Below are positions 1 through 64,000 of a stretch of DNA of 64,000 nucleotides, in pieces. Position numbers and translations under genes: made by a program. The notes below the pieces were generated by a model. That model ran no database searches. It saw only the letters and a list, made by a program, of their open reading frames with translations, and was not told the DNA's origin. This stretch comes from Sphingorhabdus sp. EL138 (GTDB taxonomy: Bacteria > Pseudomonadota > Alphaproteobacteria > Sphingomonadales > Sphingomonadaceae): positions 62,001 through 126,000 of the forward strand of contig NZ_OGVD01000002.1 of NCBI RefSeq assembly GCF_900258045.1, given 5' to 3'. Numbering within the stretch: position 1 is the stretch's first letter; every line of letters starts with the position of its first letter.

Positions 1-1082
1 ATCTGTTCCCTGGTCTCAAATGGCAGTGTGATGATCACAGAGAATCCGCCTCCTGCTGAAGATTTAATCTCGAACTGGTGTGCTTCTCCATAAGCTTGGT
101 TTAATCGCTCCTGAATATTTCCCAAACCGACCCCGGTGGAATCTGTATTTTTGTCGATTGGTCCATTTTTTCCTGGTCCGGTGTCCGACACGATTATCCG
201 CACTTTGTCATTCTCAAGTCGGGCAGATACAGCAATGTCCGCGCCTTCTTCCATTGGTGTTACGGCATATTTAATCGCATTTTCGACCAATGGTTGTAGC
301 AATAGGGAGGGCAGCAAGGCATCGCGAACCGCCGGATCAATGTCGAAGTTGGGGCGCAATCGTTCCTCAAAGCGCATCTTTTCAATATCAAGATAGAGAT
401 GCAGCGTCTCGACTTCTTGTGCTAAGGTTACGCGGCTATGGACTTCATTCACCAGCGTATGGCGCAGAAACGAAGACAGGCGGGATAGCATAGCATTGGC
501 GGGTTCGGTCTGCTTTAGCAGTACCAAGGTTGAAATGCTGTTCAATGTGTTGAACAGGAAGTGCGGATTCAGTTGATACCGCAACATGGTCAGCTGAGCG
601 CGGGTTGCCTGGGCTTCCAACCGCAAAAGTTGGTCATTTTGCTCTTCGACCCGCAAGAAGAAATTGATCGCAAAATAGAGCGCTGACCATGCGCCGAGCA
701 GGGTAAAGTCAACAAAGACATAGCCGACAAACAGGCTGGCAAAACCACTTTCGATCGTTGGGTTCTGGATAAGAAATACCCAGGCGTCGATAAAAGCGAA
801 CAAGGCCGCTGCCACAGACAGAACAATAATAGTTGTGACCCACGTTATGATCGGTTTTTGGTGAATCAGATTCTTGTAGATGACCGACAGAAGCAGCGAA
901 ATCGAATAGCCGGTAATCGTCGAAATGATGATCGGCAACAAAAAGCTGAGCGGCTGCCCATTGGCGATACCGGAAATCCCGCGCAGCGCCAGTGCACCGG
1001 CCCATCCTGCAGATTGCAAGTTCCAGAAAGCTCGGTTTTTATTGCCAAAAAAGGGCTGGGGGCGGATTTCCATGACGGCCAT
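1..1082 (-). CDS. LytS/YehU-type membrane sensor histidine kinase (partial, C-terminus beyond window)
   Basis: Reading leftward from ATG 1082-1080 (AGGA about 6 bases upstream) the frame stays open for 360 residues and runs off position 1. Residues about 45-145 hold several hydrophobic membrane segments, then a short coiled linker and the His_kinase phosphoacceptor motif LNPHFLFNTLNS with His near residue 174. A HATPase_c domain follows: LLQPLVENAIKYA is the N box and DTGPGKNG / GVGLGNIQERL the G boxes. This is the LytS/YehU kinase class, whose usual partner is a LytTR-domain response regulator; that gene would lie to the left, outside the window. The signal sensed cannot be told. An in-frame ATG four codons later is an alternative start. 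Confidence 0.9.
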   Translation of the reverse strand, partial: MAVMEIRPQPFFGNKNRAFWNLQSAGWAGALALRGISGIANGQPLSFLLPIIISTITGYSISLLLSVIYKNLIHQKPIITWVTTIIVLSVAAALFAFIDAWVFLIQNPTIESGFASLFVGYVFVDFTLLGAWSALYFAINFFLRVEEQNDQLLRLEAQATRAQLTMLRYQLNPHFLFNTLNSISTLVLLKQTEPANAMLSRLSSFLRHTLVNEVHSRVTLAQEVETLHLYLDIEKMRFEERLRPNFDIDPAVRDALLPSLLLQPLVENAIKYAVTPMEEGADIAVSARLENDKVRIIVSDTGPGKNGPIDKNTDSTGVGLGNIQERLNQAYGEAHQFEIKSSAGGGFSVIITLPFETREQ

Positions 1083-1190
1083 ATTTCCTATCTATAGCGT
1101 GCCATTGCCGTTTGGGAAAGAATCGCATAACATCTGACCGTCAAGCGCACAGACCAAATAGGTAAAAGACAAGCGCAAGAGGAGAGCGAT

Positions 1191-1772
1191 ATGGGCGGCC
1201 CCAATGAAGTCAGAGCAAAATTCCCTTCGATGGAAGAGGGAACCAAGGAAGACTGGGACATTATTGGTGGTCATTACATGCCCTTTGCCAGCAAGGTTGC
1301 CGACCGGGTGCTCGATCATTTGCGCCTGCTGGATGGCGATTATGGCGGTTTTCCTGTCGATCGGCTGGAACACAGCCTGCAAACGGCGACCCTTGCGCAT
1401 CGCGATGGGCGGCCCGATGATTATGTGGTGATGGCATTGCTGCATGATATTGGGGATACACTCGGCACTTTCAATCACCCCGATGTTGCAGCGGCGATAC
1501 TGAAGCCTTTTGTCAGCGAAAAACTGCACTGGATCACCGAGAAACACGGGATTTTCCAGGGCTATTATTTTTTCCATCATCTCGGCCAGGACCGTGACAT
1601 GCGCGAGGCATTTCGCGGGCATGAGCATTTTGAAGATTGCGCTGAATTTTGTGAAAAATATGATCAGTCGGCTTTTGATGCCAATTACGAAAGCGCGCCG
1701 CTGGAATTTTTTGAACCGATCGTGAAGCGCGTTATGGCGCGGCCGATTAACAGCATTTATGTGAACGAATAG
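1191..1772 (+). CDS. HD-domain metal-dependent protein, resembling PhnZ/TmpB-type diiron HD proteins
   Basis: 193 residues, ATG start preceded by a purine-rich AAGAGGAGAG stretch. The HD signature is clear: RLEHSLQTATLA (first His), ALLHDIGD (His-Asp pair), HPDVAAAIL and later His residues. The LEHxLQ...ALLHDIG spacing resembles the HD proteins that bind two irons and act as oxygenases on phosphonates or similar small molecules (PhnZ, TmpB, more distantly inositol oxygenase) rather than nucleotide phosphohydrolases, but phosphohydrolase activity cannot be excluded. No phosphonate genes are nearby, so the substrate is unknown. It is divergent from the LytS-type kinase; the 108-base gap presumably holds both promoters. 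Confidence 0.8.
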   Translation: MGGPNEVRAKFPSMEEGTKEDWDIIGGHYMPFASKVADRVLDHLRLLDGDYGGFPVDRLEHSLQTATLAHRDGRPDDYVVMALLHDIGDTLGTFNHPDVAAAILKPFVSEKLHWITEKHGIFQGYYFFHHLGQDRDMREAFRGHEHFEDCAEFCEKYDQSAFDANYESAPLEFFEPIVKRVMARPINSIYVNE

Positions 1773-1791
1773 GCGTCGAACCGAAAAAACA

Positions 1792-2295
1792 TCATTTTGA
1801 CGGATCGGGCCCGAAGTCACGGTTTACAATCATCCATGATCCGACAACGAGAGCACATAATTTTTCGGTTTGTCGGTTGATAAATCTGGTTTCAACAACT
1901 CCAAGTCGGCGTGAGCGATTGACGACGTGGCTCTTAACATCAATTATTTCATCTGCCTTCATGGGCCGGAAAAAGCGCGTAGCAAAATCTACAGTTGAAA
2001 ATGTTTCGGGTTCTTGGCTCGTTGTCGAATAGGCAAAAGACTGACCGGTATCTGCAATAACGTTTACAATACCGCCCTGAACCATTCCGTCATAATGCGT
2101 AAGATGCTGTCCAATGGTCCATTCCATGTCAAACTCTCCGGCCGAAACACGTTTGAACTTTAGTCCGCTCAAATTCATACCTCTGACAAACGGAGGAGCC
2201 ATAGACATATCTGGCTCCTGTTCGTCATTTTCAGGAGCGCTATCCATCATCATTTGAATGTTCGCGATTGGGTCAAATACTTGTTCGGTCATCAC
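1792..2295 (-). CDS. PaaI/YigI-family hotdog-fold thioesterase
   Basis: 167 residues with a hotdog core: the segment HYDGMVQGGIVNVIADTG near residues 88-105 is the PaaI-type catalytic helix, with the conserved Gly-Gly and acidic residue, followed by strands SYATTSQ-like and a DFATRFFRPMKADE region typical of acyl-CoA thioesterases. These enzymes hydrolyse aryl- or acyl-CoA esters, often in aromatic catabolism or fatty acid turnover. The N-terminal 50 residues are less conserved. The gene is convergent with the HD-domain gene (20-base gap). Substrate cannot be predicted; a polyketide-type hotdog protein is a less likely alternative. Confidence 0.85.
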   Translation of the reverse strand: MMTEQVFDPIANIQMMMDSAPENDEQEPDMSMAPPFVRGMNLSGLKFKRVSAGEFDMEWTIGQHLTHYDGMVQGGIVNVIADTGQSFAYSTTSQEPETFSTVDFATRFFRPMKADEIIDVKSHVVNRSRRLGVVETRFINRQTEKLCALVVGSWMIVNRDFGPDPSK

Positions 2296-2479
2296 AAGGC
2301 CCTCCGTGGACTAACCTAGGCCACTCTATTCATCTCGTGCAAGAGAGTCGATTTTGGGCTAAAATGGCTCATCCGCTGAGCATGACGAGCAATCACAACT
2401 AACAGAACCAAGCCGAGGTTCCCACTATTGGTGATTTGAACTGTTGCTGATTTACTGCCGGAAATCGGAAATTTTGCCC

Positions 2480-3031
2480 TCAGGCGGCCGAGGGTTCGCC
2501 AATTTCCTTAAGATGGCGAACAACCATATCGCCTCTGTCGTTATCGCTGGTTGAAGCACCGGACGCATGATTGCGTAATTCTTCTTCATCAATCCAGCAA
2601 AGGTCTTCGAGACCCAATACCCGGTCATCATGGGCGCGGATAGAAATTTGGCTAATCGGTTGACGATCTTTAGCATCGGCCAATATCGGGTTTGACGGTA
2701 CGCCGGTTTCCCATTTTTCGCCCCATTGGCGAATCGCTACAATGACAGACAATAGATCGGTGCCTTTGTCGGTCAGCCGATATTCAACCTTGCGCTTGTC
2801 ATGATCGCAGGGCCGCCGGGACATGATGCCTGCATCAACCAGCCGGGTCAGACGGTTTGCCAATATATTCCGGGCAATACCAATCTCGCTGAGAAAATCC
2901 TCAAAATGGCGCACGCCGTTAAATGAGGCGCGCAAGATCATGAAGCACCAACGCTCGCCAATTACCTCCAGAGAAATGGGTAGCGAACAGCCTGTTCCGA
3001 GTTCCGAGAGATTTTCCGTCAATTTATCCAT
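2480..3031 (-). CDS. HxlR-family winged-helix transcriptional regulator
   Basis: 183 residues. The N-terminal 110 residues match the HxlR (DUF24) winged helix: a Cys near residue 15 just before the first helix, the hallmark GERWCFMILR, the recognition-helix region IARNILANRLTRLVDAGIM, and the wing RKVEYRLTDKG. A C-terminal tail of about 75 residues is variable. HxlR proteins often sense electrophiles or oxidants through the N-terminal Cys. The upstream gap contains palindromic A+T-rich elements (3084-3113) suitable as an autoregulatory operator. The nearest genes it could control are the PaaI thioesterase downstream and the CC_3452 gene opposite. Confidence 0.92.
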   Translation of the reverse strand: MDKLTENLSELGTGCSLPISLEVIGERWCFMILRASFNGVRHFEDFLSEIGIARNILANRLTRLVDAGIMSRRPCDHDKRKVEYRLTDKGTDLLSVIVAIRQWGEKWETGVPSNPILADAKDRQPISQISIRAHDDRVLGLEDLCWIDEEELRNHASGASTSDNDRGDMVVRHLKEIGEPSAA

Positions 3032-3083
3032 AAGCCAACCCTAGACCAGTTTCTGATAATCCCAAAAAAAAATATAAGTTTTT

Positions 3084-3113
3084 AGTTGCAACTTAAAACC
3101 TAATAAACTAGGT
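3084..3113. promoter_or_regulatory. Palindromic candidate operator ahead of the HxlR gene
   Basis: Two inverted repeats lie in the A+T-rich gap upstream of the HxlR start: the perfect 10-mer AGTTGCAACT (3084-3093) and ACCTA-N6-TAGGT (3098-3102/3109-3113). A third, looser GCAA-N6-TTGC follows near 3122. HxlR proteins bind short palindromes near their own promoter, so autoregulation is a reasonable inference; binding is not shown. Confidence 0.45.
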
Positions 3114-3214
3114 ACTGATTCGCAACCTAAATTGCAAGCTGATTTTCCCTCACTTTTTCTCCCCGGGAATATCGGCGCAGATCAAGGGTTGAATTGATTT
3201 GAAAGGAAATAAAA

Positions 3215-3583
3215 ATGCTTCTCTCCCAAAGCCCATTGCGCAACATTTTCATGCTGTTCGTCGCCATGCTCGTGACCACAGTGATCTTTACCGCCAGCGC
3301 CGCAGATGCGCGCAGCAAGCCGGTAGCCTATACCGCAGAGCTGCAACAACCGGTTGAGGCGTCGCGCCACATCATAAAAGGCACGGTGATGCACTGTGCA
3401 GGTACCGAATGCAAAGGAGCTAAAAGCGGTTCATCAGTGAAAACTGTCTGTGCCCGCTTGTCCCGCAAGGTCGGCCCCTTGGCCTCTTTCACCTATAAAG
3501 GGGAAGCTGTTGATGCCGAAGCCCTGGCCCAGTGCAACGGTGACAAAAAAGGTTCGAAGCAACGGATCGCGAACCGCAAGTAA
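3215..3583 (+). CDS. CC_3452-family exported small protein
   Basis: 122 residues with an N-terminal hydrophobic signal segment (FMLFVAMLVTTVIFTASA) and likely cleavage after the ASAADA region. The mature part has the family pattern VAYTAELQQPVEASRHIIKGTVMHCAGTEC followed by VCARLSRKVGPLASFTYKGE and a final AQC, with cysteines that could form disulfides in the periplasm. This is a widespread alphaproteobacterial family of unknown function named after Caulobacter CC_3452. The start is preceded by GAAAGGAAATAAAA. It stands alone, downstream of the HxlR divergent promoter region. Confidence 0.85.
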   Translation: MLLSQSPLRNIFMLFVAMLVTTVIFTASAADARSKPVAYTAELQQPVEASRHIIKGTVMHCAGTECKGAKSGSSVKTVCARLSRKVGPLASFTYKGEAVDAEALAQCNGDKKGSKQRIANRK

Positions 3584-3753
3584 AACAGTAAGTAATCACG
3601 TCTTCACGACCGGTCACTCAATCCCGTTATGGCCATGCAAATGGCTGGCCGGTCCAACTAAAGCGTTGAAGCGAATGCCTTTCACCCTCGAAGGCTTTGC
3701 TTCAGCGCTATTTTTTTGTTGCTCCTGCGCGCAAAGACAGACAGTTTACGAGG

Positions 3754-5844
3754 GTGTTGAGGCAATATGAACTTGTAGAGCGGGTGCGCAGCTATGACCC
3801 GGAGGCGGATGAGGATCTGATCAACCGCGCCTATGTGTTCTCCGTGCAAAAGCATGGCAGCCAAAAGCGCGCAAGCGGCGACCCATATTTCAGCCATCCG
3901 ATCGAGGTGGCTGGTCTGATGACCGACCTCAAGCTTGATCAGCAGACCATTGTTACCGCCCTGCTGCATGATACGGTTGAAGACACGCTAACCACGACCG
4001 AAGAAATCCAGAAACTGTTCGGGGTCGATATTGCCCGGTTGGTCGACGGGGTGACGAAATTATCGAAGATAGAAGCGCAAACCGACAATGAACGCGCCGC
4101 TGAAAATCTGCGGAAATTCCTGCTCGCGATGTCGGACGATATCCGGGTGCTCCTGGTCAAACTGGCAGACCGGCTGCACAATATGCGCACCCTGCATTTC
4201 ATCAAGAGTGAAGAGAAGCGTCGGCGTATTGCCCATGAGACCATGGATATATATGCGCCCTTGGCGGAACGCATCGGCATGTACGAATATATGCGTGAGA
4301 TGCAGCTGCTTGCCTTCAGCCATCTGGAGCCAGAAGCCTATGAAACGATCACAGGGCGGCTCAATGCAATCAAGAAAGGTGATGAGGGGCAGGTCCACAA
4401 AATCGCCCGATCGCTGGAAAAGACCCTGGCGGCTGGTGGGCTGGCGGCCGAGATTAGCGGACGGGAGAAGCATCCCTATTCAATCTGGCGCAAGATGCAG
4501 GAGCGCCATGTCAGCTTCGAACAGCTGACGGATATCATGGCCTTTCGCGTGATTACCGATAACAGCGCAGAATGTTATCGCGCGTTGGGTATCATGCACC
4601 AGAAATGGAAAATGGTTCCGGGGCGGTTCAAGGATTATATCTCCACACCGAAGCGCAATGGTTACCAGTCGCTGCACACCACGATCATGCACGGCAATAA
4701 TATGCGCGTGGAGATACAGATCCGCTCGGAACGGATGCACCGCGACAATGAATATGGGCTGGCGGCGCACTGGGCCTATAAACAGGGTGATGGGCCGGAC
4801 GGCCAAGCGGGCTGGATTCGTGATCTTATCGAAATTCTTGACCATGCCGGTGATGCTGAAGAGTTGCTCGAAAATACCAAGCTCGCCATGTATCAGGATC
4901 GGATATTTGCTTTCACGCCCAAGGGCGCGTTGCTGCAAATGCCGCGCGGATCAACCACTGTTGATTTTGCTTATGCGGTGCATACTGACCTGGGGAATCA
5001 GGCAGTGGGGGCCAAGGTTAATGGCCGTCACGTTCCGCTGCGGACACAGCTGACAAATGGCGATGTTGTGGAAATCCTGAAATCGGATGGTCAGGAACCG
5101 CAACCTGGCTGGTTGTCCTTTGTCATTACCGGCAAAGCGCGCGCCGCCATTCGCCGGTTCGTCCGCCACAAGGAACGAGACGAGATTGTCGAGATTGGGA
5201 CCAAACTTTATGACGAGATTGTCCAGCGCCTGCCCGGGAAAATTGGCAAGAAAGCAATGAAAGCCGCGCTAAAGCGGCTTGATCTCGATAGCGATGACGA
5301 CTTGATGATCGCGATTGGCACGCGGGAGCTCAGCGATCGTGAAGTCATGGAAGCGTTAATGCCCGGCAGTGTCAATGACAATGACGATGATCGCGAATGG
5401 CCGGAGCAGGACCGCGCGATCTCGATTAAAGGGCTTACGCCCGGTGTTGCCTTTGATTTGGCCGAATGCTGTCATCCCGTCCCCGGTGACCGGATTGTCG
5501 GCCTGCGCCGCAGCGGCGCCAATGTGGAGGTGCACACGATTGACTGTCTGCAGCTGGCAGACGGTGTCGATGCGGACTGGGTGGATCTTAGCTGGGGTAT
5601 GGAAACTGATGGTGCGGCGGCGCGGTTGATGGTCGTGCTACACAACAAGCCAGGTACTTTGGCGGAGATGGCAGGCATTTTTGGTTTCCACAATGCCAAT
5701 ATTCTGCGACTCAGAATGACCAATCGTGACGCGCCGTTTCACACGTTCGAAGTTGATCTGGAGGTTCACAACGTCCATCATCTGATGCGGATATTATCCG
5801 CTCTCAGGGCCTCGGAAGCAGTGGCGCAGGCAGAGCGGCTCTAG
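3754..5844 (+). CDS. rsh: Bifunctional (p)ppGpp synthetase/hydrolase (RelA/SpoT homologue)
   Basis: Makes and degrades (p)ppGpp in the cytoplasm and controls the stringent response. The GTG start at 3754 (VLRQYELVERV) matches the usual N-terminus of alphaproteobacterial Rsh; an upstream ATG at 3697 would add 19 unrelated residues. The 696-residue protein has, in order: the HD hydrolase domain (His48, His72-Asp73 in ALLHDTVEDT), the synthetase domain with the RFKD form of the RXKD motif (typical of enzymes with both activities, unlike EXDD of RelA) and the NGYQSLHTT segment, a TGS domain (YAVHTDLGNQAVGAKVNG), and a C-terminal ACT domain (MVVLHNKPGTLAEMAGIF). All catalytic motifs look intact. 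It is the only such gene in the window and overlaps the next gene at its stop codon. Confidence 0.97.
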   Translation: MLRQYELVERVRSYDPEADEDLINRAYVFSVQKHGSQKRASGDPYFSHPIEVAGLMTDLKLDQQTIVTALLHDTVEDTLTTTEEIQKLFGVDIARLVDGVTKLSKIEAQTDNERAAENLRKFLLAMSDDIRVLLVKLADRLHNMRTLHFIKSEEKRRRIAHETMDIYAPLAERIGMYEYMREMQLLAFSHLEPEAYETITGRLNAIKKGDEGQVHKIARSLEKTLAAGGLAAEISGREKHPYSIWRKMQERHVSFEQLTDIMAFRVITDNSAECYRALGIMHQKWKMVPGRFKDYISTPKRNGYQSLHTTIMHGNNMRVEIQIRSERMHRDNEYGLAAHWAYKQGDGPDGQAGWIRDLIEILDHAGDAEELLENTKLAMYQDRIFAFTPKGALLQMPRGSTTVDFAYAVHTDLGNQAVGAKVNGRHVPLRTQLTNGDVVEILKSDGQEPQPGWLSFVITGKARAAIRRFVRHKERDEIVEIGTKLYDEIVQRLPGKIGKKAMKAALKRLDLDSDDDLMIAIGTRELSDREVMEALMPGSVNDNDDDREWPEQDRAISIKGLTPGVAFDLAECCHPVPGDRIVGLRRSGANVEVHTIDCLQLADGVDADWVDLSWGMETDGAAARLMVVLHNKPGTLAEMAGIFGFHNANILRLRMTNRDAPFHTFEVDLEVHNVHHLMRILSALRASEAVAQAERL

Positions 5845-6314
5845 TGCAGTCCGCGCTACCCCGCCCTGACTTTTCTGCGCGACCATTGCAGATGACTTGC
5901 GAGTATGCGTTAAACGCGAAGCCGGATGAGGTTTACGCTGCCTGGACTGTCGGGCTAGACACCTGGTTTGCTCAGGCCGGTACGCTGTTTTTGGTGCCGG
6001 AGCCAGGGCGACCATATTTCTTCTACAACCGAGACGAATGGGGCAGGCATCCCCATTATGGCCGGTTCCTTGACCTGATGGAAAACCAGCTTATCGAGAT
6101 GACGTGGATGACGGGTAACGGGACAGCTGAGGGAACAGAGGGGGCCGAGACTATCCTTCGCATCGAACTCGTTCCCGAAAGAGCGGCCACGAAAATCCGT
6201 TTGACCCATTCCGGTTTTGTCAATGAAAAGTCCCTTGCCGGGCACCAGGAGAACTGGCCTCTGGCCTTAAAAATATTAGACGAAGCACTCGGCGGTGGCG
6301 TCAAAGCCAACTAG
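5844..6314 (+). CDS. SRPBCC (AHSA1-like) domain protein
   Basis: 156 residues from a GTG at 5844 that overlaps the rsh stop by one base, suggesting translational coupling; an ATG at 5892 (MTCEYALN) is an equally plausible start and would give 140 residues. The sequence has the AHSA1/START-like pattern AKPDEVYAAWT at the first helix, a beta-rich middle, and the C-terminal helix QENWPLALKILDEALGG. Such proteins form a hydrophobic cavity for ligands; no specific function can be assigned. Conserved Trp and Gly positions support the family. Confidence 0.8.
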   Translation: MQSALPRPDFSARPLQMTCEYALNAKPDEVYAAWTVGLDTWFAQAGTLFLVPEPGRPYFFYNRDEWGRHPHYGRFLDLMENQLIEMTWMTGNGTAEGTEGAETILRIELVPERAATKIRLTHSGFVNEKSLAGHQENWPLALKILDEALGGGVKAN

Positions 6315-6321
6315 TGGCAGC

Positions 6322-6906
6322 TTATTGGCCGGGTATGCCGGGAGGCGGGCCGCCGGGGATGCCTTGTTGCTGCATTTGTTGCTGCAGTGCCTGCATCTGT
6401 TCGGCCGAGATAAAGTCGAGCAGGGACACGTCGAAAATCAGGACCGAGTTGGCAGGAAGCTCAGGGCCGGGGGACTGTTCGCCATAGCCGAGCTCTGACG
6501 GGATCCAGATGCGATACTCGCCGCCTTTTTGCATGAGTTGCAGTGCTTCGGAGAAACCGGGAACCACGCCGCCAACGGGCATCGGAGTTTGTTCATTGGC
6601 ATCAAAGACGCTGCCGTCGCGCAGCCGGCCTTCATATTTGACCAGCGCCGTGTCGGTCGCGGTTGGTGACGGACCTTCGCCAGGCTTCAACACTTTATAC
6701 TGGAGGCCCGTATCGGTGGTTACAACGCCGTCCTCTTCACCATTATTGGCGAGAAATTGTTCATTGGTAGCGCCGGTTTCCACCGCATTTTGCGTGCCGG
6801 CGTAAGCCAGTACCGCAGCCACCACCAGAACCACAGCCAGTCCGATCCACAATTTGGTCAGCGACCCTTTTTTGATCGGCCGGATGGGAACAGTGGTTAC
6901 GGACAT
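6322..6906 (-). CDS. FKBP-type peptidyl-prolyl cis-trans isomerase, membrane-anchored
   Basis: 194 residues. An N-terminal transmembrane helix (LWIGLAVVLVVAAVLAYAG, residues about 19-38) is followed by a periplasmic FKBP domain: VKYEGRLRDGSVFDAN, MPVGGVVPGFSEALQLMQKGGEYRIWIPSELGYG and NSVLIFDVSLLDF. These are the proline-isomerase active-site strands. A Gln/Met- and Gly/Pro-rich tail ends the protein. Proline isomerisation during folding of exported proteins is the expected role. It reads in the same direction as rpsU, whose stop lies 46 bases upstream, so the two are probably one operon. Confidence 0.95.
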   Translation of the reverse strand: MSVTTVPIRPIKKGSLTKLWIGLAVVLVVAAVLAYAGTQNAVETGATNEQFLANNGEEDGVVTTDTGLQYKVLKPGEGPSPTATDTALVKYEGRLRDGSVFDANEQTPMPVGGVVPGFSEALQLMQKGGEYRIWIPSELGYGEQSPGPELPANSVLIFDVSLLDFISAEQMQALQQQMQQQGIPGGPPPGIPGQ

Positions 6907-6952
6907 ATCGGACTACCTGTTGTGTGAAAGTCTGTATCGAAAGGAAACGGCT

Positions 6953-7159
6953 TTAGATCGTGCCGTCACGTTCCATCCGCTTGCGCTCCATTTTGCGGGC
7001 GCGTCGAACAGCGGCTGCTTTTTCGCGTGCACGCTTTTCAGAAGGCTTCTCGTAATGCCGGCGCAGTTTCATTTCGCGATAGACGCCCTCACGCTGCAAT
7101 TTCTTTTTGAGCGCCCGAAGGGCCTGATCAACATTATTGTCGCGAACCATGATTTGCAT
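6953..7159 (-). CDS. rpsU: 30S ribosomal protein S21
   Basis: 68 residues, highly basic, with the S21 signature [20 protein letters not shown] and [20 protein letters not shown]. The family normally starts MQI-VRDNNV, which supports the ATG at 7159; a GGAGT lies about 12 bases upstream. S21 is a small-subunit protein needed for initiation on structured mRNAs. The FKBP gene follows on the same strand. The upstream gap to 7454 holds the divergent promoters of rpsU and the aldolase gene; nothing else was recognised there. Confidence 0.98.
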
Positions 7160-7454
7160 AAGACTGAGTAACTCCGTTCAATATCGTCTTTGGACCGGGT
7201 ATATTCATAACCGGCCGAAAATTTATTTAAGCCATAAAAAAGGGTTTGCAGATGATTCGTTCAGCTGCAGTTGGAGCGCGCCTAACAGGCTAATCCTCCG
7301 ATTTCAAGCATTTCCGACTCTATATTGTGGCATTTTTGCCCCGGTTAGCCCTTGATTATCCGCCGAATTTCGCTCCTGAAAGCCTTTTGATTATCAACTG
7401 GGCCTGTGTCATATCCGTTTCAAAGCGCAATTTAAGCGAATCAGGAGACGAAAA

Positions 7455-8219
7455 ATGGCCACCGCAATCAATGTCCAGTCAAGTTGCAGCGAAGAGGAAT
7501 GGAAAGCGCGTCAGCGGCTGGCCGCCTGTTACCGGATATTTGCGCATTTCGGCTGGGATGAGCTGATTTTCAACCATGTCACGCTGAAAGTACCCGGCGA
7601 GGATGATGCATTTCTGATCAATCCCTATGGCCTGCATTTCAGTGAGGTGACAGCCTCGACATTGGTCAAGATCGATATTGACGGCAATACGCTGGATGGT
7701 TCGACTTATCCGGTCAACAAAGCCGGTTTCACGCAGCACAGCCTGTTTCACCGCGAACTGCCGGATGTTCACGCGATTATCCATACCCACACAACCGCAA
7801 CCATGGCGGTGGCGTCGCTGGAGGGTGGATTGCAACCTTTGAATTTTTATGCTGCGGCTATTGTTCCGCGCCTTGCCTATCACAAGTTTGAAGGTGTTAC
7901 TGTGCATGCCGACGAAGGCCCACGTTTCCTGGCGAGCCTTGGCAAAAAACGCATGATGCTGCTGGAAAATCATGGTCCTGTAGTGATGGGTAAGACGCTG
8001 GAAGAAGCTTTCCTCAACCACTGGGTCCTGCAGCGTGCCTGTGAGATCCAGATGCAGACATTGGCCATGGGCAAGCCGTTGGTGATTGGTGAAGAGGTGA
8101 TCAGGAAGCATCTCGCCAACCTGTCACAGGCATCGATTGATCCCGCCATTCAGGGCGTTCCCGAATTTGATGCGATGGTGCGTTTGATCGACCGCGAAGA
8201 CAAAAGCTGGCGGGAATAG
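7455..8219 (+). CDS. Class II aldolase/adducin family protein
   Basis: 254 residues. The zinc-site pattern of class II aldolases is visible: NHVTLKVPG, NPYGLHFSEVTASTLVKID, FTQHSLFHRELPDVHAIIHTHTTATMAVAS (the HxH pair) and a later LLENHGPVVMG. This family includes fuculose-phosphate and ribulose-phosphate enzymes and adducin-like proteins; the lack of a sugar operon leaves the substrate open. Start ATG 7455 is preceded by AGGAGACGAAAA. The following [2Fe-2S] gene is 56 bases downstream on the same strand. Confidence 0.9.
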   Translation: MATAINVQSSCSEEEWKARQRLAACYRIFAHFGWDELIFNHVTLKVPGEDDAFLINPYGLHFSEVTASTLVKIDIDGNTLDGSTYPVNKAGFTQHSLFHRELPDVHAIIHTHTTATMAVASLEGGLQPLNFYAAAIVPRLAYHKFEGVTVHADEGPRFLASLGKKRMMLLENHGPVVMGKTLEEAFLNHWVLQRACEIQMQTLAMGKPLVIGEEVIRKHLANLSQASIDPAIQGVPEFDAMVRLIDREDKSWRE

Positions 8220-8275
8220 AAAAAGCCGGTTAGTCAGGGAATGGTAGGAACATATCTCCCGATGGCTAATATCAA

Positions 8276-8815
8276 ATGACCAAATTTACCGTCAATAACC
8301 GGCCCGTCGAATATCGGATGGACGAGCAAACTCCCTTATTGTGGGCTTTGCGCGATGCATCTAACCTGACCGGCACCAAATATGGTTGCGGCACCGGCGA
8401 TTGTGGCGCGTGCATGGTGGAGATTGATGGGGAAGCCATTCGCAGCTGCCTTGTCACCATCGGCGAGCTGGAAGGGCGGTTCATCACCACCATCGAGGCA
8501 TTGTCGCGCGACCGCAGTCATCCGGTGCAACAGGCATGGGCCGCGGAAAACGTGCCCCAATGCGGGTTTTGCCAGTCCGGCATGATCATGTCCGCGGCGG
8601 TCTTGCTCAAGAAAAATGATAACCCGTCCAATGATGATATTGACGAGGCTATTACCAATATCTGTCGCTGCGGGACCTATCCGCGCATCCGCGAAGCGAT
8701 CCAGCGTGCCGCCCGTGTGGCACGGGGGGAAGATGTGCTAAGCGCTGCACCGCCGCCCGGCATTGATCCGTCGGATGCGGCAAAGGCTGTTCCCGCACTA
8801 ACCCCCAAGAAATAG
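8276..8815 (+). CDS. [2Fe-2S] small subunit of xanthine-oxidase-family oxidoreductase, isoquinoline 1-oxidoreductase alpha type
   Basis: 179 residues with eight cysteines in two [2Fe-2S] motifs: plant-ferredoxin type CGTGDCGACMV...SC and the C-terminal CGFCQSGMIM...CRCGTYPRI. This is the IorA/CoxS electron-transfer subunit of molybdenum hydroxylases, which normally works with a large molybdopterin subunit. No large subunit is encoded beside it; the next gene is an SMR transporter. The C-terminal 25 residues extend beyond the usual family end. The partner must be encoded elsewhere, or the protein is an orphan electron carrier. Confidence 0.93.
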   Translation: MTKFTVNNRPVEYRMDEQTPLLWALRDASNLTGTKYGCGTGDCGACMVEIDGEAIRSCLVTIGELEGRFITTIEALSRDRSHPVQQAWAAENVPQCGFCQSGMIMSAAVLLKKNDNPSNDDIDEAITNICRCGTYPRIREAIQRAARVARGEDVLSAAPPPGIDPSDAAKAVPALTPKK

Positions 8816-8826
8816 GAAGGCAGGCC

Positions 8827-9150
8827 ATGGGCGCCTGGGTCTATCTCATCGCGGCGATAGCTCTCGAAATACTCGCGACAACATTTCTGAAGCTTTCAGA
8901 CGGTTTTGCCAAATGGCATTGGGGTATCCTGTCGATCCTGCTCTATTCCGCCTGTTTCTGGGTACTGGCCCCGGCGCTCAAGACGCTGCCTGTGGGTGTG
9001 GTCTATGCGATATGGTCGGGTGCCGGCATTGTCGCCATCACTCTGATCGGCGTATTTTTCTTCGATGAGCGACTTGCTTTTCTGCAATTTCTTTTCATTG
9101 CGATGATATTGATCGGTGCAGTCGGATTGCAGCTTACAACACAGGCCTGA
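8827..9150 (+). CDS. SMR-family multidrug/cation efflux protein (EmrE/QacE type)
   Basis: 107 residues forming four transmembrane helices. The first helix has the family motif WVYLIAAIALEILATTFLKLS, with the membrane Glu that couples drug export to protons; the second and third include LKTLPVGVVYAIWSGAGIVAITLIG, the SMR signature. It works as a dimer in the inner membrane. A GGAAGG lies just upstream of the ATG. It follows the [2Fe-2S] gene by 11 bases, so co-transcription is likely, though no functional link is obvious. Confidence 0.95.
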   Translation: MGAWVYLIAAIALEILATTFLKLSDGFAKWHWGILSILLYSACFWVLAPALKTLPVGVVYAIWSGAGIVAITLIGVFFFDERLAFLQFLFIAMILIGAVGLQLTTQA

Positions 9151-9356
9151 ATAGGCCCTGGTTATCACGGTTCATGCTGGGCCCATCGAAGGGGTTGGGG
9201 TGGGGGTTTCGACAGGCCCAACATGATCGTCTTTGCGTCATTTTCGGAAACTGAATATGGTAACTAGGCAGCTAAAATAGGCGCAGCCATCATCATAACA
9301 TGGATATTCTGTACGGACCCCAAACAGGATTCGTCAAACAGATTTTCTGTACTTGA

Positions 9357-9388
9357 ACGGGAACCTGAGTCACCAGTCAGGTTCCCGT
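9357..9388 (-). terminator. Strong stem-loop downstream of the TonB receptor gene
   Basis: A perfect 12-bp inverted repeat, ACGGGAACCTGA (9357-9368) and TCAGGTTCCCGT (9377-9388), with an 8-base loop, lies 18 bases past the receptor stop. No T-run follows on either strand, so it is a factor-dependent terminator or an mRNA-stabilising hairpin rather than a textbook intrinsic terminator. The rest of 9151-9356 shows nothing recognisable. Confidence 0.6.
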
Positions 9389-9405
9389 CCGGGGGGTTCG
9401 CCAGA

Positions 9406-11526
9406 TCAGAATCGACCAGTGATCGAGAAACGCGCGTTCAGAGGCGCGCCCACGGTCGCCTGATGCGTGCTGTGTGAGCTCGGGAAATAGACGGTATCTG
9501 TCAGATTCTCGATATTGACCTGCAGCCGCAGATTGTCGGTGACATCGAAATGTGCCGCCGCATCAATACGGGTATAGGCCGGCAGAACGGCAGTATTGCC
9601 GTTGTTGATAAAGCTCTCGTCCTGATGGGTCAGTCCAAGTCCGAAACCAATCCGGTCTGATATCTGAATAGAATTCCAGATTGAGAACATATTTTCGGGA
9701 AGTTCACGTAGACGTAAGCCCGTAGTTGATCCGGTAGCATCGACTTGCTCGCCATCAAGAAAACTATAGCCGGCCGAAACAAACCAATTATCGGTTACCT
9801 GACCCCGAAGCTGCAGTTCGAAACCGCGAATTTTCGAGTCGATAATATCCAGTGTCGATGGATCATTGTCGTTTGGCTGTGGAGAGCTTTGCTCAATCTC
9901 GAAAACAGCTGCGGTGAAGCTAAGGCCCTGTTCGAAATCCCATTTGATTCCAGCCTCCAGATTGGTGAAGGTATTTGGATCAAGAGCATTGTTAGCGCCA
10001 TTGATATTGGCAAACTGTTCTCCGCTACGCGGCAGGAAACTCTCGCTATAGCTGGCATAGAAAGAGACATTTTCCCGAGGCTTGATGATCAGGCCGGCAC
10101 GCGGTGAGAATTCCTCATCCTTGCGGGTTCGGATATCGGCATTCGGAACATTGTTTACCGTGATGTCAAAGCTGTCAAAGCGACCGCCGAGCACAACATT
10201 CAGCCAGTCGGTTAGCTTAATTTCGTCTTGAATATAAAGCGAAAAGACATCGATATCGACTTGAGTGAAATCGTTGAGATCGGCAGTGAAGTCATTGGCC
10301 GTGGCAATACCAGCGGCATTCACACCAATGCCACCACGCAAGTTCAGGGGGCGTTCGATCGCGAAAACCTCATTGTCGTCCATTGTCGTGTCCCAGAACG
10401 CATTGAAACGATCCTGATCGGACGAAGTATTGATATACTCGCCACCAAAGATCAGTGTGTGGCTGAGGCCGCCGGTTTCAAACTCTCCAACCAAATTACC
10501 GGACAGGATCAGATTCTGACGCTCGGTTGTGTCGATATAGCCATCAAGAGTTACGACATTGGGCGTGTTTGCCTGATCATAGCCAGACGCGTAGAAGTTT
10601 GAGTAAACCTTGTCATAATCGCCATAAAAAGCGCTGACATTGGCTTTGAAATTGTCGGAGAATGCATGTTGCAGATTGGCACGTAGCAGATGTGCCTCCA
10701 ATTCGGTAAAGTTAAGCTCCGGATCTCCGAAAACAACGTTTCTGAGGGCAGAAACCGGACGGCCGTCAGTGCCAGTTGGAATGCCGCGATCGATGAACCG
10801 CTCATGGTCGGCATATTCGTAAGACAGATCAAGTGTCGTGTCCGGGCTGATCTGGAACCGCACGGTCGGATTGAAACCGATCCGGTCACCATCATAAAAG
10901 TCGCGATGATTGTTCAGGCTCTCATAGGCCGCATTGACGCGAACGCCGATATTTTCGCCTGCTGCTATGTTGATATCGCCCTGGACGCTGAATTCGCCAA
11001 ATGTGTCGATAGCAATCTGACCGCCGCCAAAGGTTTCACCGATCGTCCCTTTTTTGGTCACGCGGTTCAATATGCCGCCGGTGCCGCCCCGTCCAAACAG
11101 AAGCGCGTTTGGTCCGCGCAGGATTTCGACCTGCTCCAGGTTATAAAGGCTGCGATAATATTGCACATCGTCCCGGATACCATCGATATAGAAATCGGCA
11201 GTTGAACGGACCCCGCGGAACACAACGGCGTCACGATGGCCTTCGCCCTGCGTATTGTTCACGCCGGGTGTATAGTCCACTATCTGACCAATGCTGGTGA
11301 AGCCGCGTTGCTTGATCTCGTCGGCAGTCACGATGGAAAGGCTTTGTGGAACATCAATAATCGGCGTCGGCGTTTTAACCGCATTTATCTGGTTTGAGTA
11401 AAGCACATCACCGAGAACGACGATATCGCCGCTTGCGTCATCTGATTCTGCACTCGCTGCATGTGCCGCGGCAGGAACCATGATTGTGGTGGCCAAAAAG
11501 GCCGTGATGGCTTTCTTCTTCAACAT
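9406..11526 (-). CDS. TonB-dependent siderophore receptor (outer membrane)
   Basis: 706 residues. A signal peptide (AITAFLATTIMVPAAAHA) leads into a plug domain with PTPIIDVPQSLSIVTADEIKQRG, RGVRSTADFYIDGIRDD and EQVEILRGPNALLFGRGGTGGILNRVTKK, characteristic of ferric-siderophore receptors of the FhuE/Fiu/FpvA group. The rest is a beta-barrel ending in the aromatic residue of NARFSITGRF. It imports a ferric siderophore using TonB energy. Two Fur-like boxes lie upstream at 11551-11599, so iron-repressed expression is likely. No biosynthesis or periplasmic transport genes are adjacent. Confidence 0.96.
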   Translation of the reverse strand: MLKKKAITAFLATTIMVPAAAHAASAESDDASGDIVVLGDVLYSNQINAVKTPTPIIDVPQSLSIVTADEIKQRGFTSIGQIVDYTPGVNNTQGEGHRDAVVFRGVRSTADFYIDGIRDDVQYYRSLYNLEQVEILRGPNALLFGRGGTGGILNRVTKKGTIGETFGGGQIAIDTFGEFSVQGDINIAAGENIGVRVNAAYESLNNHRDFYDGDRIGFNPTVRFQISPDTTLDLSYEYADHERFIDRGIPTGTDGRPVSALRNVVFGDPELNFTELEAHLLRANLQHAFSDNFKANVSAFYGDYDKVYSNFYASGYDQANTPNVVTLDGYIDTTERQNLILSGNLVGEFETGGLSHTLIFGGEYINTSSDQDRFNAFWDTTMDDNEVFAIERPLNLRGGIGVNAAGIATANDFTADLNDFTQVDIDVFSLYIQDEIKLTDWLNVVLGGRFDSFDITVNNVPNADIRTRKDEEFSPRAGLIIKPRENVSFYASYSESFLPRSGEQFANINGANNALDPNTFTNLEAGIKWDFEQGLSFTAAVFEIEQSSPQPNDNDPSTLDIIDSKIRGFELQLRGQVTDNWFVSAGYSFLDGEQVDATGSTTGLRLRELPENMFSIWNSIQISDRIGFGLGLTHQDESFINNGNTAVLPAYTRIDAAAHFDVTDNLRLQVNIENLTDTVYFPSSHSTHQATVGAPLNARFSITGRF

Positions 11527-11550
11527 TTGTTTTCCCGTATCCGTGGGTTT

Positions 11551-11599
11551 TGAGATTGATTCTCAATCCGGAGGGCGTGTTAGTGATAATGATTATCAC
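11551..11599. promoter_or_regulatory. Tandem Fur-box-like palindromes between TonB receptor and arsC
   Basis: GTGATAAT-G-ATTATCAC (11583-11599) is a perfect interrupted 8-1-8 palindrome very close to the Fur consensus core GATAATGATNATC. TGAGATTGATTCTCA (11551-11565) is a second, 5-5-5 palindrome of the TGAGAAT-type Fur site. Both lie just upstream of the receptor start at 11526, consistent with iron repression by Fur; divergent arsC could also be affected. Confidence 0.8.
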
Positions 11600-11690
11600 A
11601 AGCAATGGAAAATCTGAAAAATGAAGATTTTTCTTGCAGATGGAAAATGATGATGTTTTTTGGCAACAATAGATATTTATGGAGAATGCA

Positions 11691-12041
11691 ATGAAAGCGA
11701 CAATCTGGCACAACCCCAAATGTGGAACGTCCCGCAAAACCCTTGCTCTGTTGGAAGAGGCGCCGGGTGTTGACGTTACGGTCGTTGAATATCTTAAAAA
11801 TCCGCCAAGCCGTGCCAAGCTGGAACAGCTCTACAGCGATGCTGGCATCACGCCGCGAGAGGGCTTAAGGACCCGGGGTTCGCCCGCCGAAGAGATGGGG
11901 CTGACAGATGACAAGGCCACGGCTGACGAGATACTGGATGCCATGGCGACTGAGCCGATTCTTATCGAGCGACCGCTGGTAGAGACCGACAAGGGTGTCC
12001 GGCTGTGCCGACCGCAGGAACGGGTGCAGGAGATTATCTGA
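11691..12041 (+). CDS. arsC: ArsC-family arsenate reductase (glutaredoxin type)
   Basis: 116 residues with the ArsC active-site loop HNPKCGTSRKTLALL (catalytic Cys), the NPPSRAKLEQL helix, the LRTRGSP segment and PILIERPLVETDKGVRLCRP, which carries the family's arginines. It reduces arsenate to arsenite, or is a related thiol reductase. The ATG at 11691 is preceded by GGAG with six-base spacing, which makes it better than the ATG at 11679. The protein is shorter than the plasmid-type ArsC, ending soon after the RP motif. No arsenite pump or ArsR gene is nearby. Confidence 0.9.
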   Translation: MKATIWHNPKCGTSRKTLALLEEAPGVDVTVVEYLKNPPSRAKLEQLYSDAGITPREGLRTRGSPAEEMGLTDDKATADEILDAMATEPILIERPLVETDKGVRLCRPQERVQEII

Positions 12042-12093
12042 AGGCTTCGACTGTTCGGCGATACCGTCATGTTATCAAATCCGGATCACATTT

Positions 12094-12825
12094 ATGGCCG
12101 TTATCGCAATCTACAGCATGAAAGGCGGTGTCGGTAAAAGCTGTGCCGCCGTTAGTCTTGCGTGGAACAGCGCCGTGAACTCGTCTCGCAAGACCCTGGT
12201 CTGGGATCTTGATCCGCAAGCAGCGGCTTCGTTCATCCTAAATGGGGACCGGCACAAAAAGGACCGTGCACAGGCGATGATCGCCGGAGATATCAAGCCA
12301 TCCAAGCTAATCAAGCCGACCAGGATAGAAAATATCGACCTGTTGGCTGCGGATGTGTCGCTTCGCGGTCTCGACCGGTTCTTTTTCGATCTGAACAAGA
12401 AAAAGCATATGGGCAAAATCCTGCGAGAGCTGAAGAAAGACTATGACCGGATCATCCTGGATTGCCCGCCGGGCCTCACCGAAACCAGCGAGCAGATATT
12501 GCGCAACGCCGATCTGGTAATCGTGCCTGTCATTCCCTCGCCTTTGTCGCAGCGTGCGCTGACGGACGTACAGACGTTTCTCGATTCCCGGCGGCGTAAA
12601 CACGCCCCCTTGCTGCCCGTGTTCAACATGGTTGACCGGCGCCGAACGATTCACAAGGAAACGTTGGCCAAAAAGCCCAAGTGGCCGGTTATTCCGATGT
12701 CCAGCGATGTTGAACGGATGACAAGGCTGAAAAAGCCATTGGGAGAATTTTCTCCGCGCAGTCCCGCTGCGCTGGCTTATGCCAAAATCTGGCGGGGTAT
12801 TGAAAAAAAGCTGACCAAGTTATGA
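12094..12825 (+). CDS. ParA-family ATPase, orphan (no parB partner)
   Basis: 243 residues beginning MAVIAIYSMKGGVGKS, the deviant Walker A motif with the signature lysine. LVWDLDPQAAA, IILDCPPGLTETS and VPVIPSPLSQRAL are the A', Walker B and following motifs of ParA/Soj proteins. The frame is open further upstream but the ATG at 12094 is where homology starts. No parB-like gene or parS array is seen, so it is probably a chromosomal accessory partitioning or positioning ATPase. It follows arsC by 52 bases on the same strand. Confidence 0.88.
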   Translation: MAVIAIYSMKGGVGKSCAAVSLAWNSAVNSSRKTLVWDLDPQAAASFILNGDRHKKDRAQAMIAGDIKPSKLIKPTRIENIDLLAADVSLRGLDRFFFDLNKKKHMGKILRELKKDYDRIILDCPPGLTETSEQILRNADLVIVPVIPSPLSQRALTDVQTFLDSRRRKHAPLLPVFNMVDRRRTIHKETLAKKPKWPVIPMSSDVERMTRLKKPLGEFSPRSPAALAYAKIWRGIEKKLTKL

Positions 12826-12852
12826 CGGACCGATATCAGGTCCATCGTTGAA

Positions 12853-15225
12853 CTAGGCGGCGCGGCCGCCCAATTGCGCACTGTCCGCGTTAAAGTCAGT
12901 GAACAGATCCATCGCATCATGCGGCGCCATGGGCCGACCGAAATAATAGCCCTGAATTTTACTGCAACCGAGCTTCTGGATCATCTTGACCTCTTCTTCG
13001 GTTTCCGCGCCTTCGGCTGTCGTCGCCATGCCAAGGCTGTCAGCCATTGCCACCACCGCGCGGATAATTGCCAGGCTTTCAGGTACGTTCTTCGCAGCCC
13101 CCTGCACAAAACTGCGATCAACCTTGATGGTTGAGAAACGGGTTTTGCGCAAATAGCCAAGCGAAGAATAGCCGGTGCCAAAATCGTCCAGCGAAAGATT
13201 GATACCCAAGCCGATAATCTGGTCGAGGACTTGTGTAGCGCCGGTGCCTTCGCGCATGAAGATGCTTTCGGTGACTTCTATTTCCAGCCTCTGGGCTGGC
13301 AGATCGCTGTCACTCAGGGCCGAAACCACCATATCGAGGAAATTGGGATCCGTCAGCTGATCAGCCGATACGTTCACGGCCACCTTGACGGCGGCAGGCC
13401 ATTTCATTGCTTCTTTACAGGCAGTGCGCATCACCCACTCGCCAATCGGCACAATGAGCCGCGCATCTTCGGCCAACGGGACAAATTTGGCTGGTGACAC
13501 GACGCCAAATTCCGGATTGGTCCAGCGCAACAATGCTTCAAAGCCGAGTACGCCTCCGGTATCTGCGCTCACCACCGGCTGATAGTTGAGAGAAAATTCG
13601 TTATTGTCCAACGCCTTGCGCAAGGCAATTTCCATCACCCGGCGTTCTTCGGCATGGACGTGCAGTTTCGGCTCATATTGATTATGCGCGCCGCCGCCCT
13701 GGTCCTTGGACCGATAGAGTGCGAGGTCGGCACTGCGCATCAGCATTTCGACAGTACGGCCATCGCGCGGTCCGATCGCGGTCCCGACACTGGCGCCAAT
13801 ATAGAGCGTGTGTTGATCGACTTCATAGGGGCGCGACAATGTATCAATGATCTTTTTGCCCAACATATCCATATATTGGGAATCACTGGCATCCTTGATA
13901 ACAATCGCGAATTCGTCGCCACCCAGGCGTCCGCATAACTCATTGTCGGTCATGATCGAGCGCAGTCGCTCCGACACGCGGGCAAGCAAGCGGTCGCCAA
14001 CCGGATGGCCCAATGTATCGTTGACCGCCTTGAACCGGTCGAGATCGATCATCATGAAGCCGCAACGGCCGTTCCACTTGTCGGAATCCTGTTGAGCTTT
14101 GCCGAGCGCTTCGGTCAGTTGCAACCGGTTGGGCAGGCCGGTGAGTGTATCAAAGCGCGCCATGTGAGATATTTTGTCAGCGGACTCGCGTTGCTCCGTT
14201 ACGTCAGATCCAACGCCGCGGAAGCCGTGAAAAATCCCATTTTCATCGAGCTTAGGCGAGGCAGAGATTTCCCACCAGCGGGTCACATCGTTGATCAGCA
14301 CCGGAACCAGCATATTGCTGAAACTGTCGCGGCGTTTCAGCTTTTCGGCCAGTTCGTGCAGGGCGGGCGAAAATTTTCCTGAATCCCAGGCTTGGCCGGC
14401 AACCAGTTGCAGGAAAGGGCGCCCTTCAATATCTTCCGGCGTTCGCCCCACGGCATGGGCAAAGCGGGGAGATACGTGAGTCAGGCGGCGCGAAGTGTCG
14501 GTCTGCCATAGCCAGTCGGCTCCGGTATCTTCAAATTCACGCAGAAGCAGGCTGACCACCTCCTTTTTCTCGTTCAGATTCGCTTCGGCGATTTTCCGGT
14601 TTATGAATGATCTTCCATTCATCAGGCACGACGCAATCAAAAGCATGGCAATAGCGGCCGATGCCGTTGCCATTTGATACCCGTTTATCAAATACCAGCC
14701 GACAGCCGATGACAGGCCGCAAAGCCCGATAAAGACAATGCTGGCCAATGGAACGGCGGACATCAGCATGGCCGATCCGACCATCAGGCATAGAACAAGA
14801 GCCCATATCCCGACCATAGTGCTCAGGTCGCTTGAGGGACCAAACAGGATCATGGCTGTGGACCACAACAGGCCGCCAGCTGCTGATACCAAAAGAGTGT
14901 TCATGTTTTCGCGCCGGGAAATGCTCTTGCGTTCCCAGACGGCATCCTTACGCGCCTTTATGTAGGTGTAAATGTACAAACCGAACAGGGCGAGGGTCCA
15001 TGCGCCCAGCAGCCATCCGTTGACCTGGCCGATACTGAATTGAACAGCCAAGATGCCGCACGTAATCGACCCGATCATCTTCAGGAAACCATTCTGATGC
15101 ATGCCTTCATACTGGAGTACGCGAATGCGTCCCCAATCTATGCCTTCAGGGTCAGCAATCCCTAGCAATACGCTCAGCGGGATTTCTTGCGGCAGGCCGG
15201 ATGATGATGCTAGCTTCTTTTCCAC
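12853..15225 (-). CDS. Membrane GGDEF-EAL protein with PAS domain (c-di-GMP turnover)
   Basis: 790 residues. The N-terminal region to about residue 220 contains some five transmembrane helices, followed by a PAS-like domain (ADWLWQTDTSRRLTHVSPRF), a GGDEF domain with intact LGGDEFAIVI and an EAL domain with intact FEALLRW and later DDFGTGYSSL and ITAEGAETEEE-type motifs. Both cyclase and phosphodiesterase signatures are intact, so it may synthesise or hydrolyse c-di-GMP. The inhibitory RxxD site five residues before GGDEF is not present. Another c-di-GMP protein (PilZ) is encoded at 25893-26264. The start is preceded by AAGGGGAAAGCG. Confidence 0.96.
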   Translation of the reverse strand: MEKKLASSSGLPQEIPLSVLLGIADPEGIDWGRIRVLQYEGMHQNGFLKMIGSITCGILAVQFSIGQVNGWLLGAWTLALFGLYIYTYIKARKDAVWERKSISRRENMNTLLVSAAGGLLWSTAMILFGPSSDLSTMVGIWALVLCLMVGSAMLMSAVPLASIVFIGLCGLSSAVGWYLINGYQMATASAAIAMLLIASCLMNGRSFINRKIAEANLNEKKEVVSLLLREFEDTGADWLWQTDTSRRLTHVSPRFAHAVGRTPEDIEGRPFLQLVAGQAWDSGKFSPALHELAEKLKRRDSFSNMLVPVLINDVTRWWEISASPKLDENGIFHGFRGVGSDVTEQRESADKISHMARFDTLTGLPNRLQLTEALGKAQQDSDKWNGRCGFMMIDLDRFKAVNDTLGHPVGDRLLARVSERLRSIMTDNELCGRLGGDEFAIVIKDASDSQYMDMLGKKIIDTLSRPYEVDQHTLYIGASVGTAIGPRDGRTVEMLMRSADLALYRSKDQGGGAHNQYEPKLHVHAEERRVMEIALRKALDNNEFSLNYQPVVSADTGGVLGFEALLRWTNPEFGVVSPAKFVPLAEDARLIVPIGEWVMRTACKEAMKWPAAVKVAVNVSADQLTDPNFLDMVVSALSDSDLPAQRLEIEVTESIFMREGTGATQVLDQIIGLGINLSLDDFGTGYSSLGYLRKTRFSTIKVDRSFVQGAAKNVPESLAIIRAVVAMADSLGMATTAEGAETEEEVKMIQKLGCSKIQGYYFGRPMAPHDAMDLFTDFNADSAQLGGRAA

Positions 15226-15321
15226 GCTTTCCCCTTAAGAGGAAAACCTTATCGAATGGTAAGCATCCGTCTTTTTTTTCGGTTTATGGTTAACCGATTT
15301 TAACGCTTTAACCCGTTGGTT

Positions 15322-17052
15322 TCAGGCCGCGATGTCATAAGGCTGAATATCACCCGAGAGATAAAGGTTGCGCGCCTTTGCCCGGCTGAGTTTACCAGAA
15401 CTGGTGCGCGGCAAAGTGCGCGGCGGAACCAGTTCGATAACACAGTTCATACCCGTGATCGCACGGACTTTTTCACGTATTTCGTCGCGCAGGCGTAGCC
15501 GTTCGATCTCATCAGACGTTCTGCACTGGACGAGAACTGCCGGCGTTTCATCACCGCCCGGCGTCGTGATTGCAAAGGCAGCAATATCGCCCGCCTTGAA
15601 TCCGGGCAATTGTTCCACCGCCCATTCGATATCCTGTGGCCAGTGGTTCTTACCATTGATGATGATCATGTCCTTGGCACGGCCGACAATGTAAAGATAA
15701 CCATCCGATAAATAACCCATATCGCCGGTATCAAGCCAGCCATCTACCAGACAGGCATCGGTCGCTTCCTGATCTCGATAATAGCAGTCCATGACTGACG
15801 GGCTTTGCATCCAGACCTTGCCGACAGCTTTTTCCGGGAGCAGGCTGCCATCTTCCTCACGGATTTGCAGAAGTGTATCGCGCACCGGCTTGCCGCAATT
15901 GACGATCGCGCGATAGCGTTTGGGACGGCTGCCATCGGCCTGTTTCTCGCCGGCCAATTCAGTTTCTTCAACCAACTCTACTTCCATGCCTTCGCCTGGC
16001 GGCATGATCGTTACAGCCAAAGTTGCCTCGGCAAGACCATAGCTTGGCAAAAAGGCCTTGGCATCAAATTTTGCCGGTGCAAAGGCGTCGGTAAAGCGCT
16101 GCATCACATCGGGCCGGATCATATCGGCACCATTGCCTGCCAAACGCCAGCGCGACAGGTCAAATCGCTCGGCTACGTTTGACTGGCTACCGATACGGCG
16201 TGCGCAGATTTCGTATCCGAACGTCGGGGAGAAACTGCATGATGTGCCTTTGTTGCGGGAAATCAGGTCCAGCCATGACAGCGGCCTGCGCGCAAAATCC
16301 GATGTTTTCAGATAATCGGTGGATACCTGATTGCAGACCATCGAAATGAAACAGCCAACCAGACCCATATCATGATAAAAAGGTAGCCAGGATACACAGC
16401 GGTCATCTTCGCCCACGTTCATGCCATAAGAATGGGATCCGACATTGTGGAGCAGTGCTTTGTGCGACACGGCAACGCCATGCGGGAAACGGGTCGATCC
16501 ACTCGAATATTGCAAATAGGCAATATCGCTGCTTTGGGCTTGTGGCAGTTCACAGTCCGGTACATCGTTCTCGGCAAACTTGTCCCAGCCAAAGACAGGG
16601 ATTTCCCGAGATTGGCCGGCAGCAGCGGCCAGTTCTTCAATTTCATCGGGATAAAGCAATATCGCAGGATCGCAGCTATCCAGCTGCACACCTATTTGAT
16701 CAATATAACTGTCCTTGCCACCAAAAGAGGTCGGCAGCGGCAGCGGCACCGGCCAGGCGCCAGCATAGATCGCACCAAAGAATAACGCACAAAATTGCGG
16801 TTCGGTGTCGGCGATGAGAGCGATCCGGTCACCAGGCTTTACGCCAAATCCGATCAGGCGGCGCGCGGCGGCAATGGCATCATCCCGCAATTCCGTGAAG
16901 GGATAGACGCGTACCAGCGAAGCGCGTGCATCGTGAAAATTAAAACCTCTTTGCCCCTGCGCTGCATAGTCAAGCGCTTCACCTACCGTTTCGAAATCGG
17001 CGAAACGGCGTGGAAGATCATCAGCGGTTGGGGTTGGTGTCAGCTCAGTCAT
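15322..17052 (-). CDS. Fatty acyl-AMP ligase (FAAL/FadD32-like)
   Basis: 576 residues of the adenylate-forming superfamily. The P-loop region YSSGSTRFPHG is at residues 182-192, then a SWLPFYHDMGLVG segment typical of FAALs, YGLAEATLAV, WLDTGDMGYL and GRAKDMIIINGKNHWPQDIE, with the C-terminal SSGKLSRAKAR carrying the catalytic Lys. FAALs activate a fatty acid to acyl-AMP and pass it to an acyl carrier protein, for polyketide or sphingolipid-type lipids. The usual Lys of the P-loop (PKG) is His here. No acyl carrier or polyketide genes are adjacent. Confidence 0.92.
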   Translation of the reverse strand: MTELTPTPTADDLPRRFADFETVGEALDYAAQGQRGFNFHDARASLVRVYPFTELRDDAIAAARRLIGFGVKPGDRIALIADTEPQFCALFFGAIYAGAWPVPLPLPTSFGGKDSYIDQIGVQLDSCDPAILLYPDEIEELAAAAGQSREIPVFGWDKFAENDVPDCELPQAQSSDIAYLQYSSGSTRFPHGVAVSHKALLHNVGSHSYGMNVGEDDRCVSWLPFYHDMGLVGCFISMVCNQVSTDYLKTSDFARRPLSWLDLISRNKGTSCSFSPTFGYEICARRIGSQSNVAERFDLSRWRLAGNGADMIRPDVMQRFTDAFAPAKFDAKAFLPSYGLAEATLAVTIMPPGEGMEVELVEETELAGEKQADGSRPKRYRAIVNCGKPVRDTLLQIREEDGSLLPEKAVGKVWMQSPSVMDCYYRDQEATDACLVDGWLDTGDMGYLSDGYLYIVGRAKDMIIINGKNHWPQDIEWAVEQLPGFKAGDIAAFAITTPGGDETPAVLVQCRTSDEIERLRLRDEIREKVRAITGMNCVIELVPPRTLPRTSSGKLSRAKARNLYLSGDIQPYDIAA

Positions 17053-17224
17053 ACAAAATCCATTTTCCAGAAGGTCCAGCCTTCTTACAAATCGTCATTT
17101 TCTTTGGGTATTCAGCCAAATTTTGAAAATTATTCAGCTGTTCGAACCCTTAACAAGCTTTAGTGATTGCAACTGTCGTTTAAATTTCGGCTCTACTGTG
17201 GCACAAAAAGGGCAGTGGTTCCGA

Positions 17225-17770
17225 ATGAGAGACGAAGCGTTGAAAAATAGCGGTAAAGCGTTGGATGAAAATAGCTTGCAGGAGCTGGCCCTGCGCTATG
17301 TTAGCCGATATGCAACCACGCGCCACAAGCTAAAATCCTATCTTTTCCGTAAATTACGCGAACGGCACTGGTCGGGTGACCGGTCAGGATCGGTTGAGGA
17401 AATAGTCGAAACAATGGTCGAGCGCTTTTCGGAGCTTGGTTATATTGATGACGCGTTGTTTGCCAAGAACCGGGCGGCCGCGTTGACCAATAGGGGCTAT
17501 GGGAAAAGACGGGTTACGCAGGCCCTCTATCAGGCGGGTATAGAAGAAGGAGACGACCGGCAGGCGCTTGATCTCAGCGATGCCAGGCAATGGGACGCCG
17601 CCAGGACTTATGCGCGCAAGAAGTCCATTGGTCCTTTTGCACAAGAACCGGCCGATCAGGACAGATGCCGGAAACAATTACAGGCGTTTTTAAGAGCCGG
17701 TCATAGTTTTGATATTGCCTCTCGGTTTGTCTTTGCGAAGCCTGGCGAAGAAATTGACGCAGACGTTTAA
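17225..17770 (+). CDS. recX: RecX-family regulatory protein
   Basis: 181 residues. RecX repeats of three-helix units are visible: LALRYVSRYATTRHKLKSYL, ETMVERFSELGYIDDALFAKNR and GYGKRRVTQALYQAGI. RecX inhibits RecA filament growth. The ATG at 17225 (MRDEALKNSG) is chosen because the open frame upstream to 17123 lacks homology. The gene is not adjacent to recA here. It is divergent from the FAAL gene, with a 172-base gap that presumably holds both promoters. Confidence 0.85.
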   Translation: MRDEALKNSGKALDENSLQELALRYVSRYATTRHKLKSYLFRKLRERHWSGDRSGSVEEIVETMVERFSELGYIDDALFAKNRAAALTNRGYGKRRVTQALYQAGIEEGDDRQALDLSDARQWDAARTYARKKSIGPFAQEPADQDRCRKQLQAFLRAGHSFDIASRFVFAKPGEEIDADV

Positions 17771-17905
17771 ACGGACTCTTTTGTTGTTCTAAAACACCTT
17801 ATGACAAGAAGAATCGCCAGTTTACAATATATATGCTATGCTGTTCGCATCCGATTCTTTTGGTTAAATTACCTCCATTTCGGATGATGTGTTCGGAGAT
17901 TTGTT

Positions 17906-18586
17906 GTGGCAAGTTTATATGCGGAACCTGCGAGAAGCGAAGAGGGTACGGCTAGCGATCATTCGATCAGCGACCGACCAAATGCTCAAGGAACCGATAG
18001 GTCTGCAAATGACGGGATATTGGGAAAAGAAGACGAACAGTCCGCGAAGGTTTTGAAAACGACGGGCTATGTCAAATGGTTCGACTCTCATCGCGGTTTC
18101 GGATTCATTATTCCTGACAAGGAAGCAAACGGCAATGATGTGCTGGAGCGTGGTCAGGACATTCTGGTTCACTGGACAGTATTGGAACCCCTGAACCGCA
18201 GGGATTTGCCCGAAATGGCGCTGGTTACATGTGAATATGTTGACGCTGCCAAAGGTTTGCAGGCGACAAAAATTCTCGATATTGATGAGTCCAATTGTGA
18301 ACAGATGGTTCACCAGCCCACCCCTGAAGTAAAACGCAAGGCCATCCATGTCGTGGAAGATGAGTCGGCTTTTGTCGAAGCGGAAGTCAAATGGTTTAAC
18401 CGTGCCAAGGGCTACGGTTTTCTGATCGTTAATGGCTTTGAAGGCGACATTTTTATCCACATGGAAACGCTGCGCAATGCAGGCATCGGTGAAATTATGC
18501 CGGGCCAGCATGTTCTGGCACGTATAGATACCGGTGATCGCGGATATATGGCGGTACAGGTCAGTGTCTTGCCGGTTTCCCAGTAA
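17906..18586 (+). CDS. Double cold-shock-domain protein
   Basis: 226 residues from a GTG start with GGAG seven bases upstream. Two cold-shock domains are present: residues about 54-122 ([17 protein letters not shown] and [10 protein letters not shown]) and 158-222 ([17 protein letters not shown] and [14 protein letters not shown]). Both keep the RNP1 and RNP2 aromatic residues that stack on single-stranded RNA or DNA. The first 50 residues are acidic and disordered-looking. Alphaproteobacterial two-CSD proteins of this kind act as RNA chaperones. The DUF192 gene starts 13 bases downstream and is probably co-transcribed. Confidence 0.95.
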
Positions 18587-18599
18587 CGGGTTTTCTAAC

Positions 18600-19121
18600 A
18601 TGAACGGATTTTTCAGGCAGGCGATACTGCCCGTCGTGCTGTTGTCGTGCACTGGCATGGTCGGAGGATGTTCCGCTCAGGCGGGACAAGCCGAGAGCAA
18701 GCAAAAGCAACTAGAGCCACAGCAAAATGATAAACTTTCCGAAGCCGGCCTACGTTTGATCCCGCTGACTATCTCGACTGATGGCGAGCGCCATGATTTT
18801 ACGGTCGAGCTTGCTGGTACCGCGGCGGAACAGGCGCGCGGTCTGATGTTCCGCACGGAACTGGGGCCAGACAAGGGGATGCTCTTCCCCTTCGACCGGG
18901 TGCGCATGGCCAGTTTCTGGATGAAAAACACGGTGATCCCCCTCGACATTATTTTTGTCCGCAGTGACGGAACGATCGAATCCATTGCCGCCAACACAAT
19001 TCCCTATTCCCTTGATCCGGTAGAATCTGGTGAACCGGTTGCAGCCGTGCTGGAATTGGCCGGCGGACGGGCAGCGGAATTGAAAATCGGTCCCGGTGAT
19101 AAGGTAGAATGGCAGCAATAA
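18600..19121 (+). CDS. DUF192 lipoprotein
   Basis: 173 residues. The start ATG 18600 gives a signal peptide ending in the lipobox MVGGC, so the protein is probably lipidated and periplasmic. The DUF192 domain follows: EQARGLMFRTELGPDKGMLF, MASFWMKNTVIPLDIIFV, ESIAANTIPYS and AVLELAGGRAAELKIGPGD. Its molecular function is unknown; DUF192 proteins are often encoded beside cold-shock genes in Alphaproteobacteria, as here. Confidence 0.93.
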   Translation: MNGFFRQAILPVVLLSCTGMVGGCSAQAGQAESKQKQLEPQQNDKLSEAGLRLIPLTISTDGERHDFTVELAGTAAEQARGLMFRTELGPDKGMLFPFDRVRMASFWMKNTVIPLDIIFVRSDGTIESIAANTIPYSLDPVESGEPVAAVLELAGGRAAELKIGPGDKVEWQQ

Positions 19122-19202
19122 ACGCACGTTCAGGCCGAAAGCTGTGCTTTCCACGCATTTTTTAATTGCGAACCCCCACCTCGTGGCGCTAAGCGGACGG
19201 GC

Positions 19203-19604
19203 ATGGGAATATTAGGCAAAATCTTTACCTGGTGGGACGGTGCAACCATTGGCACTGCATTGTTCAGCGCGCGCAAAGGCAAAGCCGTTGGCGAGGATAT
19301 TTTCGGTAACAAATATTATCAGTCCAGGAATATCGCCAAAGACGGCGATCAACGCTGGGTTATCTATTCCGGAGCCAATGACGCTAGCCGGGTACCGCCG
19401 GAATGGCATGGCTGGTTGCATAAAAGTTATGATGAAGTCCCTGAAAGCCATTTGCCGCAGCCGCGTATCTGGGAAAAAGAGCCGACCGGTAACCTGACAG
19501 GTACAGCCAATGCCTATCGCCCGGCCGGTGCGCTGGAATCCGGCGGCGTGAGAGCCGCAGCCACCGGGGACTATGAACCATGGAATCCGGCCGAAGCCGA
19601 ATGA
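19203..19604 (+). CDS. NADH:ubiquinone oxidoreductase accessory subunit NDUFA12 (B17.2-like)
   Basis: 133 residues starting MGILGKIFTWWDGATIGTALF, with GNKYYQSR and the family hallmark RWVIYSGANDASRVPPEWHGWLH. This is one of the few complex I accessory subunits shared by Alphaproteobacteria and mitochondria; it sits on the peripheral arm. Its stop overlaps the next gene's ATG (ATGA), indicating coupling to the DUF2155 lipoprotein, an arrangement common in this class. Confidence 0.95.
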   Translation: MGILGKIFTWWDGATIGTALFSARKGKAVGEDIFGNKYYQSRNIAKDGDQRWVIYSGANDASRVPPEWHGWLHKSYDEVPESHLPQPRIWEKEPTGNLTGTANAYRPAGALESGGVRAAATGDYEPWNPAEAE

Positions 19605-20389
19605 TTTCTGTCTGCGGTATCTCTGCGTCTAATAGAAATCGGCTGTTACCTCTATTTGCTGGTGCATTGCTGTTGTCTGGCTGCGGTCTGTTCGGTGATG
19701 ACATCGGCGACGAGAATACGGGTCAACCTGCAGAAAAGGCGGAATTGGAAGCGACCGATGATGACGAGTTGGTCCAGCCTGTTAGCGAGCAAATTGGCAC
19801 ACCAATGGCGGAGCGAGTCGCAACTCTTGGATTTCTGAACAAACGCAATGGTTTAACTCGTGATTTGGAGTTGAAGCCAGGGCAGTCGATCCGTATTGGC
19901 CGCGCGATGGTTCGTCTACGTGCTTGCGAACGCACCGCGCCGTGGGAACTGACCCCGGAACAGGGCGCTTTTGTGCAGCTGTTCGTTAATGACCGGCCGG
20001 CCACGCGTCAGGGCGACGACCAGTGGCAAAAGGTTTTTTCCGGTTGGTTGTTTCGCGAATCACCGTCACTGAATGTGGTGGAGCATCCCATCTACGATGT
20101 CTGGGTCAAAAGCTGTGCGATGAACTTTCCCGGCGAAGAAAACCCGCCAGAGGATTCGGCGAACCCGACCGCGCCGCGCTCATCCTCATCCAATCTTGCC
20201 AACAGCCCATCGAGCGCCGCAAATGACGGCGCCGAAACCGAAGCCGATGTTGTCGCGCCCGTGCCAACAACGCCGTCAGTGCCTGTGCCTGAGCCAGTGG
20301 AACCTGTTCCGGAGAGTGCGCCACAGCCCGTACCTGAGTCAGCTGACCCCATTGGCGATTTAATTGCCGAAAATGCTGGTGAGCAATAA
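19601..20389 (+). CDS. DUF2155-domain lipoprotein with long Pro/Glu-rich tail
   Basis: 262 residues from ATG 19601 (ATGA overlap with the NDUFA12 gene). Signal peptide with lipobox LLSGC. The DUF2155 core spans about residues 75-170: NKRNGLTRDLELKPGQSIRIGRAMVRLRACE, WQKVFSGWLFRESPSLN and HPIYDVWVKSC. After it comes about 85 residues rich in Pro, Glu, Val and Ala (PVPEPVEPVPESAPQPVPES), probably disordered. The 3' 298 bases lie opposite the end of the convergent aat gene. Function unknown. Confidence 0.88.
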   Translation: MISVCGISASNRNRLLPLFAGALLLSGCGLFGDDIGDENTGQPAEKAELEATDDDELVQPVSEQIGTPMAERVATLGFLNKRNGLTRDLELKPGQSIRIGRAMVRLRACERTAPWELTPEQGAFVQLFVNDRPATRQGDDQWQKVFSGWLFRESPSLNVVEHPIYDVWVKSCAMNFPGEENPPEDSANPTAPRSSSSNLANSPSSAANDGAETEADVVAPVPTTPSVPVPEPVEPVPESAPQPVPESADPIGDLIAENAGEQ

Positions 20390-20973
20390 TCCTGCGCCGC
20401 GCGCAGCTGCTCAAGATAATCCGCCTGACTAATCTCAATTGCGCCGAATGACGCCAGGTGATCGGTCATGAACTGGCAATCGAGCAGCGTGAACCGTCCG
20501 ACAATCAACCGTGCCACCAGCCAGGCGAGAGCCACTTTGGATGCATCGCGGGAGCGGGAGAACATGCTCTCCCCGCAAAAAGCACCGCCGATGACCAAGC
20601 CATATAGGCCGCCGACCAGCGAGCGATCACCATTCTCACCAACCAGCCAGCATTCCACGCTGTGGGCCTGACCGCGTCGATGCAGCGTGCAAAAGGCTTC
20701 TTCAATATCTGCGTTTATCCATGTTTCAAGTCGGTCATTTGCTGACTCGGCACAGATCGAAATCACATCTGCAAATGCCTCGTCACTGGTGATCTGAAAA
20801 CGGTCAGACCGGATCGTTTTGCGCAGCGAACGCGACATGTGAAAACCATCAAGCGGCAGAACCGCACGCGTTTTCGGCTCTACCCAAAATGTCTCTGGAT
20901 CATCGCGTGCATCGGCCATCGGGAAAATGCCGGACGCATAAGCCTTCAGTAACAAGTCTATGTCGATCGCCAT
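20092..20973 (-). CDS. aat: Leucyl/phenylalanyl-tRNA-protein transferase
   Basis: 293 residues, longer than the usual 200-250. The core is unmistakable: YASGIFPMADARDDPETFWVEPKTRAVLPLD, HMSRSLRKT, TWINADIEEAFCTLHRRGQAHSVECW and GGLYGLVIGGAFCGESMFSR, then LLDCQFMTDHLASFGA. It transfers Leu or Phe to N-terminal Lys/Arg for the N-end rule (ClpS/ClpAP). After residue 210 comes a Gly/Ser/Thr-rich stretch before the terminal IAQLLTQTS. The start overlaps the LysR stop by one base. The last 298 bases are antisense to the DUF2155 gene. Confidence 0.93.
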   Translation of the reverse strand: MAIDIDLLLKAYASGIFPMADARDDPETFWVEPKTRAVLPLDGFHMSRSLRKTIRSDRFQITSDEAFADVISICAESANDRLETWINADIEEAFCTLHRRGQAHSVECWLVGENGDRSLVGGLYGLVIGGAFCGESMFSRSRDASKVALAWLVARLIVGRFTLLDCQFMTDHLASFGAIEISQADYLEQLRAAQDYCSPAFSAIKSPMGSADSGTGCGALSGTGSTGSGTGTDGVVGTGATTSASVSAPSFAALDGLLARLDEDERGAVGFAESSGGFSSPGKFIAQLLTQTS

Positions 20974-21896
20974 TAATGCTCCTGAGGGACCATCTTGTTT
21001 AGCAGGATTTTTGCTTCGTCGGCAATGCGGCCCGCGACTGATAGATATTCATCGGCAAAGCCGGCGCCGCTGCGCCAGGCAATACCGATGCTGCGTGATG
21101 CTTTCCACCCGTCGACCTGAAGCAGTGCTATATCATCTCCATGTGTGATTTCAGACTGGACATAGAGTGCGGGCAATATGCCGAGGCCCAGGCCCGATGC
21201 AACCATCTGGCGGACACTGTCGAGGCTGGTGCCTTCATAATCCTGCAAAAGATGCATGCCGTGCGCATGGCATTGTTCGGTAACGTCGCGGTGCATATGG
21301 TGTCTTCGATCGATGCTGAGCACGGGCGCATTATATAGGTCCGCTTTATCGACTTTTTTCTGTCCAGCGAGCGGATGATCCGGCGGCGCGACCAGCAACA
21401 GCGGCTCGCGAAACAGCGGCTCGATGGTCAGGTTCTCGCCTTCAATCGGTAACGGGCCAAGCAACATGTCTATTGCACCTTTGACCAGTTCCATCGCCTG
21501 TAAATCTGGGATCCCCTCACGCATGTAAAAGCGCAGATCAGGCTGCGCGCGGTGTAGGGCAGCGATGACAGGCGGCATTAAATAGGGGCCGAGAGTAGGC
21601 GATACGCCGAACCGCAACGTTCCGGCCAGGCTCTCGCTCGCGCGCTCCGCCAAATCACGAATATCCTTCACCTCTACAAGTACCCGTCTGGCACGTTCGG
21701 CAATTTCACGGCCAATCGGCGATAATTCTGCGCCATGGGTACGGCGTTCTACCAGCGTGACACCAAGGCGTGATTCCAGAGCGCGTAACTGATGGCTTAA
21801 AGTCGGTTGTGAAGCACCGGCAGCTTGTGCAGCGCGGCCGAAATGTCGATGATCGGCGACAGCAACGAGATATTGGAACTGGCGTAAAGTTGGCAT
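20973..21896 (-). CDS. LysR-family regulator, OxyR-like but lacking the peroxidatic cysteine
   Basis: 307 residues. N-terminal winged HTH (MPTLRQFQYLVAVADHRHFGRAA, GASQPTLSHQLRALESRLG) and an OxyR-type effector domain: LVEVKDIRDLAERASESLAGTLRFGVSPTLGPYLMPP, IDRRHHMHRDVTEQC and GTSLDSVRQMVASGLGLGILPAL. In E. coli OxyR the aligned segment has Cys199 and Cys208; here the first is His200 and only the second (Cys209) remains. The divergent gap contains a perfect OxyR-type half-site (21917-21931). It may be an OxyR-derived regulator with another trigger. It is coupled to aat by a one-base overlap. Confidence 0.9.
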   Translation of the reverse strand: MPTLRQFQYLVAVADHRHFGRAAQAAGASQPTLSHQLRALESRLGVTLVERRTHGAELSPIGREIAERARRVLVEVKDIRDLAERASESLAGTLRFGVSPTLGPYLMPPVIAALHRAQPDLRFYMREGIPDLQAMELVKGAIDMLLGPLPIEGENLTIEPLFREPLLLVAPPDHPLAGQKKVDKADLYNAPVLSIDRRHHMHRDVTEQCHAHGMHLLQDYEGTSLDSVRQMVASGLGLGILPALYVQSEITHGDDIALLQVDGWKASRSIGIAWRSGAGFADEYLSVAGRIADEAKILLNKMVPQEH

Positions 21897-21916
21897 TTGG
21901 GGGAACCTTTTCTATG

Positions 21917-21931
21917 ATAGATGATATCTAT
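21917..21931. promoter_or_regulatory. OxyR-type binding half-site ATAG-N7-CTAT
   Basis: ATAGATGATATCTAT is a perfect 6-3-6 palindrome and fits the OxyR consensus ATAGnTnnnAnCTAT at every fixed position. It lies 20 bases upstream of the LysR/OxyR-like start at 21896. A second half-site at the OxyR spacing is not present. Autoregulation by the adjacent LysR protein is the likely role. Confidence 0.65.
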
Positions 21932-22023
21932 TGATTATCCAATTTTCATTCGATTGGAAATATCACCAACCTTTTGCAATATCAAGGTCAACCGAAGCAA
22001 AGATGATAAAAACAAGGGAAGAC

Positions 22024-22191
22024 ATGAGGCAATATTTAAACAGTCTGATCCGAAAGCATCGCAAGCTCGATAAACAAATTTCAAAAGCGAAGTGGGATGG
22101 GAATCAACTTCGTGCCATGAAAAAGCTGCGACTGACCTTAAAGGATCGCATATCGCAACTACGACAAGGTGTAATGCACCCCTCAGCTTAG
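22024..22191 (+). CDS. Small DUF465/YdcH-type protein
   Basis: 55 residues starting MRQYLNSLIRKHRKLDKQISKAK; the heptad pattern and the ending RLTLKDRISQLRQ match the two-helix DUF465 family, found in many Proteobacteria with no known function. AAGGGA lies four bases before the ATG at 22024, which makes it the best start; the in-frame ATG at 22003 would add seven residues. It is followed by a strong intrinsic terminator, suggesting a single-gene unit. Confidence 0.75.
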   Translation: MRQYLNSLIRKHRKLDKQISKAKWDGNQLRAMKKLRLTLKDRISQLRQGVMHPSA

Positions 22192-22220
22192 GCAGCTAAA
22201 CTCTTTACCCCCCCCGACCT

Positions 22221-22264
22221 GGGGCAGTAGCTTTCCCTCTTTCCGCTACTGCCCCGATTTTTTT
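22221..22264 (+). terminator. Intrinsic terminator after the DUF465 gene
   Basis: GGGGCAGTAG (22221-22230) pairs perfectly with CTACTGCCCC (22246-22255); a run of seven T follows at 22258-22264. This is a typical rho-independent terminator for the plus strand, placed between the DUF465 gene and nhaA. Confidence 0.92.
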
Positions 22265-22291
22265 GGGGCTTTTCTATAATTTCACGAAAGC

Positions 22292-23479
22292 ATGTTTATG
22301 ACTGGAAAAATGCGGACGGCATTAGCGGATTTTCTCGCGCGCGAGACCAGTGCCGGTATTGTTCTGTTTGTCGCGGCTCTGCTGGCTATGATTGCCGTGA
22401 ATAGTGCGTTTAATCCGTATTATCTGGCATTTCTCAATATTCCGGTTGTGGCGCAATTCGGTGCGCTGGAAATAGCCAAGCCGCTATCTCTGTGGATCAA
22501 CGATGGCCTAATGGCGATATTCTTTTTCCTTGTCGGTTTAGAGGTGAAGCGTGAGATACTCGAAGGAGAGCTGTCCAGCTTCAACAAGGCTGCCTTGCCG
22601 GCCATTGCTGCGGTTGGCGGCATGGCAATTCCGGCATTGGTATTTCTCTATTTTAACTGGAGCGTACCGGAGAATATCAACGGTTGGGCGATCCCGGCAG
22701 CGACGGACATTGCATTTGCTCTGGGCGTATTGGCCCTGCTTGGCAAACATGCGCCATTGTCACTCAAGATATTGTTACTCGCCGTTGCGATTATCGACGA
22801 TATCGGTGCGATCATCATTATCGCGCTATTTTACACCGCCGATGTATCAAGCTTTTCGCTGATGCTGTCTGCGGTGGGAATTGCTGTCCTGATCCTGATG
22901 AACCGTTTGGGTGTGGTGCGCGTTGCGCCCTATATTCTGGTCGGTACATTCCTTTGGATATGCGTGCTTAAATCAGGTGTCCACGCGACACTGGCCGGCG
23001 TTATCGCTGCACTGTCCATTCCGCTCAATGCCAAAGATGGTAGTTCGCCTCTCAAACATCTGGAGCATATATTGCACCCTTGGACGGCATTCATGGTCTT
23101 GCCGATTTTTGCCTTTGCCAATGCCGGAGTCTCTCTGGCGGGCCTGCAAATCAGTGACCTTTTCGCCCCGCTTGCGCTTGGCATTGCTGCCGGTCTTGTC
23201 ATCGGCAAACAGGTCGGTGTTTTCGGTTTCATGTTTATCGCGACCAAACTCGGCCTCGTCCGGCGTCCGGTGGGGGTTTCGTGGATGCAGCTTTACGGTC
23301 TCGCCTGCCTCACCGGCATTGGGTTCACGATGAGTCTGTTTATCGGCAATCTTGCCTTTGTCGATCCGGCTCAGATTGAAACGGTGAAGCTTGGGGTGAT
23401 CAGCGGGTCTCTGGTTTCCGGACTTCTGGGATATTTGATCTTGCGCTTTGCCCGCCCCGCCAGACTTGAGGGGCAATGA
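22292..23479 (+). CDS. nhaA: Na+/H+ antiporter NhaA
   Basis: 395 residues, about twelve transmembrane helices. Key NhaA features are present: the FFLVGLEVKREILEGELS segment at the cytoplasmic funnel, PAATDIAFALGVLALLG (helix IV), and AVAIIDDIGAIIIIALFYT, with the adjacent Asp pair (Asp163/164 in E. coli) that binds Na+ and H+. The C-terminal half has GIGFTMSLFIGNLAF. It exports Na+ in exchange for protons at alkaline pH. The frame offers a second ATG two codons in; the terminator just upstream suggests its own promoter. Confidence 0.96.
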   Translation: MFMTGKMRTALADFLARETSAGIVLFVAALLAMIAVNSAFNPYYLAFLNIPVVAQFGALEIAKPLSLWINDGLMAIFFFLVGLEVKREILEGELSSFNKAALPAIAAVGGMAIPALVFLYFNWSVPENINGWAIPAATDIAFALGVLALLGKHAPLSLKILLLAVAIIDDIGAIIIIALFYTADVSSFSLMLSAVGIAVLILMNRLGVVRVAPYILVGTFLWICVLKSGVHATLAGVIAALSIPLNAKDGSSPLKHLEHILHPWTAFMVLPIFAFANAGVSLAGLQISDLFAPLALGIAAGLVIGKQVGVFGFMFIATKLGLVRRPVGVSWMQLYGLACLTGIGFTMSLFIGNLAFVDPAQIETVKLGVISGSLVSGLLGYLILRFARPARLEGQ

Positions 23480-23547
23480 ATCACCAGATTTAACCCACGG
23501 CGGGAAATAGATTGCCGAGCGCCGCGCGATATACGATACCGCTTGCT

Positions 23548-23961
23548 ATGACACGGCATCTCTATCTGGCTGGTGGCTTCACGGCGCTGGCACTGGGCAG
23601 CATCGGAATCGTACTGCCGCTTTTGCCGACAGTGCCTTTCGTTATTCTTGCTGCCTTTTGTTTTGCGCGCAGCAGCCCTCGGCTGGAAGCGTGGTTGCTA
23701 GACCATCATGTATTTGGCCCGCATATTCGCAATTGGCGGGACAGGCGAGCCATTACCAAGCGCGGCAAGCGGGCTGCGATTGCTGCCTTTGCTGTAAGCA
23801 TAGTGATCGCGCTAATATTCCTGAAAATGCCCTGGAATCTTATTCCCGTCGCGGCCGCACTGATATGCGGTACATGGATATGGACGCGCAATGAGCCAGA
23901 TCCTGCTCCGGAAATCGCCCCCGATCCGGTGGCCGAAAAAGAGTCTCAGCATAAAGAATAG
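23548..23961 (+). CDS. YbaN-family (DUF454) inner membrane protein
   Basis: 137 residues. The family core is LALGSIGIVLPLLPTVPFVILAAFCFARSSPRLEAWLLDHHVFGPHIRNWRDRRAI, followed by two more hydrophobic helices and a charged Pro/Glu-rich tail. The ATG at 23548 begins the conserved N-terminus; the upstream TTG at 23512 is less likely. Function unknown. It lies 68 bases after nhaA on the same strand. Confidence 0.88.
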   Translation: MTRHLYLAGGFTALALGSIGIVLPLLPTVPFVILAAFCFARSSPRLEAWLLDHHVFGPHIRNWRDRRAITKRGKRAAIAAFAVSIVIALIFLKMPWNLIPVAAALICGTWIWTRNEPDPAPEIAPDPVAEKESQHKE

Positions 23962-24046
23962 TTTTTCCTGTGCCGGATGGTGATAAAAGACCGGCAAATA
24001 GGCGACAGTCCTCGCACGCGACGTGGATCGTCCGGAGGAGAGCATT

Positions 24047-25267
24047 ATGTCACGGCAAAAATTACTCGAAATGACCCGTTCGCTGGTGAAACATGGCGAA
24101 GCGGACACGATGGAACTGGTCGATGATGTGGTTGCAGTACCTGCTTCCGATTACACGGATGAAGATCGGTTTGAGCAGGAAAAAGAACGTATTTTCAAAC
24201 GCCTGCCGTTGATGGTCGCGCCGTCTTGTGAGTTGCCGGAACCGGGCTCTTACAAGGCAATGGAAATTGCCGGCATACCGGTTCTCGTAACCCGTCAGAA
24301 AGATGGCACGGCCCAAGCCTTTCTCAACAGCTGCACCCATCGCGGCAATCCGGTGGCACAGGGCAGCGGCAAGGCGTCGCGCTTTACCTGCGGCTATCAT
24401 GGCTGGACGTTCAAAAATAATGGTGACCTGCTGGCAGTGGCGTCGCCCAAAGACTTTGGTACTGTCGACAAAGCGGCCTTCTGTTTGAAGAAATTCCCCA
24501 CACTGGAGCGCGCGGGCCTGATCTGGGCGACGCTCGATTTGGAAAGCACTCTCGATATTGCCTCCTATCTATGCGGCTATGATGAGCTGCTGGAGCATTT
24601 CGGTTTCAAGACCTGGCACCTTTTTGAACAGCGCACGATTCCGGGGCCAAACTGGAAAACTGCCTATGATGGCTATCTCGACTTCTATCACCTGCCTGTG
24701 CTCCACAAGGACACATTCGGGGCTGATTTCTTCAACCGGGCCAATTATTTCGCCTGGGGTCCGCACCAGCGTCTCTCCTCGCCGTCAAAATTCATCCAGA
24801 AGACGGGCAGTGATGAACAGCTCGACCTTACCCAGATGGATGAAAAAGACTGGCCGATCGATGCTTTGCTTCAGGGTGTATGGACGATCTTCCCGCATAT
24901 CTCGATTGCGAGTTTTTATGGCGGTGGCGGCCGCGGGGCTATGATATCGCAACTCTTCCCAGGCAAAACTGTCGGCGAAAGCTTTACGACCCAGTTTTAT
25001 GTGATGGAGCATGAACCGACGGATGACGAAGTCAGGCAGGGCGCGCACGATCAATTTGCTTTTCTTGAAACCGTGGTGGCTGAGGAAGACTATAAGACCG
25101 GCAAACGGCAGCATGAAGCGTTGCAATCCGGAATGCTCGACAAGGTCTGGTTTGGCCGCAATGAAGGCGGTGGACAGGCTTTCCATCAATGGGTGGACAG
25201 ACTGATCAAGGCTGACGATGGCGAGCTGGATGCCATTTTCGTACCGCAGCTGGAGGCTGCTGAATAG
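24047..25267 (+). CDS. Rieske non-haem iron oxygenase, alpha subunit
   Basis: 406 residues with GGAGGAG seven bases upstream. The Rieske cluster ligands are in CTHRGN and CGYHGW (two Cys, two His). The catalytic domain has NWKTAYDGYLDFYHLPVLHKDTFG: two His of the mononuclear iron site and the preceding Asp bridging the electron path, and a late Asp. The family hydroxylates aromatic or alicyclic substrates or demethylates. No ferredoxin or reductase is beside it, so electrons must come from elsewhere. It is convergent with the cupin gene with no bases between the stops. Confidence 0.95.
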   Translation: MSRQKLLEMTRSLVKHGEADTMELVDDVVAVPASDYTDEDRFEQEKERIFKRLPLMVAPSCELPEPGSYKAMEIAGIPVLVTRQKDGTAQAFLNSCTHRGNPVAQGSGKASRFTCGYHGWTFKNNGDLLAVASPKDFGTVDKAAFCLKKFPTLERAGLIWATLDLESTLDIASYLCGYDELLEHFGFKTWHLFEQRTIPGPNWKTAYDGYLDFYHLPVLHKDTFGADFFNRANYFAWGPHQRLSSPSKFIQKTGSDEQLDLTQMDEKDWPIDALLQGVWTIFPHISIASFYGGGGRGAMISQLFPGKTVGESFTTQFYVMEHEPTDDEVRQGAHDQFAFLETVVAEEDYKTGKRQHEALQSGMLDKVWFGRNEGGGQAFHQWVDRLIKADDGELDAIFVPQLEAAE

Positions 25268-25831
25268 CTAAGCGTTGCGGAAATCCCGGCTTGGCGGCAG
25301 GGCTTCTTCCCACTTGGGACGCTCGTTGTGCAGCTTCTCGAGCATTTTTTCCCAATAAGCCTCGGTTTGGCCCTTAAACTGGATGTTGAAATCCTCCGCT
25401 GTACGAAATTCGAGTATTTCGACGCCTTTTTCACCAATTGTGTAGGTGTAAGGCGTTTCCGCAGGCAGGAAGAAACCGTCGCCCGGGCCCATTTCTTCGG
25501 TACCCATCCGGATGTCTCCAGCGATGATGTAGTAAAGGCAATCGCTGTCATGGCTGTGAAGCGGCAGTGGATAGCCGGGCTTGAACCAGAAATGATGAAG
25601 AGAGAAACCAAAGCCGCTGAACAGGCAGGTGCCTTTATAGCCATCGGCGACGCCGGCTTCGCCCATCTTGGTCAGTCCATCAAGGATGACCGGCGCATCA
25701 TCGACATAGGACATGTGCCCGGCATCGCCAAAGTCCTGCGCATCTTCTTTTCGAAAGATACGCAGGACTTTTAGCGGCTCGGGTTTTACGCCTGCCTGGT
25801 TGCCTGTTTTCGTGGGGGAGGCATCTGCCAT
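25268..25831 (-). CDS. Cupin-domain protein
   Basis: 187 residues from the ATG at 25831 (GGAG eight bases upstream). A single cupin barrel is visible: HHFWFKPGYPLPLHSHDSDCLYYIIAGDIRMGTEEMGPGDGFFLPAETPYTY, which holds the His-rich metal site of cupin motif 1 and the Gly-rich motif 2. Small cupins of this type are metal-binding isomerases, dioxygenases or regulators. It lies tail to tail with the Rieske oxygenase gene, and the pair may be related in function, but this is inference. Confidence 0.88.
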   Translation of the reverse strand: MADASPTKTGNQAGVKPEPLKVLRIFRKEDAQDFGDAGHMSYVDDAPVILDGLTKMGEAGVADGYKGTCLFSGFGFSLHHFWFKPGYPLPLHSHDSDCLYYIIAGDIRMGTEEMGPGDGFFLPAETPYTYTIGEKGVEILEFRTAEDFNIQFKGQTEAYWEKMLEKLHNERPKWEEALPPSRDFRNA

Positions 25832-25892
25832 ATCATTCTCCGGACCAGTTTGGAGACAGGATATAGCATCACAGGCGTGCCGTGGGAACGGG

Positions 25893-26264
25893 TTAGACCG
25901 GGATCGATGCGCGTGGCGGGTAGCTGGAAATATAACGGTCAAGCACAGCCGGGTTCAGCATGTCGCGAAACGCACAGCCGAGGCCGAGGTTGCTACGGTG
26001 AATAACTTCTGCTTCCAATGGAGCAAGGCCGGGCAAAGCCAACCAGCATCTGGTGCCAGGATGTGCCTGTAACAAGGCATCGCAGGCAAAGCCGGCCAGT
26101 GATATATTCGCGACTTCCGTGTCAAAACTGCTCGAACCGGAAAAGCGCATTTTTGCAGGGATCGCGACCTTGTGACGCGGCGCGCAACGGTCTTCCGTCG
26201 CTGCGAATGTATAGGGCGTCATAGCGGGCTGATTTTTTACATTTTGAGTTTGTACATGAGTCAT
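25893..26264 (-). CDS. PilZ-domain c-di-GMP-binding protein
   Basis: 123 residues from ATG 26264 (AAGGAG six bases upstream). The two c-di-GMP motifs are present: RCAPR (RxxxR) near residue 27 and NISLAG (N/DxSxxG) near residue 55, followed by a beta-barrel core. It is a stand-alone PilZ domain, so a c-di-GMP effector or adaptor. The target process (motility, polysaccharide) cannot be read from its neighbours. It is 62 bases upstream of the cupin gene on the same strand. Confidence 0.9.
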   Translation of the reverse strand: MTHVQTQNVKNQPAMTPYTFAATEDRCAPRHKVAIPAKMRFSGSSSFDTEVANISLAGFACDALLQAHPGTRCWLALPGLAPLEAEVIHRSNLGLGCAFRDMLNPAVLDRYISSYPPRASIPV

Positions 26265-26518
26265 AGGAAACTCCTTCGTAGTTACGATGGCGTATCGATA
26301 CTTGGGTGTGAATCGACAGATTGCTTTTCCCATGGCCGGGTAAACCACCTCTTCTTTCGCTCGGTAAACAGGATTCGAAAAAAATTAACTATGTTTGCGA
26401 TTCCGAAGGCTGCAGGGCTGCCGTTTGCAAAGGCCGCAGAATGACGCTTGCTCTTGGCGGCACATATCGCTAATGCGCGGCCATTGGTTGATTCAGACTG
26501 GGATTGACCGGCCTGTGT

Positions 26519-26594
26519 AGGGGTGTAGCTCAGATGGTAGAGCGTCGGTCTCCAAAACCGAAGGCCCACGGTTCGATCCCGTGCGCCCCTGCCA
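26519..26594 (+). tRNA. tRNA-Trp (CCA anticodon)
   Basis: Full cloverleaf: acceptor AGGGGTG/CGCCCCT, D arm GCTCAGATGGTAGAGC, anticodon stem TCGGT/ACCGA with loop CTCCAAA (anticodon CCA), TpsiC arm CACGG-TTCGATC-CCGTG, and an encoded 3' GCCA. In many Alphaproteobacteria tRNA-Trp directly precedes secE-nusG; here 3.9 kb separates them. Confidence 0.97.
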
Positions 26595-26625
26595 CTTTTT
26601 TCCGATCAATTGGCGGTCCAACACT

Positions 26626-27015
26626 ATGACGCAGTTTATTTCCGCTATTTCACTGGTGGTGCCGGATTACGATCAGGCCATTGCCTTTTATGTTGGCCTA
26701 TTGGGCTTTGATCTGATTGAGGATACTGAGCTGTCCGAGGACAAGCGCTGGGTTCTGGTGGCGCCTCCGGGCAGCACGGAAACGCGGCTATTATTGGCCA
26801 AAGCCAGCAATGAAGCGCAAGAAGAAGTCATTGGCGAGCAAGCTGGTAACCGGGTATTCCTGTTTTTGGAAACCTATGATTTTGACGCGGATTTCGCTCT
26901 GATGGAGCGTGCCGGCGTCGATATTATCGAGGAACCGCGAGTCGAAAGCTATGGCAAGGTGGTCGTCTTTCGCGATCCGTTTGGCAACAAATGGGACCTG
27001 ATCGAGCGGCATTAA
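26626..27015 (+). CDS. VOC-family (glyoxalase/bleomycin-resistance fold) protein
   Basis: 129 residues starting MTQFISAISLVVPDYDQAIAFYVGLLGF, with a second beta-alpha-beta unit ending FRDPFGNKWDLIE. This is the vicinal oxygen chelate fold of two such modules; metal-ligand positions include an early residue of strand 1 and the terminal Glu. The ATG at 26626 follows the tRNA by 31 bases. No enzyme activity can be fixed. It is convergent with the TetR gene (3-base gap). Confidence 0.88.
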   Translation: MTQFISAISLVVPDYDQAIAFYVGLLGFDLIEDTELSEDKRWVLVAPPGSTETRLLLAKASNEAQEEVIGEQAGNRVFLFLETYDFDADFALMERAGVDIIEEPRVESYGKVVVFRDPFGNKWDLIERH

Positions 27016-27018
27016 AGG

Positions 27019-27627
27019 CTATCGCTCAATGTCGAGAGCGCCCGCAATCAAGCCCCAAATCTGATGCGTTAATATGGCTGGATCGGGCCGCGGTTTCATT
27101 CCCATTGCATGTATGATGCCGCTGCGCATGGCGCCGGTGATAGCCGCCCCGGCGATAGCAGGATCGATATGGCTGCCGATATCGCCGCGCTTGATGCCGG
27201 AGCCGATATTCCGCGTTGCCATTTCGATCATTTCTTCGTGGCGTGCCGATTCAACAGCTGCAACCTGATTGGTATGGGCCATTTTGCCAAGAATGATCGG
27301 AGCCATAGGATCATTGTAGAGAAATTCCACAGCCGCCATCAGCCGGTCTTTTTCCCGCACGCCCCAGTTTATATCGGGATCGATATACTGGTTCACAACG
27401 GCATTATAGCGATCATAGAAAGCATCGATAATCGCCCCCAGCATGCCGGATTTTGAACCGAAATAATGATAGGCGAGACCGACAGAAACATCAGCCTTTT
27501 CCGCCACCTGACCCATTTCCAGATCGCCTTCGCCTGCACGAAGGATCGTTTCGGCAGCGGTCAATATCTTCGCCGCGCGCATGACCTTGCGATCAGGTTT
27601 TTCTATTGCTTTTGCCTGATCTGACAT
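27019..27627 (-). CDS. TetR-family repressor, probable regulator of the PhyH operon
   Basis: 202 residues from ATG 27627 (MSDQAKAIEK); an upstream GTG at 27645 is less likely. The N-terminal HTH is clear: AAKILTAAETILRAGEGDLEMGQVAEKADVSVGLAYHYFGSKSGMLGAIIDAFYDR. The C-terminal ligand domain is unremarkable. It is divergent from the dioxygenase operon, and a perfect 20-bp palindrome lies midway between the two starts (27688-27707), the classical arrangement for a TetR repressor controlling its neighbour and itself. The ligand is unknown. Confidence 0.93.
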   Translation of the reverse strand: MSDQAKAIEKPDRKVMRAAKILTAAETILRAGEGDLEMGQVAEKADVSVGLAYHYFGSKSGMLGAIIDAFYDRYNAVVNQYIDPDINWGVREKDRLMAAVEFLYNDPMAPIILGKMAHTNQVAAVESARHEEMIEMATRNIGSGIKRGDIGSHIDPAIAGAAITGAMRSGIIHAMGMKPRPDPAILTHQIWGLIAGALDIER

Positions 27628-27687
27628 TTGTTTGCGATCCTTCACCGGCCTACATGCCTAATCTACAGCATCGAATCTAAAGTAGTT

Positions 27688-27707
27688 TTGAATTGAATTC
27701 AATTCAA
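27688..27707. promoter_or_regulatory. Perfect 20-bp palindrome, probable TetR operator
   Basis: TTGAATTGAATTCAATTCAA is its own reverse complement over all 20 bases and consists of TTGAA/TTCAA half-sites. It lies 61 bases from the TetR start and 45 from the PhyH start, inside an A+T-rich divergent promoter region. Size and symmetry fit a TetR dimer operator. Confidence 0.85.
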
Positions 27708-27751
27708 TAATTCTTTATCTGCTAAAGTGAAGTTGATTCGCTGAGGAGGCC

Positions 27752-28648
27752 ATGATGAATGTCGCGAGTACGATCGAGACGAACAATGTCGACCTGACAC
27801 CCTATTTGAACGGGCGCAGCTTTGAAGACGCGTGGCAGCAGTTTCAGGAAGAAGGCTATGTCATCTTTGAAAATGTGCTGACGCCCGAAGAGTTGGAAAC
27901 ACAGCGGGCTGCGCTCAAACCTTGGATTGATGCAGATATTCGCGGCCGTAACAATTTCGAGGGATCACAGTCCAACCGCATCTATGGCATGCTTGCCAAA
28001 GATCCGGTTTTTGGCGATCTGATCTCCCATCCCTTGCAACTGGCCTTTGCTGAGCGGGAATTGGGCGCCAGTGTCTTGCTCTACGCCTGCCTTGCGATCA
28101 ATCTGCATCCGGGTGAAACCCCGCAGCCTTGGCATTTTGATGACAGCCATTGTGGCCTCGCCCGTCCGCGTGATCCACTTTCTATGTCGACATTCTGGTC
28201 GATCACGGACACGACGGAAGATAATGGAGCCACCGAAATTATTCCCGGCAGCCACAAATGGGGCGACGAACAGCCAGATGGCGCCAATCAGGCGCACGAC
28301 TTTATCACCGGCCGGATCGATGGCGGTGATGCCGGTAGCGGTGACCATTTCCAGGCGATCAAGGCAACCATGCCGGCCGGATCACTGATGATTGCCAAGG
28401 GAACGCTTTGGCATCGTGGTGGCGGCAATGATGCTGATGCGCCTCGCCTAATCGTAACACCGCAATTCTGTAAAGGTTGGTGTCGTCCGCTGGAGCAACA
28501 AACACTCGCTGTATCGCCGGAGAAAGTGGCCAAACTGCCAAAACGCGTGCAGGAACTGCTCGGTTATAATATCCATCTGCCCTTCATGGGTTATGTTGAT
28601 GGCATGCATCCGTCGAAGTTGTTACAGGCTGACCGACATGCCAAGTGA
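27752..28648 (+). CDS. Phytanoyl-CoA dioxygenase (PhyH)-family Fe(II)/2-oxoglutarate enzyme
   Basis: 298 residues with GAGGAGG upstream of a double ATG (27752, 27755). Iron-site residues are visible: His128-x-Asp130 in PWHFDDSH, distal His221 in LWHRGGGN and Arg232 (PRLIV) for 2-oxoglutarate. The family hydroxylates CoA-esters, halogenated or aromatic compounds and secondary metabolites. It is the first gene of a compact operon: the next three genes overlap by 4-11 bases. The substrate is unknown; the partner genes suggest catabolism of a cyclic or aromatic compound. Confidence 0.93.
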   Translation: MMNVASTIETNNVDLTPYLNGRSFEDAWQQFQEEGYVIFENVLTPEELETQRAALKPWIDADIRGRNNFEGSQSNRIYGMLAKDPVFGDLISHPLQLAFAERELGASVLLYACLAINLHPGETPQPWHFDDSHCGLARPRDPLSMSTFWSITDTTEDNGATEIIPGSHKWGDEQPDGANQAHDFITGRIDGGDAGSGDHFQAIKATMPAGSLMIAKGTLWHRGGGNDADAPRLIVTPQFCKGWCRPLEQQTLAVSPEKVAKLPKRVQELLGYNIHLPFMGYVDGMHPSKLLQADRHAK

Positions 28649-29093
28649 CCATGAACTAATCCAGAATCTCTATGCCGCTTATTGCTTTGCTGTCGATCGG
28701 GGATCGGCTGAAGATATAGCCGCCCATTTTTGGGATGATTGCTATCTGAATTTTGGTGGTAACATCCATGAAGGGGTAGGGGAAGCGCGTATCGGCTTTG
28801 CCAAATGGATTGCCAGGATGCGTGAACCGGTCGAAGGTTTGCGTCACTGTCTTTACACGCCGCTCATCGAAGTGAATGGCGACCTTGCCGAAGCCGAAGC
28901 TTATTATGATGCCGACGGACATGCTGGCCGTAAGGGCAAGCCCATACAGCTGCGCGGTCTTTATCGCAGCACTCTGAAGAAGCGCGCGAGCACCAACGGC
29001 AAATCCGAATGGCGGTTCCTGAAACATGAAGTGCAAATATGGAATTCCATCCGCGACCATGCTGCACCCGCCGAGCAGGAGGCGCAGGTTTGA
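28638..29093 (+). CDS. NTF2-like (SnoaL) family protein
   Basis: 151 residues from ATG 28638, overlapping the PhyH gene by 11 bases. The fold pattern is seen in QNLYAAYCFAVDRGSAEDIAAHFWDDCYLNFGG, RIGFAKWIARM, GLRHCLYTPLIEVNGDLAEAEAYYD and the later WRFLKHEVQIW. SnoaL-like proteins act as cyclases, dehydratases, isomerases or small-subunit partners of ring hydroxylases. Its placement between a dioxygenase and isomerase-like genes suggests a step on the same substrate. Confidence 0.87.
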   Translation: MPSDHELIQNLYAAYCFAVDRGSAEDIAAHFWDDCYLNFGGNIHEGVGEARIGFAKWIARMREPVEGLRHCLYTPLIEVNGDLAEAEAYYDADGHAGRKGKPIQLRGLYRSTLKKRASTNGKSEWRFLKHEVQIWNSIRDHAAPAEQEAQV

Positions 29094-29782
29094 ACGCGCT
29101 GGAAAGTGATGCGCCGATGATTGTCTATGTCGACATCAAGAGCCCTTATGCCTTTGCTGCCATCCGGCCAACTCTCGCGCTGGAAAAATCTCTGGGCATG
29201 CGTTTCGACTGGCGCCCGTTGACGCTCGATATTCCAAGCTATCTTGGTTCCGCGCGTAAGAAAAAGGGCAAAGTCATCAAAAGCACACGCAGCGCCAACC
29301 AATGGAGCTGGGTCAAATATGCCTATCGCGATGCGCGCCGCTATGCCGAGCGGCAGGGATATATGCTGAAGGGCACCGAGAAGATCTGGGATTCATCCAT
29401 TCCTAATATCGGGATTTTGTGGGTCATGCAGACGTCACGGGACCGGCTCGGCGATTATTTCGAAGCCGTCTATCCACCCTTTTGGCGGCGAGAACTGGAT
29501 ATTGAAGATATGGCGGTGGTCGAAGCTTGTCTGGAAAAGGCTGGAATCGAATCCAGCGGATTCTCAGAATTTGCGAAAGGCGAAGGCCGCATTCAACATG
29601 ACCAACTTCAACCACAGCTGCACCCCAGCGGTATTTATGGTGTGCCGACTTATGTGATTGACGGCACCATCCTGTTCGGCCGTGAACACCTGCCTTATGT
29701 ACGCTGGCACTTGCAGGGACGGGAAGGGCCTGCGCCCGATATTGCCTATGAGATTGATGACCTGGAGGTGCACTCATGCTGA
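29090..29782 (+). CDS. Thioredoxin-fold kappa-GST / 2-hydroxychromene-2-carboxylate isomerase-like protein (first copy)
   Basis: 230 residues. TTG at 29090 overlaps the preceding stop (TTGA) and has AGGAGG seven bases upstream; ATG 29117 is the alternative. Motifs: MIVYVDIKSPYAFAAIRPTL, with the catalytic Ser of HCCA isomerases and kappa-class GSTs instead of a CxxC thiol pair, then helical insertion, and GIYGVPTYVIDGTILFGREHLPYVRWHL, the cis-Pro loop. Members isomerise cis-hydroxybenzylidene-pyruvate-type intermediates of aromatic ring breakdown using glutathione, or act as glutathione transferases. A paralogue follows immediately. Confidence 0.88.
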   Translation: MNALESDAPMIVYVDIKSPYAFAAIRPTLALEKSLGMRFDWRPLTLDIPSYLGSARKKKGKVIKSTRSANQWSWVKYAYRDARRYAERQGYMLKGTEKIWDSSIPNIGILWVMQTSRDRLGDYFEAVYPPFWRRELDIEDMAVVEACLEKAGIESSGFSEFAKGEGRIQHDQLQPQLHPSGIYGVPTYVIDGTILFGREHLPYVRWHLQGREGPAPDIAYEIDDLEVHSC

Positions 29783-30351
29783 CTCTCTATATCGATTTCA
29801 AATCGGCTGCATCCTATCTGGCGCTTGAGCCGACATTGGAACTGGCACGCGAAACCGGCATCACCATTGATTGGCGTCCATTCTCGGTGCGCCCTTTTGT
29901 TGTTCCGGCGGAGCAGGATGAGGAAACGGTCGGTGAGCGTCATCGGCGCGTTCGCGCGGCGGCCCAGCGGGATGTTCATGTGCACTATGCGGCGGTGCAA
30001 GGGCGGGATATGCATTTTGCCGATAGGCCGAGCGGCTCTGACGCTGCGTTGGCGGCATTGGCGGTTATGGAAGGTGATCCGGTGCCCTTCATTCGTGCTG
30101 CCTTTGCAGCCTATTGGACCGAGCAGGCGGATTTGGCTGATGAAACAGTGGTTGAAACGCTGCTGCAATCCGTCGGTATGGACTGTGCGGATTGGGAATT
30201 GGCGTCCGTGAAACTGGACTCCATTCGTTCCAGAGCGGAAGAATCAGGAATTTTTGAAGCGCCCTCTTATCTGATTGCCGACCAGCTTTTTCTGGGCCGC
30301 GAACATCTGCCCTGGATACGGTCGCTTATCCCGGCCGGGCAGAGGGTGTAA
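29776..30351 (+). CDS. Thioredoxin-fold kappa-GST / HCCA isomerase-like protein (second, diverged copy)
   Basis: 191 residues, start ATG 29776 overlapping the previous gene by seven bases. It begins MLTLYIDFKSAASYLALEPTLELA, a diverged form of the isomerase N-terminus in which Ser is kept but the following SPY is SAA, and ends GIFEAPSYLIADQLFLGREHLPWIRSLI, matching the end of the upstream copy. The tandem pair may form a heterodimer, with one copy specialised. It is the last gene of the operon; secE lies 146 bases beyond. A short ACCCGG/CCGGGT hairpin (30448-30467) is the only structure seen in that gap. Confidence 0.86.
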   Translation: MLTLYIDFKSAASYLALEPTLELARETGITIDWRPFSVRPFVVPAEQDEETVGERHRRVRAAAQRDVHVHYAAVQGRDMHFADRPSGSDAALAALAVMEGDPVPFIRAAFAAYWTEQADLADETVVETLLQSVGMDCADWELASVKLDSIRSRAEESGIFEAPSYLIADQLFLGREHLPWIRSLIPAGQRV

Positions 30352-30497
30352 TTTCCCACTCTTTCCTTGCGGAATCGGGAATCACGAGCTAAAGGGCTGG
30401 TGCTTTCCAAAATCATGCATATATCCGAACCCAGTCGACAGACTGACACCCGGAGTTTATGCCGGGTTTGGGGAAATAGAAATTTAGGAATCGAACC

Positions 30498-30701
30498 ATG
30501 GCGAAAGTCAATCCCGGCGAATTTATGCGGCAAGTCCGTGCCGAAAATAGCAAGGTGGTCTGGCCGACATGGCCCGACACGGTCCGCACCGCGATCATGG
30601 TGTTGATCATGACCACGATTTTGGCGCTGTTTTTCCTCGCCATTGATTCGGTTTTTAACGGTGTTGTTGGCTGGTTACTTGGTTTGGCCAAGGGCGGCTA
30701 A
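30498..30701 (+). CDS. secE: Preprotein translocase subunit SecE
   Basis: 67 residues with one transmembrane helix. EFMRQVRAENSKVVWPTWPDTVRTAIMVLIMTTILALFFLAIDSVF is the classic SecE helix region. It forms SecYEG in the inner membrane. The order secE-nusG-rplK-rplA is conserved and confirms the call. Confidence 0.97.
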   Translation: MAKVNPGEFMRQVRAENSKVVWPTWPDTVRTAIMVLIMTTILALFFLAIDSVFNGVVGWLLGLAKGG

Positions 30702-30738
30702 GCGGTCCGAAACACAATTTAGAACAGGTTATTTATAG

Positions 30739-31272
30739 ATGGCACGCTGGTATATCATTCACGCTTATTCGGGCTTCGAGCACAAGGTCAAGGAAGCCAT
30801 TGAGGCGGATGCCAAGCGTTTGGGCCTGACCCAGCTGGTTGAGGAAATTGAAGTCCCGACTGAAACGGTGACCGAAGTGCGCCGCGGTAAGAAAGTCCAG
30901 TCGGAGCGGAAATTCTTCCCCGGCTATGTCCTCGCGAAACTGCAGATGACCGATGATGTTTATCACCTGGTCAAGGATCAGCCAAAAGTCACCGGCTTCC
31001 TGGGCACCACTAAGCCGCAGGCGATTAGTGAAGCGGAAGCCGCGCGCATCCTCAACACCAAAGAGGAAGCGGCTAACGCACCGAAACAGCGGATCACCGT
31101 CAACTACGAAATTGGCGACCAGATCAAGGTGCTGGACGGACCGTTCGCCAGCTTCAACGGCATTGTCGAAGAACTGGATTTCGAGAAAAACCGCGTCAAG
31201 GTATCGGTATCGATCTTTGGCCGCGCGACCCCTGTCGAACTTGATTTTGAACAGGTAGAAGTCGCGAAATAA
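30739..31272 (+). CDS. nusG: Transcription termination/antitermination protein NusG
   Basis: 177 residues: NGN domain (MARWYIIHAYSGFEHKVKEAIEADAKRLGL, RKFFPGYVLAKLQM, HLVKDQPKVTGFLG) and C-terminal KOW (GDQIKVLDGPFASFNGIVEELDFEKNRVKVSVSIFGRATPVELDFEQVE). It binds RNA polymerase and couples transcription to Rho or ribosomes. It follows secE with the usual short gap. Confidence 0.98.
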   Translation: MARWYIIHAYSGFEHKVKEAIEADAKRLGLTQLVEEIEVPTETVTEVRRGKKVQSERKFFPGYVLAKLQMTDDVYHLVKDQPKVTGFLGTTKPQAISEAEAARILNTKEEAANAPKQRITVNYEIGDQIKVLDGPFASFNGIVEELDFEKNRVKVSVSIFGRATPVELDFEQVEVAK

Positions 31273-31329
31273 GAGATTTGGTGGTTTGCGCCACCGGATA
31301 AACCCCAGCGGCTTTGAGCCACTGGATCA

Positions 31330-31433
31330 CCAATGCGGGAGGCTGGTCTTCGGACCTGCTGTTTGACCGCTTAATTTGATCCTCCTTCGCTCCTGACGGA
31401 GCTTTGGCGGAGATAGAATGAAAGGACAGCCAA
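31330..31433 (+). promoter_or_regulatory. Structured leader ahead of rplK-rplA
   Basis: Between nusG and rplK lies a foldable leader. GCGG (31335-31338) can pair with CCGC (31367-31370) around an inner GGTC-TTCG-GACC tetraloop hairpin (31345-31356). In bacteria L1 represses the L11 operon by binding a leader structure that imitates its 23S rRNA site; this leader is a candidate for such control. Only the hairpins are seen directly. Confidence 0.45.
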
Positions 31434-31865
31434 ATGGCTAAAAAAATTGATGGCTACATCAATTTGCAAGTACCTGCCGGTATTGCAAATCCATCCCCGC
31501 CAATCGGCCCAGCACTGGGTCAGCGCGGCGTTAACATCATGGAATTCTGTAAGGCGTTTAACGCGGCTACAGACAAGATGGAAAAAGGCGCCCCGATCCC
31601 GACCAAGATCACGGTCTATGCGGATCGCAGCTTCACCTTTGAAACCAAGACACCACCTGCCAGCTACATGATCAAGAAATTGACCAAGCTGAAAAAAGGT
31701 TCTCAGGAGCCTGGCAAGGAAGTGGCTGGCACGATCAAAACGTCGCAGCTGAAAGAAATTGCAGAAGCGAAAATGGCCGATCTCAATGCCAATGACATTG
31801 ACCAAGCCATGAAGATCATTGCCGGTAGCGCCCGTTCGATGGGCATCGAAGTGGTGGAGGGATAA
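31434..31865 (+). CDS. rplK: 50S ribosomal protein L11
   Basis: 143 residues: [61 protein letters not shown] and the C-terminal [14 protein letters not shown]11 forms the factor-binding stalk base with L10/L7/L12 and is needed for RelA activation. Start preceded by AAAGGACAGCCAA. It is co-transcribed with rplA three bases downstream. Confidence 0.99.
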
Positions 31866-31868
31866 GAC

Positions 31869-32570
31869 ATGGCCAAACTCACCAAACGTGCAAAAGCTGC
31901 AAACGAAGCTGTTGATCGCGAAAAGCTCTATGGCATTGATGAAGCGATCAAGGCCATCAAGGCTTTGGCATCGAAATCAAAATTTGACGAAACGCTCGAC
32001 ATTGCGATCAACCTTGGTGTTGATCCGCGTCATGCTGACCAGATGGTCCGCGGCGTGATTTCTCTTCCTGCTGGTACCGGTAAAGACAGCCGGGTTGCTG
32101 TGTTCGCCAAGGACGCCAAAGCAGACGAAGCGAAAGAAGCTGGCGCAGATGTTGTTGGCGCAGAAGACCTGATGGAAGCCATGCAAGGCGGCGATCTCAA
32201 CTTCGACCGTGTCATTGCAACCCCTGACATGATGGGCGTTGTTGGCCGTCTCGGTAAGGTTCTGGGTCCTAAAGGCTTGATGCCTAACCCGAAGCTCGGC
32301 ACGGTCACCCCTAATGTTGCGCAAGCGGTCAAGGACGCCAAGGGCGGCCAGATCGAATATCGCGTCGAAAAAGCGGGTATCATCCATAATGGCATTGGTA
32401 AGACGAGCTTCAAGGAAGCAGATCTGCGTAAGAATTTCGATGCTCTGGTGAATGCGGTTGTCAAAGCCAAGCCAACCGGCGCGAAAGGCAAATATGTCAA
32501 GAAAATCGGTCTGAGCTCGACCATGGGCCCCGGCCTGAAGATCGATCTCAGCGAGATTGAAGGCGCGTAA
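31869..32570 (+). CDS. rplA: 50S ribosomal protein L1
   Basis: 233 residues with the L1 landmarks [65 protein letters not shown], and [18 protein letters not shown]1 sits on the 50S L1 stalk and represses its own operon. A strong intrinsic terminator follows. The usual rplJ-rplL-rpoB genes do not follow here. Confidence 0.99.
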
Positions 32571-32599
32571 TTCAGCGTTTCTCTCGATGATTAAAAAAG

Positions 32600-32625
32600 G
32601 GCCGGGATCGCTCCCGGCCTTTTTT
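32600..32625 (+). terminator. Intrinsic terminator after rplA (likely bidirectional)
   Basis: GGCCGGGA (32600-32607) pairs with TCCCGGCC (32612-32619) around a TCGC tetraloop, followed by six T (32620-32625) and preceded by AAAAAA. It can terminate both the ribosomal operon and the convergent outer membrane gene. Confidence 0.95.
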
Positions 32626-32656
32626 ATTTCTGCTCTCTATTCAGAAGGCCGTATTT

Positions 32657-33430
32657 TCAAAATTTGGCGCGAACACCAAGACCGACACCGAAAGACTCTG
32701 TGTCATCCCGTAAATTGGCGTTGAAGCCCTCACCGCCGCCCGCCACAAAGCTGCGCGTAAAGTCGCGGCGATAGACTTTGGTATAGCGACCTTCTGCAAA
32801 TATATCGAAGCGTTTGCTGGCTTTCACGGTTGCGCCAATGGCGCTGAAGGTCACCAGGCCAGTTGGGTTTCCGTCCACTTCAAAAGTCGGCGCGGTCGCG
32901 ACGCCATTGTTGGGGAAATAGTTAATGTCCGCGTCAACCACGCCGATGCCAATACCGCTGCCGAAATAGGGAATAACCTTCTGATTGGGCGACCAGACAA
33001 TGTCATTATAGAGCGCCGCCGTTGCCGTGAAACGGTTGACGCTGCCGCCAAATGTCTGATTGCCGCCGTTAAACGCACCGTCATCCACATCTGCTTCAGC
33101 ATAGCTCGCTTCCACTTCGACGCGAGGTTTCAGAAACGGGATCAGGCCGTTTTTAAACTGATAACCGATCGCGCCTCTCAAAGCGAAGCCTGTGTCATAT
33201 TCCACATTCACATTGGCGGGAGCGCCCGCGACGCCGGGAACACCGGCATCGGGGTTTTGGGTGCCCACAAAGTCACTATCGTTCAAAAATTCTGCGGCTG
33301 CGGATGCAGACAGATAAAAGCCTTCTTTTCTGTCATCTTCAGATTGGGCGTGGGCCTGAACCGAAAAAAGCAAACCGCTGGCCAGACCGGCGAAAGCGAC
33401 AGAGTTGCGAAGGTTTCCATTATAATTCAT
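32657..33430 (-). CDS. Outer membrane beta-barrel protein
   Basis: 257 residues. The ATG at 33430 gives a signal peptide (NSVAFAGLASGLLFSVQAHAQ) cleaved after AHA; the upstream TTG-like extension to 33466 is rejected. The mature protein has alternating hydrophobic/polar strands typical of an eight-strand OmpA-like or OmpW-like barrel and ends in the terminal Phe of GVGLGVRAKF. Its role (porin, adhesin) is unknown. The gene is convergent with rplA. Confidence 0.85.
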   Translation of the reverse strand: MNYNGNLRNSVAFAGLASGLLFSVQAHAQSEDDRKEGFYLSASAAAEFLNDSDFVGTQNPDAGVPGVAGAPANVNVEYDTGFALRGAIGYQFKNGLIPFLKPRVEVEASYAEADVDDGAFNGGNQTFGGSVNRFTATAALYNDIVWSPNQKVIPYFGSGIGIGVVDADINYFPNNGVATAPTFEVDGNPTGLVTFSAIGATVKASKRFDIFAEGRYTKVYRRDFTRSFVAGGGEGFNANLRDDTESFGVGLGVRAKF

Positions 33431-33542
33431 GTAAATTATCTTTCTCGGTGCAATCACGCGCACCATTAGAGTTGGGGGACAGAAAGCCTTTCGCGGTGAA
33501 CCGGTGTCCGGTTACACACGCGTCAAATTTTATGGAGTGAAC

Positions 33543-33935
33543 ATGCAAGACACGATATATAGAGGTTCCTGCCTCTGCGGTGCGGTGACAATTGCAGTCA
33601 AAGGAGATCTGCCCGGACCGAACGTTTGCCACTGCTCGCAATGCCGCAAGCAATCCGGTCACTATTGGGCATCCACTGACGTGCCGCGCGACAGGTTGAC
33701 TGTCGAAGGCGACGAGAATCTGCGTTGGTATCAATCTTCCGAAAAAGTTCGGCGGGGTTTCTGTGAAACCTGTGGTTCCTTCCTTTTCTGGGACCCGGTG
33801 GGGCGTGAAACAATCGCCGTTTCTATGGGTACGTTTGACGGACCGACACAGACGAAGCTTTCGGGTCATATTTTTGTAGCGGACAAAGGCGACTATTACA
33901 CGATTGCTGACGGTTTGCCGCAGGAAGATCAGTGA
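33543..33935 (+). CDS. GFA-family zinc protein (glutathione-dependent formaldehyde-activating-like)
   Basis: 130 residues from ATG 33543 (GGAG six bases upstream). Zinc-binding cysteines are in GSCLCGAVTI, CHCSQCRKQSG, CETCGSFLF, the pattern of the GFA/CENP-V fold. True formaldehyde-glutathione spontaneous-condensation accelerators are only part of this family, so exact activity is unknown. It stands alone upstream of glpD. Confidence 0.9.
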   Translation: MQDTIYRGSCLCGAVTIAVKGDLPGPNVCHCSQCRKQSGHYWASTDVPRDRLTVEGDENLRWYQSSEKVRRGFCETCGSFLFWDPVGRETIAVSMGTFDGPTQTKLSGHIFVADKGDYYTIADGLPQEDQ

Positions 33936-34043
33936 GGTGAAATAGCGGGTGCGTTTGTAAATTCTTCCAGTACTGACCACGCCAAATGAACTATATTGCA
34001 CTGCAACATTGAACATCTGGCCAGAAGCTCTATGAGGCTGGCT

Positions 34044-35567
34044 ATGTATGATTTGGCGATAATTGGTGGCGGCATAAACGGTGTTGGCATTGCGCGCGAT
34101 GCAGTGGGCCGGGGATTGAAAGTCCTGCTGGTTGAGCGCGACGATCTGGCGGCGCACACATCGTCGGCGAGCACCAAACTGGTGCATGGCGGCCTGCGCT
34201 ATCTGGAACATTATGAATTCAGTCTGGTGCGCAAAGCGTTGCAGGAGCGCGAAGTGCTGCTGCGCAATGCGCCGCACATCATTTGGCCGATGCGGTTTGT
34301 GTTGCCAGTGGATGAAGGCATGCGCCCGGCGTGGTTCCTGCGCCTTGGCCTGTTTCTCTATGATCATCTTGGGACGCGGTCTTTGTTGCCGGGGACAAAG
34401 AGCCTCAACTTGCTCAGGGATTTTCGTGGGGCACCGCTGCAAAAGCGATTGAAAAAGGGTTTTGCCTATTCCGATTGCTGGGTGGAGGACGCGCGGCTGG
34501 TGTCATTGACGGCCCGCGATGCCAAGGAGCGCGGCGCCGAGATTCGCATCCAGACGGAATGTGTTGGCATAGAACGAAGCACAGAGCATTGGAGCTTGCA
34601 GCTCAACGGGCAAGATGGCGAAACTACGGAGCAAGCCAAAGTGCTCATCAATGCCGCCGGGCCTTGGGTTGATCCGGTAACGGCGCTTTATGACCAGAGC
34701 ACCAACGCCGCAAAACTGCGCCTCGTCAAAGGTAGTCACATCGTCATTGCGCGCAAATTTGAAGGCGATCACAGCTATATCTTCCAGAATAAGGATGGCC
34801 GGATCATCTTCGCCATTCCCTATGAAGGCGACCACACCCTGATCGGGACGACCGACCAGCCGTGGAGTTATGACGAAGGTCCGGCGAAGATCAGCGACAA
34901 TGAAATCGACTATCTCTGCTCTGTGGCAAGCGAATATTTTGCCGAACCAGTGACCCGCGACGATGTACAATGGACTTATTCCGGGGTGCGGCCGTTGTTT
35001 GATGACCACAGCCAGTCCGCCTCGACCGTGACCCGCGATTATGTGTTTGACTATAATGACGACGGCGGCGCGCCTGTGCTGTCAGTCTTTGGCGGCAAGA
35101 TAACCACTTACCGGGTGCTTGCGCGGCAGGCGATGAAGACGCTGAAGGCGGCCTTGCACGTTGAAACCGATGACTGGACCCGGGATGCACCACTGCCGGG
35201 CGGCGATTTCCCGGCCGATGGTTTTGACGCCCTGGTCGAGAAATACAGTCAGCGCTGGGCCTTTGTCGGCAAAGATGTGATGACCCGGCTGGTACGTGCC
35301 TATGGGACCGATGTCGCGATCATGCTGGGCGATGCCGGAGAAGAGGCTGCCCTCGGACGCCATTTCGGCGCCGGTCTCTATGAGATTGAGCTGCGCTGGC
35401 TGATGGCCCATGAATTTGCAACCACCGCGGAAGACGTGCTGTGGCGCCGGTCCAAACTTGGTTTGCATATGAACGAAGCAGAGAAAGCATCGGTAACCGA
35501 ATGGTTTGCCGCACGGGCCTTGAAAACAAAAACGGCCAGAACAAAAGCCACGGGCACCGTTTCCTGA
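34044..35567 (+). CDS. glpD: Aerobic glycerol-3-phosphate dehydrogenase
   Basis: 507 residues, ATG 34044 (GAGG six bases upstream) with the FAD-binding motif YDLAIIGGGINGVGIARDAVGRG at the N-terminus. Also seen: SSASTKLVHGGLRYLE, GPWVDPVT and FGGKITTYRVLA. It oxidises glycerol 3-phosphate to DHAP at the inner membrane, passing electrons to quinone. glpF, glpK and glpR are not nearby. tRNA-Gly follows 45 bases downstream. Confidence 0.96.
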   Translation: MYDLAIIGGGINGVGIARDAVGRGLKVLLVERDDLAAHTSSASTKLVHGGLRYLEHYEFSLVRKALQEREVLLRNAPHIIWPMRFVLPVDEGMRPAWFLRLGLFLYDHLGTRSLLPGTKSLNLLRDFRGAPLQKRLKKGFAYSDCWVEDARLVSLTARDAKERGAEIRIQTECVGIERSTEHWSLQLNGQDGETTEQAKVLINAAGPWVDPVTALYDQSTNAAKLRLVKGSHIVIARKFEGDHSYIFQNKDGRIIFAIPYEGDHTLIGTTDQPWSYDEGPAKISDNEIDYLCSVASEYFAEPVTRDDVQWTYSGVRPLFDDHSQSASTVTRDYVFDYNDDGGAPVLSVFGGKITTYRVLARQAMKTLKAALHVETDDWTRDAPLPGGDFPADGFDALVEKYSQRWAFVGKDVMTRLVRAYGTDVAIMLGDAGEEAALGRHFGAGLYEIELRWLMAHEFATTAEDVLWRRSKLGLHMNEAEKASVTEWFAARALKTKTARTKATGTVS

Positions 35568-35612
35568 TTGACGCGCCGCCATCGCGATGGCAATAGGCGC
35601 GCTTGGAAACAG

Positions 35613-35686
35613 GCGGGTGTAGCTCAATGGTAGAGCAGAAGCCTTCCAAGCTTACGACGAGGGTTCGATTCCCTTCACCCGCTCCA
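35613..35686 (+). tRNA. tRNA-Gly (TCC anticodon)
   Basis: 74-base cloverleaf: acceptor GCGGGTG/CACCCGC, D arm GCTCAATGGTAGAGC, anticodon loop CTTCCAA (anticodon TCC, reading GGA/GGG), T arm GAGGG-TTCGATT-CCCTT, and encoded TCCA at the 3' end. Confidence 0.97.
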
Positions 35687-35788
35687 GTTGAAAAATCCGC
35701 AAAACCCGTCTCCCATCAGCATGTCTGCCTGCGCTAGACATGCCTCTCGTCTGCAGTTAGCCTGAAACAAAAATCAGGAGGCTGCCAC

Positions 35789-37402
35789 ATGTATGACATT
35801 GCGCTAACCGAATCCTATTTTCCAGCGCAGGGTGGGCCGGAGCCGTCTCCGATGACCGTTGGCGACATGCTCCGCCAGTCGGCGGCGCAGGCGCCCGATC
35901 AGCCGGCGCTCAAAGAGCTGACTTATGAGGGCGCGATTGACCGCTGCTGGACCTATGCCGAACTGTTGAATGATGCGGAGCGGCTGGGCCGGGCGCTCGC
36001 CAGCCGCCATGCGGAGGGCGCGCGGGTGGCGGTCTATGCCAATAATGTGCCCGAATGGGTGCTTCTGGAGCTGGCTTGCGGACTGGCTGGCGTGACACTG
36101 GTGACGGTTAATCCGGCCTATCAGAAGCGTGAACTGAAATATGTGCTCGAACAATCTCGTTCCGAGGCAATCTACTATGTCGCCGACTTTCGCGGGAACC
36201 CGATGCAGGAGATTGCCGACGCGGTTTGCGATGACATTCCGGCGATCAAGCACCGGATATTGCTGACTGATCATGATGCGCTTTATGCAGGGGAAGATAG
36301 CGGCACGCTGCGCGATCCGAAGCCGCAGGATGCGGTGCAGCTGCAATATACATCCGGCACGACCGGTTTCCCGAAAGGCGCAGTGCTTCATCATAACGGC
36401 CTCGTCCGCAATGGCGTTGATACGATGGCCCGGGGCGGGATGGAACAAGGCGATATCTTTGTGCACACCATGCCGCTTTTCCATACAACCGGCTGCGCTA
36501 TACTGGTGCTGGGCGGGTTTGGCCGATGCGGCACCATGCTGCTTGCCCCGATGTTTGATCCTGTGATGATTGCGAATGTCATTGAAAGCGAGCAGGCCAA
36601 GTTCATCCTTGGCGTACCGACCATGCTGGTGGCCCTGATCGACGAAGTGCGCCGATCGGGCCAGGACGTTTCCTCGACACGGCGGATCATGTCCGGTGGA
36701 GCGATGGTCGCCCCGCAACTGTGCCGCGATGCCAAGGATGTGTTCGGCGCGCCGATCCAGATTGTCTACGGCCAGACCGAAACCTCGCCAGTACTGACAC
36801 AGGCCTGGTATGAGGATTCGGACGAAGACCTGACCCAGACGATTGGCCAGCCCGCGGCACATACGGAAATTTCCATCCGTGATCCGCAAACCAACACCGT
36901 CCTGCCGGTCGGTGAGCAGGGCGAGATTTGCGCGCGCGCCTATAGCGTGATGCTGGGCTATAATGACAATCCCGAGGCCACGGCTGCTGCGATCGATAGC
37001 GAAGGCTGGCTACACACCGGCGATCTGGGGCGCATGGATGCGCGCGGCTATGTCAGGATTACCGGCCGGGTCAAGGAGATGATCATTCGCGGCGGCGAGA
37101 ATCTGTTCCCGGCGGAAATTGAAAACGCGATGCTGGAGCATGACGCGATTGACGAGGTTGCCGTTGTCGGCATTCCGGACGACAAATGGGGTGAACAGGT
37201 TGCCTGTTTCTTCCGCAGCGGTTCCGGCCAGACATTGCACGCGGACGATCTGAAAGCCTTCATCCGTGATCGCCTGTCGCCGCAAAAGACGCCAGCCTAT
37301 TGGATCAGTGTATCGGAATGGCCGCTCACCGGCTCGGGCAAGATTCAGAAATTCAAACTGGTCGAGGCGTTTGAAGCGGGTGCGTTTGATCTACTGAGCT
37401 AG
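35789..37402 (+). CDS. Fatty-acyl-CoA synthetase-like AMP-binding ligase
   Basis: 537 residues. Canonical adenylate-forming motifs: P-loop YTSGTTGFPKGAVL, YGQTETSPVL, WLHTGDLGRMDARGYVRITGR, and C-terminal PLTGSGKIQKF with the catalytic Lys. It activates a carboxylic acid to acyl-CoA via acyl-AMP; length and motifs fit medium/long-chain or aromatic acids. ATG 35789 has AGGAGG upstream. It is not in an operon with clear pathway partners. Confidence 0.95.
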   Translation: MYDIALTESYFPAQGGPEPSPMTVGDMLRQSAAQAPDQPALKELTYEGAIDRCWTYAELLNDAERLGRALASRHAEGARVAVYANNVPEWVLLELACGLAGVTLVTVNPAYQKRELKYVLEQSRSEAIYYVADFRGNPMQEIADAVCDDIPAIKHRILLTDHDALYAGEDSGTLRDPKPQDAVQLQYTSGTTGFPKGAVLHHNGLVRNGVDTMARGGMEQGDIFVHTMPLFHTTGCAILVLGGFGRCGTMLLAPMFDPVMIANVIESEQAKFILGVPTMLVALIDEVRRSGQDVSSTRRIMSGGAMVAPQLCRDAKDVFGAPIQIVYGQTETSPVLTQAWYEDSDEDLTQTIGQPAAHTEISIRDPQTNTVLPVGEQGEICARAYSVMLGYNDNPEATAAAIDSEGWLHTGDLGRMDARGYVRITGRVKEMIIRGGENLFPAEIENAMLEHDAIDEVAVVGIPDDKWGEQVACFFRSGSGQTLHADDLKAFIRDRLSPQKTPAYWISVSEWPLTGSGKIQKFKLVEAFEAGAFDLLS

Positions 37403-37526
37403 CGTGGCCGTTCGCTTTGGATGACAAAACGGTCGGCTGATCGTAACCGGGCAAGCCACCCGGGTGGACTCGCATTGCGGAGCAATTAAGATGCCCTCCG
37501 TCATTCTTACCTGAAAGGAAAAGCCG

Positions 37527-37952
37527 ATGTCTGTGAATGTAATCTACAAAACCAGCGCCACCGCCACGGGTGGGCGAGATGGATCGGCAAAGTCTGATGA
37601 CGGATCCGTCGATGTGAAGTTGATCGTGCCGAAAGAAATGGGCGGACCTGGCGGTGTCGGCGCGAATCCGGAAAAGCTTTTCGCCGCCGGTTATTCGGCC
37701 TGCTTTCTTGGTGCGATGAAAGCCGTTTCGGGCAAGGAATCTGTTCAAGTCCCGGATGAAGCAACGGTAACAGCAACAATTGGCTTTGGTCCGCGTGAGG
37801 AAGGCGGTTACGGGATTACGGCCGATCTGCAGATCGCACTACCGGGTGTGGATCGGGCCGATGCCGAACGTTTGGTTCACGCAGCGCATGAGGTTTGCCC
37901 CTACTCAAACGCTACGCGCGGCAATGTCGATGTCGGTCTCACTGTCGTTTGA
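37527..37952 (+). CDS. ohr: Organic hydroperoxide resistance protein
   Basis: 141 residues of the Ohr/OsmC fold: NPEKLFAAGYSACFLGAM holds the peroxidatic Cys near residue 61 and HEVCPYSNATRGNVDV the resolving Cys; the Arg/Glu network residues are also visible. It reduces organic hydroperoxides with lipoylated proteins. AAAGGAAAAG precedes the ATG. No ohrR gene is adjacent. Confidence 0.97.
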   Translation: MSVNVIYKTSATATGGRDGSAKSDDGSVDVKLIVPKEMGGPGGVGANPEKLFAAGYSACFLGAMKAVSGKESVQVPDEATVTATIGFGPREEGGYGITADLQIALPGVDRADAERLVHAAHEVCPYSNATRGNVDVGLTVV

Positions 37953-37992
37953 CGCAGTGCCTGGATGGTCGCGGGAATAGCTGATCTGTGTG

Positions 37993-38598
37993 TCATTCCG
38001 CCTGACGAGCGGAATACCAGACTGCGCAGCCGGCAAAAAATGTCGCAATGGCTCCGCTTGCTCCGGCCAGTGGCACGGCGCCCAGTCCCATACGTACGGC
38101 AGCAATATTCAGCACAATCGCGACCAGTCCGGTAATCAGACTGACCAGACCGAGGGCCCGGCCGACGGTATCTACACCACGGAACAGCGATAGCCCGAAC
38201 AATATAGCCGCGAGTCCCAGAACGACCTTGGCCAGATAGTAAAACAGAAATGATCCTGCGAGCACAGTACCCATAAGGGGTGCAAATTCTTCACCCGCCT
38301 GGCTGGCCGGTAGAAACATGGACAGTCCGATGCCCGACTGGATCATGTTCATCAATCCGGCCACCACCAGCGCCGCCCAGCCCAACTGCAGGTTTGGGGA
38401 CCGGACAAGGCCAACAAGAGAGGCAATCGCTATGGCGGTGAATATGAGAAGTTCTGCGGTCCAGATTGTGGAACGGAGCGGCCAACCTTCGACAATTCCG
38501 ACGCCGCTGAGCGTCGCCGTATAAACCAGCTGTGAAATAACGGTGAGTATCAGCAGGGCTGATATAAATATTGCGATAGGACGCGTCGTCTGTGGCAT
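37993..38598 (-). CDS. Polytopic membrane protein of unknown function
   Basis: 201 residues, strongly hydrophobic, with about six predicted membrane segments (IAIFISALLILTVISQLVY, AELLIFTAIAIASLVGLV, LGWAALVVAGLMNMI, LAGSFLFYYLAKVVLGLAAILFGLS, ALGLVSLITGLVAIVLNI, GAIATFFAGCAVWY). I do not recognise a named family. GGAGG precedes the ATG at 38598. The 210-base gap to the next gene shows nothing recognisable. Confidence 0.75.
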   Translation of the reverse strand: MPQTTRPIAIFISALLILTVISQLVYTATLSGVGIVEGWPLRSTIWTAELLIFTAIAIASLVGLVRSPNLQLGWAALVVAGLMNMIQSGIGLSMFLPASQAGEEFAPLMGTVLAGSFLFYYLAKVVLGLAAILFGLSLFRGVDTVGRALGLVSLITGLVAIVLNIAAVRMGLGAVPLAGASGAIATFFAGCAVWYSARQAE

Positions 38599-38808
38599 GA
38601 TTCCTCCTTGGTCTCCCGGATATCAAATCTATTCGATCCGGCGGCGCAATTGGTTACAGCTAAGATAAAATAGATATTGGACCAGTCATGAGCTTTGAAC
38701 AAGGCGCGGCCGTGAAGCACTTGGCGAGGCGTTTTTCTGCGATGCCAATGTCCGCTATGGGCGCAAAAGGAGATGGAACAAATTGGAAGCAAGTCGTTTC
38801 ACTTGCGT

Positions 38809-39195
38809 CTACGGCCGTTCTGAGGGTTGCCACAATTCCATCTGATTACCTTCAGGGTCACGAAACCACGCAAAAGTTCCTACCCCCTCAAGCAAAAAAT
38901 CTGTCCTGAGCACCTCTCCACCGTGTTTTCGTATCCTATCGATCACTCCGGCGATGTCATCTACGATAAAGTTGAACATGAATTTCCCCGGATAATGGAT
39001 CGTGTCGTTCGACGATATGGACCATTGAACATACGAACCAAGCGGATACTTGCCTGGATCAAAGGAAATACCAAACGAGCCAGTGTTTGAATCACCAAAG
39101 TCATCAAGTCCAAGGGCTGCTTGATACCAGATTGCAAGCTCCTCCGGATTTGCCGACTTCATAAAAGTGCCACCAATCCCAATTGCTTGAGCCAT
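38809..39195 (-). CDS. VOC-family (glyoxalase-like) protein
   Basis: 128 residues from ATG 39195 with GGAGG seven bases upstream. N-terminal unit MKSANPEELAIWYQAALGLDDF and C-terminal EGVGTFAWFRDPEGNQMELWQP give the two beta-alpha-beta modules of the vicinal oxygen chelate fold, with a terminal Glu metal ligand. Substrate unknown. An inverted repeat TGGTTC-N5-GAACCA (39297-39313) lies upstream and could be a regulatory site. Confidence 0.87.
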   Translation of the reverse strand: MAQAIGIGGTFMKSANPEELAIWYQAALGLDDFGDSNTGSFGISFDPGKYPLGSYVQWSISSNDTIHYPGKFMFNFIVDDIAGVIDRIRKHGGEVLRTDFLLEGVGTFAWFRDPEGNQMELWQPSERP

Positions 39196-39813
39196 GGTCT
39201 TTCCTCCAATAGCCATTGTCAATAACATGCCATCCCATTGAGTTACAGTAAAGGAAGCAGAAGGAGCTTTTGGGAAGTGATGTCGTTGTGTTCCGGTGGT
39301 TCATAACGAACCAAACGACAATTGTCCGCTAACGGGATAAAACAGACAGAAATCTGCTAAACTGACGCACTATTTTCTACCCTAAAAACGCCCGGACCCC
39401 GCTATTGCCAGAAAATCTAATCTACCACCTCGATAATAATGATTCCTACGCAAATCATTCAGGCTCGAGTATCTAAATCTGAACGAGATTATACAACTTC
39501 TACACAGAATCGATAAAAAATGTACAATTTGCTGCAGGCAAAGGCCTTTTGATATTGAGGGGAGAGAAAGAGCAAGCCGGAGAATCTCAAAGCGACAAGC
39601 TTTTAGGAAAGCGTCAAAAGCGGGAGCAAAGGGTGATGATAGTCCAGCCATCTCCGCAAACTTTCAGCGAAATGAACGGTTTGCCTGTCCTGATACAATT
39701 TGCGACAATTTTGTCCTGTTCTGACAAATTTACGGGACATATCACCCTTAGAAACATGTTCATGGCGGCCACCAAGAACCGCCTGCCTGAATGAGCAGAT
39801 AAGGAAGAACAAC
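39196..39813. other. 618-base gene-poor A+T-rich gap with repeated elements upstream of the EF-hand gene
   Basis: No credible gene is seen. Near the right end are two copies of TGTCCTG (39686-39692, 39712-39718), 26 bases apart, and an inverted repeat TTTGTC-N7-GACAAA (39710-39715/39723-39728). These fit a binding site for the OmpR-type regulator encoded downstream, or another factor, ahead of the EF-hand gene promoter. The left two thirds show nothing recognisable. Confidence 0.4.
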
Positions 39814-40431
39814 ATGAAAAAGACAATTTTGATTTCGAGTGCGACGGCTCTTTTGATTGCCAGCGGCGTAGCCATTGCGGCTCCCGGTGGCGGTGGAGGA
39901 AAAGGCTGGATGCGGGCTGATGCCAATAATGACAATCAGGTCACCCGTGCCGAAATGACTGCTTCTCTGGAAGAGCGCTGGGCGAAGATGGACGCCAATC
40001 AGGACGGCCAGATTTCATCGGCTGATCGTGATGCACGGAAGGCCCAGCGCTTTGCTGAAATGGACACAAATGGCGACGGCGGTGTTTCGCAGGCAGAGAT
40101 GGAAGCGCATCGCGCCAACCGGAAGGCTGAACGGTTTGCCCGCGCCGATGTAGATGGCGACGGCAAATTGAGCCAAGAAGAAATGCAGAATATGCGCGGC
40201 AATCGTGGTGGCAAAGGCTGGGGCAAACGTGGCGGCAAAGGCAAGCGCGGCGGCATGATGAAGCGCGCCGACACCAATGGCGATCAGATGATCAGTAAAG
40301 CCGAGTTTCAAGCAGCAGCGATGGCACGCTTTAACAAAGCAGATGCCAATGGTGACGGCATAGTGACCGCTGAAGAACGGCAAGCGGCTCGTGAAGCGCG
40401 CCGCGGCGCAAGGAATAAAAGAGGCGGTTAA
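39814..40431 (+). CDS. Exported six-EF-hand calcium-binding protein
   Basis: 205 residues with a signal peptide (LISSATALLIASGVAIAA) and AAGGAAG upstream. Six EF-hand calcium loops: residues 36-47, 60-71, 84-95, 112-123, 153-164 and 177-188 (DxNxDG-type). Loops 1 and 5 have Asn or Gln in place of the conserved Gly at position 6, and loop 2 ends in Asp. A Gly/Lys/Arg-rich linker (GKGWGKRGGKGKRGG, residues 133-147) separates loops 4 and 5. Likely a periplasmic calcium buffer or sensor. An OmpR-EnvZ-type pair follows after a terminator. Confidence 0.9.
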   Translation: MKKTILISSATALLIASGVAIAAPGGGGGKGWMRADANNDNQVTRAEMTASLEERWAKMDANQDGQISSADRDARKAQRFAEMDTNGDGGVSQAEMEAHRANRKAERFARADVDGDGKLSQEEMQNMRGNRGGKGWGKRGGKGKRGGMMKRADTNGDQMISKAEFQAAAMARFNKADANGDGIVTAEERQAAREARRGARNKRGG

Positions 40432-40454
40432 TCCCTGAACCACTCTTTTATGTG

Positions 40455-40508
40455 AACGGGTCACCGGCATACCCTCCCGTAACAGCGCCGGTGATCCGTT
40501 CCTTTTTT
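40455..40508 (+). terminator. Intrinsic terminator after the EF-hand gene
   Basis: AACGGGTCACCGGC (40455-40468) pairs with GCCGGTGATCCGTT (40487-40500) over 14 positions with one G-T wobble, followed by six T (40503-40508). It separates the EF-hand gene from the two-component genes, although readthrough is possible. Confidence 0.92.
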
Positions 40509-40532
40509 ATAAACCTGTGTTAGGTGAGCCAG

Positions 40533-41249
40533 ATGTCGGGACAAACGCATATTTTATTGGTCGATGATGAGGCCACGTTGCGTGAACCGTTGGCCGAATA
40601 TCTGGTAAAGCAGGGTTTTCGCGTTCAGCAGGCCGGTGATGCCAGTCAAGCGCGTTCGGTAATGAACGCATTTAACTTTGACATTGTCTTGCTTGATATC
40701 ATGATGCCGGGAGAAGATGGTCTCAGCTTCTGCCGCCATGTTCGCGAAACGACGGGAACGCCGGTTATTTTCATCAGCGCGAAAGGCGAAGAACTGGAAC
40801 GGATTATCGGCCTGGAACTCGGCGCCGATGATTATGTAACGAAACCCTTTAGTCCGAGAGAGTTGGTAGCGCGGATCAAAGTTGTGTTGCGGCGAACCAA
40901 CGGGGGCAATGGGGTGAAGTCCGGCAGCGGCGCGATTTACCAGTTTTCCGGTTGGACGCTCAAAACCGATCAGCGCAGCCTGGTCGACAGCGAAGGCGTT
41001 GCGGTGCCGCTGTCCAGCGGTGAATATCAAATGCTTCTCGCCTTGCTTTCGCGCGCAGGCCAAGTACTCAACCGCGATCAGTTGCTCGACATTACCCAGG
41101 GCCGCGAAGCGCATGCCTTTGACCGTGCTGTTGACAATCAGATCAGCCGATTGCGCCGAAAAATAGAGGCGGACCCGAAAAAACCGGAAATTGTCAAAAC
41201 CGTCTGGGGCGGCGGCTATGTTCTGGCCGGGGACGTTCGGACATTATGA
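40533..41249 (+). CDS. OmpR-family response regulator
   Basis: 238 residues from ATG 40533 (AGGTGA five bases upstream); a GTG three codons earlier is less likely. Receiver: HILLVDDEATLREPL, phosphoacceptor Asp55 in IVLLDIMMPGEDG, then FISAKG Lys. A winged-helix OmpR output domain follows (LSSGEYQMLLALLSRAGQVLNRDQLLDITQGREAHAFDRAVDNQISRLRRKIE). It overlaps the kinase gene ATGA, so they form a unit. Target genes may include the EF-hand gene upstream. Confidence 0.97.
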   Translation: MSGQTHILLVDDEATLREPLAEYLVKQGFRVQQAGDASQARSVMNAFNFDIVLLDIMMPGEDGLSFCRHVRETTGTPVIFISAKGEELERIIGLELGADDYVTKPFSPRELVARIKVVLRRTNGGNGVKSGSGAIYQFSGWTLKTDQRSLVDSEGVAVPLSSGEYQMLLALLSRAGQVLNRDQLLDITQGREAHAFDRAVDNQISRLRRKIEADPKKPEIVKTVWGGGYVLAGDVRTL

Positions 41250-42646
41250 AGCGATTGCTGCCCAATAGTTTGATCGGCCAGCTTTTGGCACTTGTGGCGG
41301 TCACCCTGCTGATAGCGCAGGGGATCAATGTCTTTCTATTATATCAGGGTGCGCAAAATCAGAAAATGGTTGAGGCGTCTGCTTCGGCCGTTGCGCGGAT
41401 CGCCTGGGAAGCGGAAAGAATCAATGAACGCGGCTTTCGCGAGCGGCGATATCGCCGCGATGGCAGCCTGCGCATCCGGCGGAACCGTCCCAGCACTACC
41501 TCGCAAAGCGCGATTGAAGACGGGCAAACCCGATTGCCAAGTGTCGAAGAACGTGCCGCCCGTGCGTTCGACAATCTGGGAATTGCTTTATTGTCTGTTC
41601 AGGCCGTACGCGTTGATAGCCTCCCAGCCAATATGAGAAATAGCGTGATCGGATTGGGCCGCGAACGTCAAAGGATGCGGGCGATCGCCTATCGCAAAAG
41701 GCCTCACAAGATTGATGGCTTCATAATCATGTCGGCGCAAGTTGGCGAAGGACGATGGCTCAATATTGCATCGGTCATCCGAGACCGTAATCCGCGACTC
41801 ATACGTACGCTGTTGTTCCAGACTGCGGTGATATATCTGATCTTGCTGATCCCGCTTATCTGGTTGGGACGCTATATATCACGCCCACTGAAAGCACTGA
41901 CCAAAGGAGCGGAAGATTTCCGCCCGGGGGCAAGTGCTCCGATAGCGGAAAGCGGTCCGCCTGATACGAAGCAACTGATCGCCGCGTTTAATGAAATGAA
42001 TGACCGTGTCGGCGCGATGCTCGATGAAAAAAATGTCATGCTGGGCGCGATCGGCCACGATTTGCGCACACCCCTGGCCGCTCTGCGCGTGCGGGTTGAG
42101 AGCGTGGAGGATGAGGAAGAACGCGACCGGATGATTGCCGGGATTGATGATATGGACCGGACGCTGGATGACATATTGTCACTGGCACGGCTCGGGCGGT
42201 CAAAAGAAGCGGCAGAGCCAACCGATATCAGTGCGCTGATCGAGACGGTAGCGGATGAGTTTACCGACATGGGCGCAGCGGTTTCCTTCACGCGCAGTGG
42301 GCGGACAATCGCCAATATCCGGGCGACCCTGATCCGCCGGGCACTCAGGAACCTGATCGGCAATGCCGTGAAATATGGCAAAGAAGCCGCCATCTCTGTG
42401 GACAAAGACGGGGACAAGCTGGTGATTCATGTGGATGATAATGGCCCGGGCATAGCGGAAGATCAGATCGAGGCCATGTTCGAACCCTTTGCCCGTGCCG
42501 AGATTTCCCGCAACCGGGCGACCGGCGGGTCGGGTCTTGGCCTGACACTCGCCCGCGCAATCATGCGTGATCATGGCGGTGATGTAACCTTGCAAAACCG
42601 GGCAGAAGGCGGCCTTCGGGCGTCACTCATCCTCAGTCTGGATTAG
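41246..42646 (+). CDS. EnvZ-type sensor histidine kinase with strongly basic periplasmic domain
   Basis: 466 residues: TM1 (IGQLLALVAVTLLIAQGINVF), a periplasmic part of about residues 33-188 that is unusually rich in Arg (ERINERGFRERRYRRDGSLR and RERQRMRAIAYRKRPH), TM2 (LFQTAVIYLILLIPLIWLG), HAMP, HisKA (AIGHDLRTPLAALR, His271), and HATPase_c (LIRRALRNLIGNAVKYG, DDNGPGIAEDQ, GGSGLGLTLARAI). It autophosphorylates on His and passes phosphate to the adjacent regulator. The basic sensor domain suggests an anionic ligand. Its stop overlaps the convergent motB remnant by 14 bases. Confidence 0.95.
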   Translation: MKRLLPNSLIGQLLALVAVTLLIAQGINVFLLYQGAQNQKMVEASASAVARIAWEAERINERGFRERRYRRDGSLRIRRNRPSTTSQSAIEDGQTRLPSVEERAARAFDNLGIALLSVQAVRVDSLPANMRNSVIGLGRERQRMRAIAYRKRPHKIDGFIIMSAQVGEGRWLNIASVIRDRNPRLIRTLLFQTAVIYLILLIPLIWLGRYISRPLKALTKGAEDFRPGASAPIAESGPPDTKQLIAAFNEMNDRVGAMLDEKNVMLGAIGHDLRTPLAALRVRVESVEDEEERDRMIAGIDDMDRTLDDILSLARLGRSKEAAEPTDISALIETVADEFTDMGAAVSFTRSGRTIANIRATLIRRALRNLIGNAVKYGKEAAISVDKDGDKLVIHVDDNGPGIAEDQIEAMFEPFARAEISRNRATGGSGLGLTLARAIMRDHGGDVTLQNRAEGGLRASLILSLD

Positions 42647-43352
42647 CGACCTTCTGCCACCCAAGGGTGATCGAGATCCTGCGGTTGCGGGGATCATATA
42701 TATCATGCGGTGTATAAGGTTCCCGGTCCGCGACGCCCTCAATTTTGAAAAACGCGTCAGGGCCTATGCCATTTTGTTGCAGGGTTTGGCGTGTCGCCTC
42801 TGCCCTTGCGGTGGACAGCATCCAGTTGTTCATCGTGCGCCCGGATGAAAAGGGCAGGGCATCGGTATGTCCCCGCACCATTAGCGGGTTGGGTGCCGGT
42901 TTGATCGCGGCCGCGACCTCGGCCAGCAATTTGCGCGCGGGCGCGCGCAGTGTGTCGGTGGCGAGTGCAAACATCGAAAAGTCGGCCTCGTCGATCAGCT
43001 CGATCCGCAGGCCCTCCCGTGTTTCGGTAAAGCGAATGTTGTTGTCGAACCTTTTCAACTCTTCGCTACGTTCAAGCCGCTCCGTGATCCGCTGCCTGAC
43101 CGCGGCAAATTCCTCACGGTCTTTCTGGTTGTGCACTGCGTTGGCGGCGGTGCTGTCTTTCGGAATGGCCAGCGATCGTTCCCCGACCTGGGCGGCGCGG
43201 CTGCGGTAATCCTCTTCGGACAGGATGGAATCACCGCCGAAGAAGCTGTCTGCCCCCGCATTATTCTCCCGCATTTCAACCAATGTCGGCGTAAAATATT
43301 CGGCCAGCGCCTTGCGTTCCTGTTCATCGGTGGAACTGAGCAGCCAAACCAG
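42633..43352 (-). pseudogene. motB remnant: OmpA-type C-terminus without the membrane anchor
   Basis: From the LVWLLSSTDEQERKALAEYFTPT segment onward this matches flagellar stator protein MotB: ENNAGADSFFGGDSIL, the plug/linker region, and the peptidoglycan-binding OmpA domain (PLMVRGHTDALPFSSGRTMNNWMLSTARAEATRQTLQQNGI, PRNRRISITL). In intact MotB the preceding part is a transmembrane helix with the proton-binding Asp, as in ADFVTAMMAFFLLMWLL. Here that sequence is absent; upstream in this frame is unrelated reading through the HTH gene. No motA is nearby. A deletion appears to have joined motB to the HTH gene. Confidence 0.85.
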
Positions 43353-43809
43353 CCGGCGCAAAGCGGCCCTGCGCGTCGCGGCCGGCGCCGTTGGTGTCAT
43401 GCTGATAGAGCAGGCGCAGCAGGTCATTGGCATATCTGGTCCGCTGACCCACGACCTTGCCATGATACCAGACATCCTCCTCCACGCCCTCGACGGCGCG
43501 CTGCCACGTGACTTCGCCGATGGTCGTCTCTGACCGGCGCAGCGCGAGGGCCCAGCGCTCGGCAAAGGCCGGGCTGCGCTTGCGATGGCGATAGGCGCTG
43601 TTCCAGCTGATCCCCGCCATGCGGCTGGCGTCCCTAACGCAGCGCGTCTTGGCCAGCGATTCAATAAAAATATTCTGCCGCTCCGCCGTCCAGCCATCAT
43701 GGCGGACGCGATAGGGTTTTTCGCGCGGCGTTTCCGGAGGCTCCGCCTGCTCGGCGGGGACGGGCAGGTTGGCGGGAGAAGGCGTGTCATCAGACGGATT
43801 ATTTGCCAT
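43324..43809 (-). CDS. Small HTH protein of unknown function, 3' end altered by fusion to motB
   Basis: 161 residues. The central part VRHDGWTAERQNIFIESLAKTRCVRDASRMAGISWNSAYRHRKRSP is a helix-turn-helix of the type common in sphingomonad hypothetical proteins and resembling phage terminase small subunit DNA-binding modules. After the RYANDLLRLLYQHD segment, the tail GAGRDAQGRFAPAGLAAQFHR is read out of frame across the start of the motB remnant, so the original C-terminus has probably been lost. N-terminal 30 residues are Pro/Glu-rich. The A+T-rich KAP gene lies upstream, with 194 bases between in which no gene is seen. Confidence 0.65.
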   Translation of the reverse strand: MANNPSDDTPSPANLPVPAEQAEPPETPREKPYRVRHDGWTAERQNIFIESLAKTRCVRDASRMAGISWNSAYRHRKRSPAFAERWALALRRSETTIGEVTWQRAVEGVEEDVWYHGKVVGQRTRYANDLLRLLYQHDTNGAGRDAQGRFAPAGLAAQFHR

Positions 43810-44003
43810 GGGGGAGCGGCCCTTTCGTTCCTGATTTGTTCTTTTGATTCGGGCCGGTGTATCAAAAGCTGGGGGTTGTAGGAAAGGGGGTGATCGGACG
43901 AATTTCGCTATGCTGAGTCTGGCTCAACGCGTTTTTGGTGCATCTACGTATCGGTTATGGAGAGTAGATTGGCAGAGTTGGGTGCCTAGAGGAAGTATGA
44001 TCA

Positions 44004-46211
44004 TCAAAATTTGTCTTTTCTATACATAGACAACAGAGCTTGGGCTTTTAGAAACAATTGAGATTCTGAATTGTCAATGATTGATCTCAATCGATCGAGG
44101 GTTGGGTCTAGTTCTAAGAATGCTTCAATATTCTCTCGATTAAGGTTAGTCTGAATTTTTCCATTCACTTCTGATTCCGTGGTCAGAAGACTGAGAAACT
44201 GCAGAAATTGACTATCATCATTTCCGACCAGTTTTTCTACTTCCAACTTTTTCTCAACATTCGCTTGTTTCCATGCATATAGAATACTTATTGGTTCGGG
44301 GGTTCTCGAGAGATCATCAAGCGACATCTTTTGATATCGTTGTACCAGCAATTCGGCGACCAACGTGTATTCGTCCTCATCTAGAGTCCACTCATCCCTC
44401 GGTTTTCCGTCATCACCAAACACGCCATGAGAGAAAGTTTCTCTCCTAAAAATTCTAGTCAACCAACCAATGGCTCGCCCTCCCTCGAACATTTGTTTCA
44501 AGGTCGATAGTCTTTGGGTATTATCGATCTTTTTCAGCAAGTCCGCGAGAATGTTGCTAACTATTCTCCACCCGGGATAGCTGAACATAAACTGTTCTCG
44601 CCCCCTAAGACCGTCATCATCCATTACGTTTGAAAAGGTTACAGCAAGAGTGACGGCATGTCCGGGATTCCAGCTATCGGGATAGGAGTTTTCTAATCTG
44701 TCCAAAATTCGCACGGCTTTACTATCGCCTAAGCTATCTTTTTGTTTTCCCCAATTAAGTAACAATGCTTCTGCCGCATCATTGTTTTTTGTTAGCGCTA
44801 TCTTGAGATTTACAAAGTCGCTTTCCAAAGGCGCCGCCTCGGGCTCCGTAAGTGCAAAAAACAGACGGTAGTGATCCACAGAAGCCAATCGTCGATCTTT
44901 TATCCGCTCTTGGATGACTTCATTGTGATCAGACGTAAAAATTGGCGGTTTACTGTCTGATATTGAGCCTCCGTCGAAACCAGGCAAGATATTTTGCCAT
45001 TCTATAAGGGTTCTTGACAGGTTGCGGTTGTCGTCACTGATTATTTCTTTTAGTTCTTGAAAAGACTGTTTTATACCGTGTTCTGAGACTGCTACTCGAC
45101 CGCTATATTTAGCGGCCATTGTATTCAGATATACTTCTATCCATTGATAGAGTTCACGATTTCCTAGCTTTATCATTTGCAACCAAACAAAGTCAGCTAT
45201 ATCAATCTTGTTTTTAAGAACGGGCAAGTAAGCTGATATCATATCCAAGCAACGGTTAACCGCCCTAGGTGAGTTTAGTCGCCGCCCACCTTCGCTATCG
45301 ATTACGTATTCTAGTCGACCTTGTTCTTCCGAATTCAAGTCCAGTTTGAAGTCGCTAAACTTCTCTCTAAACATTCGGCGCAAGCTAAATGATTCTGGCG
45401 CTGGAACAGAAATTGGTAATTGGATGATCTTCTCAAGATATTGTGATCCATTTTGGATGCCGGTTACAGTTTCAACAGCTTGTGAAACTGCATCATGATC
45501 ATAGCATATCGCATAAACGACATTTGGAAAATTAGCTACGGACTTCAATAGTCTCAATATCTCAACGATTTCGTCTGGGTCTAGCCGATCAAGATCATCG
45601 ATCGTTACAACAATTCTTGTTTCAAGTTGCCAGAGCTTTTTTGAAATTGCACCTTTTTGAACAATCAATGCTTTTTCATCCTTGGGTTGCATCGCTCTTT
45701 TCAACCCAATTGAAACATACGCTCCAGAGCCGGGCACCACTAACTCGCTGAGAGCACCTGTTTCCGAAGGAACTTTCAAGTTTCTCCCAAATTCTTGGAT
45801 GTCTTGCGCGAGTTCCTTGGCGATCAAAAATTGCTTTTCGACAATATTCCCTTTTTGAAACTTTAAGCCGGCTATCGTCGTCGATAGAACAGTGAAGAGT
45901 TCGGATATTAGTGACTCACGGCTTCCAACAAGCCAAGGACTGAATTCTGCCCAAGCAAGTTGGCCGTTGAGAATTTTGTCTTTGAGAGATCTTCGTGAGA
46001 AACCCAAAATGGTGCTTTTTCCCATGCCCCATTGCCCATCCAAACCTAGTACGGCACCTTTAGAAAGAGAAGGGTTTGTTAGTATTTCTCCAATTCTATT
46101 CGATAGAGAATTATAACCAAGAAAGTCTTCGCTTGTTTCTACCAAAACTTGATCATTGTGGTATTTTTCTAATTTTTTATCGCCATCATCCATGTTTTCT
46201 TTAAAGGTCAT
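44004..46211 (-). CDS. KAP-family P-loop NTPase (stand-alone, A+T-rich; candidate defence gene)
   Basis: 735 residues from ATG 46211; a TTG three codons earlier is the alternative. Walker A DGQWGMGKSTIL at about residues 58-69, the KAP landmark FSPWLVG near residue 93, Walker B VVTIDDLDRLDPDEIVEILRLLKS from about residue 201, and the following FPNVVYAICYDHDAVSQAV sensor region. The C-terminal 400 residues are helical with no recognised domain, and no clear transmembrane helices interrupt the P-loop part. KAP NTPases occur in several anti-phage systems (for example QatA). Composition differs from neighbours: at 44041-44100, 22 of 60 bases are G or C. No partner genes are adjacent. Confidence 0.88.
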   Translation of the reverse strand: MTFKENMDDGDKKLEKYHNDQVLVETSEDFLGYNSLSNRIGEILTNPSLSKGAVLGLDGQWGMGKSTILGFSRRSLKDKILNGQLAWAEFSPWLVGSRESLISELFTVLSTTIAGLKFQKGNIVEKQFLIAKELAQDIQEFGRNLKVPSETGALSELVVPGSGAYVSIGLKRAMQPKDEKALIVQKGAISKKLWQLETRIVVTIDDLDRLDPDEIVEILRLLKSVANFPNVVYAICYDHDAVSQAVETVTGIQNGSQYLEKIIQLPISVPAPESFSLRRMFREKFSDFKLDLNSEEQGRLEYVIDSEGGRRLNSPRAVNRCLDMISAYLPVLKNKIDIADFVWLQMIKLGNRELYQWIEVYLNTMAAKYSGRVAVSEHGIKQSFQELKEIISDDNRNLSRTLIEWQNILPGFDGGSISDSKPPIFTSDHNEVIQERIKDRRLASVDHYRLFFALTEPEAAPLESDFVNLKIALTKNNDAAEALLLNWGKQKDSLGDSKAVRILDRLENSYPDSWNPGHAVTLAVTFSNVMDDDGLRGREQFMFSYPGWRIVSNILADLLKKIDNTQRLSTLKQMFEGGRAIGWLTRIFRRETFSHGVFGDDGKPRDEWTLDEDEYTLVAELLVQRYQKMSLDDLSRTPEPISILYAWKQANVEKKLEVEKLVGNDDSQFLQFLSLLTTESEVNGKIQTNLNRENIEAFLELDPTLDRLRSIIDNSESQLFLKAQALLSMYRKDKF

Positions 46212-46351
46212 ATCTGACAAGTTGTCTAGTCAAACAGTTCTAGATAATAATCATCAGCACTCCAAACTAAACTGCGCTTATTCAAATGTTGCCAATAGCG
46301 ATGAATTAGTACGAGGCTTAAAAATCGGTTTCTGCCGATAGTCTGCTCCCT

Positions 46352-46379
46352 TGGACAACCCACTAAAGTAGATTGTCCA
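46352..46379. promoter_or_regulatory. Inverted repeat in the KAP-acnA divergent gap
   Basis: TGGACAA (46352-46358) and TTGTCCA (46373-46379) are exact inverted copies separated by 14 bases, midway between the divergent KAP and acnA genes. A regulator dimer could bind here. Which gene it affects is unknown. Confidence 0.4.
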
Positions 46380-46450
46380 CATTGCGGGATGATCATCCAT
46401 CCGCTAAAGCGCTCCCGAACATCGATTCATTCGCTGGAATTCCTGCTCCC

Positions 46451-46487
46451 CTCCGCCTTCGCTGAAGCTACGGCGGACAGGTCCGCC
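46451..46487. repeat. REP-like palindromic element in the acnA leader
   Basis: TCCGCC (46452-46457) can pair with GGCGGA (46472-46477) around TTC-GCT-GAA, while the same GGCGGAC can instead pair with GTCCGCC (46481-46487). The two hairpins exclude each other. The motif resembles short dispersed palindromes seen between genes in many bacteria. It lies about 30 bases before the acnA start, so it could also influence acnA expression; only its structure is observed. Confidence 0.45.
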
Positions 46488-46517
46488 CGGCGTAAAAATT
46501 AAAATAAGGGACGAATT

Positions 46518-49196
46518 ATGACGACCACCGGACAAGACTCACTCGGCACGCGCGCGACGCTTAATGTTAATGGCACCAGCTATGCCTATTATTCGCTCGC
46601 CAAGGCGGCGGCGAAGCTCGGGGATATAGAGCGCTTGCCCTATACGCTGAAAGTCCTGCTCGAAAATATGCTGCGCTTTGAAGATGGCGGCCATACGGTG
46701 GCGGCTGGGGATGCGCAGGCGGTGGTCGACTGGCAGAAAGAGGCCAAAAGCAGCGCTGAAATTCAATATCGCCCCGCGCGCGTTTTGATGCAGGATTTTA
46801 CCGGCGTTCCGGCGGTTGTTGACCTCGCGGCGATGCGCGACGGGATTAAGTCGCTGGACGGCGATGCGCAGAAGATCAACCCGCAGGTGCCGGTGCATCT
46901 GGTGATTGACCACTCGGTCATGGTTGACGAGTTTGGTACACCGCAAGCGTTCGAGAATAATGTGGCGCTGGAATATCAGCGCAATATGGAGCGCTATGAA
47001 TTTCTGAAATGGGGATCGAAGGCGTTTGATAATTTCTCCGTTGTGCCTCCCGGAACCGGCATTTGCCACCAGGTGAATCTGGAGAATATTGCGAAGGCCG
47101 TCTGGTCGTCCCAGGATCAGAATGGCGATATGGTGGCCTATCCCGATACCTGTGTCGGCACCGACAGCCATACGACGATGATCAACGGTCTGGGCGTGCT
47201 CGGCTGGGGCGTGGGCGGGATTGAGGCGGAGGCCGCGATGCTCGGCCAGCCGGTATCGATGCTGATCCCCGAAGTGGTCGGGTTCAAGCTGACCGGCGAG
47301 CTGGCCGAGGGTATTACCGCGACCGATCTGGTGCTGACCTGTGTGCAGATGCTTCGCGAAGTGGGCGTGGTCGGGCGCTTTGTCGAATTTTATGGTCCGG
47401 GTGTTGCGGCTCTGTCGCTGGCGGATCGCGCGACGATTGCCAATATGGCGCCGGAATATGGCGCGACCTGCGGTTACTTCCCGATTGATGACAAGACGCT
47501 GGATTATCTGCGCCTGACGGGTCGCAGCGAAGCGGATATCGATCTGTGTGAAGCCTATGCCAAGGAACAGGGTTTCTGGCGCCATGATGACGAGGTTGAG
47601 GCGATCTATACCAAGACGCTGGAGCTTGACATGACCAGTGTTGTGCCATCGCTGTCGGGGCCGAAGCTGCCGCAACAGCGCGTGTCGATGGCCGATCTCG
47701 ACGAGAGCTTTAACAAGGATATTACGGATGTGTTCAATTCATCCGATCCCGACAAGCGGGTGGCTGTCGATGGTGTGGACCATGATCTGGGCCATGGCGA
47801 TGTGACCATTGCGGCGATTACGTCCTGCACCAACACGTCCAACCCCAGCGTGCTGATCGCCGCCGGTCTGGTCGCGCGCAAGGCGCGGGAGCGGGGCCTG
47901 CAGCGCAAGCCATGGGTGAAGAGTTCGCTGGCGCCGGGATCGCAGGTGGTGACGGATTATCTCGACAAGGCGGGGCTGAGCGAGGATCTCAACTATCTGG
48001 GCTTTAACCTGGTCGGCTATGGCTGCACGACCTGTATTGGTAACTCGGGGCCATTGCCGGCACCGATTTCCAAGGCGATTAATGACAATGATCTGGTTGC
48101 GGCGTCCGTATTGTCGGGCAACCGGAACTTTGAAGGCCGTGTGTCTCAGGATGTGCGGGCCAACTATCTCGCGTCGCCGCCGCTGGTTGTCGCCTATGCG
48201 CTGAAAGGCACGGTGTGTGAGGATATGTACGAGACGCCGATCGGGCAGGGCAGCGATGGTGCGGATGTGTACCTGCGCGATATCTGGCCGACCAATGATG
48301 AGGTCAACGCCGCGATGGGCGGGGCTGTGTCGCGCGAGATGTTCGAGAGCCGCTATGCCGATGTCTATAAAGGGGACGCGGCGTGGCAGGATATTGATGT
48401 GACCGGCGGCGATACCTATCAGTGGCGTGCGGGGTCCACTTATGTGGCCAATCCGCCCTACTTTGATGGCATGACCATGACGCCGGAGCCTGTGGGCGAT
48501 ATTGTCGACGCCAAGACACTGGCATTATTGGGGGATTCGATCACGACCGACCATATCTCGCCGGCCGGTGCGATCAAGGAAGACTCGCCCGCCGGAGAAT
48601 ATCTGCGCGACCATCAGGTGGCAAAGCAGGACTTCAACAGCTACGGCAGCCGCCGCGGAAATCACGATGTCATGATGCGCGGAACCTTCGCCAACATCCG
48701 CATCAAGAACGAAATGGCCGACGGCAAGGAAGGCGGTTACACCAAATATAATGGTGAGATCATGCCCATCTACGACGCCGCAATGCGCCACAAAGCGGAC
48801 GGCAATGACCTGGTTGTTATTGGCGGAGAGCAATATGGTACCGGCTCTTCCCGCGACTGGGCCGCGAAAGGCACGAACCTGCTGGGCGTGCGGGCTGTGA
48901 TCGTGGAAAGCTATGAGCGTATTCACCGCAGCAACCTGGTTGGCATGGGTGTGTTACCGCTCCAATTTGCCGAGGGTGTTGATCGCAATAGCCTGAACCT
49001 TGATGGCAGTGAGAGCTTTACCATCAAGGGTGTCGCAACGCTGGATCCGCGCCAGACGGTTGAGGTTGAAATGACCCGCGCTGATGGTTCGACAGAAACA
49101 TTCGAAACGCTCTGCCGGATCGATACCGCCAACGAGATGGAATATTTCCTCAACGGCGGTATTCTGCATTACGTGCTGCGCAATCTGGCGGGCTAG
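46518..49196 (+). CDS. acnA: Aconitate hydratase A
   Basis: 892 residues. The [4Fe-4S] cysteines are in [14 protein letters not shown] and [15 protein letters not shown]; other landmarks are [36 protein letters not shown] and the swivelling domain [20 protein letters not shown]. It converts citrate to isocitrate in the TCA cycle and can act as an iron-responsive RNA-binding protein when the cluster is lost. AAGGGA precedes the ATG. It is divergent from the A+T-rich KAP gene and marks the return to host-like G+C-rich DNA. Confidence 0.99.
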
Positions 49197-49240
49197 CACC
49201 TTTCGTAAATATATGCATAGTCGGGGCATAGGAGAAACCC

Positions 49241-49894
49241 ATGCCCCGACTGCGCGAAATCCCGCTTTCCGAAGTCACCGACGAATATGTGTTGGCGCTT
49301 TATAAAACGCTGTTCGGAGATCGTGATCCGGTAGCGGAGCCCGGCACTGCCACAGGGACGCCCGGCAATTGGTGGACCGTTTTTGCGCAGGTTCCCGATG
49401 CTTTCAAGCATACGACCGAGGGTTTCGGTTTTTATCGTTCGCCCCATCGCAAGCTGGATCCGAAGCTTCGTGAGCTCGGTCAAATTCGCGCGGGCTATGC
49501 CGTGGGATCGCAATTTGTCTATTCCCAACACAGCAAGGCGATGCGCTTTGAGGGCTATTCGAAGGAGCAGGTAAAGGCGATACCGAATTGGTCGGTGGCT
49601 GACTGTTTCAACGAAGTAGAACGCGCTGTACTGGCTTATACAGATTGCCTGGTATTGGAGCGAGGCCGTGTTTCGGATGGTGTTTTCGAAGCGCTGAAAA
49701 AGCATCTCGGCGAAGTCGAAATCATAGAACTGACTTATATTGCCTGCACCTACATGATGCACGCGGTGATGAGCCGGGCGCTACGGCTCGAATTTGACGA
49801 TGTCGATGAGCGGGTTGTCGAAGTGCCCGCACCGGAAGGCGCTACGGCGGATGTCATGGGCATGGTCGACAAACGGAAGGACGCGAATAAATGA
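49241..49894 (+). CDS. Carboxymuconolactone decarboxylase (AhpD-fold) family protein
   Basis: 217 residues with the all-helical CMD fold: LDPKLRELGQIRAGYAVGSQFVYSQHSKAMRFEGYS and EVERAVLAYTDCLVLERGRVSDGVFEALKKHLGEVEIIELTYIACTYMMHAVMSRAL. The AhpD-type CxxC redox pair is not present (the position reads SQFVYSQH), so it is not a peroxidase reductase; lactone decarboxylase-like or unknown activity is more likely. ATGA overlap with the next VOC gene indicates a shared operon. Confidence 0.87.
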   Translation: MPRLREIPLSEVTDEYVLALYKTLFGDRDPVAEPGTATGTPGNWWTVFAQVPDAFKHTTEGFGFYRSPHRKLDPKLRELGQIRAGYAVGSQFVYSQHSKAMRFEGYSKEQVKAIPNWSVADCFNEVERAVLAYTDCLVLERGRVSDGVFEALKKHLGEVEIIELTYIACTYMMHAVMSRALRLEFDDVDERVVEVPAPEGATADVMGMVDKRKDANK

Positions 49895-50421
49895 GCTATC
49901 ACCATCTTGCTTTGGCCGCAAAAGACATGACCGCCATTCATGAATTTTATGAAGGAATTATGGGCTTTGAACTGGTGAAAGTCGAGATTGCACCGGTGAT
50001 GGGCGGCGGCTGGGGCAAGCATTTTTTCTACCGAATGGACGGCGATGACAGCAGGTTTATCGCTTTCTGGGAACTCAACGATACACCGGGTCAGGACGAC
50101 TATGCCTATGACCTCAACGAAGCGGCAAAAACCCCGCAAGGCACCAATCATTACAGTTTTTCGGTAGACACACCTGAAGAGCTGGCGAGTTGGCGCAAAA
50201 AATGGAACGCGGCAGGGCTCGATGTTTTGGAGATTGATCACAATTGGTGCCATTCAGTTTATACTCGCGATCCCAATGGCAACATGGTTGAATTCTGCCT
50301 GACAACAGGAAGCTTTACCGAAGCGGATCGCGAGCGGGCTCTGGCTGCACTGGACGAGCGTGAGATGAAGGCATCGCCGCCGCCAGCCAAAATGCAACAA
50401 TGGCTGGCGAAAGATGCCTGA
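49891..50421 (+). CDS. VOC-family (glyoxalase-like) protein with C-terminal extension
   Basis: 176 residues starting MSYHHLALAAKDMTAIHEFYEGIMGFELVKVE, second module HYSFSVDTPEELASWRKKWNAAGLDVLE, and VYTRDPNGNMVEFCLTTG with the terminal Glu ligand. The His of the first strand and Glu of the last give a metal site as in ring-cleaving or glyoxalase-like VOC enzymes. The C-terminal 35 residues are a helical extension. It overlaps the CMD-family gene; both may act on the same small molecule. Confidence 0.88.
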   Translation: MSYHHLALAAKDMTAIHEFYEGIMGFELVKVEIAPVMGGGWGKHFFYRMDGDDSRFIAFWELNDTPGQDDYAYDLNEAAKTPQGTNHYSFSVDTPEELASWRKKWNAAGLDVLEIDHNWCHSVYTRDPNGNMVEFCLTTGSFTEADRERALAALDEREMKASPPPAKMQQWLAKDA

Positions 50422-50429
50422 CGGCCGCC

Positions 50430-51212
50430 TTAGAACAACTTGAACAAAGCAAAGCCCGCCGCGACACCGAGCAGCAGGATCACAAAACCACGCCATATCG
50501 GTTCCGATACACTACCGAAAAATTTCGCACCCAAATGATTGCCGCCGATCATCAACGGACAGGCCAGCGCGCTGAGTATCAGAACCTGTCCATCGATCAT
50601 TCCGCGCCAGAACGCGATCACAGTTGCCATGGTGGCGGCAGCAAAGAATATTGTGATCATTGATCCCCTTGCGACAATGGGAGGCACCCCTTTTCGAACG
50701 AAATGGAGAATGACGGGAGGCCCCGGCATCGCGGCAAAGCCGTTAAGCAAGCCCGACATGCTGCCGACCAGCAGGATATGCAGCGGTGCTTCGTTGAGCT
50801 GTGGCGGACGTTTCATCATGAATGCAAGGAAACTGCCAATCGCAATGGTTGTGATCACCAGCCTGGCGATATCTGTACTTACAATATCGAGCATCCAAAG
50901 GCCGGCGGGGGTGAACAGACAGGACAGGGCTGCGATTTTTGCCACCATCGGAATATTGATGACTTTTACGGCCGGACGGATGCCGAAAGGTCCGATGACC
51001 AATTGCATCAATATCGCCATGACTACCGCGGTGACAGGTGGTGCGACCAGACTGACCAAGGGAACAGCAAGTATCGCATAGCCAAATCCGGTCAAACCCC
51101 GGAAAAAGGCTGCTCCAAAGACGATGAAGCAGACTGTTGAAAAGGACAAAAGGGATAGACCGATATGGGCGTTCAACCAGATATTGACCCAATCATTGGC
51201 AGTATCAAACAT
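50430..51212 (-). CDS. TauE/SafE-family sulfite/sulfonate-type exporter
   Basis: 260 residues with eight or so transmembrane helices; the family repeat is seen in FRGLTGFGYAILAVPLVSLVAPPVTAVVMAILMQL and GLLNGFAAMPGPPVILHFVRKG. TauE/SafE proteins export sulfite, sulfoacetate or related anions. The substrate here is unknown. A TetR regulator gene lies just upstream on the same strand, so local regulation is possible. Confidence 0.9.
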   Translation of the reverse strand: MFDTANDWVNIWLNAHIGLSLLSFSTVCFIVFGAAFFRGLTGFGYAILAVPLVSLVAPPVTAVVMAILMQLVIGPFGIRPAVKVINIPMVAKIAALSCLFTPAGLWMLDIVSTDIARLVITTIAIGSFLAFMMKRPPQLNEAPLHILLVGSMSGLLNGFAAMPGPPVILHFVRKGVPPIVARGSMITIFFAAATMATVIAFWRGMIDGQVLILSALACPLMIGGNHLGAKFFGSVSEPIWRGFVILLLGVAAGFALFKLF

Positions 51213-51283
51213 GCAGGCTCTTTGCCGATTTCACAGAATAGCGCAACAGGACATTTTTGCAGGGCGGTTTAACGCCCGGTTCC

Positions 51284-51922
51284 TCAGCTGGCGATATGCA
51301 ATGCCGCTTTTTTGGGCGCACCTTCGGCGCGGGCTTTGAGGCCGGTCAGGATTGTATCAATCACCTGCCGTAACCGCACTTCATCGGCAAGATGGGTCAT
51401 ATCCATCATCAACTTGGGATTGCAAAAGGGCTGCACCATCGTGTTAACCAACGAAACAATCTCGTCCAGTTCCAGCCCTTCAAAATAGCCCTCTTCCATC
51501 GCTTCGGCGAGGATCATCGCCATATAATGGTCGGTCAGGTCAACATAGCCGCGGATAACCTCGAAATGCTGGTCGCCCAGCTCCATATAGGAGCGGAACA
51601 GGTCGGGATCTTCTTCAAAGCGCGCACGTTTTATCGCCAGTCGCCGGGCAAAAAACTCGTAAAGCTTTTGCTGTGCCGGCATGTCAGCCTCAATTAGCCC
51701 TTCGATAATAGTAATCAGTTCTGCAAACCAGCGACCGGCCATGGCCTCGGCCAATTCGTCCTTGTTCTCAAAGAAACGATATACGTTGGACTGGGACATA
51801 CCGGCTTCAGCGGCCAGATCGGTGATGGTGAAATTAATCGCGCCGCGTTCGCGGATAATCACTTCCGCTGTTTGGATCAATTTTTCTCGGCCAGCTTCAA
51901 TATCGGTTTCGGGGCGGGGCAT
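51284..51922 (-). CDS. TetR-family transcriptional regulator
   Basis: 212 residues from ATG 51922 (AGGAGA six bases upstream). HTH region ITDLAAEAGMSQSNVYRFFENKDELAEAMAGRWFAEL is typical TetR. The C-terminal domain is longer than average and rich in Met and acidic residues. It is 71 bases upstream of the TauE gene on the same strand and divergent from the DUF389 gene; either could be its target. Confidence 0.92.
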   Translation of the reverse strand: MPRPETDIEAGREKLIQTAEVIIRERGAINFTITDLAAEAGMSQSNVYRFFENKDELAEAMAGRWFAELITIIEGLIEADMPAQQKLYEFFARRLAIKRARFEEDPDLFRSYMELGDQHFEVIRGYVDLTDHYMAMILAEAMEEGYFEGLELDEIVSLVNTMVQPFCNPKLMMDMTHLADEVRLRQVIDTILTGLKARAEGAPKKAALHIAS

Positions 51923-52079
51923 CGGAAGTCTCCTGCTTGGCTTCACGTGTCTGTAATATATAGATGAGACGGTTTTATGATAAAAGGTATTTTTTTTTAT
52001 TTTTCAATTACCCGCGACGTAATGAGCCTCATATCATTTCTATATTGTCGTCGCTGCTGCGGAGGGACTATAGAAAACC

Positions 52080-53654
52080 ATGACTGAAAATTCGCAAGCA
52101 GAGGCGAACTCGCCCGCATCTGAACCGGAAAAAGAGCCCGGCCCTTTCCAACCGGTAACCGGAAGCATCCTGCTATTCCGTCGCTGGTGGAAAGTTGTTG
52201 TATGTTCCGGCGTGGATCAGCCGGCCGTTATCGCTAAGGTCAAAGAAGATAGCTATTTCAACCCGCGCTATACATTTATGACCTGTATGTCGGCCGGGAT
52301 CGCGATATTGGGTCTGCTGCTGTCTTCTCCAGCAGTTGTTATCGGCGCCATGCTGCTGTCCCCGCTTATGGGACCGATTATGGGCGCTGGGTTCGCGCTG
52401 GCCATTGGTGACTATGCCTGGCTGAAGGGAAGTGCGAAGGCATTGATTCTTGGCACTTTGGTGGCAGTGCTGTTTGCTGCCCTGGTGGTCGCGCTATCAC
52501 CGCTGCAGACGGTGACTACTGAAATCGCGTCTCGCACACGGCCTAACTTGTTTGACCTTGCGGTCGCATTATTTTCTGCACTGGCTGGTGCCTATGCGAT
52601 GATCCGCGGGCGTATGGGCACGATTGTGGGTGTGGCGATCGCAACCGCTTTAATGCCGCCTTTGGCTGTGGTTGGCTTTGGTTTGGCGACGCTCAACATG
52701 TCGGTATTCGGTGGTTCGCTATTGCTGTTTTTCACCAACTTGATGACGATAGCCCTAACCGCTGCCGGGATGGCGCGGCTCTATGGGTTCCGTTCCAGCC
52801 TGTCCGAGCGCCAATCGCAGTTTCAGATCGGTGCTATGGTGGTCATATTTGTAGGGCTGGCTATCCCGCTTGGCTATTCGGTACAACAGATTGCATGGGA
52901 GGCGAATGTTTCGCGTCAGGCCAATGGCTATATCAAGGATCAGTTTGGCAGTCGTGCAAGAGTTTCACAGATTGATATTGACTGGGATGCCGAGCCGATT
53001 CTGGTGAGTGCATCTGTTTTTACGCCAAAAATTGTCGGTGATGCCGAGCAGCAAAGCGCCCGTGTGTTAAGCCGCACCTTCAATCGTCCGATTGACGTGG
53101 CGATTGAGCAATATCGGGTGGAAACGGGCAGCGATGCCGTAACGGCCGAGCTCACTGCTGCACGTGCCCAACAACAGGCACAGGAGGCCGAAATTCGGGT
53201 GGTCAAACTGCGCGAGAATCTGGCGTTGGTCGCTGGAGTATCGGCCGATGACGTAACAATTGACACGACAAAGCGCCGAGCCATCGTATCGGCGAAACCG
53301 CTGCAAGGGGCCACACTTGATACCTATTACGCTTTGGAAAAGCGCATCGCAGATCAGGCCAAGGATTGGGCAATCGAAATCAAGCCTCCGGCGGTGACGC
53401 TACCATCTCTGCAGGTGACAGACGGCGCAATTACCGAAAAATCAACTGCGCAGCTTCCCCTGATTGGTTGGGCCGCTGCGCGTGTCCAGTTGCCGATGGG
53501 GGCCTATGGATCATCCAATGATATCGAGGTTGCGCGAAAAACACTCTTTGATGCCCATGCAACGACCATCAGTGCCGCCGGACCAGGCGATGCGGCTGGA
53601 ACCGTGCGTCTTCGCTGGTTGTCGCCTGAAGAGATGGCACAAGGCTCAGAGTAG
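52080..53654 (+). CDS. DUF389-domain membrane protein
   Basis: 524 residues. The DUF389 core is GLLLSSPAVVIGAMLLSPLMGPIMGAGFALAIGD and ALMPPLAVVGFGLA, with about six membrane helices in residues 65-280, followed by a soluble beta-rich C-terminal domain (about residues 290-520). The family is found in bacteria and archaea and has no established biochemical function; transport or sensing has been suggested. The gene is divergent from the TetR gene. Confidence 0.9.
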   Translation: MTENSQAEANSPASEPEKEPGPFQPVTGSILLFRRWWKVVVCSGVDQPAVIAKVKEDSYFNPRYTFMTCMSAGIAILGLLLSSPAVVIGAMLLSPLMGPIMGAGFALAIGDYAWLKGSAKALILGTLVAVLFAALVVALSPLQTVTTEIASRTRPNLFDLAVALFSALAGAYAMIRGRMGTIVGVAIATALMPPLAVVGFGLATLNMSVFGGSLLLFFTNLMTIALTAAGMARLYGFRSSLSERQSQFQIGAMVVIFVGLAIPLGYSVQQIAWEANVSRQANGYIKDQFGSRARVSQIDIDWDAEPILVSASVFTPKIVGDAEQQSARVLSRTFNRPIDVAIEQYRVETGSDAVTAELTAARAQQQAQEAEIRVVKLRENLALVAGVSADDVTIDTTKRRAIVSAKPLQGATLDTYYALEKRIADQAKDWAIEIKPPAVTLPSLQVTDGAITEKSTAQLPLIGWAAARVQLPMGAYGSSNDIEVARKTLFDAHATTISAAGPGDAAGTVRLRWLSPEEMAQGSE

Positions 53655-53721
53655 CGTCATGCCTGCGGTTTCCGGCCGGGACATCTCGACCCGGCCTTCG
53701 GCGTGACGGTGCGGTGCGTGA

Positions 53722-54153
53722 TTATCCTGGCTGTACAATGGCCGGAGATGTGCTGGCGTCGGTAACGCTAAAATAGGGGATTGTAATTGCGTACCCACCA
53801 AGTCCGAGCATGACAAGCAAGGTCAGGATTGTACCGACCGTCCGGCCTTTGCCAAGCTTGCCGCCATCCATGCCAAGGCCATGAGCAACGCGCCCAAGCA
53901 TATATAATCCGCCGACAATCCAGAGCCAGGTAGGAGAACCGCTAGCCAGCTCTATGATAGCGATGAGGATCAATACAATGGGCAGGCTTTCACCATAGTT
54001 GGCGTGCGCACGCATGCGGCGAATGACCTTTTCATTGCCGCCGTCACCAACGCTGACTTTTTCTGACGTGCGGACCTGTCCGACCCGAATCATCAACCAG
54101 ATGTTGACCAGCGCGGCCGCGCCAGCAATCGTGAGAGTTATTGGTAAAATCAT
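53722..54153 (-). CDS. MAPEG-family membrane protein
   Basis: 143 residues starting MILPITLTIAGAAALVNIWLMIRVGQVRTSEKVSVGDGGN, with RMRAHANYGESLPIVLILIAIIELA, the MAPEG loop and helix region, and four membrane helices. Eukaryotic homologues are glutathione transferases/isomerases in membranes; the bacterial activity is mostly unknown. The ATG at 54153 has GGGAGA upstream; the TTG four codons earlier is rejected. The rightward neighbour is rpmF after a 217-base A+T-rich gap that presumably holds promoters. Confidence 0.88.
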   Translation of the reverse strand: MILPITLTIAGAAALVNIWLMIRVGQVRTSEKVSVGDGGNEKVIRRMRAHANYGESLPIVLILIAIIELASGSPTWLWIVGGLYMLGRVAHGLGMDGGKLGKGRTVGTILTLLVMLGLGGYAITIPYFSVTDASTSPAIVQPG

Positions 54154-54370
54154 GGTTTCTCCCAAGAGCTTTTCGAATTTATCCGCTGCCTATAGAAGCA
54201 CAATGCTTGCAACGCACAGGAAAATCGTTATAGCCGCCCCTTCGCGTGCAATTGGCTATCGCATGAGTCGGGTGATTCTCTTTGTTTTGCAGAGGTTCGC
54301 TTGCTCAAAACGGGTATTTGGCTTATTGTACACATATAAGAAATTTGAAATTTAACGAACAGGCTTAGCA

Positions 54371-54550
54371 ATGGCTGTCCCTAAACGAAAAACTACGCCG
54401 TCCAAGCGCGGAATGCGCCGTTCCCATGATGCTTTGAAGGTCGAAGCCTATCAGGAATGTTCCAATTGCGGCGAATTGAAGCGCCCTCACCATATGTGTG
54501 GGGCTTGCGGTCATTATAATGGCCGTGAAGTAATGGCTGTCGATCTATAG
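54371..54550 (+). CDS. rpmF: 50S ribosomal protein L32
   Basis: 59 residues, [20 protein letters not shown] at the N-terminus, then the zinc-type [24 protein letters not shown] region with two CxxC pairs. L32 is usually encoded directly before plsX-fabH, as here. Being short, it is easily missed by length cut-offs. Confidence 0.98.
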
Positions 54551-54611
54551 TCTTTTGAACTGTAGTCGACTAACGTCACGCCATCACACAGCTAATCAAG
54601 GGGAATAACCG

Positions 54612-55661
54612 GTGGGGATGAGGCCGCGAATCGCAATTGACGCGATGGGCGGCGATATCGGCGCGCGTGTTATGGTCGCCGGCGCTGCTTTGGCCCGGCA
54701 TCGGCATGAAGGTTTTCAATTCCTGTTTGTCGGTGATGAAGCACAAATCAAAGAAGCGCTGAAAAGCCACCCCAATCTTAGTGCCGCTTCCGAAATATTG
54801 CATGCCGAAGATATTGTTTCCGGTGATGCAAAACCCAGCCAGGCGTTGCGTGGCTCCAAGAAAACATCAATGGGCATGGCCGTCGGTGCCGTGAAATCTG
54901 GCGAAGTAAGTGCGGCGGTCAGCGCCGGCAATACCGGCGCGCTAATGGCGATCTCGAAACTGGCGCTGCGAACTATGTCCGGCATTGATCGACCCGCTTT
55001 AGCGGCTTTGCTGCCGACTATGAAGGACAGCGATGTTGTGATGCTGGACCTCGGCGCCAATGCCGAATGCGATAGCCGCAATCTGGTGCAATTCTCCGTA
55101 ATGGGCGCGGCCTATAGCCGGATCATGCACGGTTTTGAAAAACCTACTGTGAAGCTGCTCAATATCGGTACCGAAGATGGCAAGGGTACCGGAACCCTGC
55201 AAAATGCCGCAGATGCGCTGAAAAATGCCGATGGGCTGGCGATGAATTTTCAAGGCTTTACCGAGGCCGATAAAATATCGACCGGCGATGTCGATGTGAT
55301 TGTTACGGACGGATTCTCTGGCAATATCGCCCTGAAGGCTCTGGAAGGGACTGCACGTTTTGTGACGGATCTTTTAAAGCGCAGCTTTTTAAGTTCCTTA
55401 CGATCCAAAATCGGATTTCTGATCTCCCGGCCAGCAACAGAATTGCTGAGAGAACATCTCGACCCCAATAATCACAACGGTGCGGTTTTTCTGGGTCTGA
55501 ACGGTGTGGTCGTAAAAAGCCATGGCAGTGCCGATGAAAAAGGCGTAGCCAATGCTGTGGAAGTCGCTGCCCGGCTCGTAGAGGATAGTATCTTGGAACG
55601 CATTAGCGAAGACTTGGAAAAAATCAGCACATCAGCCCCACTGGAGGCAACAGCCAAATGA
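54612..55661 (+). CDS. plsX: Phosphate acyltransferase PlsX
   Basis: 349 residues. PlsX converts acyl-ACP to acyl-phosphate for phospholipid synthesis. Motifs: RPRIAIDAMGGDIGARVMVAGAAL, SAGNTGALMAISKLALRTM, NIGTEDGKGTGTL and TDGFSGNIALKALEGTARF. GTG 54612 has GGGGA seven bases upstream; ATG 54618 is an alternative. It is part of rpmF-plsX-fabH and overlaps fabH by ATGA. Confidence 0.98.
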   Translation: MGMRPRIAIDAMGGDIGARVMVAGAALARHRHEGFQFLFVGDEAQIKEALKSHPNLSAASEILHAEDIVSGDAKPSQALRGSKKTSMGMAVGAVKSGEVSAAVSAGNTGALMAISKLALRTMSGIDRPALAALLPTMKDSDVVMLDLGANAECDSRNLVQFSVMGAAYSRIMHGFEKPTVKLLNIGTEDGKGTGTLQNAADALKNADGLAMNFQGFTEADKISTGDVDVIVTDGFSGNIALKALEGTARFVTDLLKRSFLSSLRSKIGFLISRPATELLREHLDPNNHNGAVFLGLNGVVVKSHGSADEKGVANAVEVAARLVEDSILERISEDLEKISTSAPLEATAK

Positions 55662-56629
55662 GTGTTGCGACCGCCCGCCGTGCGGTCATCAAAGGGACCG
55701 GTTCCGCCTTGCCGCGGACCAGAGTGTCGAACGCGGACCTTGCAGAGAAGGTAGACACAACCGACGAATGGATCGTTGAGCGGACAGGTATAAAATTTCG
55801 TCATATTGCAGAGGACGATGAAACGACATCCAGTCTGGCGACGGAAGCTGCAAAAAAGGCCCTCGACGCGTCCGGACTATCGGCACAGGATATTGATCTT
55901 ATCGTATTGGCAACAGCGACGCCGGATCAAACCTTTCCTGCAACGGCCACTATTGTGCAGCATGAACTGGGGTGCAACGGATGCGTTGCTTTTGATGTCG
56001 CGGCGGTCTGTTCCGGCTTTCTATATGCCCTGTCAGTGGCGGAAAGCATGATTCGTGCCGGCAGTGCGCAAAATGCTATCGTAATCGGCGCAGAGACTTT
56101 CAGCCGCATTCTGGATTGGGAAGACCGGGCAACATGTGTGCTTTTCGGTGATGGCGCCGGGGCGATTATCTTGTCTGGCGAAGAAACCGAAAAAGGTGTT
56201 CTGGCCACTCGGTTGCATGCGGATGGCGAACATAACCAGCTGCTTTATGTTGATGGTGGCGCCGGTACGACGGGCACGGTTGGCAAACTGCGGATGAAAG
56301 GACGTGAAGTCTTCCGCCACGCGGTCGTCAACCTGTCATCCGTCTTGAATGAAGCCTTGGATGAAGCGGGTGAAAAAATTGAGAATATCGATTGGGTTGT
56401 ACCGCATCAGGCCAATGCCCGGATATTGGACGCAACAGCGAAGAAGCTGAGTCTGGCTCCTGAAAAAGTGATCAAGACCGTTGATCAGCATGCCAATACA
56501 TCGGCGGCCTCTGTGCCTCTGGCGCTTGACAAGGCGGTTCGGGATGGCCGGATTAAAGTCGATGACCTGTTGGTCCTCGAAGCAATGGGCGGCGGTTTTA
56601 CCTGGGGGGCAAGCGTCATTCGCTTTTGA
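55658..56629 (+). CDS. fabH: 3-oxoacyl-[ACP] synthase III
   Basis: 323 residues. Catalytic Cys in FDVAAVCSGFLYAL, His in VVPHQANARILDA and Asn in QHANTSAASVPLAL form the KAS III triad. It starts fatty acid elongation from acetyl-CoA and malonyl-ACP. ATG 55658 overlaps the plsX stop. The gene ends the lipid cluster; no ihfA follows, although in many Alphaproteobacteria it does. Confidence 0.98.
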   Translation: MSVATARRAVIKGTGSALPRTRVSNADLAEKVDTTDEWIVERTGIKFRHIAEDDETTSSLATEAAKKALDASGLSAQDIDLIVLATATPDQTFPATATIVQHELGCNGCVAFDVAAVCSGFLYALSVAESMIRAGSAQNAIVIGAETFSRILDWEDRATCVLFGDGAGAIILSGEETEKGVLATRLHADGEHNQLLYVDGGAGTTGTVGKLRMKGREVFRHAVVNLSSVLNEALDEAGEKIENIDWVVPHQANARILDATAKKLSLAPEKVIKTVDQHANTSAASVPLALDKAVRDGRIKVDDLLVLEAMGGGFTWGASVIRF

Positions 56630-56777
56630 AGCCGTCCAATTGGACCTATCTGAAGGCATCTGCTTTGCTGCATAACCGCATAGGCGATACTGAACATCAC
56701 TGACATGTTCGTCGCCAATTTTACTTCTTCGTCGAAAGTGCGTTGAGCTTCGGAATACTGCAGTCCTAGCTAGCTCG

Positions 56778-57968
56778 ATGGGGCGCTTGAATACAGATAA
56801 TACCAGTGTTTCGTCACAACTGCTATTTCAGGTTTTTCGTGGCTGCCAGGAGCTGGGCGCTAGAAAGCCGGTGCTTCTGTCCGCTCTTGATTTGACTGAT
56901 GCTCAGTTACGCGATCCGCGGGCGAGGTTTTCTGCGCGGGCAATTACGATCCTTTCTGAGGCAGCCGCGCGGGAGCTTGGGCGGGATGATATTTTCGCGG
57001 ATATTGGCGGAGCCATGACGCCTACCGGATTTTCGGATGTTTGCTACACGGCCCTGTTTGAAGAAACAGTAGGGGATGTATTGCAAGCTGCTGCGGCAGC
57101 GATGTTAGCTGGTACCGACAAGCCGCTTCTGAGATGGGAGCAATCGAATTCGGTTTGCCGGTTGGTAGCCGATTCGAATTCCTGTGTGACCAATGAATTG
57201 ATTTTCATTATTTTTTCGACCCTTTCGTACATCAGTCAAATCGTGACCGATGACGATGTTCAACCGGTCAAATCAGCCAGTTTCACGTACAGAACATCCT
57301 TTGACCGTAGCGCTTCAATGACACTGGTGAAGGAAGATGGCCCCCCGGTTCCGTGTCTCTTTAATCAGCCGGACACATATCTGGAACTCCATAAGCAAGT
57401 TCTCGACCTTCCCAATCCGTTTGCGAATCGCAATCTGGTGAATATGGGCCAACAGCAGTTGAACCGGTTTCAGGTCAACGGAGCGAAATCCGTCACTTTG
57501 GCCAGCCTTAGCTATAATTACCTGTTTTATCTGCTCGATAAATCAGGGTTAAGCCTTGATGCTGCTGCCGAAACCTTTGGTATAGCAGAACGGACCCTGC
57601 GGCGGAAACTGGTGGCGGAGGGAGCATCTTTTCGCCAGATATTGGAGCAGGTTCGTCGAGACATCTGCCAGCTATATTTTTTGGAGGGCACGCGGTCCCT
57701 GTCAGACATTGCTACAAAACTGGGTTATAGTGAATTGAGTGCTTTTACCCGCGCATACACGGCTTGGCATGGCCGCTCGCCGAGCCGTGATATGGCCGCT
57801 CAAATCGCGGTCAATTCTTCACAAAAACCAAAGTTTGCTGGAAAAATGGTGGGCGTAGAGAGAGTTGAACTCCCGACCCCTTCGATGTCAACGAAGTGCT
57901 CTACCACTGAGCTATACGCCCACGCTGCAGGCCGTCTAGCCAGCCACTTGGCGGGGTGCAAGACTTAA
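56778..57968 (+). CDS. AraC-family regulator (Arabinose_bd type) with C-terminus running through tRNA-Val
   Basis: 396 residues as read. N-terminal ligand domain typical of the PF12625 AraC group (LLFQVFRGCQELGARKPVLLSAL), then two HTH motifs: LDAAAETFGIAERTLRRKLVAEGASFRQIL and SLSDIATKLGYSELSAFTRAYTAWHGRSPSR. Homology ends near residue 345. The remaining 45 or so codons read through the reverse strand of tRNA-Val and stop at 57968, so the C-terminal tail is unlikely to be meaningful protein. Start ATG 56778 is the first in-frame Met. Target unknown. Confidence 0.87.
   Translation: MGRLNTDNTSVSSQLLFQVFRGCQELGARKPVLLSALDLTDAQLRDPRARFSARAITILSEAAARELGRDDIFADIGGAMTPTGFSDVCYTALFEETVGDVLQAAAAAMLAGTDKPLLRWEQSNSVCRLVADSNSCVTNELIFIIFSTLSYISQIVTDDDVQPVKSASFTYRTSFDRSASMTLVKEDGPPVPCLFNQPDTYLELHKQVLDLPNPFANRNLVNMGQQQLNRFQVNGAKSVTLASLSYNYLFYLLDKSGLSLDAAAETFGIAERTLRRKLVAEGASFRQILEQVRRDICQLYFLEGTRSLSDIATKLGYSELSAFTRAYTAWHGRSPSRDMAAQIAVNSSQKPKFAGKMVGVERVELPTPSMSTKCSTTELYAHAAGRLASHLAGCKT
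57847..57921 (-). tRNA. tRNA-Val (GAC anticodon)
   Basis: 75 bases on the minus strand, starting GGGCGTA, D arm GCTCAGTGGTAGAGC, anticodon stem CTTCG/CGAAG with loop TTGACAT (anticodon GAC), T arm with TTCAACT, acceptor TACGCCC and encoded ACCA. It lies entirely opposite the C-terminal part of the AraC frame. Confidence 0.97.
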
Positions 57969-58342
57969 TTGAGTTCGCCGATACTATCGGGTTCAAATAG
58001 CCGTTGCACTTCCAGAACGAGATCCTTCAGGTGGAAAGGCTTAGACAGAATCTTGGCCTTTGGAACGGACTCCCCCGCACGCAGGGTAACGCCGGAAAAA
58101 CCGGTAATAAACATCACCTGCGTGTCAGGCGATACCTTGGCGCAGTGTTGAGCAAGCTCGATCCCGTCCATTTCCGGCATGACGATATCGGTCAACAGAA
58201 GATCGAATTTTTCCGATTCAAGATGGGGAAGTGCCGCGGTCCCGCGGTCCACTGCAACTACCTCGTAGTTTGATTTCTGCAGCGCACGCGTAAGGTGATC
58301 ACGCATTGCCTGTTCATCTTCCGCAAGGAGAATTTTAATCAT
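57965..58342 (-). CDS. cpdR: Single-domain response regulator CpdR
   Basis: 125 residues: ILLAEDEQAMRDHLTRALQKSNYEVVAVDRGTAALPHL, phosphoacceptor in LLLTDIVMPEMDGIELA, then MFITGF and ILSKPFHLKDLVLEV. This matches alphaproteobacterial CpdR, which when unphosphorylated sends ClpXP to cell-cycle substrates such as CtrA. It is controlled by the CckA-ChpT phosphorelay. The stop overlaps the AraC stop by three bases; N-formylglutamate amidohydrolase is divergent, as in relatives. Confidence 0.95.
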   Translation of the reverse strand: MIKILLAEDEQAMRDHLTRALQKSNYEVVAVDRGTAALPHLESEKFDLLLTDIVMPEMDGIELAQHCAKVSPDTQVMFITGFSGVTLRAGESVPKAKILSKPFHLKDLVLEVQRLFEPDSIGELN

Positions 58343-58483
58343 GTGCCGGGCTATTCCCTGTGTATATCGTCCAAATATAAGGCGGCTTATATGCCGGGAT
58401 TCGATTATAGGCGCAAATCCCTTAACATTTTGGTTCTGTTGACCCTATTTTTGGGATATTCGATATGGAACGAATGGAATCCT

Positions 58484-59383
58484 ATGACAGATGGCATCAC
58501 TGAAAGTTTGACAGACCCGCGCCTCCATGAGTTCCATGAGGAGCCTTTTTCGTCATATAATGTTGATGATATACAATTTCCGCTGCTGATCAGCGTTCCA
58601 CATGCCGGACGTGTCTACCCAAAGGAAATATTGGATAACCTGGCGGTTCCCGCCTCCCATTTGCTGCGTCTGGAAGACCGTTACGCGGATCGCCTTGCCA
58701 GCGCGGCGATAACCCGGGGATTTGCAGCCATTATCGCTCACAAACCACGAGCATGGGTCGATTTGAACCGAGGACGGTCGGAAATTGATGCTGATATTGT
58801 CGACGGTCTATCACGCTCTCAATTGCCTATGCCGAGTCGAAAGGTGCGCGGCGGACTAGGCGTCGTCCCGAGTCGCTTGCATGGGATTGGTGGCTTGTGG
58901 CGGCGAAAATGGCAGTGGGATGACATTAATGGCCGGATGGACAGCTACCACGAGCCGTATCATCGCAGCATTACCGAGATATTGGACCGTATGCGTTTAA
59001 AATTTGGTGGAGCCATCTTGCTGGATTTACACAGTATGCCGCCGTTGGATGAAGAACAGGGTCGTGTTGATGTGGTCATTGGCGACCTTTTCGGTCGCAG
59101 TGCGGGCTCTCGCTACTCAGAGCTGTCCATGTCTTTCTTGCAACAATCAGGTATTAACGCTCGGCTTAACCACCCATATTCAGGCGGATATATCCTGGAT
59201 CGGCACAGTGAGGTCGAAAGGGATGTGCATGCTCTTCAACTGGAAGTTGATCGTCAATGTTACCTGGATGAAGCTCTGCGGGAACCCGGTTCACAATTGC
59301 CGATGCTGAGCGAACATGTTGCGAACCTGGCTGCAAAGCTGGCTGACCAGATAGGGAGCCAGTTTTTGCTCGCTGCTGAGTAG
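58484..59383 (+). CDS. N-formylglutamate amidohydrolase family protein
   Basis: 299 residues from ATG 58484; the frame is open back to 58295 with other Met codons but lacks homology there. Motifs: LLISVPHAGRVYP, LLRLEDRYADRLAS, RAWVDLNRG, GGAILLDLHSMPP and RLNHPYSGGYI, the metal-site residues of the HutG2/N-formylglutamate deformylase-like fold. It cleaves N-formyl amino acids or similar amides. It is divergent from cpdR, a recurrent neighbour in Alphaproteobacteria. Confidence 0.88.
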   Translation: MTDGITESLTDPRLHEFHEEPFSSYNVDDIQFPLLISVPHAGRVYPKEILDNLAVPASHLLRLEDRYADRLASAAITRGFAAIIAHKPRAWVDLNRGRSEIDADIVDGLSRSQLPMPSRKVRGGLGVVPSRLHGIGGLWRRKWQWDDINGRMDSYHEPYHRSITEILDRMRLKFGGAILLDLHSMPPLDEEQGRVDVVIGDLFGRSAGSRYSELSMSFLQQSGINARLNHPYSGGYILDRHSEVERDVHALQLEVDRQCYLDEALREPGSQLPMLSEHVANLAAKLADQIGSQFLLAAE

Positions 59384-59397
59384 GTGGTAGGTTTTTC

Positions 59398-59498
59398 GAA
59401 AAAAACCACCTCGCCGTTATGGCGAGGTGGCCAAGGTTCAGGGAGGTGGCATTCAAAGAATGCCTGTGCTGATCCAATCGGGGGATGTGGATCTGCAC
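59398..59498 (-). ncRNA. Candidate small RNA with C-rich anti-Shine-Dalgarno loops and intrinsic terminator
   Basis: On the minus strand the 3' end is a textbook terminator: CCACCTCGCC-ATAAC-GGCGAGGTGG (59429-59405) followed by six T (59404-59399). Upstream are a 7-bp hairpin GGCATTC-TTT-GAATGCC (59463-59447), an unpaired segment ACCTCCCTGAACC containing CCTCC complementary to Shine-Dalgarno sequences, and a further stem TGCAGATCC/GGATCAGCA (one mismatch) holding a CCCCC loop (59498-59465). No protein gene precedes the terminator on this strand for 360 bases. The layout matches alphaproteobacterial trans-acting sRNAs with CU-rich loops. A weak promoter TTGCAA (59533-59528) may lie upstream. 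Confidence 0.6.
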
Positions 59499-59718
59499 TA
59501 TTGTTAATGTGGTCTCTTGTGTAACGAGTTGCAAGACCCAATCGCGAAATTATTGGTCCGATTCTGATCTATTGACAGACAGGGTTATCAAAAATGCCTG
59601 TTGGTACTCCGCCAGGCAGCATCCGGCAGAAAAACCAAATTGATCCAAAAATCATGCGTTGGAAGGGAGTCTAAGTGAAATGCGGCCGGACCGATATCCG
59701 CAATCATTAGGTCTCGGT

Positions 59719-59765
59719 GGCCCAGTGAAGCAATATTTCTGCGTTGATATATGCTTCACTGGGCC
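59719..59765. terminator. 14-bp perfect stem-loop downstream of the SapC gene
   Basis: GGCCCAGTGAAGCA (59719-59732) is the exact inverse of TGCTTCACTGGGCC (59752-59765), with a 19-base loop, 30 bases past the SapC stop on its downstream side. No T-run follows on either strand. It probably ends or protects the sapC transcript. Between this and the candidate sRNA (59499-59718) I recognise nothing. Confidence 0.6.
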
Positions 59766-59794
59766 ATGATGTCTGATGTTATTTGATTGATAAT

Positions 59795-60574
59795 TTATAC
59801 AGTGGGAGCCTCTGTCACCTGAGGTACTTTGCCGGCTTCTACTTGTTTTGCGAATACTTCCCGCATGATTTGCAACGAAAATAGATGTGCATATATCAGA
59901 GGTAGCATACCATTTTGGTTGATTTTTCTTAACTCATCGCCGCGCAATTCGCGCAACTTTTCTTCGTTGACCATCTGGAATCCACGATAAACGAACGGTT
60001 TTTCGACGCCTGTTTGTTGAATGGTAACTTCGCCGTCCATCAGCAGGTCCATTTTTTTCAGTTCGTCGACAAACTGCCCCGTACGTTGACCAGCCTGTTC
60101 AAACTGCTCGCAAAATTCCAAAATGCTTTTGGTTTTTTCGGTCGGCTGGTCTTTCTCAAATAGTGGGTCGCCGTCTTTATAGTCGCCAATTGCACCAGTC
60201 GTAGGATCGAAGCAGAGTGAAAGTTCATCAACATCTGGTTGCAGCTTGGCAAGCATGAATGGATAGCGCCTCACATAAGCCGGTACATAGGCAGTTTGAT
60301 TAAAATGACCATCTTCACCCATGAACGTGTTTACGCCTTCATTAAGGCCCATCAGGATTAGGGGAACAGCATTATCGCCCACCGAGAAAACAATTGGATA
60401 ATTGCGGCCTGCATTGGGAAATTCATCAACCGTCAGCGGTATCGCATGCTGTTCTTGCATGAATGACGCATCGTCCAGGCCTTTGACTTTCCAGTTGGAA
60501 TGTTCTTTGGAGTTCAGTGGGACAAGGTCCTTGTAGAACATGGGAAGAGCTTGAGCTTGAGGCGCACTGGCCAT
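59795..60574 (-). CDS. SapC-family protein
   Basis: 259 residues: MFYKDLVPLNSKEHSNWKVKGL, FPNAGRNYPIVFSVGDNAVPLILMGLNEGVNTFM, YVPAYVRRYPFMLAK and the later SLCFDPTTGAIGD. The family was named after a Campylobacter S-layer-associated protein but is widespread in Alphaproteobacteria with unknown function, often near TonB receptors or tryptophan halogenase-like genes. No such genes are adjacent here. Confidence 0.92.
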   Translation of the reverse strand: MASAPQAQALPMFYKDLVPLNSKEHSNWKVKGLDDASFMQEQHAIPLTVDEFPNAGRNYPIVFSVGDNAVPLILMGLNEGVNTFMGEDGHFNQTAYVPAYVRRYPFMLAKLQPDVDELSLCFDPTTGAIGDYKDGDPLFEKDQPTEKTKSILEFCEQFEQAGQRTGQFVDELKKMDLLMDGEVTIQQTGVEKPFVYRGFQMVNEEKLRELRGDELRKINQNGMLPLIYAHLFSLQIMREVFAKQVEAGKVPQVTEAPTV

Positions 60575-60625
60575 AGGGAATTCTCCGAAATAAAATTTTC
60601 TAAATAATAATCTGCTGCGACGGCT

Positions 60626-62086
60626 TTAAGAGGCTGATGTGCCGGACGCAAGAGGAACTAGCTTGCCCGGATTCATTATGTTTTTGGGATCAATCGCGCT
60701 TTTAATCGCTCGCAGCACCAATATGCGGGCATCGCCGGACAATCGCTCAAGCTCATCACGTTTGGTCTGACCAATACCATGCTCAGCAGAAATCGAACCG
60801 CCCTCCGCTACAACAAGGTCATGTACCATCCGTGATATTGTTTGAGAGGATCGTTCCATCCATTGTGATCCATCCCGTCCGGCTTTGATTTCGGTTGGCG
60901 CTTTGACATGAAAATGCACGTTACCGTCGCCCATATGGCCAAAGGCAGCCACTTTTGTACCGGTATACGCTTCTTCAATCTGCGTACCCGCGGTGGTTAT
61001 GAAGTCCGCCATCCGCGCGACGGGAACGCTGATATCATGTTGCAAAGCCGGACCGCTGGCGCGTTCTGCTTCTGAAATCGAATCGCGGATCTTCCAAAAG
61101 GCCTCGGCTTGGCTTTCGTTTGAGGCAATGGCTGCATCCTGGATCAGGCCTTGTTCCAAGGCTTCAGCCAGAAGTTTCTCCACCAGTTCGCGCGGATCGG
61201 TCGCCAGTTCCTGATCGCGGACAAATTCTATGAGCACATTCCATGATGCACTATCATTTAGTGGTGGGCGGGTATCCGGTATATGTTCAAGGACTGCATC
61301 CAGGCAGGTTTTCGGGACGATTTCAAATCCTTCCAGCGACTGGCCTTCTCGAGCGTTGAGAAATTTGAACAATGCATAGGCGGCTTGGGGAGAGGCAACG
61401 CCAGCCCATGCGACACAGCGATCGATCAGGGCTGGCACGGTCTTGAGGGTTGCAGCTGTTACAATGCCAAGCGTTCCTTCTCCGCCAATCAGGAGCTGTT
61501 TCAGATCATAACCACGATTGTCCTTTTTCAGGGGCGACAAGCCGTTATAAATGCTGCCATCGGGAAGCACCGCTTCCAAACCAGCCACCAGCGAACGCAT
61601 CGCGCCATGACGCAAAACCTGAGTACCCCCGGCATTGGTTGAAACCAGGCCGCCGATGGTCGCCGACCCTTTGCCACCGAGTGTCAACGGGAAGCGTTGA
61701 CCATGATCGTTCAAGGCTTCGTGTAAATTTTCCAGTATCAAACCGGCGTCACAGACTGTCAGTTGACCACCAGCATCAATATCACGGATCTTGTTCATCC
61801 GGCGCAGTGAAAGCAATATGGACTGTCCTGTCTTATCCGGCGTTGCACCGCCAACCATTCCACTATTGCCCCCCTGCGGAACAAGGGCAATCGCGTGAGC
61901 ATTGGCGATTTTGGCAATTGCGGAAACTTCTTCGGTTGAGGCCGGGGAGATCAATGCCAACGCCTTGCCGGTATAGCGTCCTCGCCAATCGGTTAGCCAA
62001 GGCGCCATATCATCGGAAGCGCTCGTAAAACCCTTCGACCCGACAATTTCGGCCATACTATTTAACCAATCGGGTATTTCCGACAT
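60626..62086 (-). CDS. GlcD/DLD-type FAD-dependent D-2-hydroxyacid dehydrogenase
   Basis: 486 residues from ATG 62086 with GGAG six bases upstream. FAD_binding_4 domain: LVPQGGNSGMVGGATPDKTGQSILLSLRRMNKI and SATIGGLVSTNAGGTQVLRHGAMR. C-terminal FAD-oxidase domain: AFGHMGDGNVHFHVKAP, with the metal-binding His residues, and ISAEHGIGQTKRDEL. It oxidises a D-2-hydroxyacid such as D-lactate, glycolate or D-2-hydroxyglutarate; which one cannot be told. SapC is 52 bases downstream. Confidence 0.93.
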   Translation of the reverse strand: MSEIPDWLNSMAEIVGSKGFTSASDDMAPWLTDWRGRYTGKALALISPASTEEVSAIAKIANAHAIALVPQGGNSGMVGGATPDKTGQSILLSLRRMNKIRDIDAGGQLTVCDAGLILENLHEALNDHGQRFPLTLGGKGSATIGGLVSTNAGGTQVLRHGAMRSLVAGLEAVLPDGSIYNGLSPLKKDNRGYDLKQLLIGGEGTLGIVTAATLKTVPALIDRCVAWAGVASPQAAYALFKFLNAREGQSLEGFEIVPKTCLDAVLEHIPDTRPPLNDSASWNVLIEFVRDQELATDPRELVEKLLAEALEQGLIQDAAIASNESQAEAFWKIRDSISEAERASGPALQHDISVPVARMADFITTAGTQIEEAYTGTKVAAFGHMGDGNVHFHVKAPTEIKAGRDGSQWMERSSQTISRMVHDLVVAEGGSISAEHGIGQTKRDELERLSGDARILVLRAIKSAIDPKNIMNPGKLVPLASGTSAS

Positions 62087-62228
62087 GATGCGCTCCAAGA
62101 TGATGAGAAGGGATTTCTCGGCTATAGATGCTTTGCACTCAAACACCAATATGGCAGTAGAAAAGACAGTTCATCAATTGTTCAATCGCCGTTGTTATAG
62201 CCATGGTGATGATAACTAGGGGTTTCGG

Positions 62229-62723
62229 GTGAGTCTTTCACTTTTTGCATCACTGCTGCTGGCGACGCCGACCGCTTCAGAGCTGCCGATTACCGATACT
62301 CCGGGGACAGCCGAGGGCGTTTTTATTGGCCCGGCCGAATACAAATTGGCGCAGGTCCGTATCGAAAAGCGGGTAATCATCCGGGTACCGCGACGACGTG
62401 CACGTAGGTCTAACCCAGTGGCAGATTTTTCGCGAAGATCTGCCCCCGTGACCTATAAGGAGCAGAAAATCGGGAAATGTCTGCCGATGGACAATATCCT
62501 TGGAGTTCAGCGGTTTGGTGAGCGTTATCTGGATCTAGTTACAAAGGACCGTCAGCAGATACGGGCCCGGCTAAAGAAAAAATGCCAGGCACGCAGTTTT
62601 TACTCGGGTTTCTACATGGAAAAATCCGGTGACGGAAAAATCTGTGTTGACCGTGACATTTTGCATTCGCGAACCGGCACGAAATGCGAGATTGATAAGT
62701 TTCGATTGCTAGTACGCGAATGA
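62229..62723 (+). CDS. Secreted basic protein of unknown function
   Basis: 164 residues from GTG 62229. A short hydrophobic N-terminus (SLFASLLLATPTASE) suggests export. The middle is very basic (KRVIIRVPRRRARRSN) and four cysteines in the C-terminal half (IGKCLPM, KKKCQARS, KICVDRD, TKCEID) could form disulfides. I do not recognise the family. It is divergent from the FAD dehydrogenase; the helicase gene follows after 138 bases with nothing recognisable between. Confidence 0.7.
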   Translation: MSLSLFASLLLATPTASELPITDTPGTAEGVFIGPAEYKLAQVRIEKRVIIRVPRRRARRSNPVADFSRRSAPVTYKEQKIGKCLPMDNILGVQRFGERYLDLVTKDRQQIRARLKKKCQARSFYSGFYMEKSGDGKICVDRDILHSRTGTKCEIDKFRLLVRE

Positions 62724-62861
62724 TCACCATTGCTGAGCATCGTCTGACCAATTGAAAACGCTAGACAGCTTGACAAAAGCAGCGTTTCGCACCATCCCCC
62801 CGAACAGCTTTGACAGGCTTGTTGATCGTGCGTCTATGCACTGTAATTTTCCGGAAACACT

Positions 62862-64000
62862 ATGAAATTTGCCGACCTCGGCCTCTCTGATGAATTGTTA
62901 AAAGCTGTAGCTGATGCAGGCTATGATGAGCCGACGCCCATTCAGGCACAGGCCATTCCGCCCGTCCTGATGATGAAGGACATTATCGGGATTGCACAGA
63001 CCGGTACCGGTAAAACAGCAAGTTTCGTGCTTCCGATGATCGATATCTTGGCCCACGGTCGTTCCCGGGCGCGAATGCCGAGGTCGCTGATCCTCGAGCC
63101 AACCCGAGAATTGGCGGCGCAGGTTGCGGAGAATTTTGAGAAATATGGCAAGAACCACAATCTTAGCATGGCGCTGCTCATCGGCGGAGTCTCGATGGGC
63201 GATCAGGTCAAGGCTTTGGAAAAAGGTGTGGACGTCCTGATCGCCACTCCTGGTCGATTGATGGATTTGTTTGAACGCGGACGGATTTTGATGTCCGGTT
63301 GTGAATTGCTGGTCATTGATGAAGCGGACCGCATGCTCGACATGGGTTTCATTCCGGATATCGAACAAATTTGTTCGAAATTGCCATCCACGCGGCAGAC
63401 AATGCTCTTTTCTGCCACGATGCCGCCACCGATCAAGAAATTGTCCGATCAGTTTCTCAATAATCCCAAGTCTGTTGAAGTGTCACGGCCTGCAACAGCC
63501 AACACGTCGATTGATCAATCGATTATCAATGTCGCGCCAAAGGCAAAGCGCAAGCTGCTCTATGGTATATTGGACAATGAAGGTGTCGATACTGCGATAA
63601 TCTTTTGTAATCGCAAAACCGAAGTTCGCGATCTTTGTCAGCAGATGCGCAAAGATGGATTTGATGCCGGTCAGATACACGGCGACATGGATCAAAGTTC
63701 ACGCCTTGCCGAACTGGAACGCTTCAAGTCCGGTGAAATCAACATATTATGTGCATCCGATGTTGCCGCGCGCGGCTTGGATATAAAGGGTGTCAGCCAT
63801 GTAGTGAACTACGACATCCCTTGGCATCCCGATGATTATGTTCACCGGATCGGCCGAACTGGACGAGCTGGAGCCACTGGCATCGCAATCACATTTGTTA
63901 CCAAGCGCGACGATGAGCATGTCGATAGCATAGAGAAGTTGACTGGAATTAAAATACCCGTGCGGGACAGTAAGTCGGTCAAGCCGGAAAAAAAGCAGAG
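62862..64000 (+). CDS. DEAD-box ATP-dependent RNA helicase (C-terminus beyond window)
   Basis: 379 complete codons before the window ends. Q motif PTPIQAQA, motif I AQTGTGKT, Ib TPGRLMD, II DEAD (LVIDEADRMLDMGF), III SAT, and in the second domain IIFCNRKTE, ASDVAARGLDIKGV and HRIGRTGRAG. It unwinds RNA duplexes in ribosome assembly or mRNA decay; the N-terminus MKFADLGLSDELLKA fits the RhlE/DeaD-like group of Alphaproteobacteria. The tail, which usually carries Lys/Arg-rich repeats, starts near the window end. Confidence 0.97.
   Translation, partial: MKFADLGLSDELLKAVADAGYDEPTPIQAQAIPPVLMMKDIIGIAQTGTGKTASFVLPMIDILAHGRSRARMPRSLILEPTRELAAQVAENFEKYGKNHNLSMALLIGGVSMGDQVKALEKGVDVLIATPGRLMDLFERGRILMSGCELLVIDEADRMLDMGFIPDIEQICSKLPSTRQTMLFSATMPPPIKKLSDQFLNNPKSVEVSRPATANTSIDQSIINVAPKAKRKLLYGILDNEGVDTAIIFCNRKTEVRDLCQQMRKDGFDAGQIHGDMDQSSRLAELERFKSGEINILCASDVAARGLDIKGVSHVVNYDIPWHPDDYVHRIGRTGRAGATGIAITFVTKRDDEHVDSIEKLTGIKIPVRDSKSVKPEKKQ

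Follow-up and report, generated by a model that had tools for sequence, protein, structure and literature searches.

A chromosomal PifA relative in a probable defence exchange slot upstream of acnA

In the 64,000-nucleotide stretch of DNA that we analysed (the window), a PifA-family KAP NTPase gene occupies a slot upstream of acnA, and we consider it probable (roughly 0.73) that each genome read carries at this slot one compact, A+T-rich and mostly defence-related cassette that is exchanged via its flanks. The notable feature of the locus is the slot rather than the gene itself. Close relatives carry many differing small cassettes, mostly anti-phage, at this spot, and therefore it looks like a slot in which defence genes are exchanged one at a time. 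A chromosomal address with one compact cassette per genome read provides a clean route to harvest defence genes, and it allows a test of how such short cassettes travel while lacking their own recombinase. Among the titles found in open-access literature on acnA and on anti-phage defence in sphingomonads, none concerned this slot.

The PifA-family gene of the window

The gene is located on the minus strand at 44004..46211, an assignment based on the ORF, the Pfam KAP_NTPase domain, the PADLOC PifA profile PDLC02361 and a tree with PifA of the F plasmid. The ORF at 44004-46220 is intact, with 738 codons counted from TTG at 46220 or 735 from ATG at 46211, and it stands alone: no other ORF of at least 80 amino acids is found between 44004 and 46517. 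The KAP_NTPase domain spans residues 36-331 (E 1.6e-45). An earlier note on this DNA had described the Walker A and Walker B motifs and the FSPW landmark as intact, and all three were located in the ORF (GQWGMGKS at residue 62, IVVTIDDLD at 203 and EFSPW at 92). The base counts given there (22 of 60 G/C at 44041-44100, 41 of 60 at 47161-47220) are exact, and the claim that this DNA is much more A+T-rich than its neighbours holds as well. The lowest-G+C 2.5 kb of the window, in steps of 100, starts at 43901 and has a G+C of 0.417 as compared with a mean of 0.531; the gene itself has 42% G+C, and its GC3 is 0.387, that of acnA being 0.703 and those of five more neighbours lying at 0.571-0.747. 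Its proposed origin as acquired DNA is supported by this foreign composition, by the rarity of the gene in relatives and by the presence of other genes at the same place. Most relatives do not carry the gene there, as seen in 117 genomes and in 24 other slots.

In order to place the protein, we compared it with KAP subfamilies and defence models. The PADLOC PifA profile aligns with residues 18-737 over profile positions 3-719 of 720 (E 4e-180), and the QatA models of PADLOC match at only 5e-15; QatA identity was rejected, the NCBIfam QatA score being 46 bits against a curated cut-off of 600. The search thus returned a defence-type family, which is PifA and not QatA. In a two-sequence blastp comparison the protein is 25% identical to F-plasmid PifA (in L010) over 609 aligned positions (E 2e-53), the alignment covering residues 23-600. 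A quick tree of 23 KAP proteins with long branches unites the two in an 11-row set (SH-aLRT 96.7), and six other rows matching the PifA profile lie outside that set. The C-terminal part of about 400 residues, formerly called unassignable, matches the PifA profile; single-sequence structure prediction gave it a mean pLDDT of 39.5, too low to be of use. Judged by sequence, the gene is a chromosomal homologue of pifA, through which the Escherichia coli F plasmid excludes phage T7, and it would be a one-gene anti-phage system of the abortive-infection type; its product is a new member of a known family with a C-terminus that is not novel. Therefore, the full PADLOC match and the grouping with F PifA place the suggestion of a one-gene defence system right in kind, the stand-alone candidate being sound, and that kind has long been known.

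The two proteins share a KAP P-loop domain and a common C-terminal region, both represent one-gene systems, and their lengths are close (741 amino acids in F PifA, 735-738 in the window protein). They differ in that the window protein, at its low identity, is chromosomally encoded in an alphaproteobacterial host without an adjacent pifC. This repressor gene precedes pifA on the F plasmid and on one from Klebsiella, and none is annotated beside three rhizobial plasmid relatives; an adjacent pifC was regarded as a feature of the plasmid operon and not counted as defining. Many relatives of the window protein are plasmid-borne: a search of 72,556 plasmid records gave 1095 with a match, 683 of which align with 80% or more of the query, and the best match is an Agrobacterium plasmid protein with 32.5% identity. 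Among genomes, eight of 117, the window's own included, match at E <= 0.001, and full-length or near-full-length relatives are restricted to its own genome, G090 (32% identity) and G073 (28%), the latter two belonging to another family of the same order. The PifA model at the same threshold matches 73 of 385 genomes of the class, mostly with partial profile coverage; since it also matches 6 of 14 control genomes, a weak match signals KAP kinship and no more. No close relative was found in a collection of genome contigs, and no solved structure is related by sequence at E <= 1.

The sections of PMC8594841 that deal with F PifA describe it as a presumed sensor of T7 proteins, namely Gp1.2 with some part for Gp10, that would kill the cell via membrane depolarisation. 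By analogy, phage components would trigger the ATPase of the window protein, which would stop the infected cell. No 19-residue segment exceeds 1.6 on the hydropathy scale in either the window protein or F PifA, and membrane action is therefore unsupported by that test. In the same sections of PMC8594841, F PifA acted on just two or three phages of a large set, and given how few phages were affected, the BASEL authors suggest that PifA may serve other roles. A defence role for the window gene is a likely extrapolation and not an observation, because identity to F PifA is 25% and F PifA itself hits very few phages. This suggestion, together with the many plasmid-borne relatives, could point to a housekeeping or plasmid-related function for this KAP NTPase instead of defence. 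We consider such a function very unlikely, however, given that the gene is rare in relatives, is foreign in composition and shares its slot address with occupants that are, in other genomes, mainly defence-like.

Edges, occupancy and content of the slot

The A+T-rich cassette occupies 43890..46402, as delimited by blastn and G+C content (0.418), and it has no long DNA match to the relatives compared. When 16 relatives were aligned by blastn, matches stopped on the left at 43888-43890 in six (L041-L045 and L047) and on the right at 46402-46403 in three (L041-L043); the sole piece matching inside the slot measures 58 nt and comes from L052. At the left edge lies the element TGTAGGAAAG (43877..43886, minus strand; CTTTCCTACA on the strand of the adjacent HTH gene). 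Over the range of 1.5-6.5 kb ahead of acnA and with one mismatch allowed, this element is present in 22 of 25 slots, at distances of 2.6-5.3 kb. In six genomes the HTH edge copy is 4.3-5.3 kb from acnA with extra genes in between; L072, which carries the element twice, is counted among them by its outer copy. The element was rejected as a site-specific att site, as no right-hand copy was noticed and it occurs at the 5' end of HTH units. The right edge is marked by GCTAAAGC at 46403..46410, about 116 nt ahead of the acnA start codon. An exact copy no more than 140 nt from acnA is present in 15 of 18 loci in one set (window included) and in 5 of 6 in another, with variants elsewhere.

On the left, the slot is bordered by the HTH gene (43324..43809, minus strand), recognised as an ORF and by comparison with relatives. 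It encodes 161 amino acids in the window as opposed to 285-343 in several relatives. Upstream of it, a candidate regulatory motif, GTTC-N7-GTTC, is found at 43827..43841 on the minus strand and in 12 of 25 slots; we take it to resemble the alphaproteobacterial LexA box. The truncated motB/HTH junction reported earlier is real. A MotB C-terminal fragment with an OmpA domain, identified by profile matches at 42633..43331 on the minus strand, abuts the HTH gene outside the cassette, and another MotB-like gene, 49% identical and with a 290-aa frame, is present in the same genome (C1:1491577). The fragment looks like a rearrangement separate from the cassette. The right anchor is acnA (aconitase; 46518..49196, plus strand), a gene that is conserved in relatives and whose name was taken from the earlier note and recognised by eye. 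The inverted repeats that this note placed on one side of the gene do exist, but mostly not as part of it: the pair at 46452..46477 lies in the acnA leader, belongs to the flank and recurs in L041-L043, while the pair at 46352..46379 falls within the insert near its right end.

We read this place in 25 genomes, namely that of the window, L041-L056, L072 (the same genome as G030), L074 (from another collection) and L178-L183; 24 of them are the window's own genome or are labelled as the same genus. Twenty-four of the 32 genus genomes were readable, and in the other eight (G001, G002, G004, G008, G014, G017, G021 and G029) acnA was missing or cut, or a contig ended near its start. All 25 genomes carry an A+T-rich insert upstream of acnA, usually between the HTH gene and acnA, and in the 24 other than the window the place holds genes other than the PifA-like gene. 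The low-G+C core, defined by segment score, measures 2355-3706 nt in 24 slots; in L055 a contig end interrupts it. In the 4.5 kb preceding acnA, the lowest 2 kb lies 0.14-0.23 below acnA in G+C in all 24 usable slots; the same drop is at most 0.088 at other acnA loci (L078 and L081-L149; n=70, 63 of them long enough). Occupancy had been predicted beforehand for eight genomes (G024-G031), among which G030 had already been read as L072 and G029 gave no true acnA; all six testable genomes fit the prediction.

No empty site with both flanks was met among the genomes read. The acnA relatives L078, L081 and L082 lack such an insert and have other neighbours around their acnA, and a quick acnA tree, which gave base-composition warnings, places them inside the 25. 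We therefore do not call the slot universal among acnA relatives; these three may have lost it or may carry an acnA with another history. The gap between the HTH gene and acnA is 2.7-5.2 kb in the nine loci having both. Past the far end of acnA, the next gene follows at 48-57 nt in nine of ten genus loci with that pair, the window included, and at 919 nt in L072; later gaps are more variable, examples being 15-18 nt in some loci and 762-764 nt in L070 and L071. The two genes bordering the slot point away from it, and this arrangement would make insertions tolerable.

Occupants of the slot include Lamassu, retron II-A, restriction-modification, OLD-like, NACHT, FRG, TIR-caspase and PifA genes. 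PADLOC matches were obtained in 17 of 25 slots at E <= 1e-20 and in 19 at 1e-10, several of them to generic models (AAA/OLD, kinase, methyltransferase, HerA); as a control, none of ten neighbouring genes of the window matched at 1e-10. Five slots are without a match and one further slot was outside the scan. Slots without a match include L041 (with a homologue in L052), L045, L049 and L051, and these cassettes are candidate new systems because their same-slot counterparts are known ones. Each slot holds one system-like cassette.

Exchange of cassettes and comparison with known hotspots

Pairs of related genomes show that the content of the slot is replaced. L046 and L074 share 92.6% identity along the 5170 nt leading to the cassette and 93.5% identity from 142 nt before acnA onward; between these flanks, 2058 nt in the one correspond to 2106 nt in the other, a clean swap of an ATPase against a retron. 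L045 and L074 represent two species with 98.7% identity across 990 nt of acnA; no DNA match links their slots, which contain unrelated cassettes. The two flanks also have different histories. Among 13 genomes with an alignable HTH flank, the HTH-flank and acnA-flank trees disagree: in AU tests the HTH data reject the acnA groups L042+L043 (p 0.008), five rows with the window (8e-5), L047+L072 (0.018) and L045+L074 (3e-7), and the acnA data reject L042+L179+L180 (p 0.006) and do not reject L046+L074 (p 0.30), all these values being guides only since the groups were picked with the trees already in hand. Recombination thus took place between the flanks, near the slot. This conflict is compatible with cassette replacement by flank recombination, and does not show that recombination carried the cassettes.

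No recombinase, integrase or transposase family was recognised among the 41 cassette proteins scanned, which are part of the slot ORFs. For this reason we propose that cassettes would be replaced by homologous recombination in the conserved flanks. The acnA slot works like known core defence hotspots, and what is new is one compact cassette per genome read and no recombinase among the proteins scanned. As in such hotspots, variable defence cargo lies between the same anchors (on the left, the HTH edge element in most slots), and cargo is exchanged between lineages, as seen from the near-identical acnA genes of L045 and L074 and from the conflicting flank trees.

The closest parallels are cDHS1 and cDHS2 of Pseudomonas aeruginosa. 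In the portions of PMC10250203 that describe them, defence systems lie between fixed core genes, the loci are occupied in the majority of isolates, cDHS1 is lower in G+C than the chromosome, and no single mobile element family is implicated, flank recombination being suggested by the authors. These loci are larger, with medians of 26 kb and 6 kb, and cDHS1 holds many systems (the same portions of PMC10250203); the acnA slot has in each genome a single compact cassette, whose core measures 2.4-3.7 kb, and does so across species, and the stacking of systems and mobile elements characteristic of cDHS1 was not seen in the slots read. The enterobacterial immigration control region between yjiA and yjiN is similar in that, as excerpts of PMC12707154 describe it, restriction and other defence genes are replaced in cassette-like manner between conserved anchors without an integrase of the sort seen at hotspot 37. 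According to these excerpts of PMC12707154, it differs in its hosts and anchors, is more restriction-centred and has a known empty site; none was found for the acnA slot. The defence island hotspots of E. coli likewise combine fixed integration places with variable defence cargo, but they involve mostly recognisable mobile elements and have a median occupancy of 8% (PMC10121019, in part); the acnA slot is occupied in every genome read and shows no integrase in the proteins scanned.

Other possible routes of cassette delivery

An alternative to flank recombination is that a transposition system, either the HTH unit itself or a REP/RAYT system, delivers cassettes to the place beside acnA. The family of the HTH gene has matches in at least 30 of 32 genus genomes, with at least 13 in one of them; the window's own genome has six related copies, made up of the acnA-side copy and five copies or relatives. 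We collected 40 HTH paralogs from eight genomes, excluding the acnA copy and counting orthologues separately, and CTTTCCTACA lies 5' of all 40. Where two copies within one genome were compared, the shared sequence begins 0-24 nt before the element in nine of ten pairs and 64 nt before it in the tenth, and the element therefore resembles one terminus of a mobile unit. A 700-nt segment below 45% G+C is present on the 5' side of 14 of the 40 paralogs and on the 3' side of none (Wilcoxon test on minima, p 9e-6), a comparison biased by the 3' side including the G+C-rich rest of some HTH genes; the A+T-rich 5' side could also reflect insertion-tolerant intergenic DNA. As for REP-like sequences, they occur to the left of the cassette in several slots, and small A+T-rich ORFs at other places in the genus are bounded by inverted copies of such repeats. 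REP-like sequence was rejected as a cassette end, being found on the left side only and mainly in one clade. No matching right-edge copy was seen in the slots, the slot of the window has no REP at all, and the closest slot REPs come from one acnA clade and may be ancestral. Delivery by either system is thus rather improbable in our estimation, and homologous recombination in the flanks remains the preferred reading. The HTH family bordering the slot could serve as a marker in the search for further slots.

Flank recombination could also be the last step of a relay in which particles resembling the gene transfer agent RcGTA move fragments of about 4 kb within the genus and cassettes short enough to be packaged together with flanking DNA are exchanged next to acnA through homologous recombination. 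Such a relay would account for single compact cassettes without recombinase genes, and the packaging capacity of about 4 kb given for RcGTA in a part of PMC9662315 compares well with the core lengths of the slots. Of the 32 genus genomes, 24 contain the GTA-type family DUF2460, in one case in part only. The locus L209 carries proteins that match RcGTA structures: a capsid protein (2.7e-87), a distal tail protein (2.2e-43) and the start of gp15 (7.5e-42), the gp15-like ORF having 732 amino acids versus 1304 in the RcGTA structure entry. On the other hand, the GTA_TIM domain was found in none of the 32 genus genomes despite a positive Caulobacter control, and therefore the cluster may be a relic of an RcGTA-like prophage. 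Additionally, the window's own genome has GTA-like remnants only and no DUF2460 match, the largest cassettes would leave little flank in a particle, and compact systems may simply be common. We regard the relay as unlikely.

A still more speculative extension would make the slot a node in a genus-wide exchange network, in which the multicopy mobile HTH family marks docking sites for A+T-rich cassettes and HTH proteins steer neighbouring DNA into small GTA particles. Satellite-encoded small terminases are known to redirect phage packaging, and in the RcGTA-like cluster of L209 an ORF that by eye resembles a large terminase is directly preceded by a relative of the HTH gene. That ORF has no match in PDB, CTTTCCTACA is missing at the HTH gene of this cluster, and HTH proteins gave no or unconvincing matches to PDB. 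We hold this extension to be highly improbable; if it were true, defence genes would circulate in the genus one compact system at a time.

The helix-turn-helix (HTH) gene family and its 5' element

The HTH gene that forms the left border of the cassette slot upstream of acnA belongs to a multicopy family, of which the window member, with its upstream stretch, spans 43324-43889 and further members lie at loci L242-L281. We examined 40 copies of this gene from eight genomes, leaving out the one beside acnA, and every one of them (40/40) carries CTTTCCTACA on its 5' side. An A+T-rich flank, defined as a 700-nt window below 45% G+C, was found on the 5' side of 14 of the 40 copies, versus none of the 40 on the 3' side. 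In these sequences the 5' element CTTTCCTACA of the family looks like the terminus of a mobile unit.

The related locus L072 has two copies of the left slot edge, at -4949 and -3381 from acnA, with two more ORFs (182 and 230 aa) between them; the arrangement looks as if a second insertion had occurred at the same edge. In the EL138 genome itself, the sole exact match to TGTCACCGTAATYC adjoins a 263-aa ORF with a GC content of 0.39 (L152 4846-5637, on contig C1), which is flanked by an nrdB-like gene, recognized by eye, and an HTH paralog. This site is a possible second slot.

Surroundings of the slot at acnA

A MotB C-terminal fragment (42633-43350) abuts the HTH gene of the window. Relatives have the 3' part of the HTH gene in its place, and EL138 encodes a second MotB-like gene at another site. 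Upstream of the HTH gene lies a GTTC-N7-GTTC box (43827-43841), which we take to resemble a LexA site and which was seen in 12 of the 25 slots that were read. Three acnA relatives without a cassette (L078, L081 and L082) are placed within these 25 in a quick acnA tree, and their acnA neighbors differ from those in the 25.

Other repeats and clusters

Inverted REP-like repeats (TGTCACCGTAAT) frame small A+T-rich ORFs in L190 (3583-5650) and L191 (2608-3195). Two ORFs in L190 (210-211 aa) are highly alike, each within its own inverted frame, and the REP-like repeats in L192, L196 and L198 are adjoined by RAYT-like ORFs identified by eye.

Relatives (L208, L209, L210 and L211) encode a head-tail cluster similar to the RcGTA gene transfer agent. 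At the corresponding place in EL138 we saw nothing but the HTH gene and the start of a gp15-like ORF, which is shortened. A sequence similar to the GTTC-N7-GTTC box also lies upstream of the HTH gene at the GTA position.
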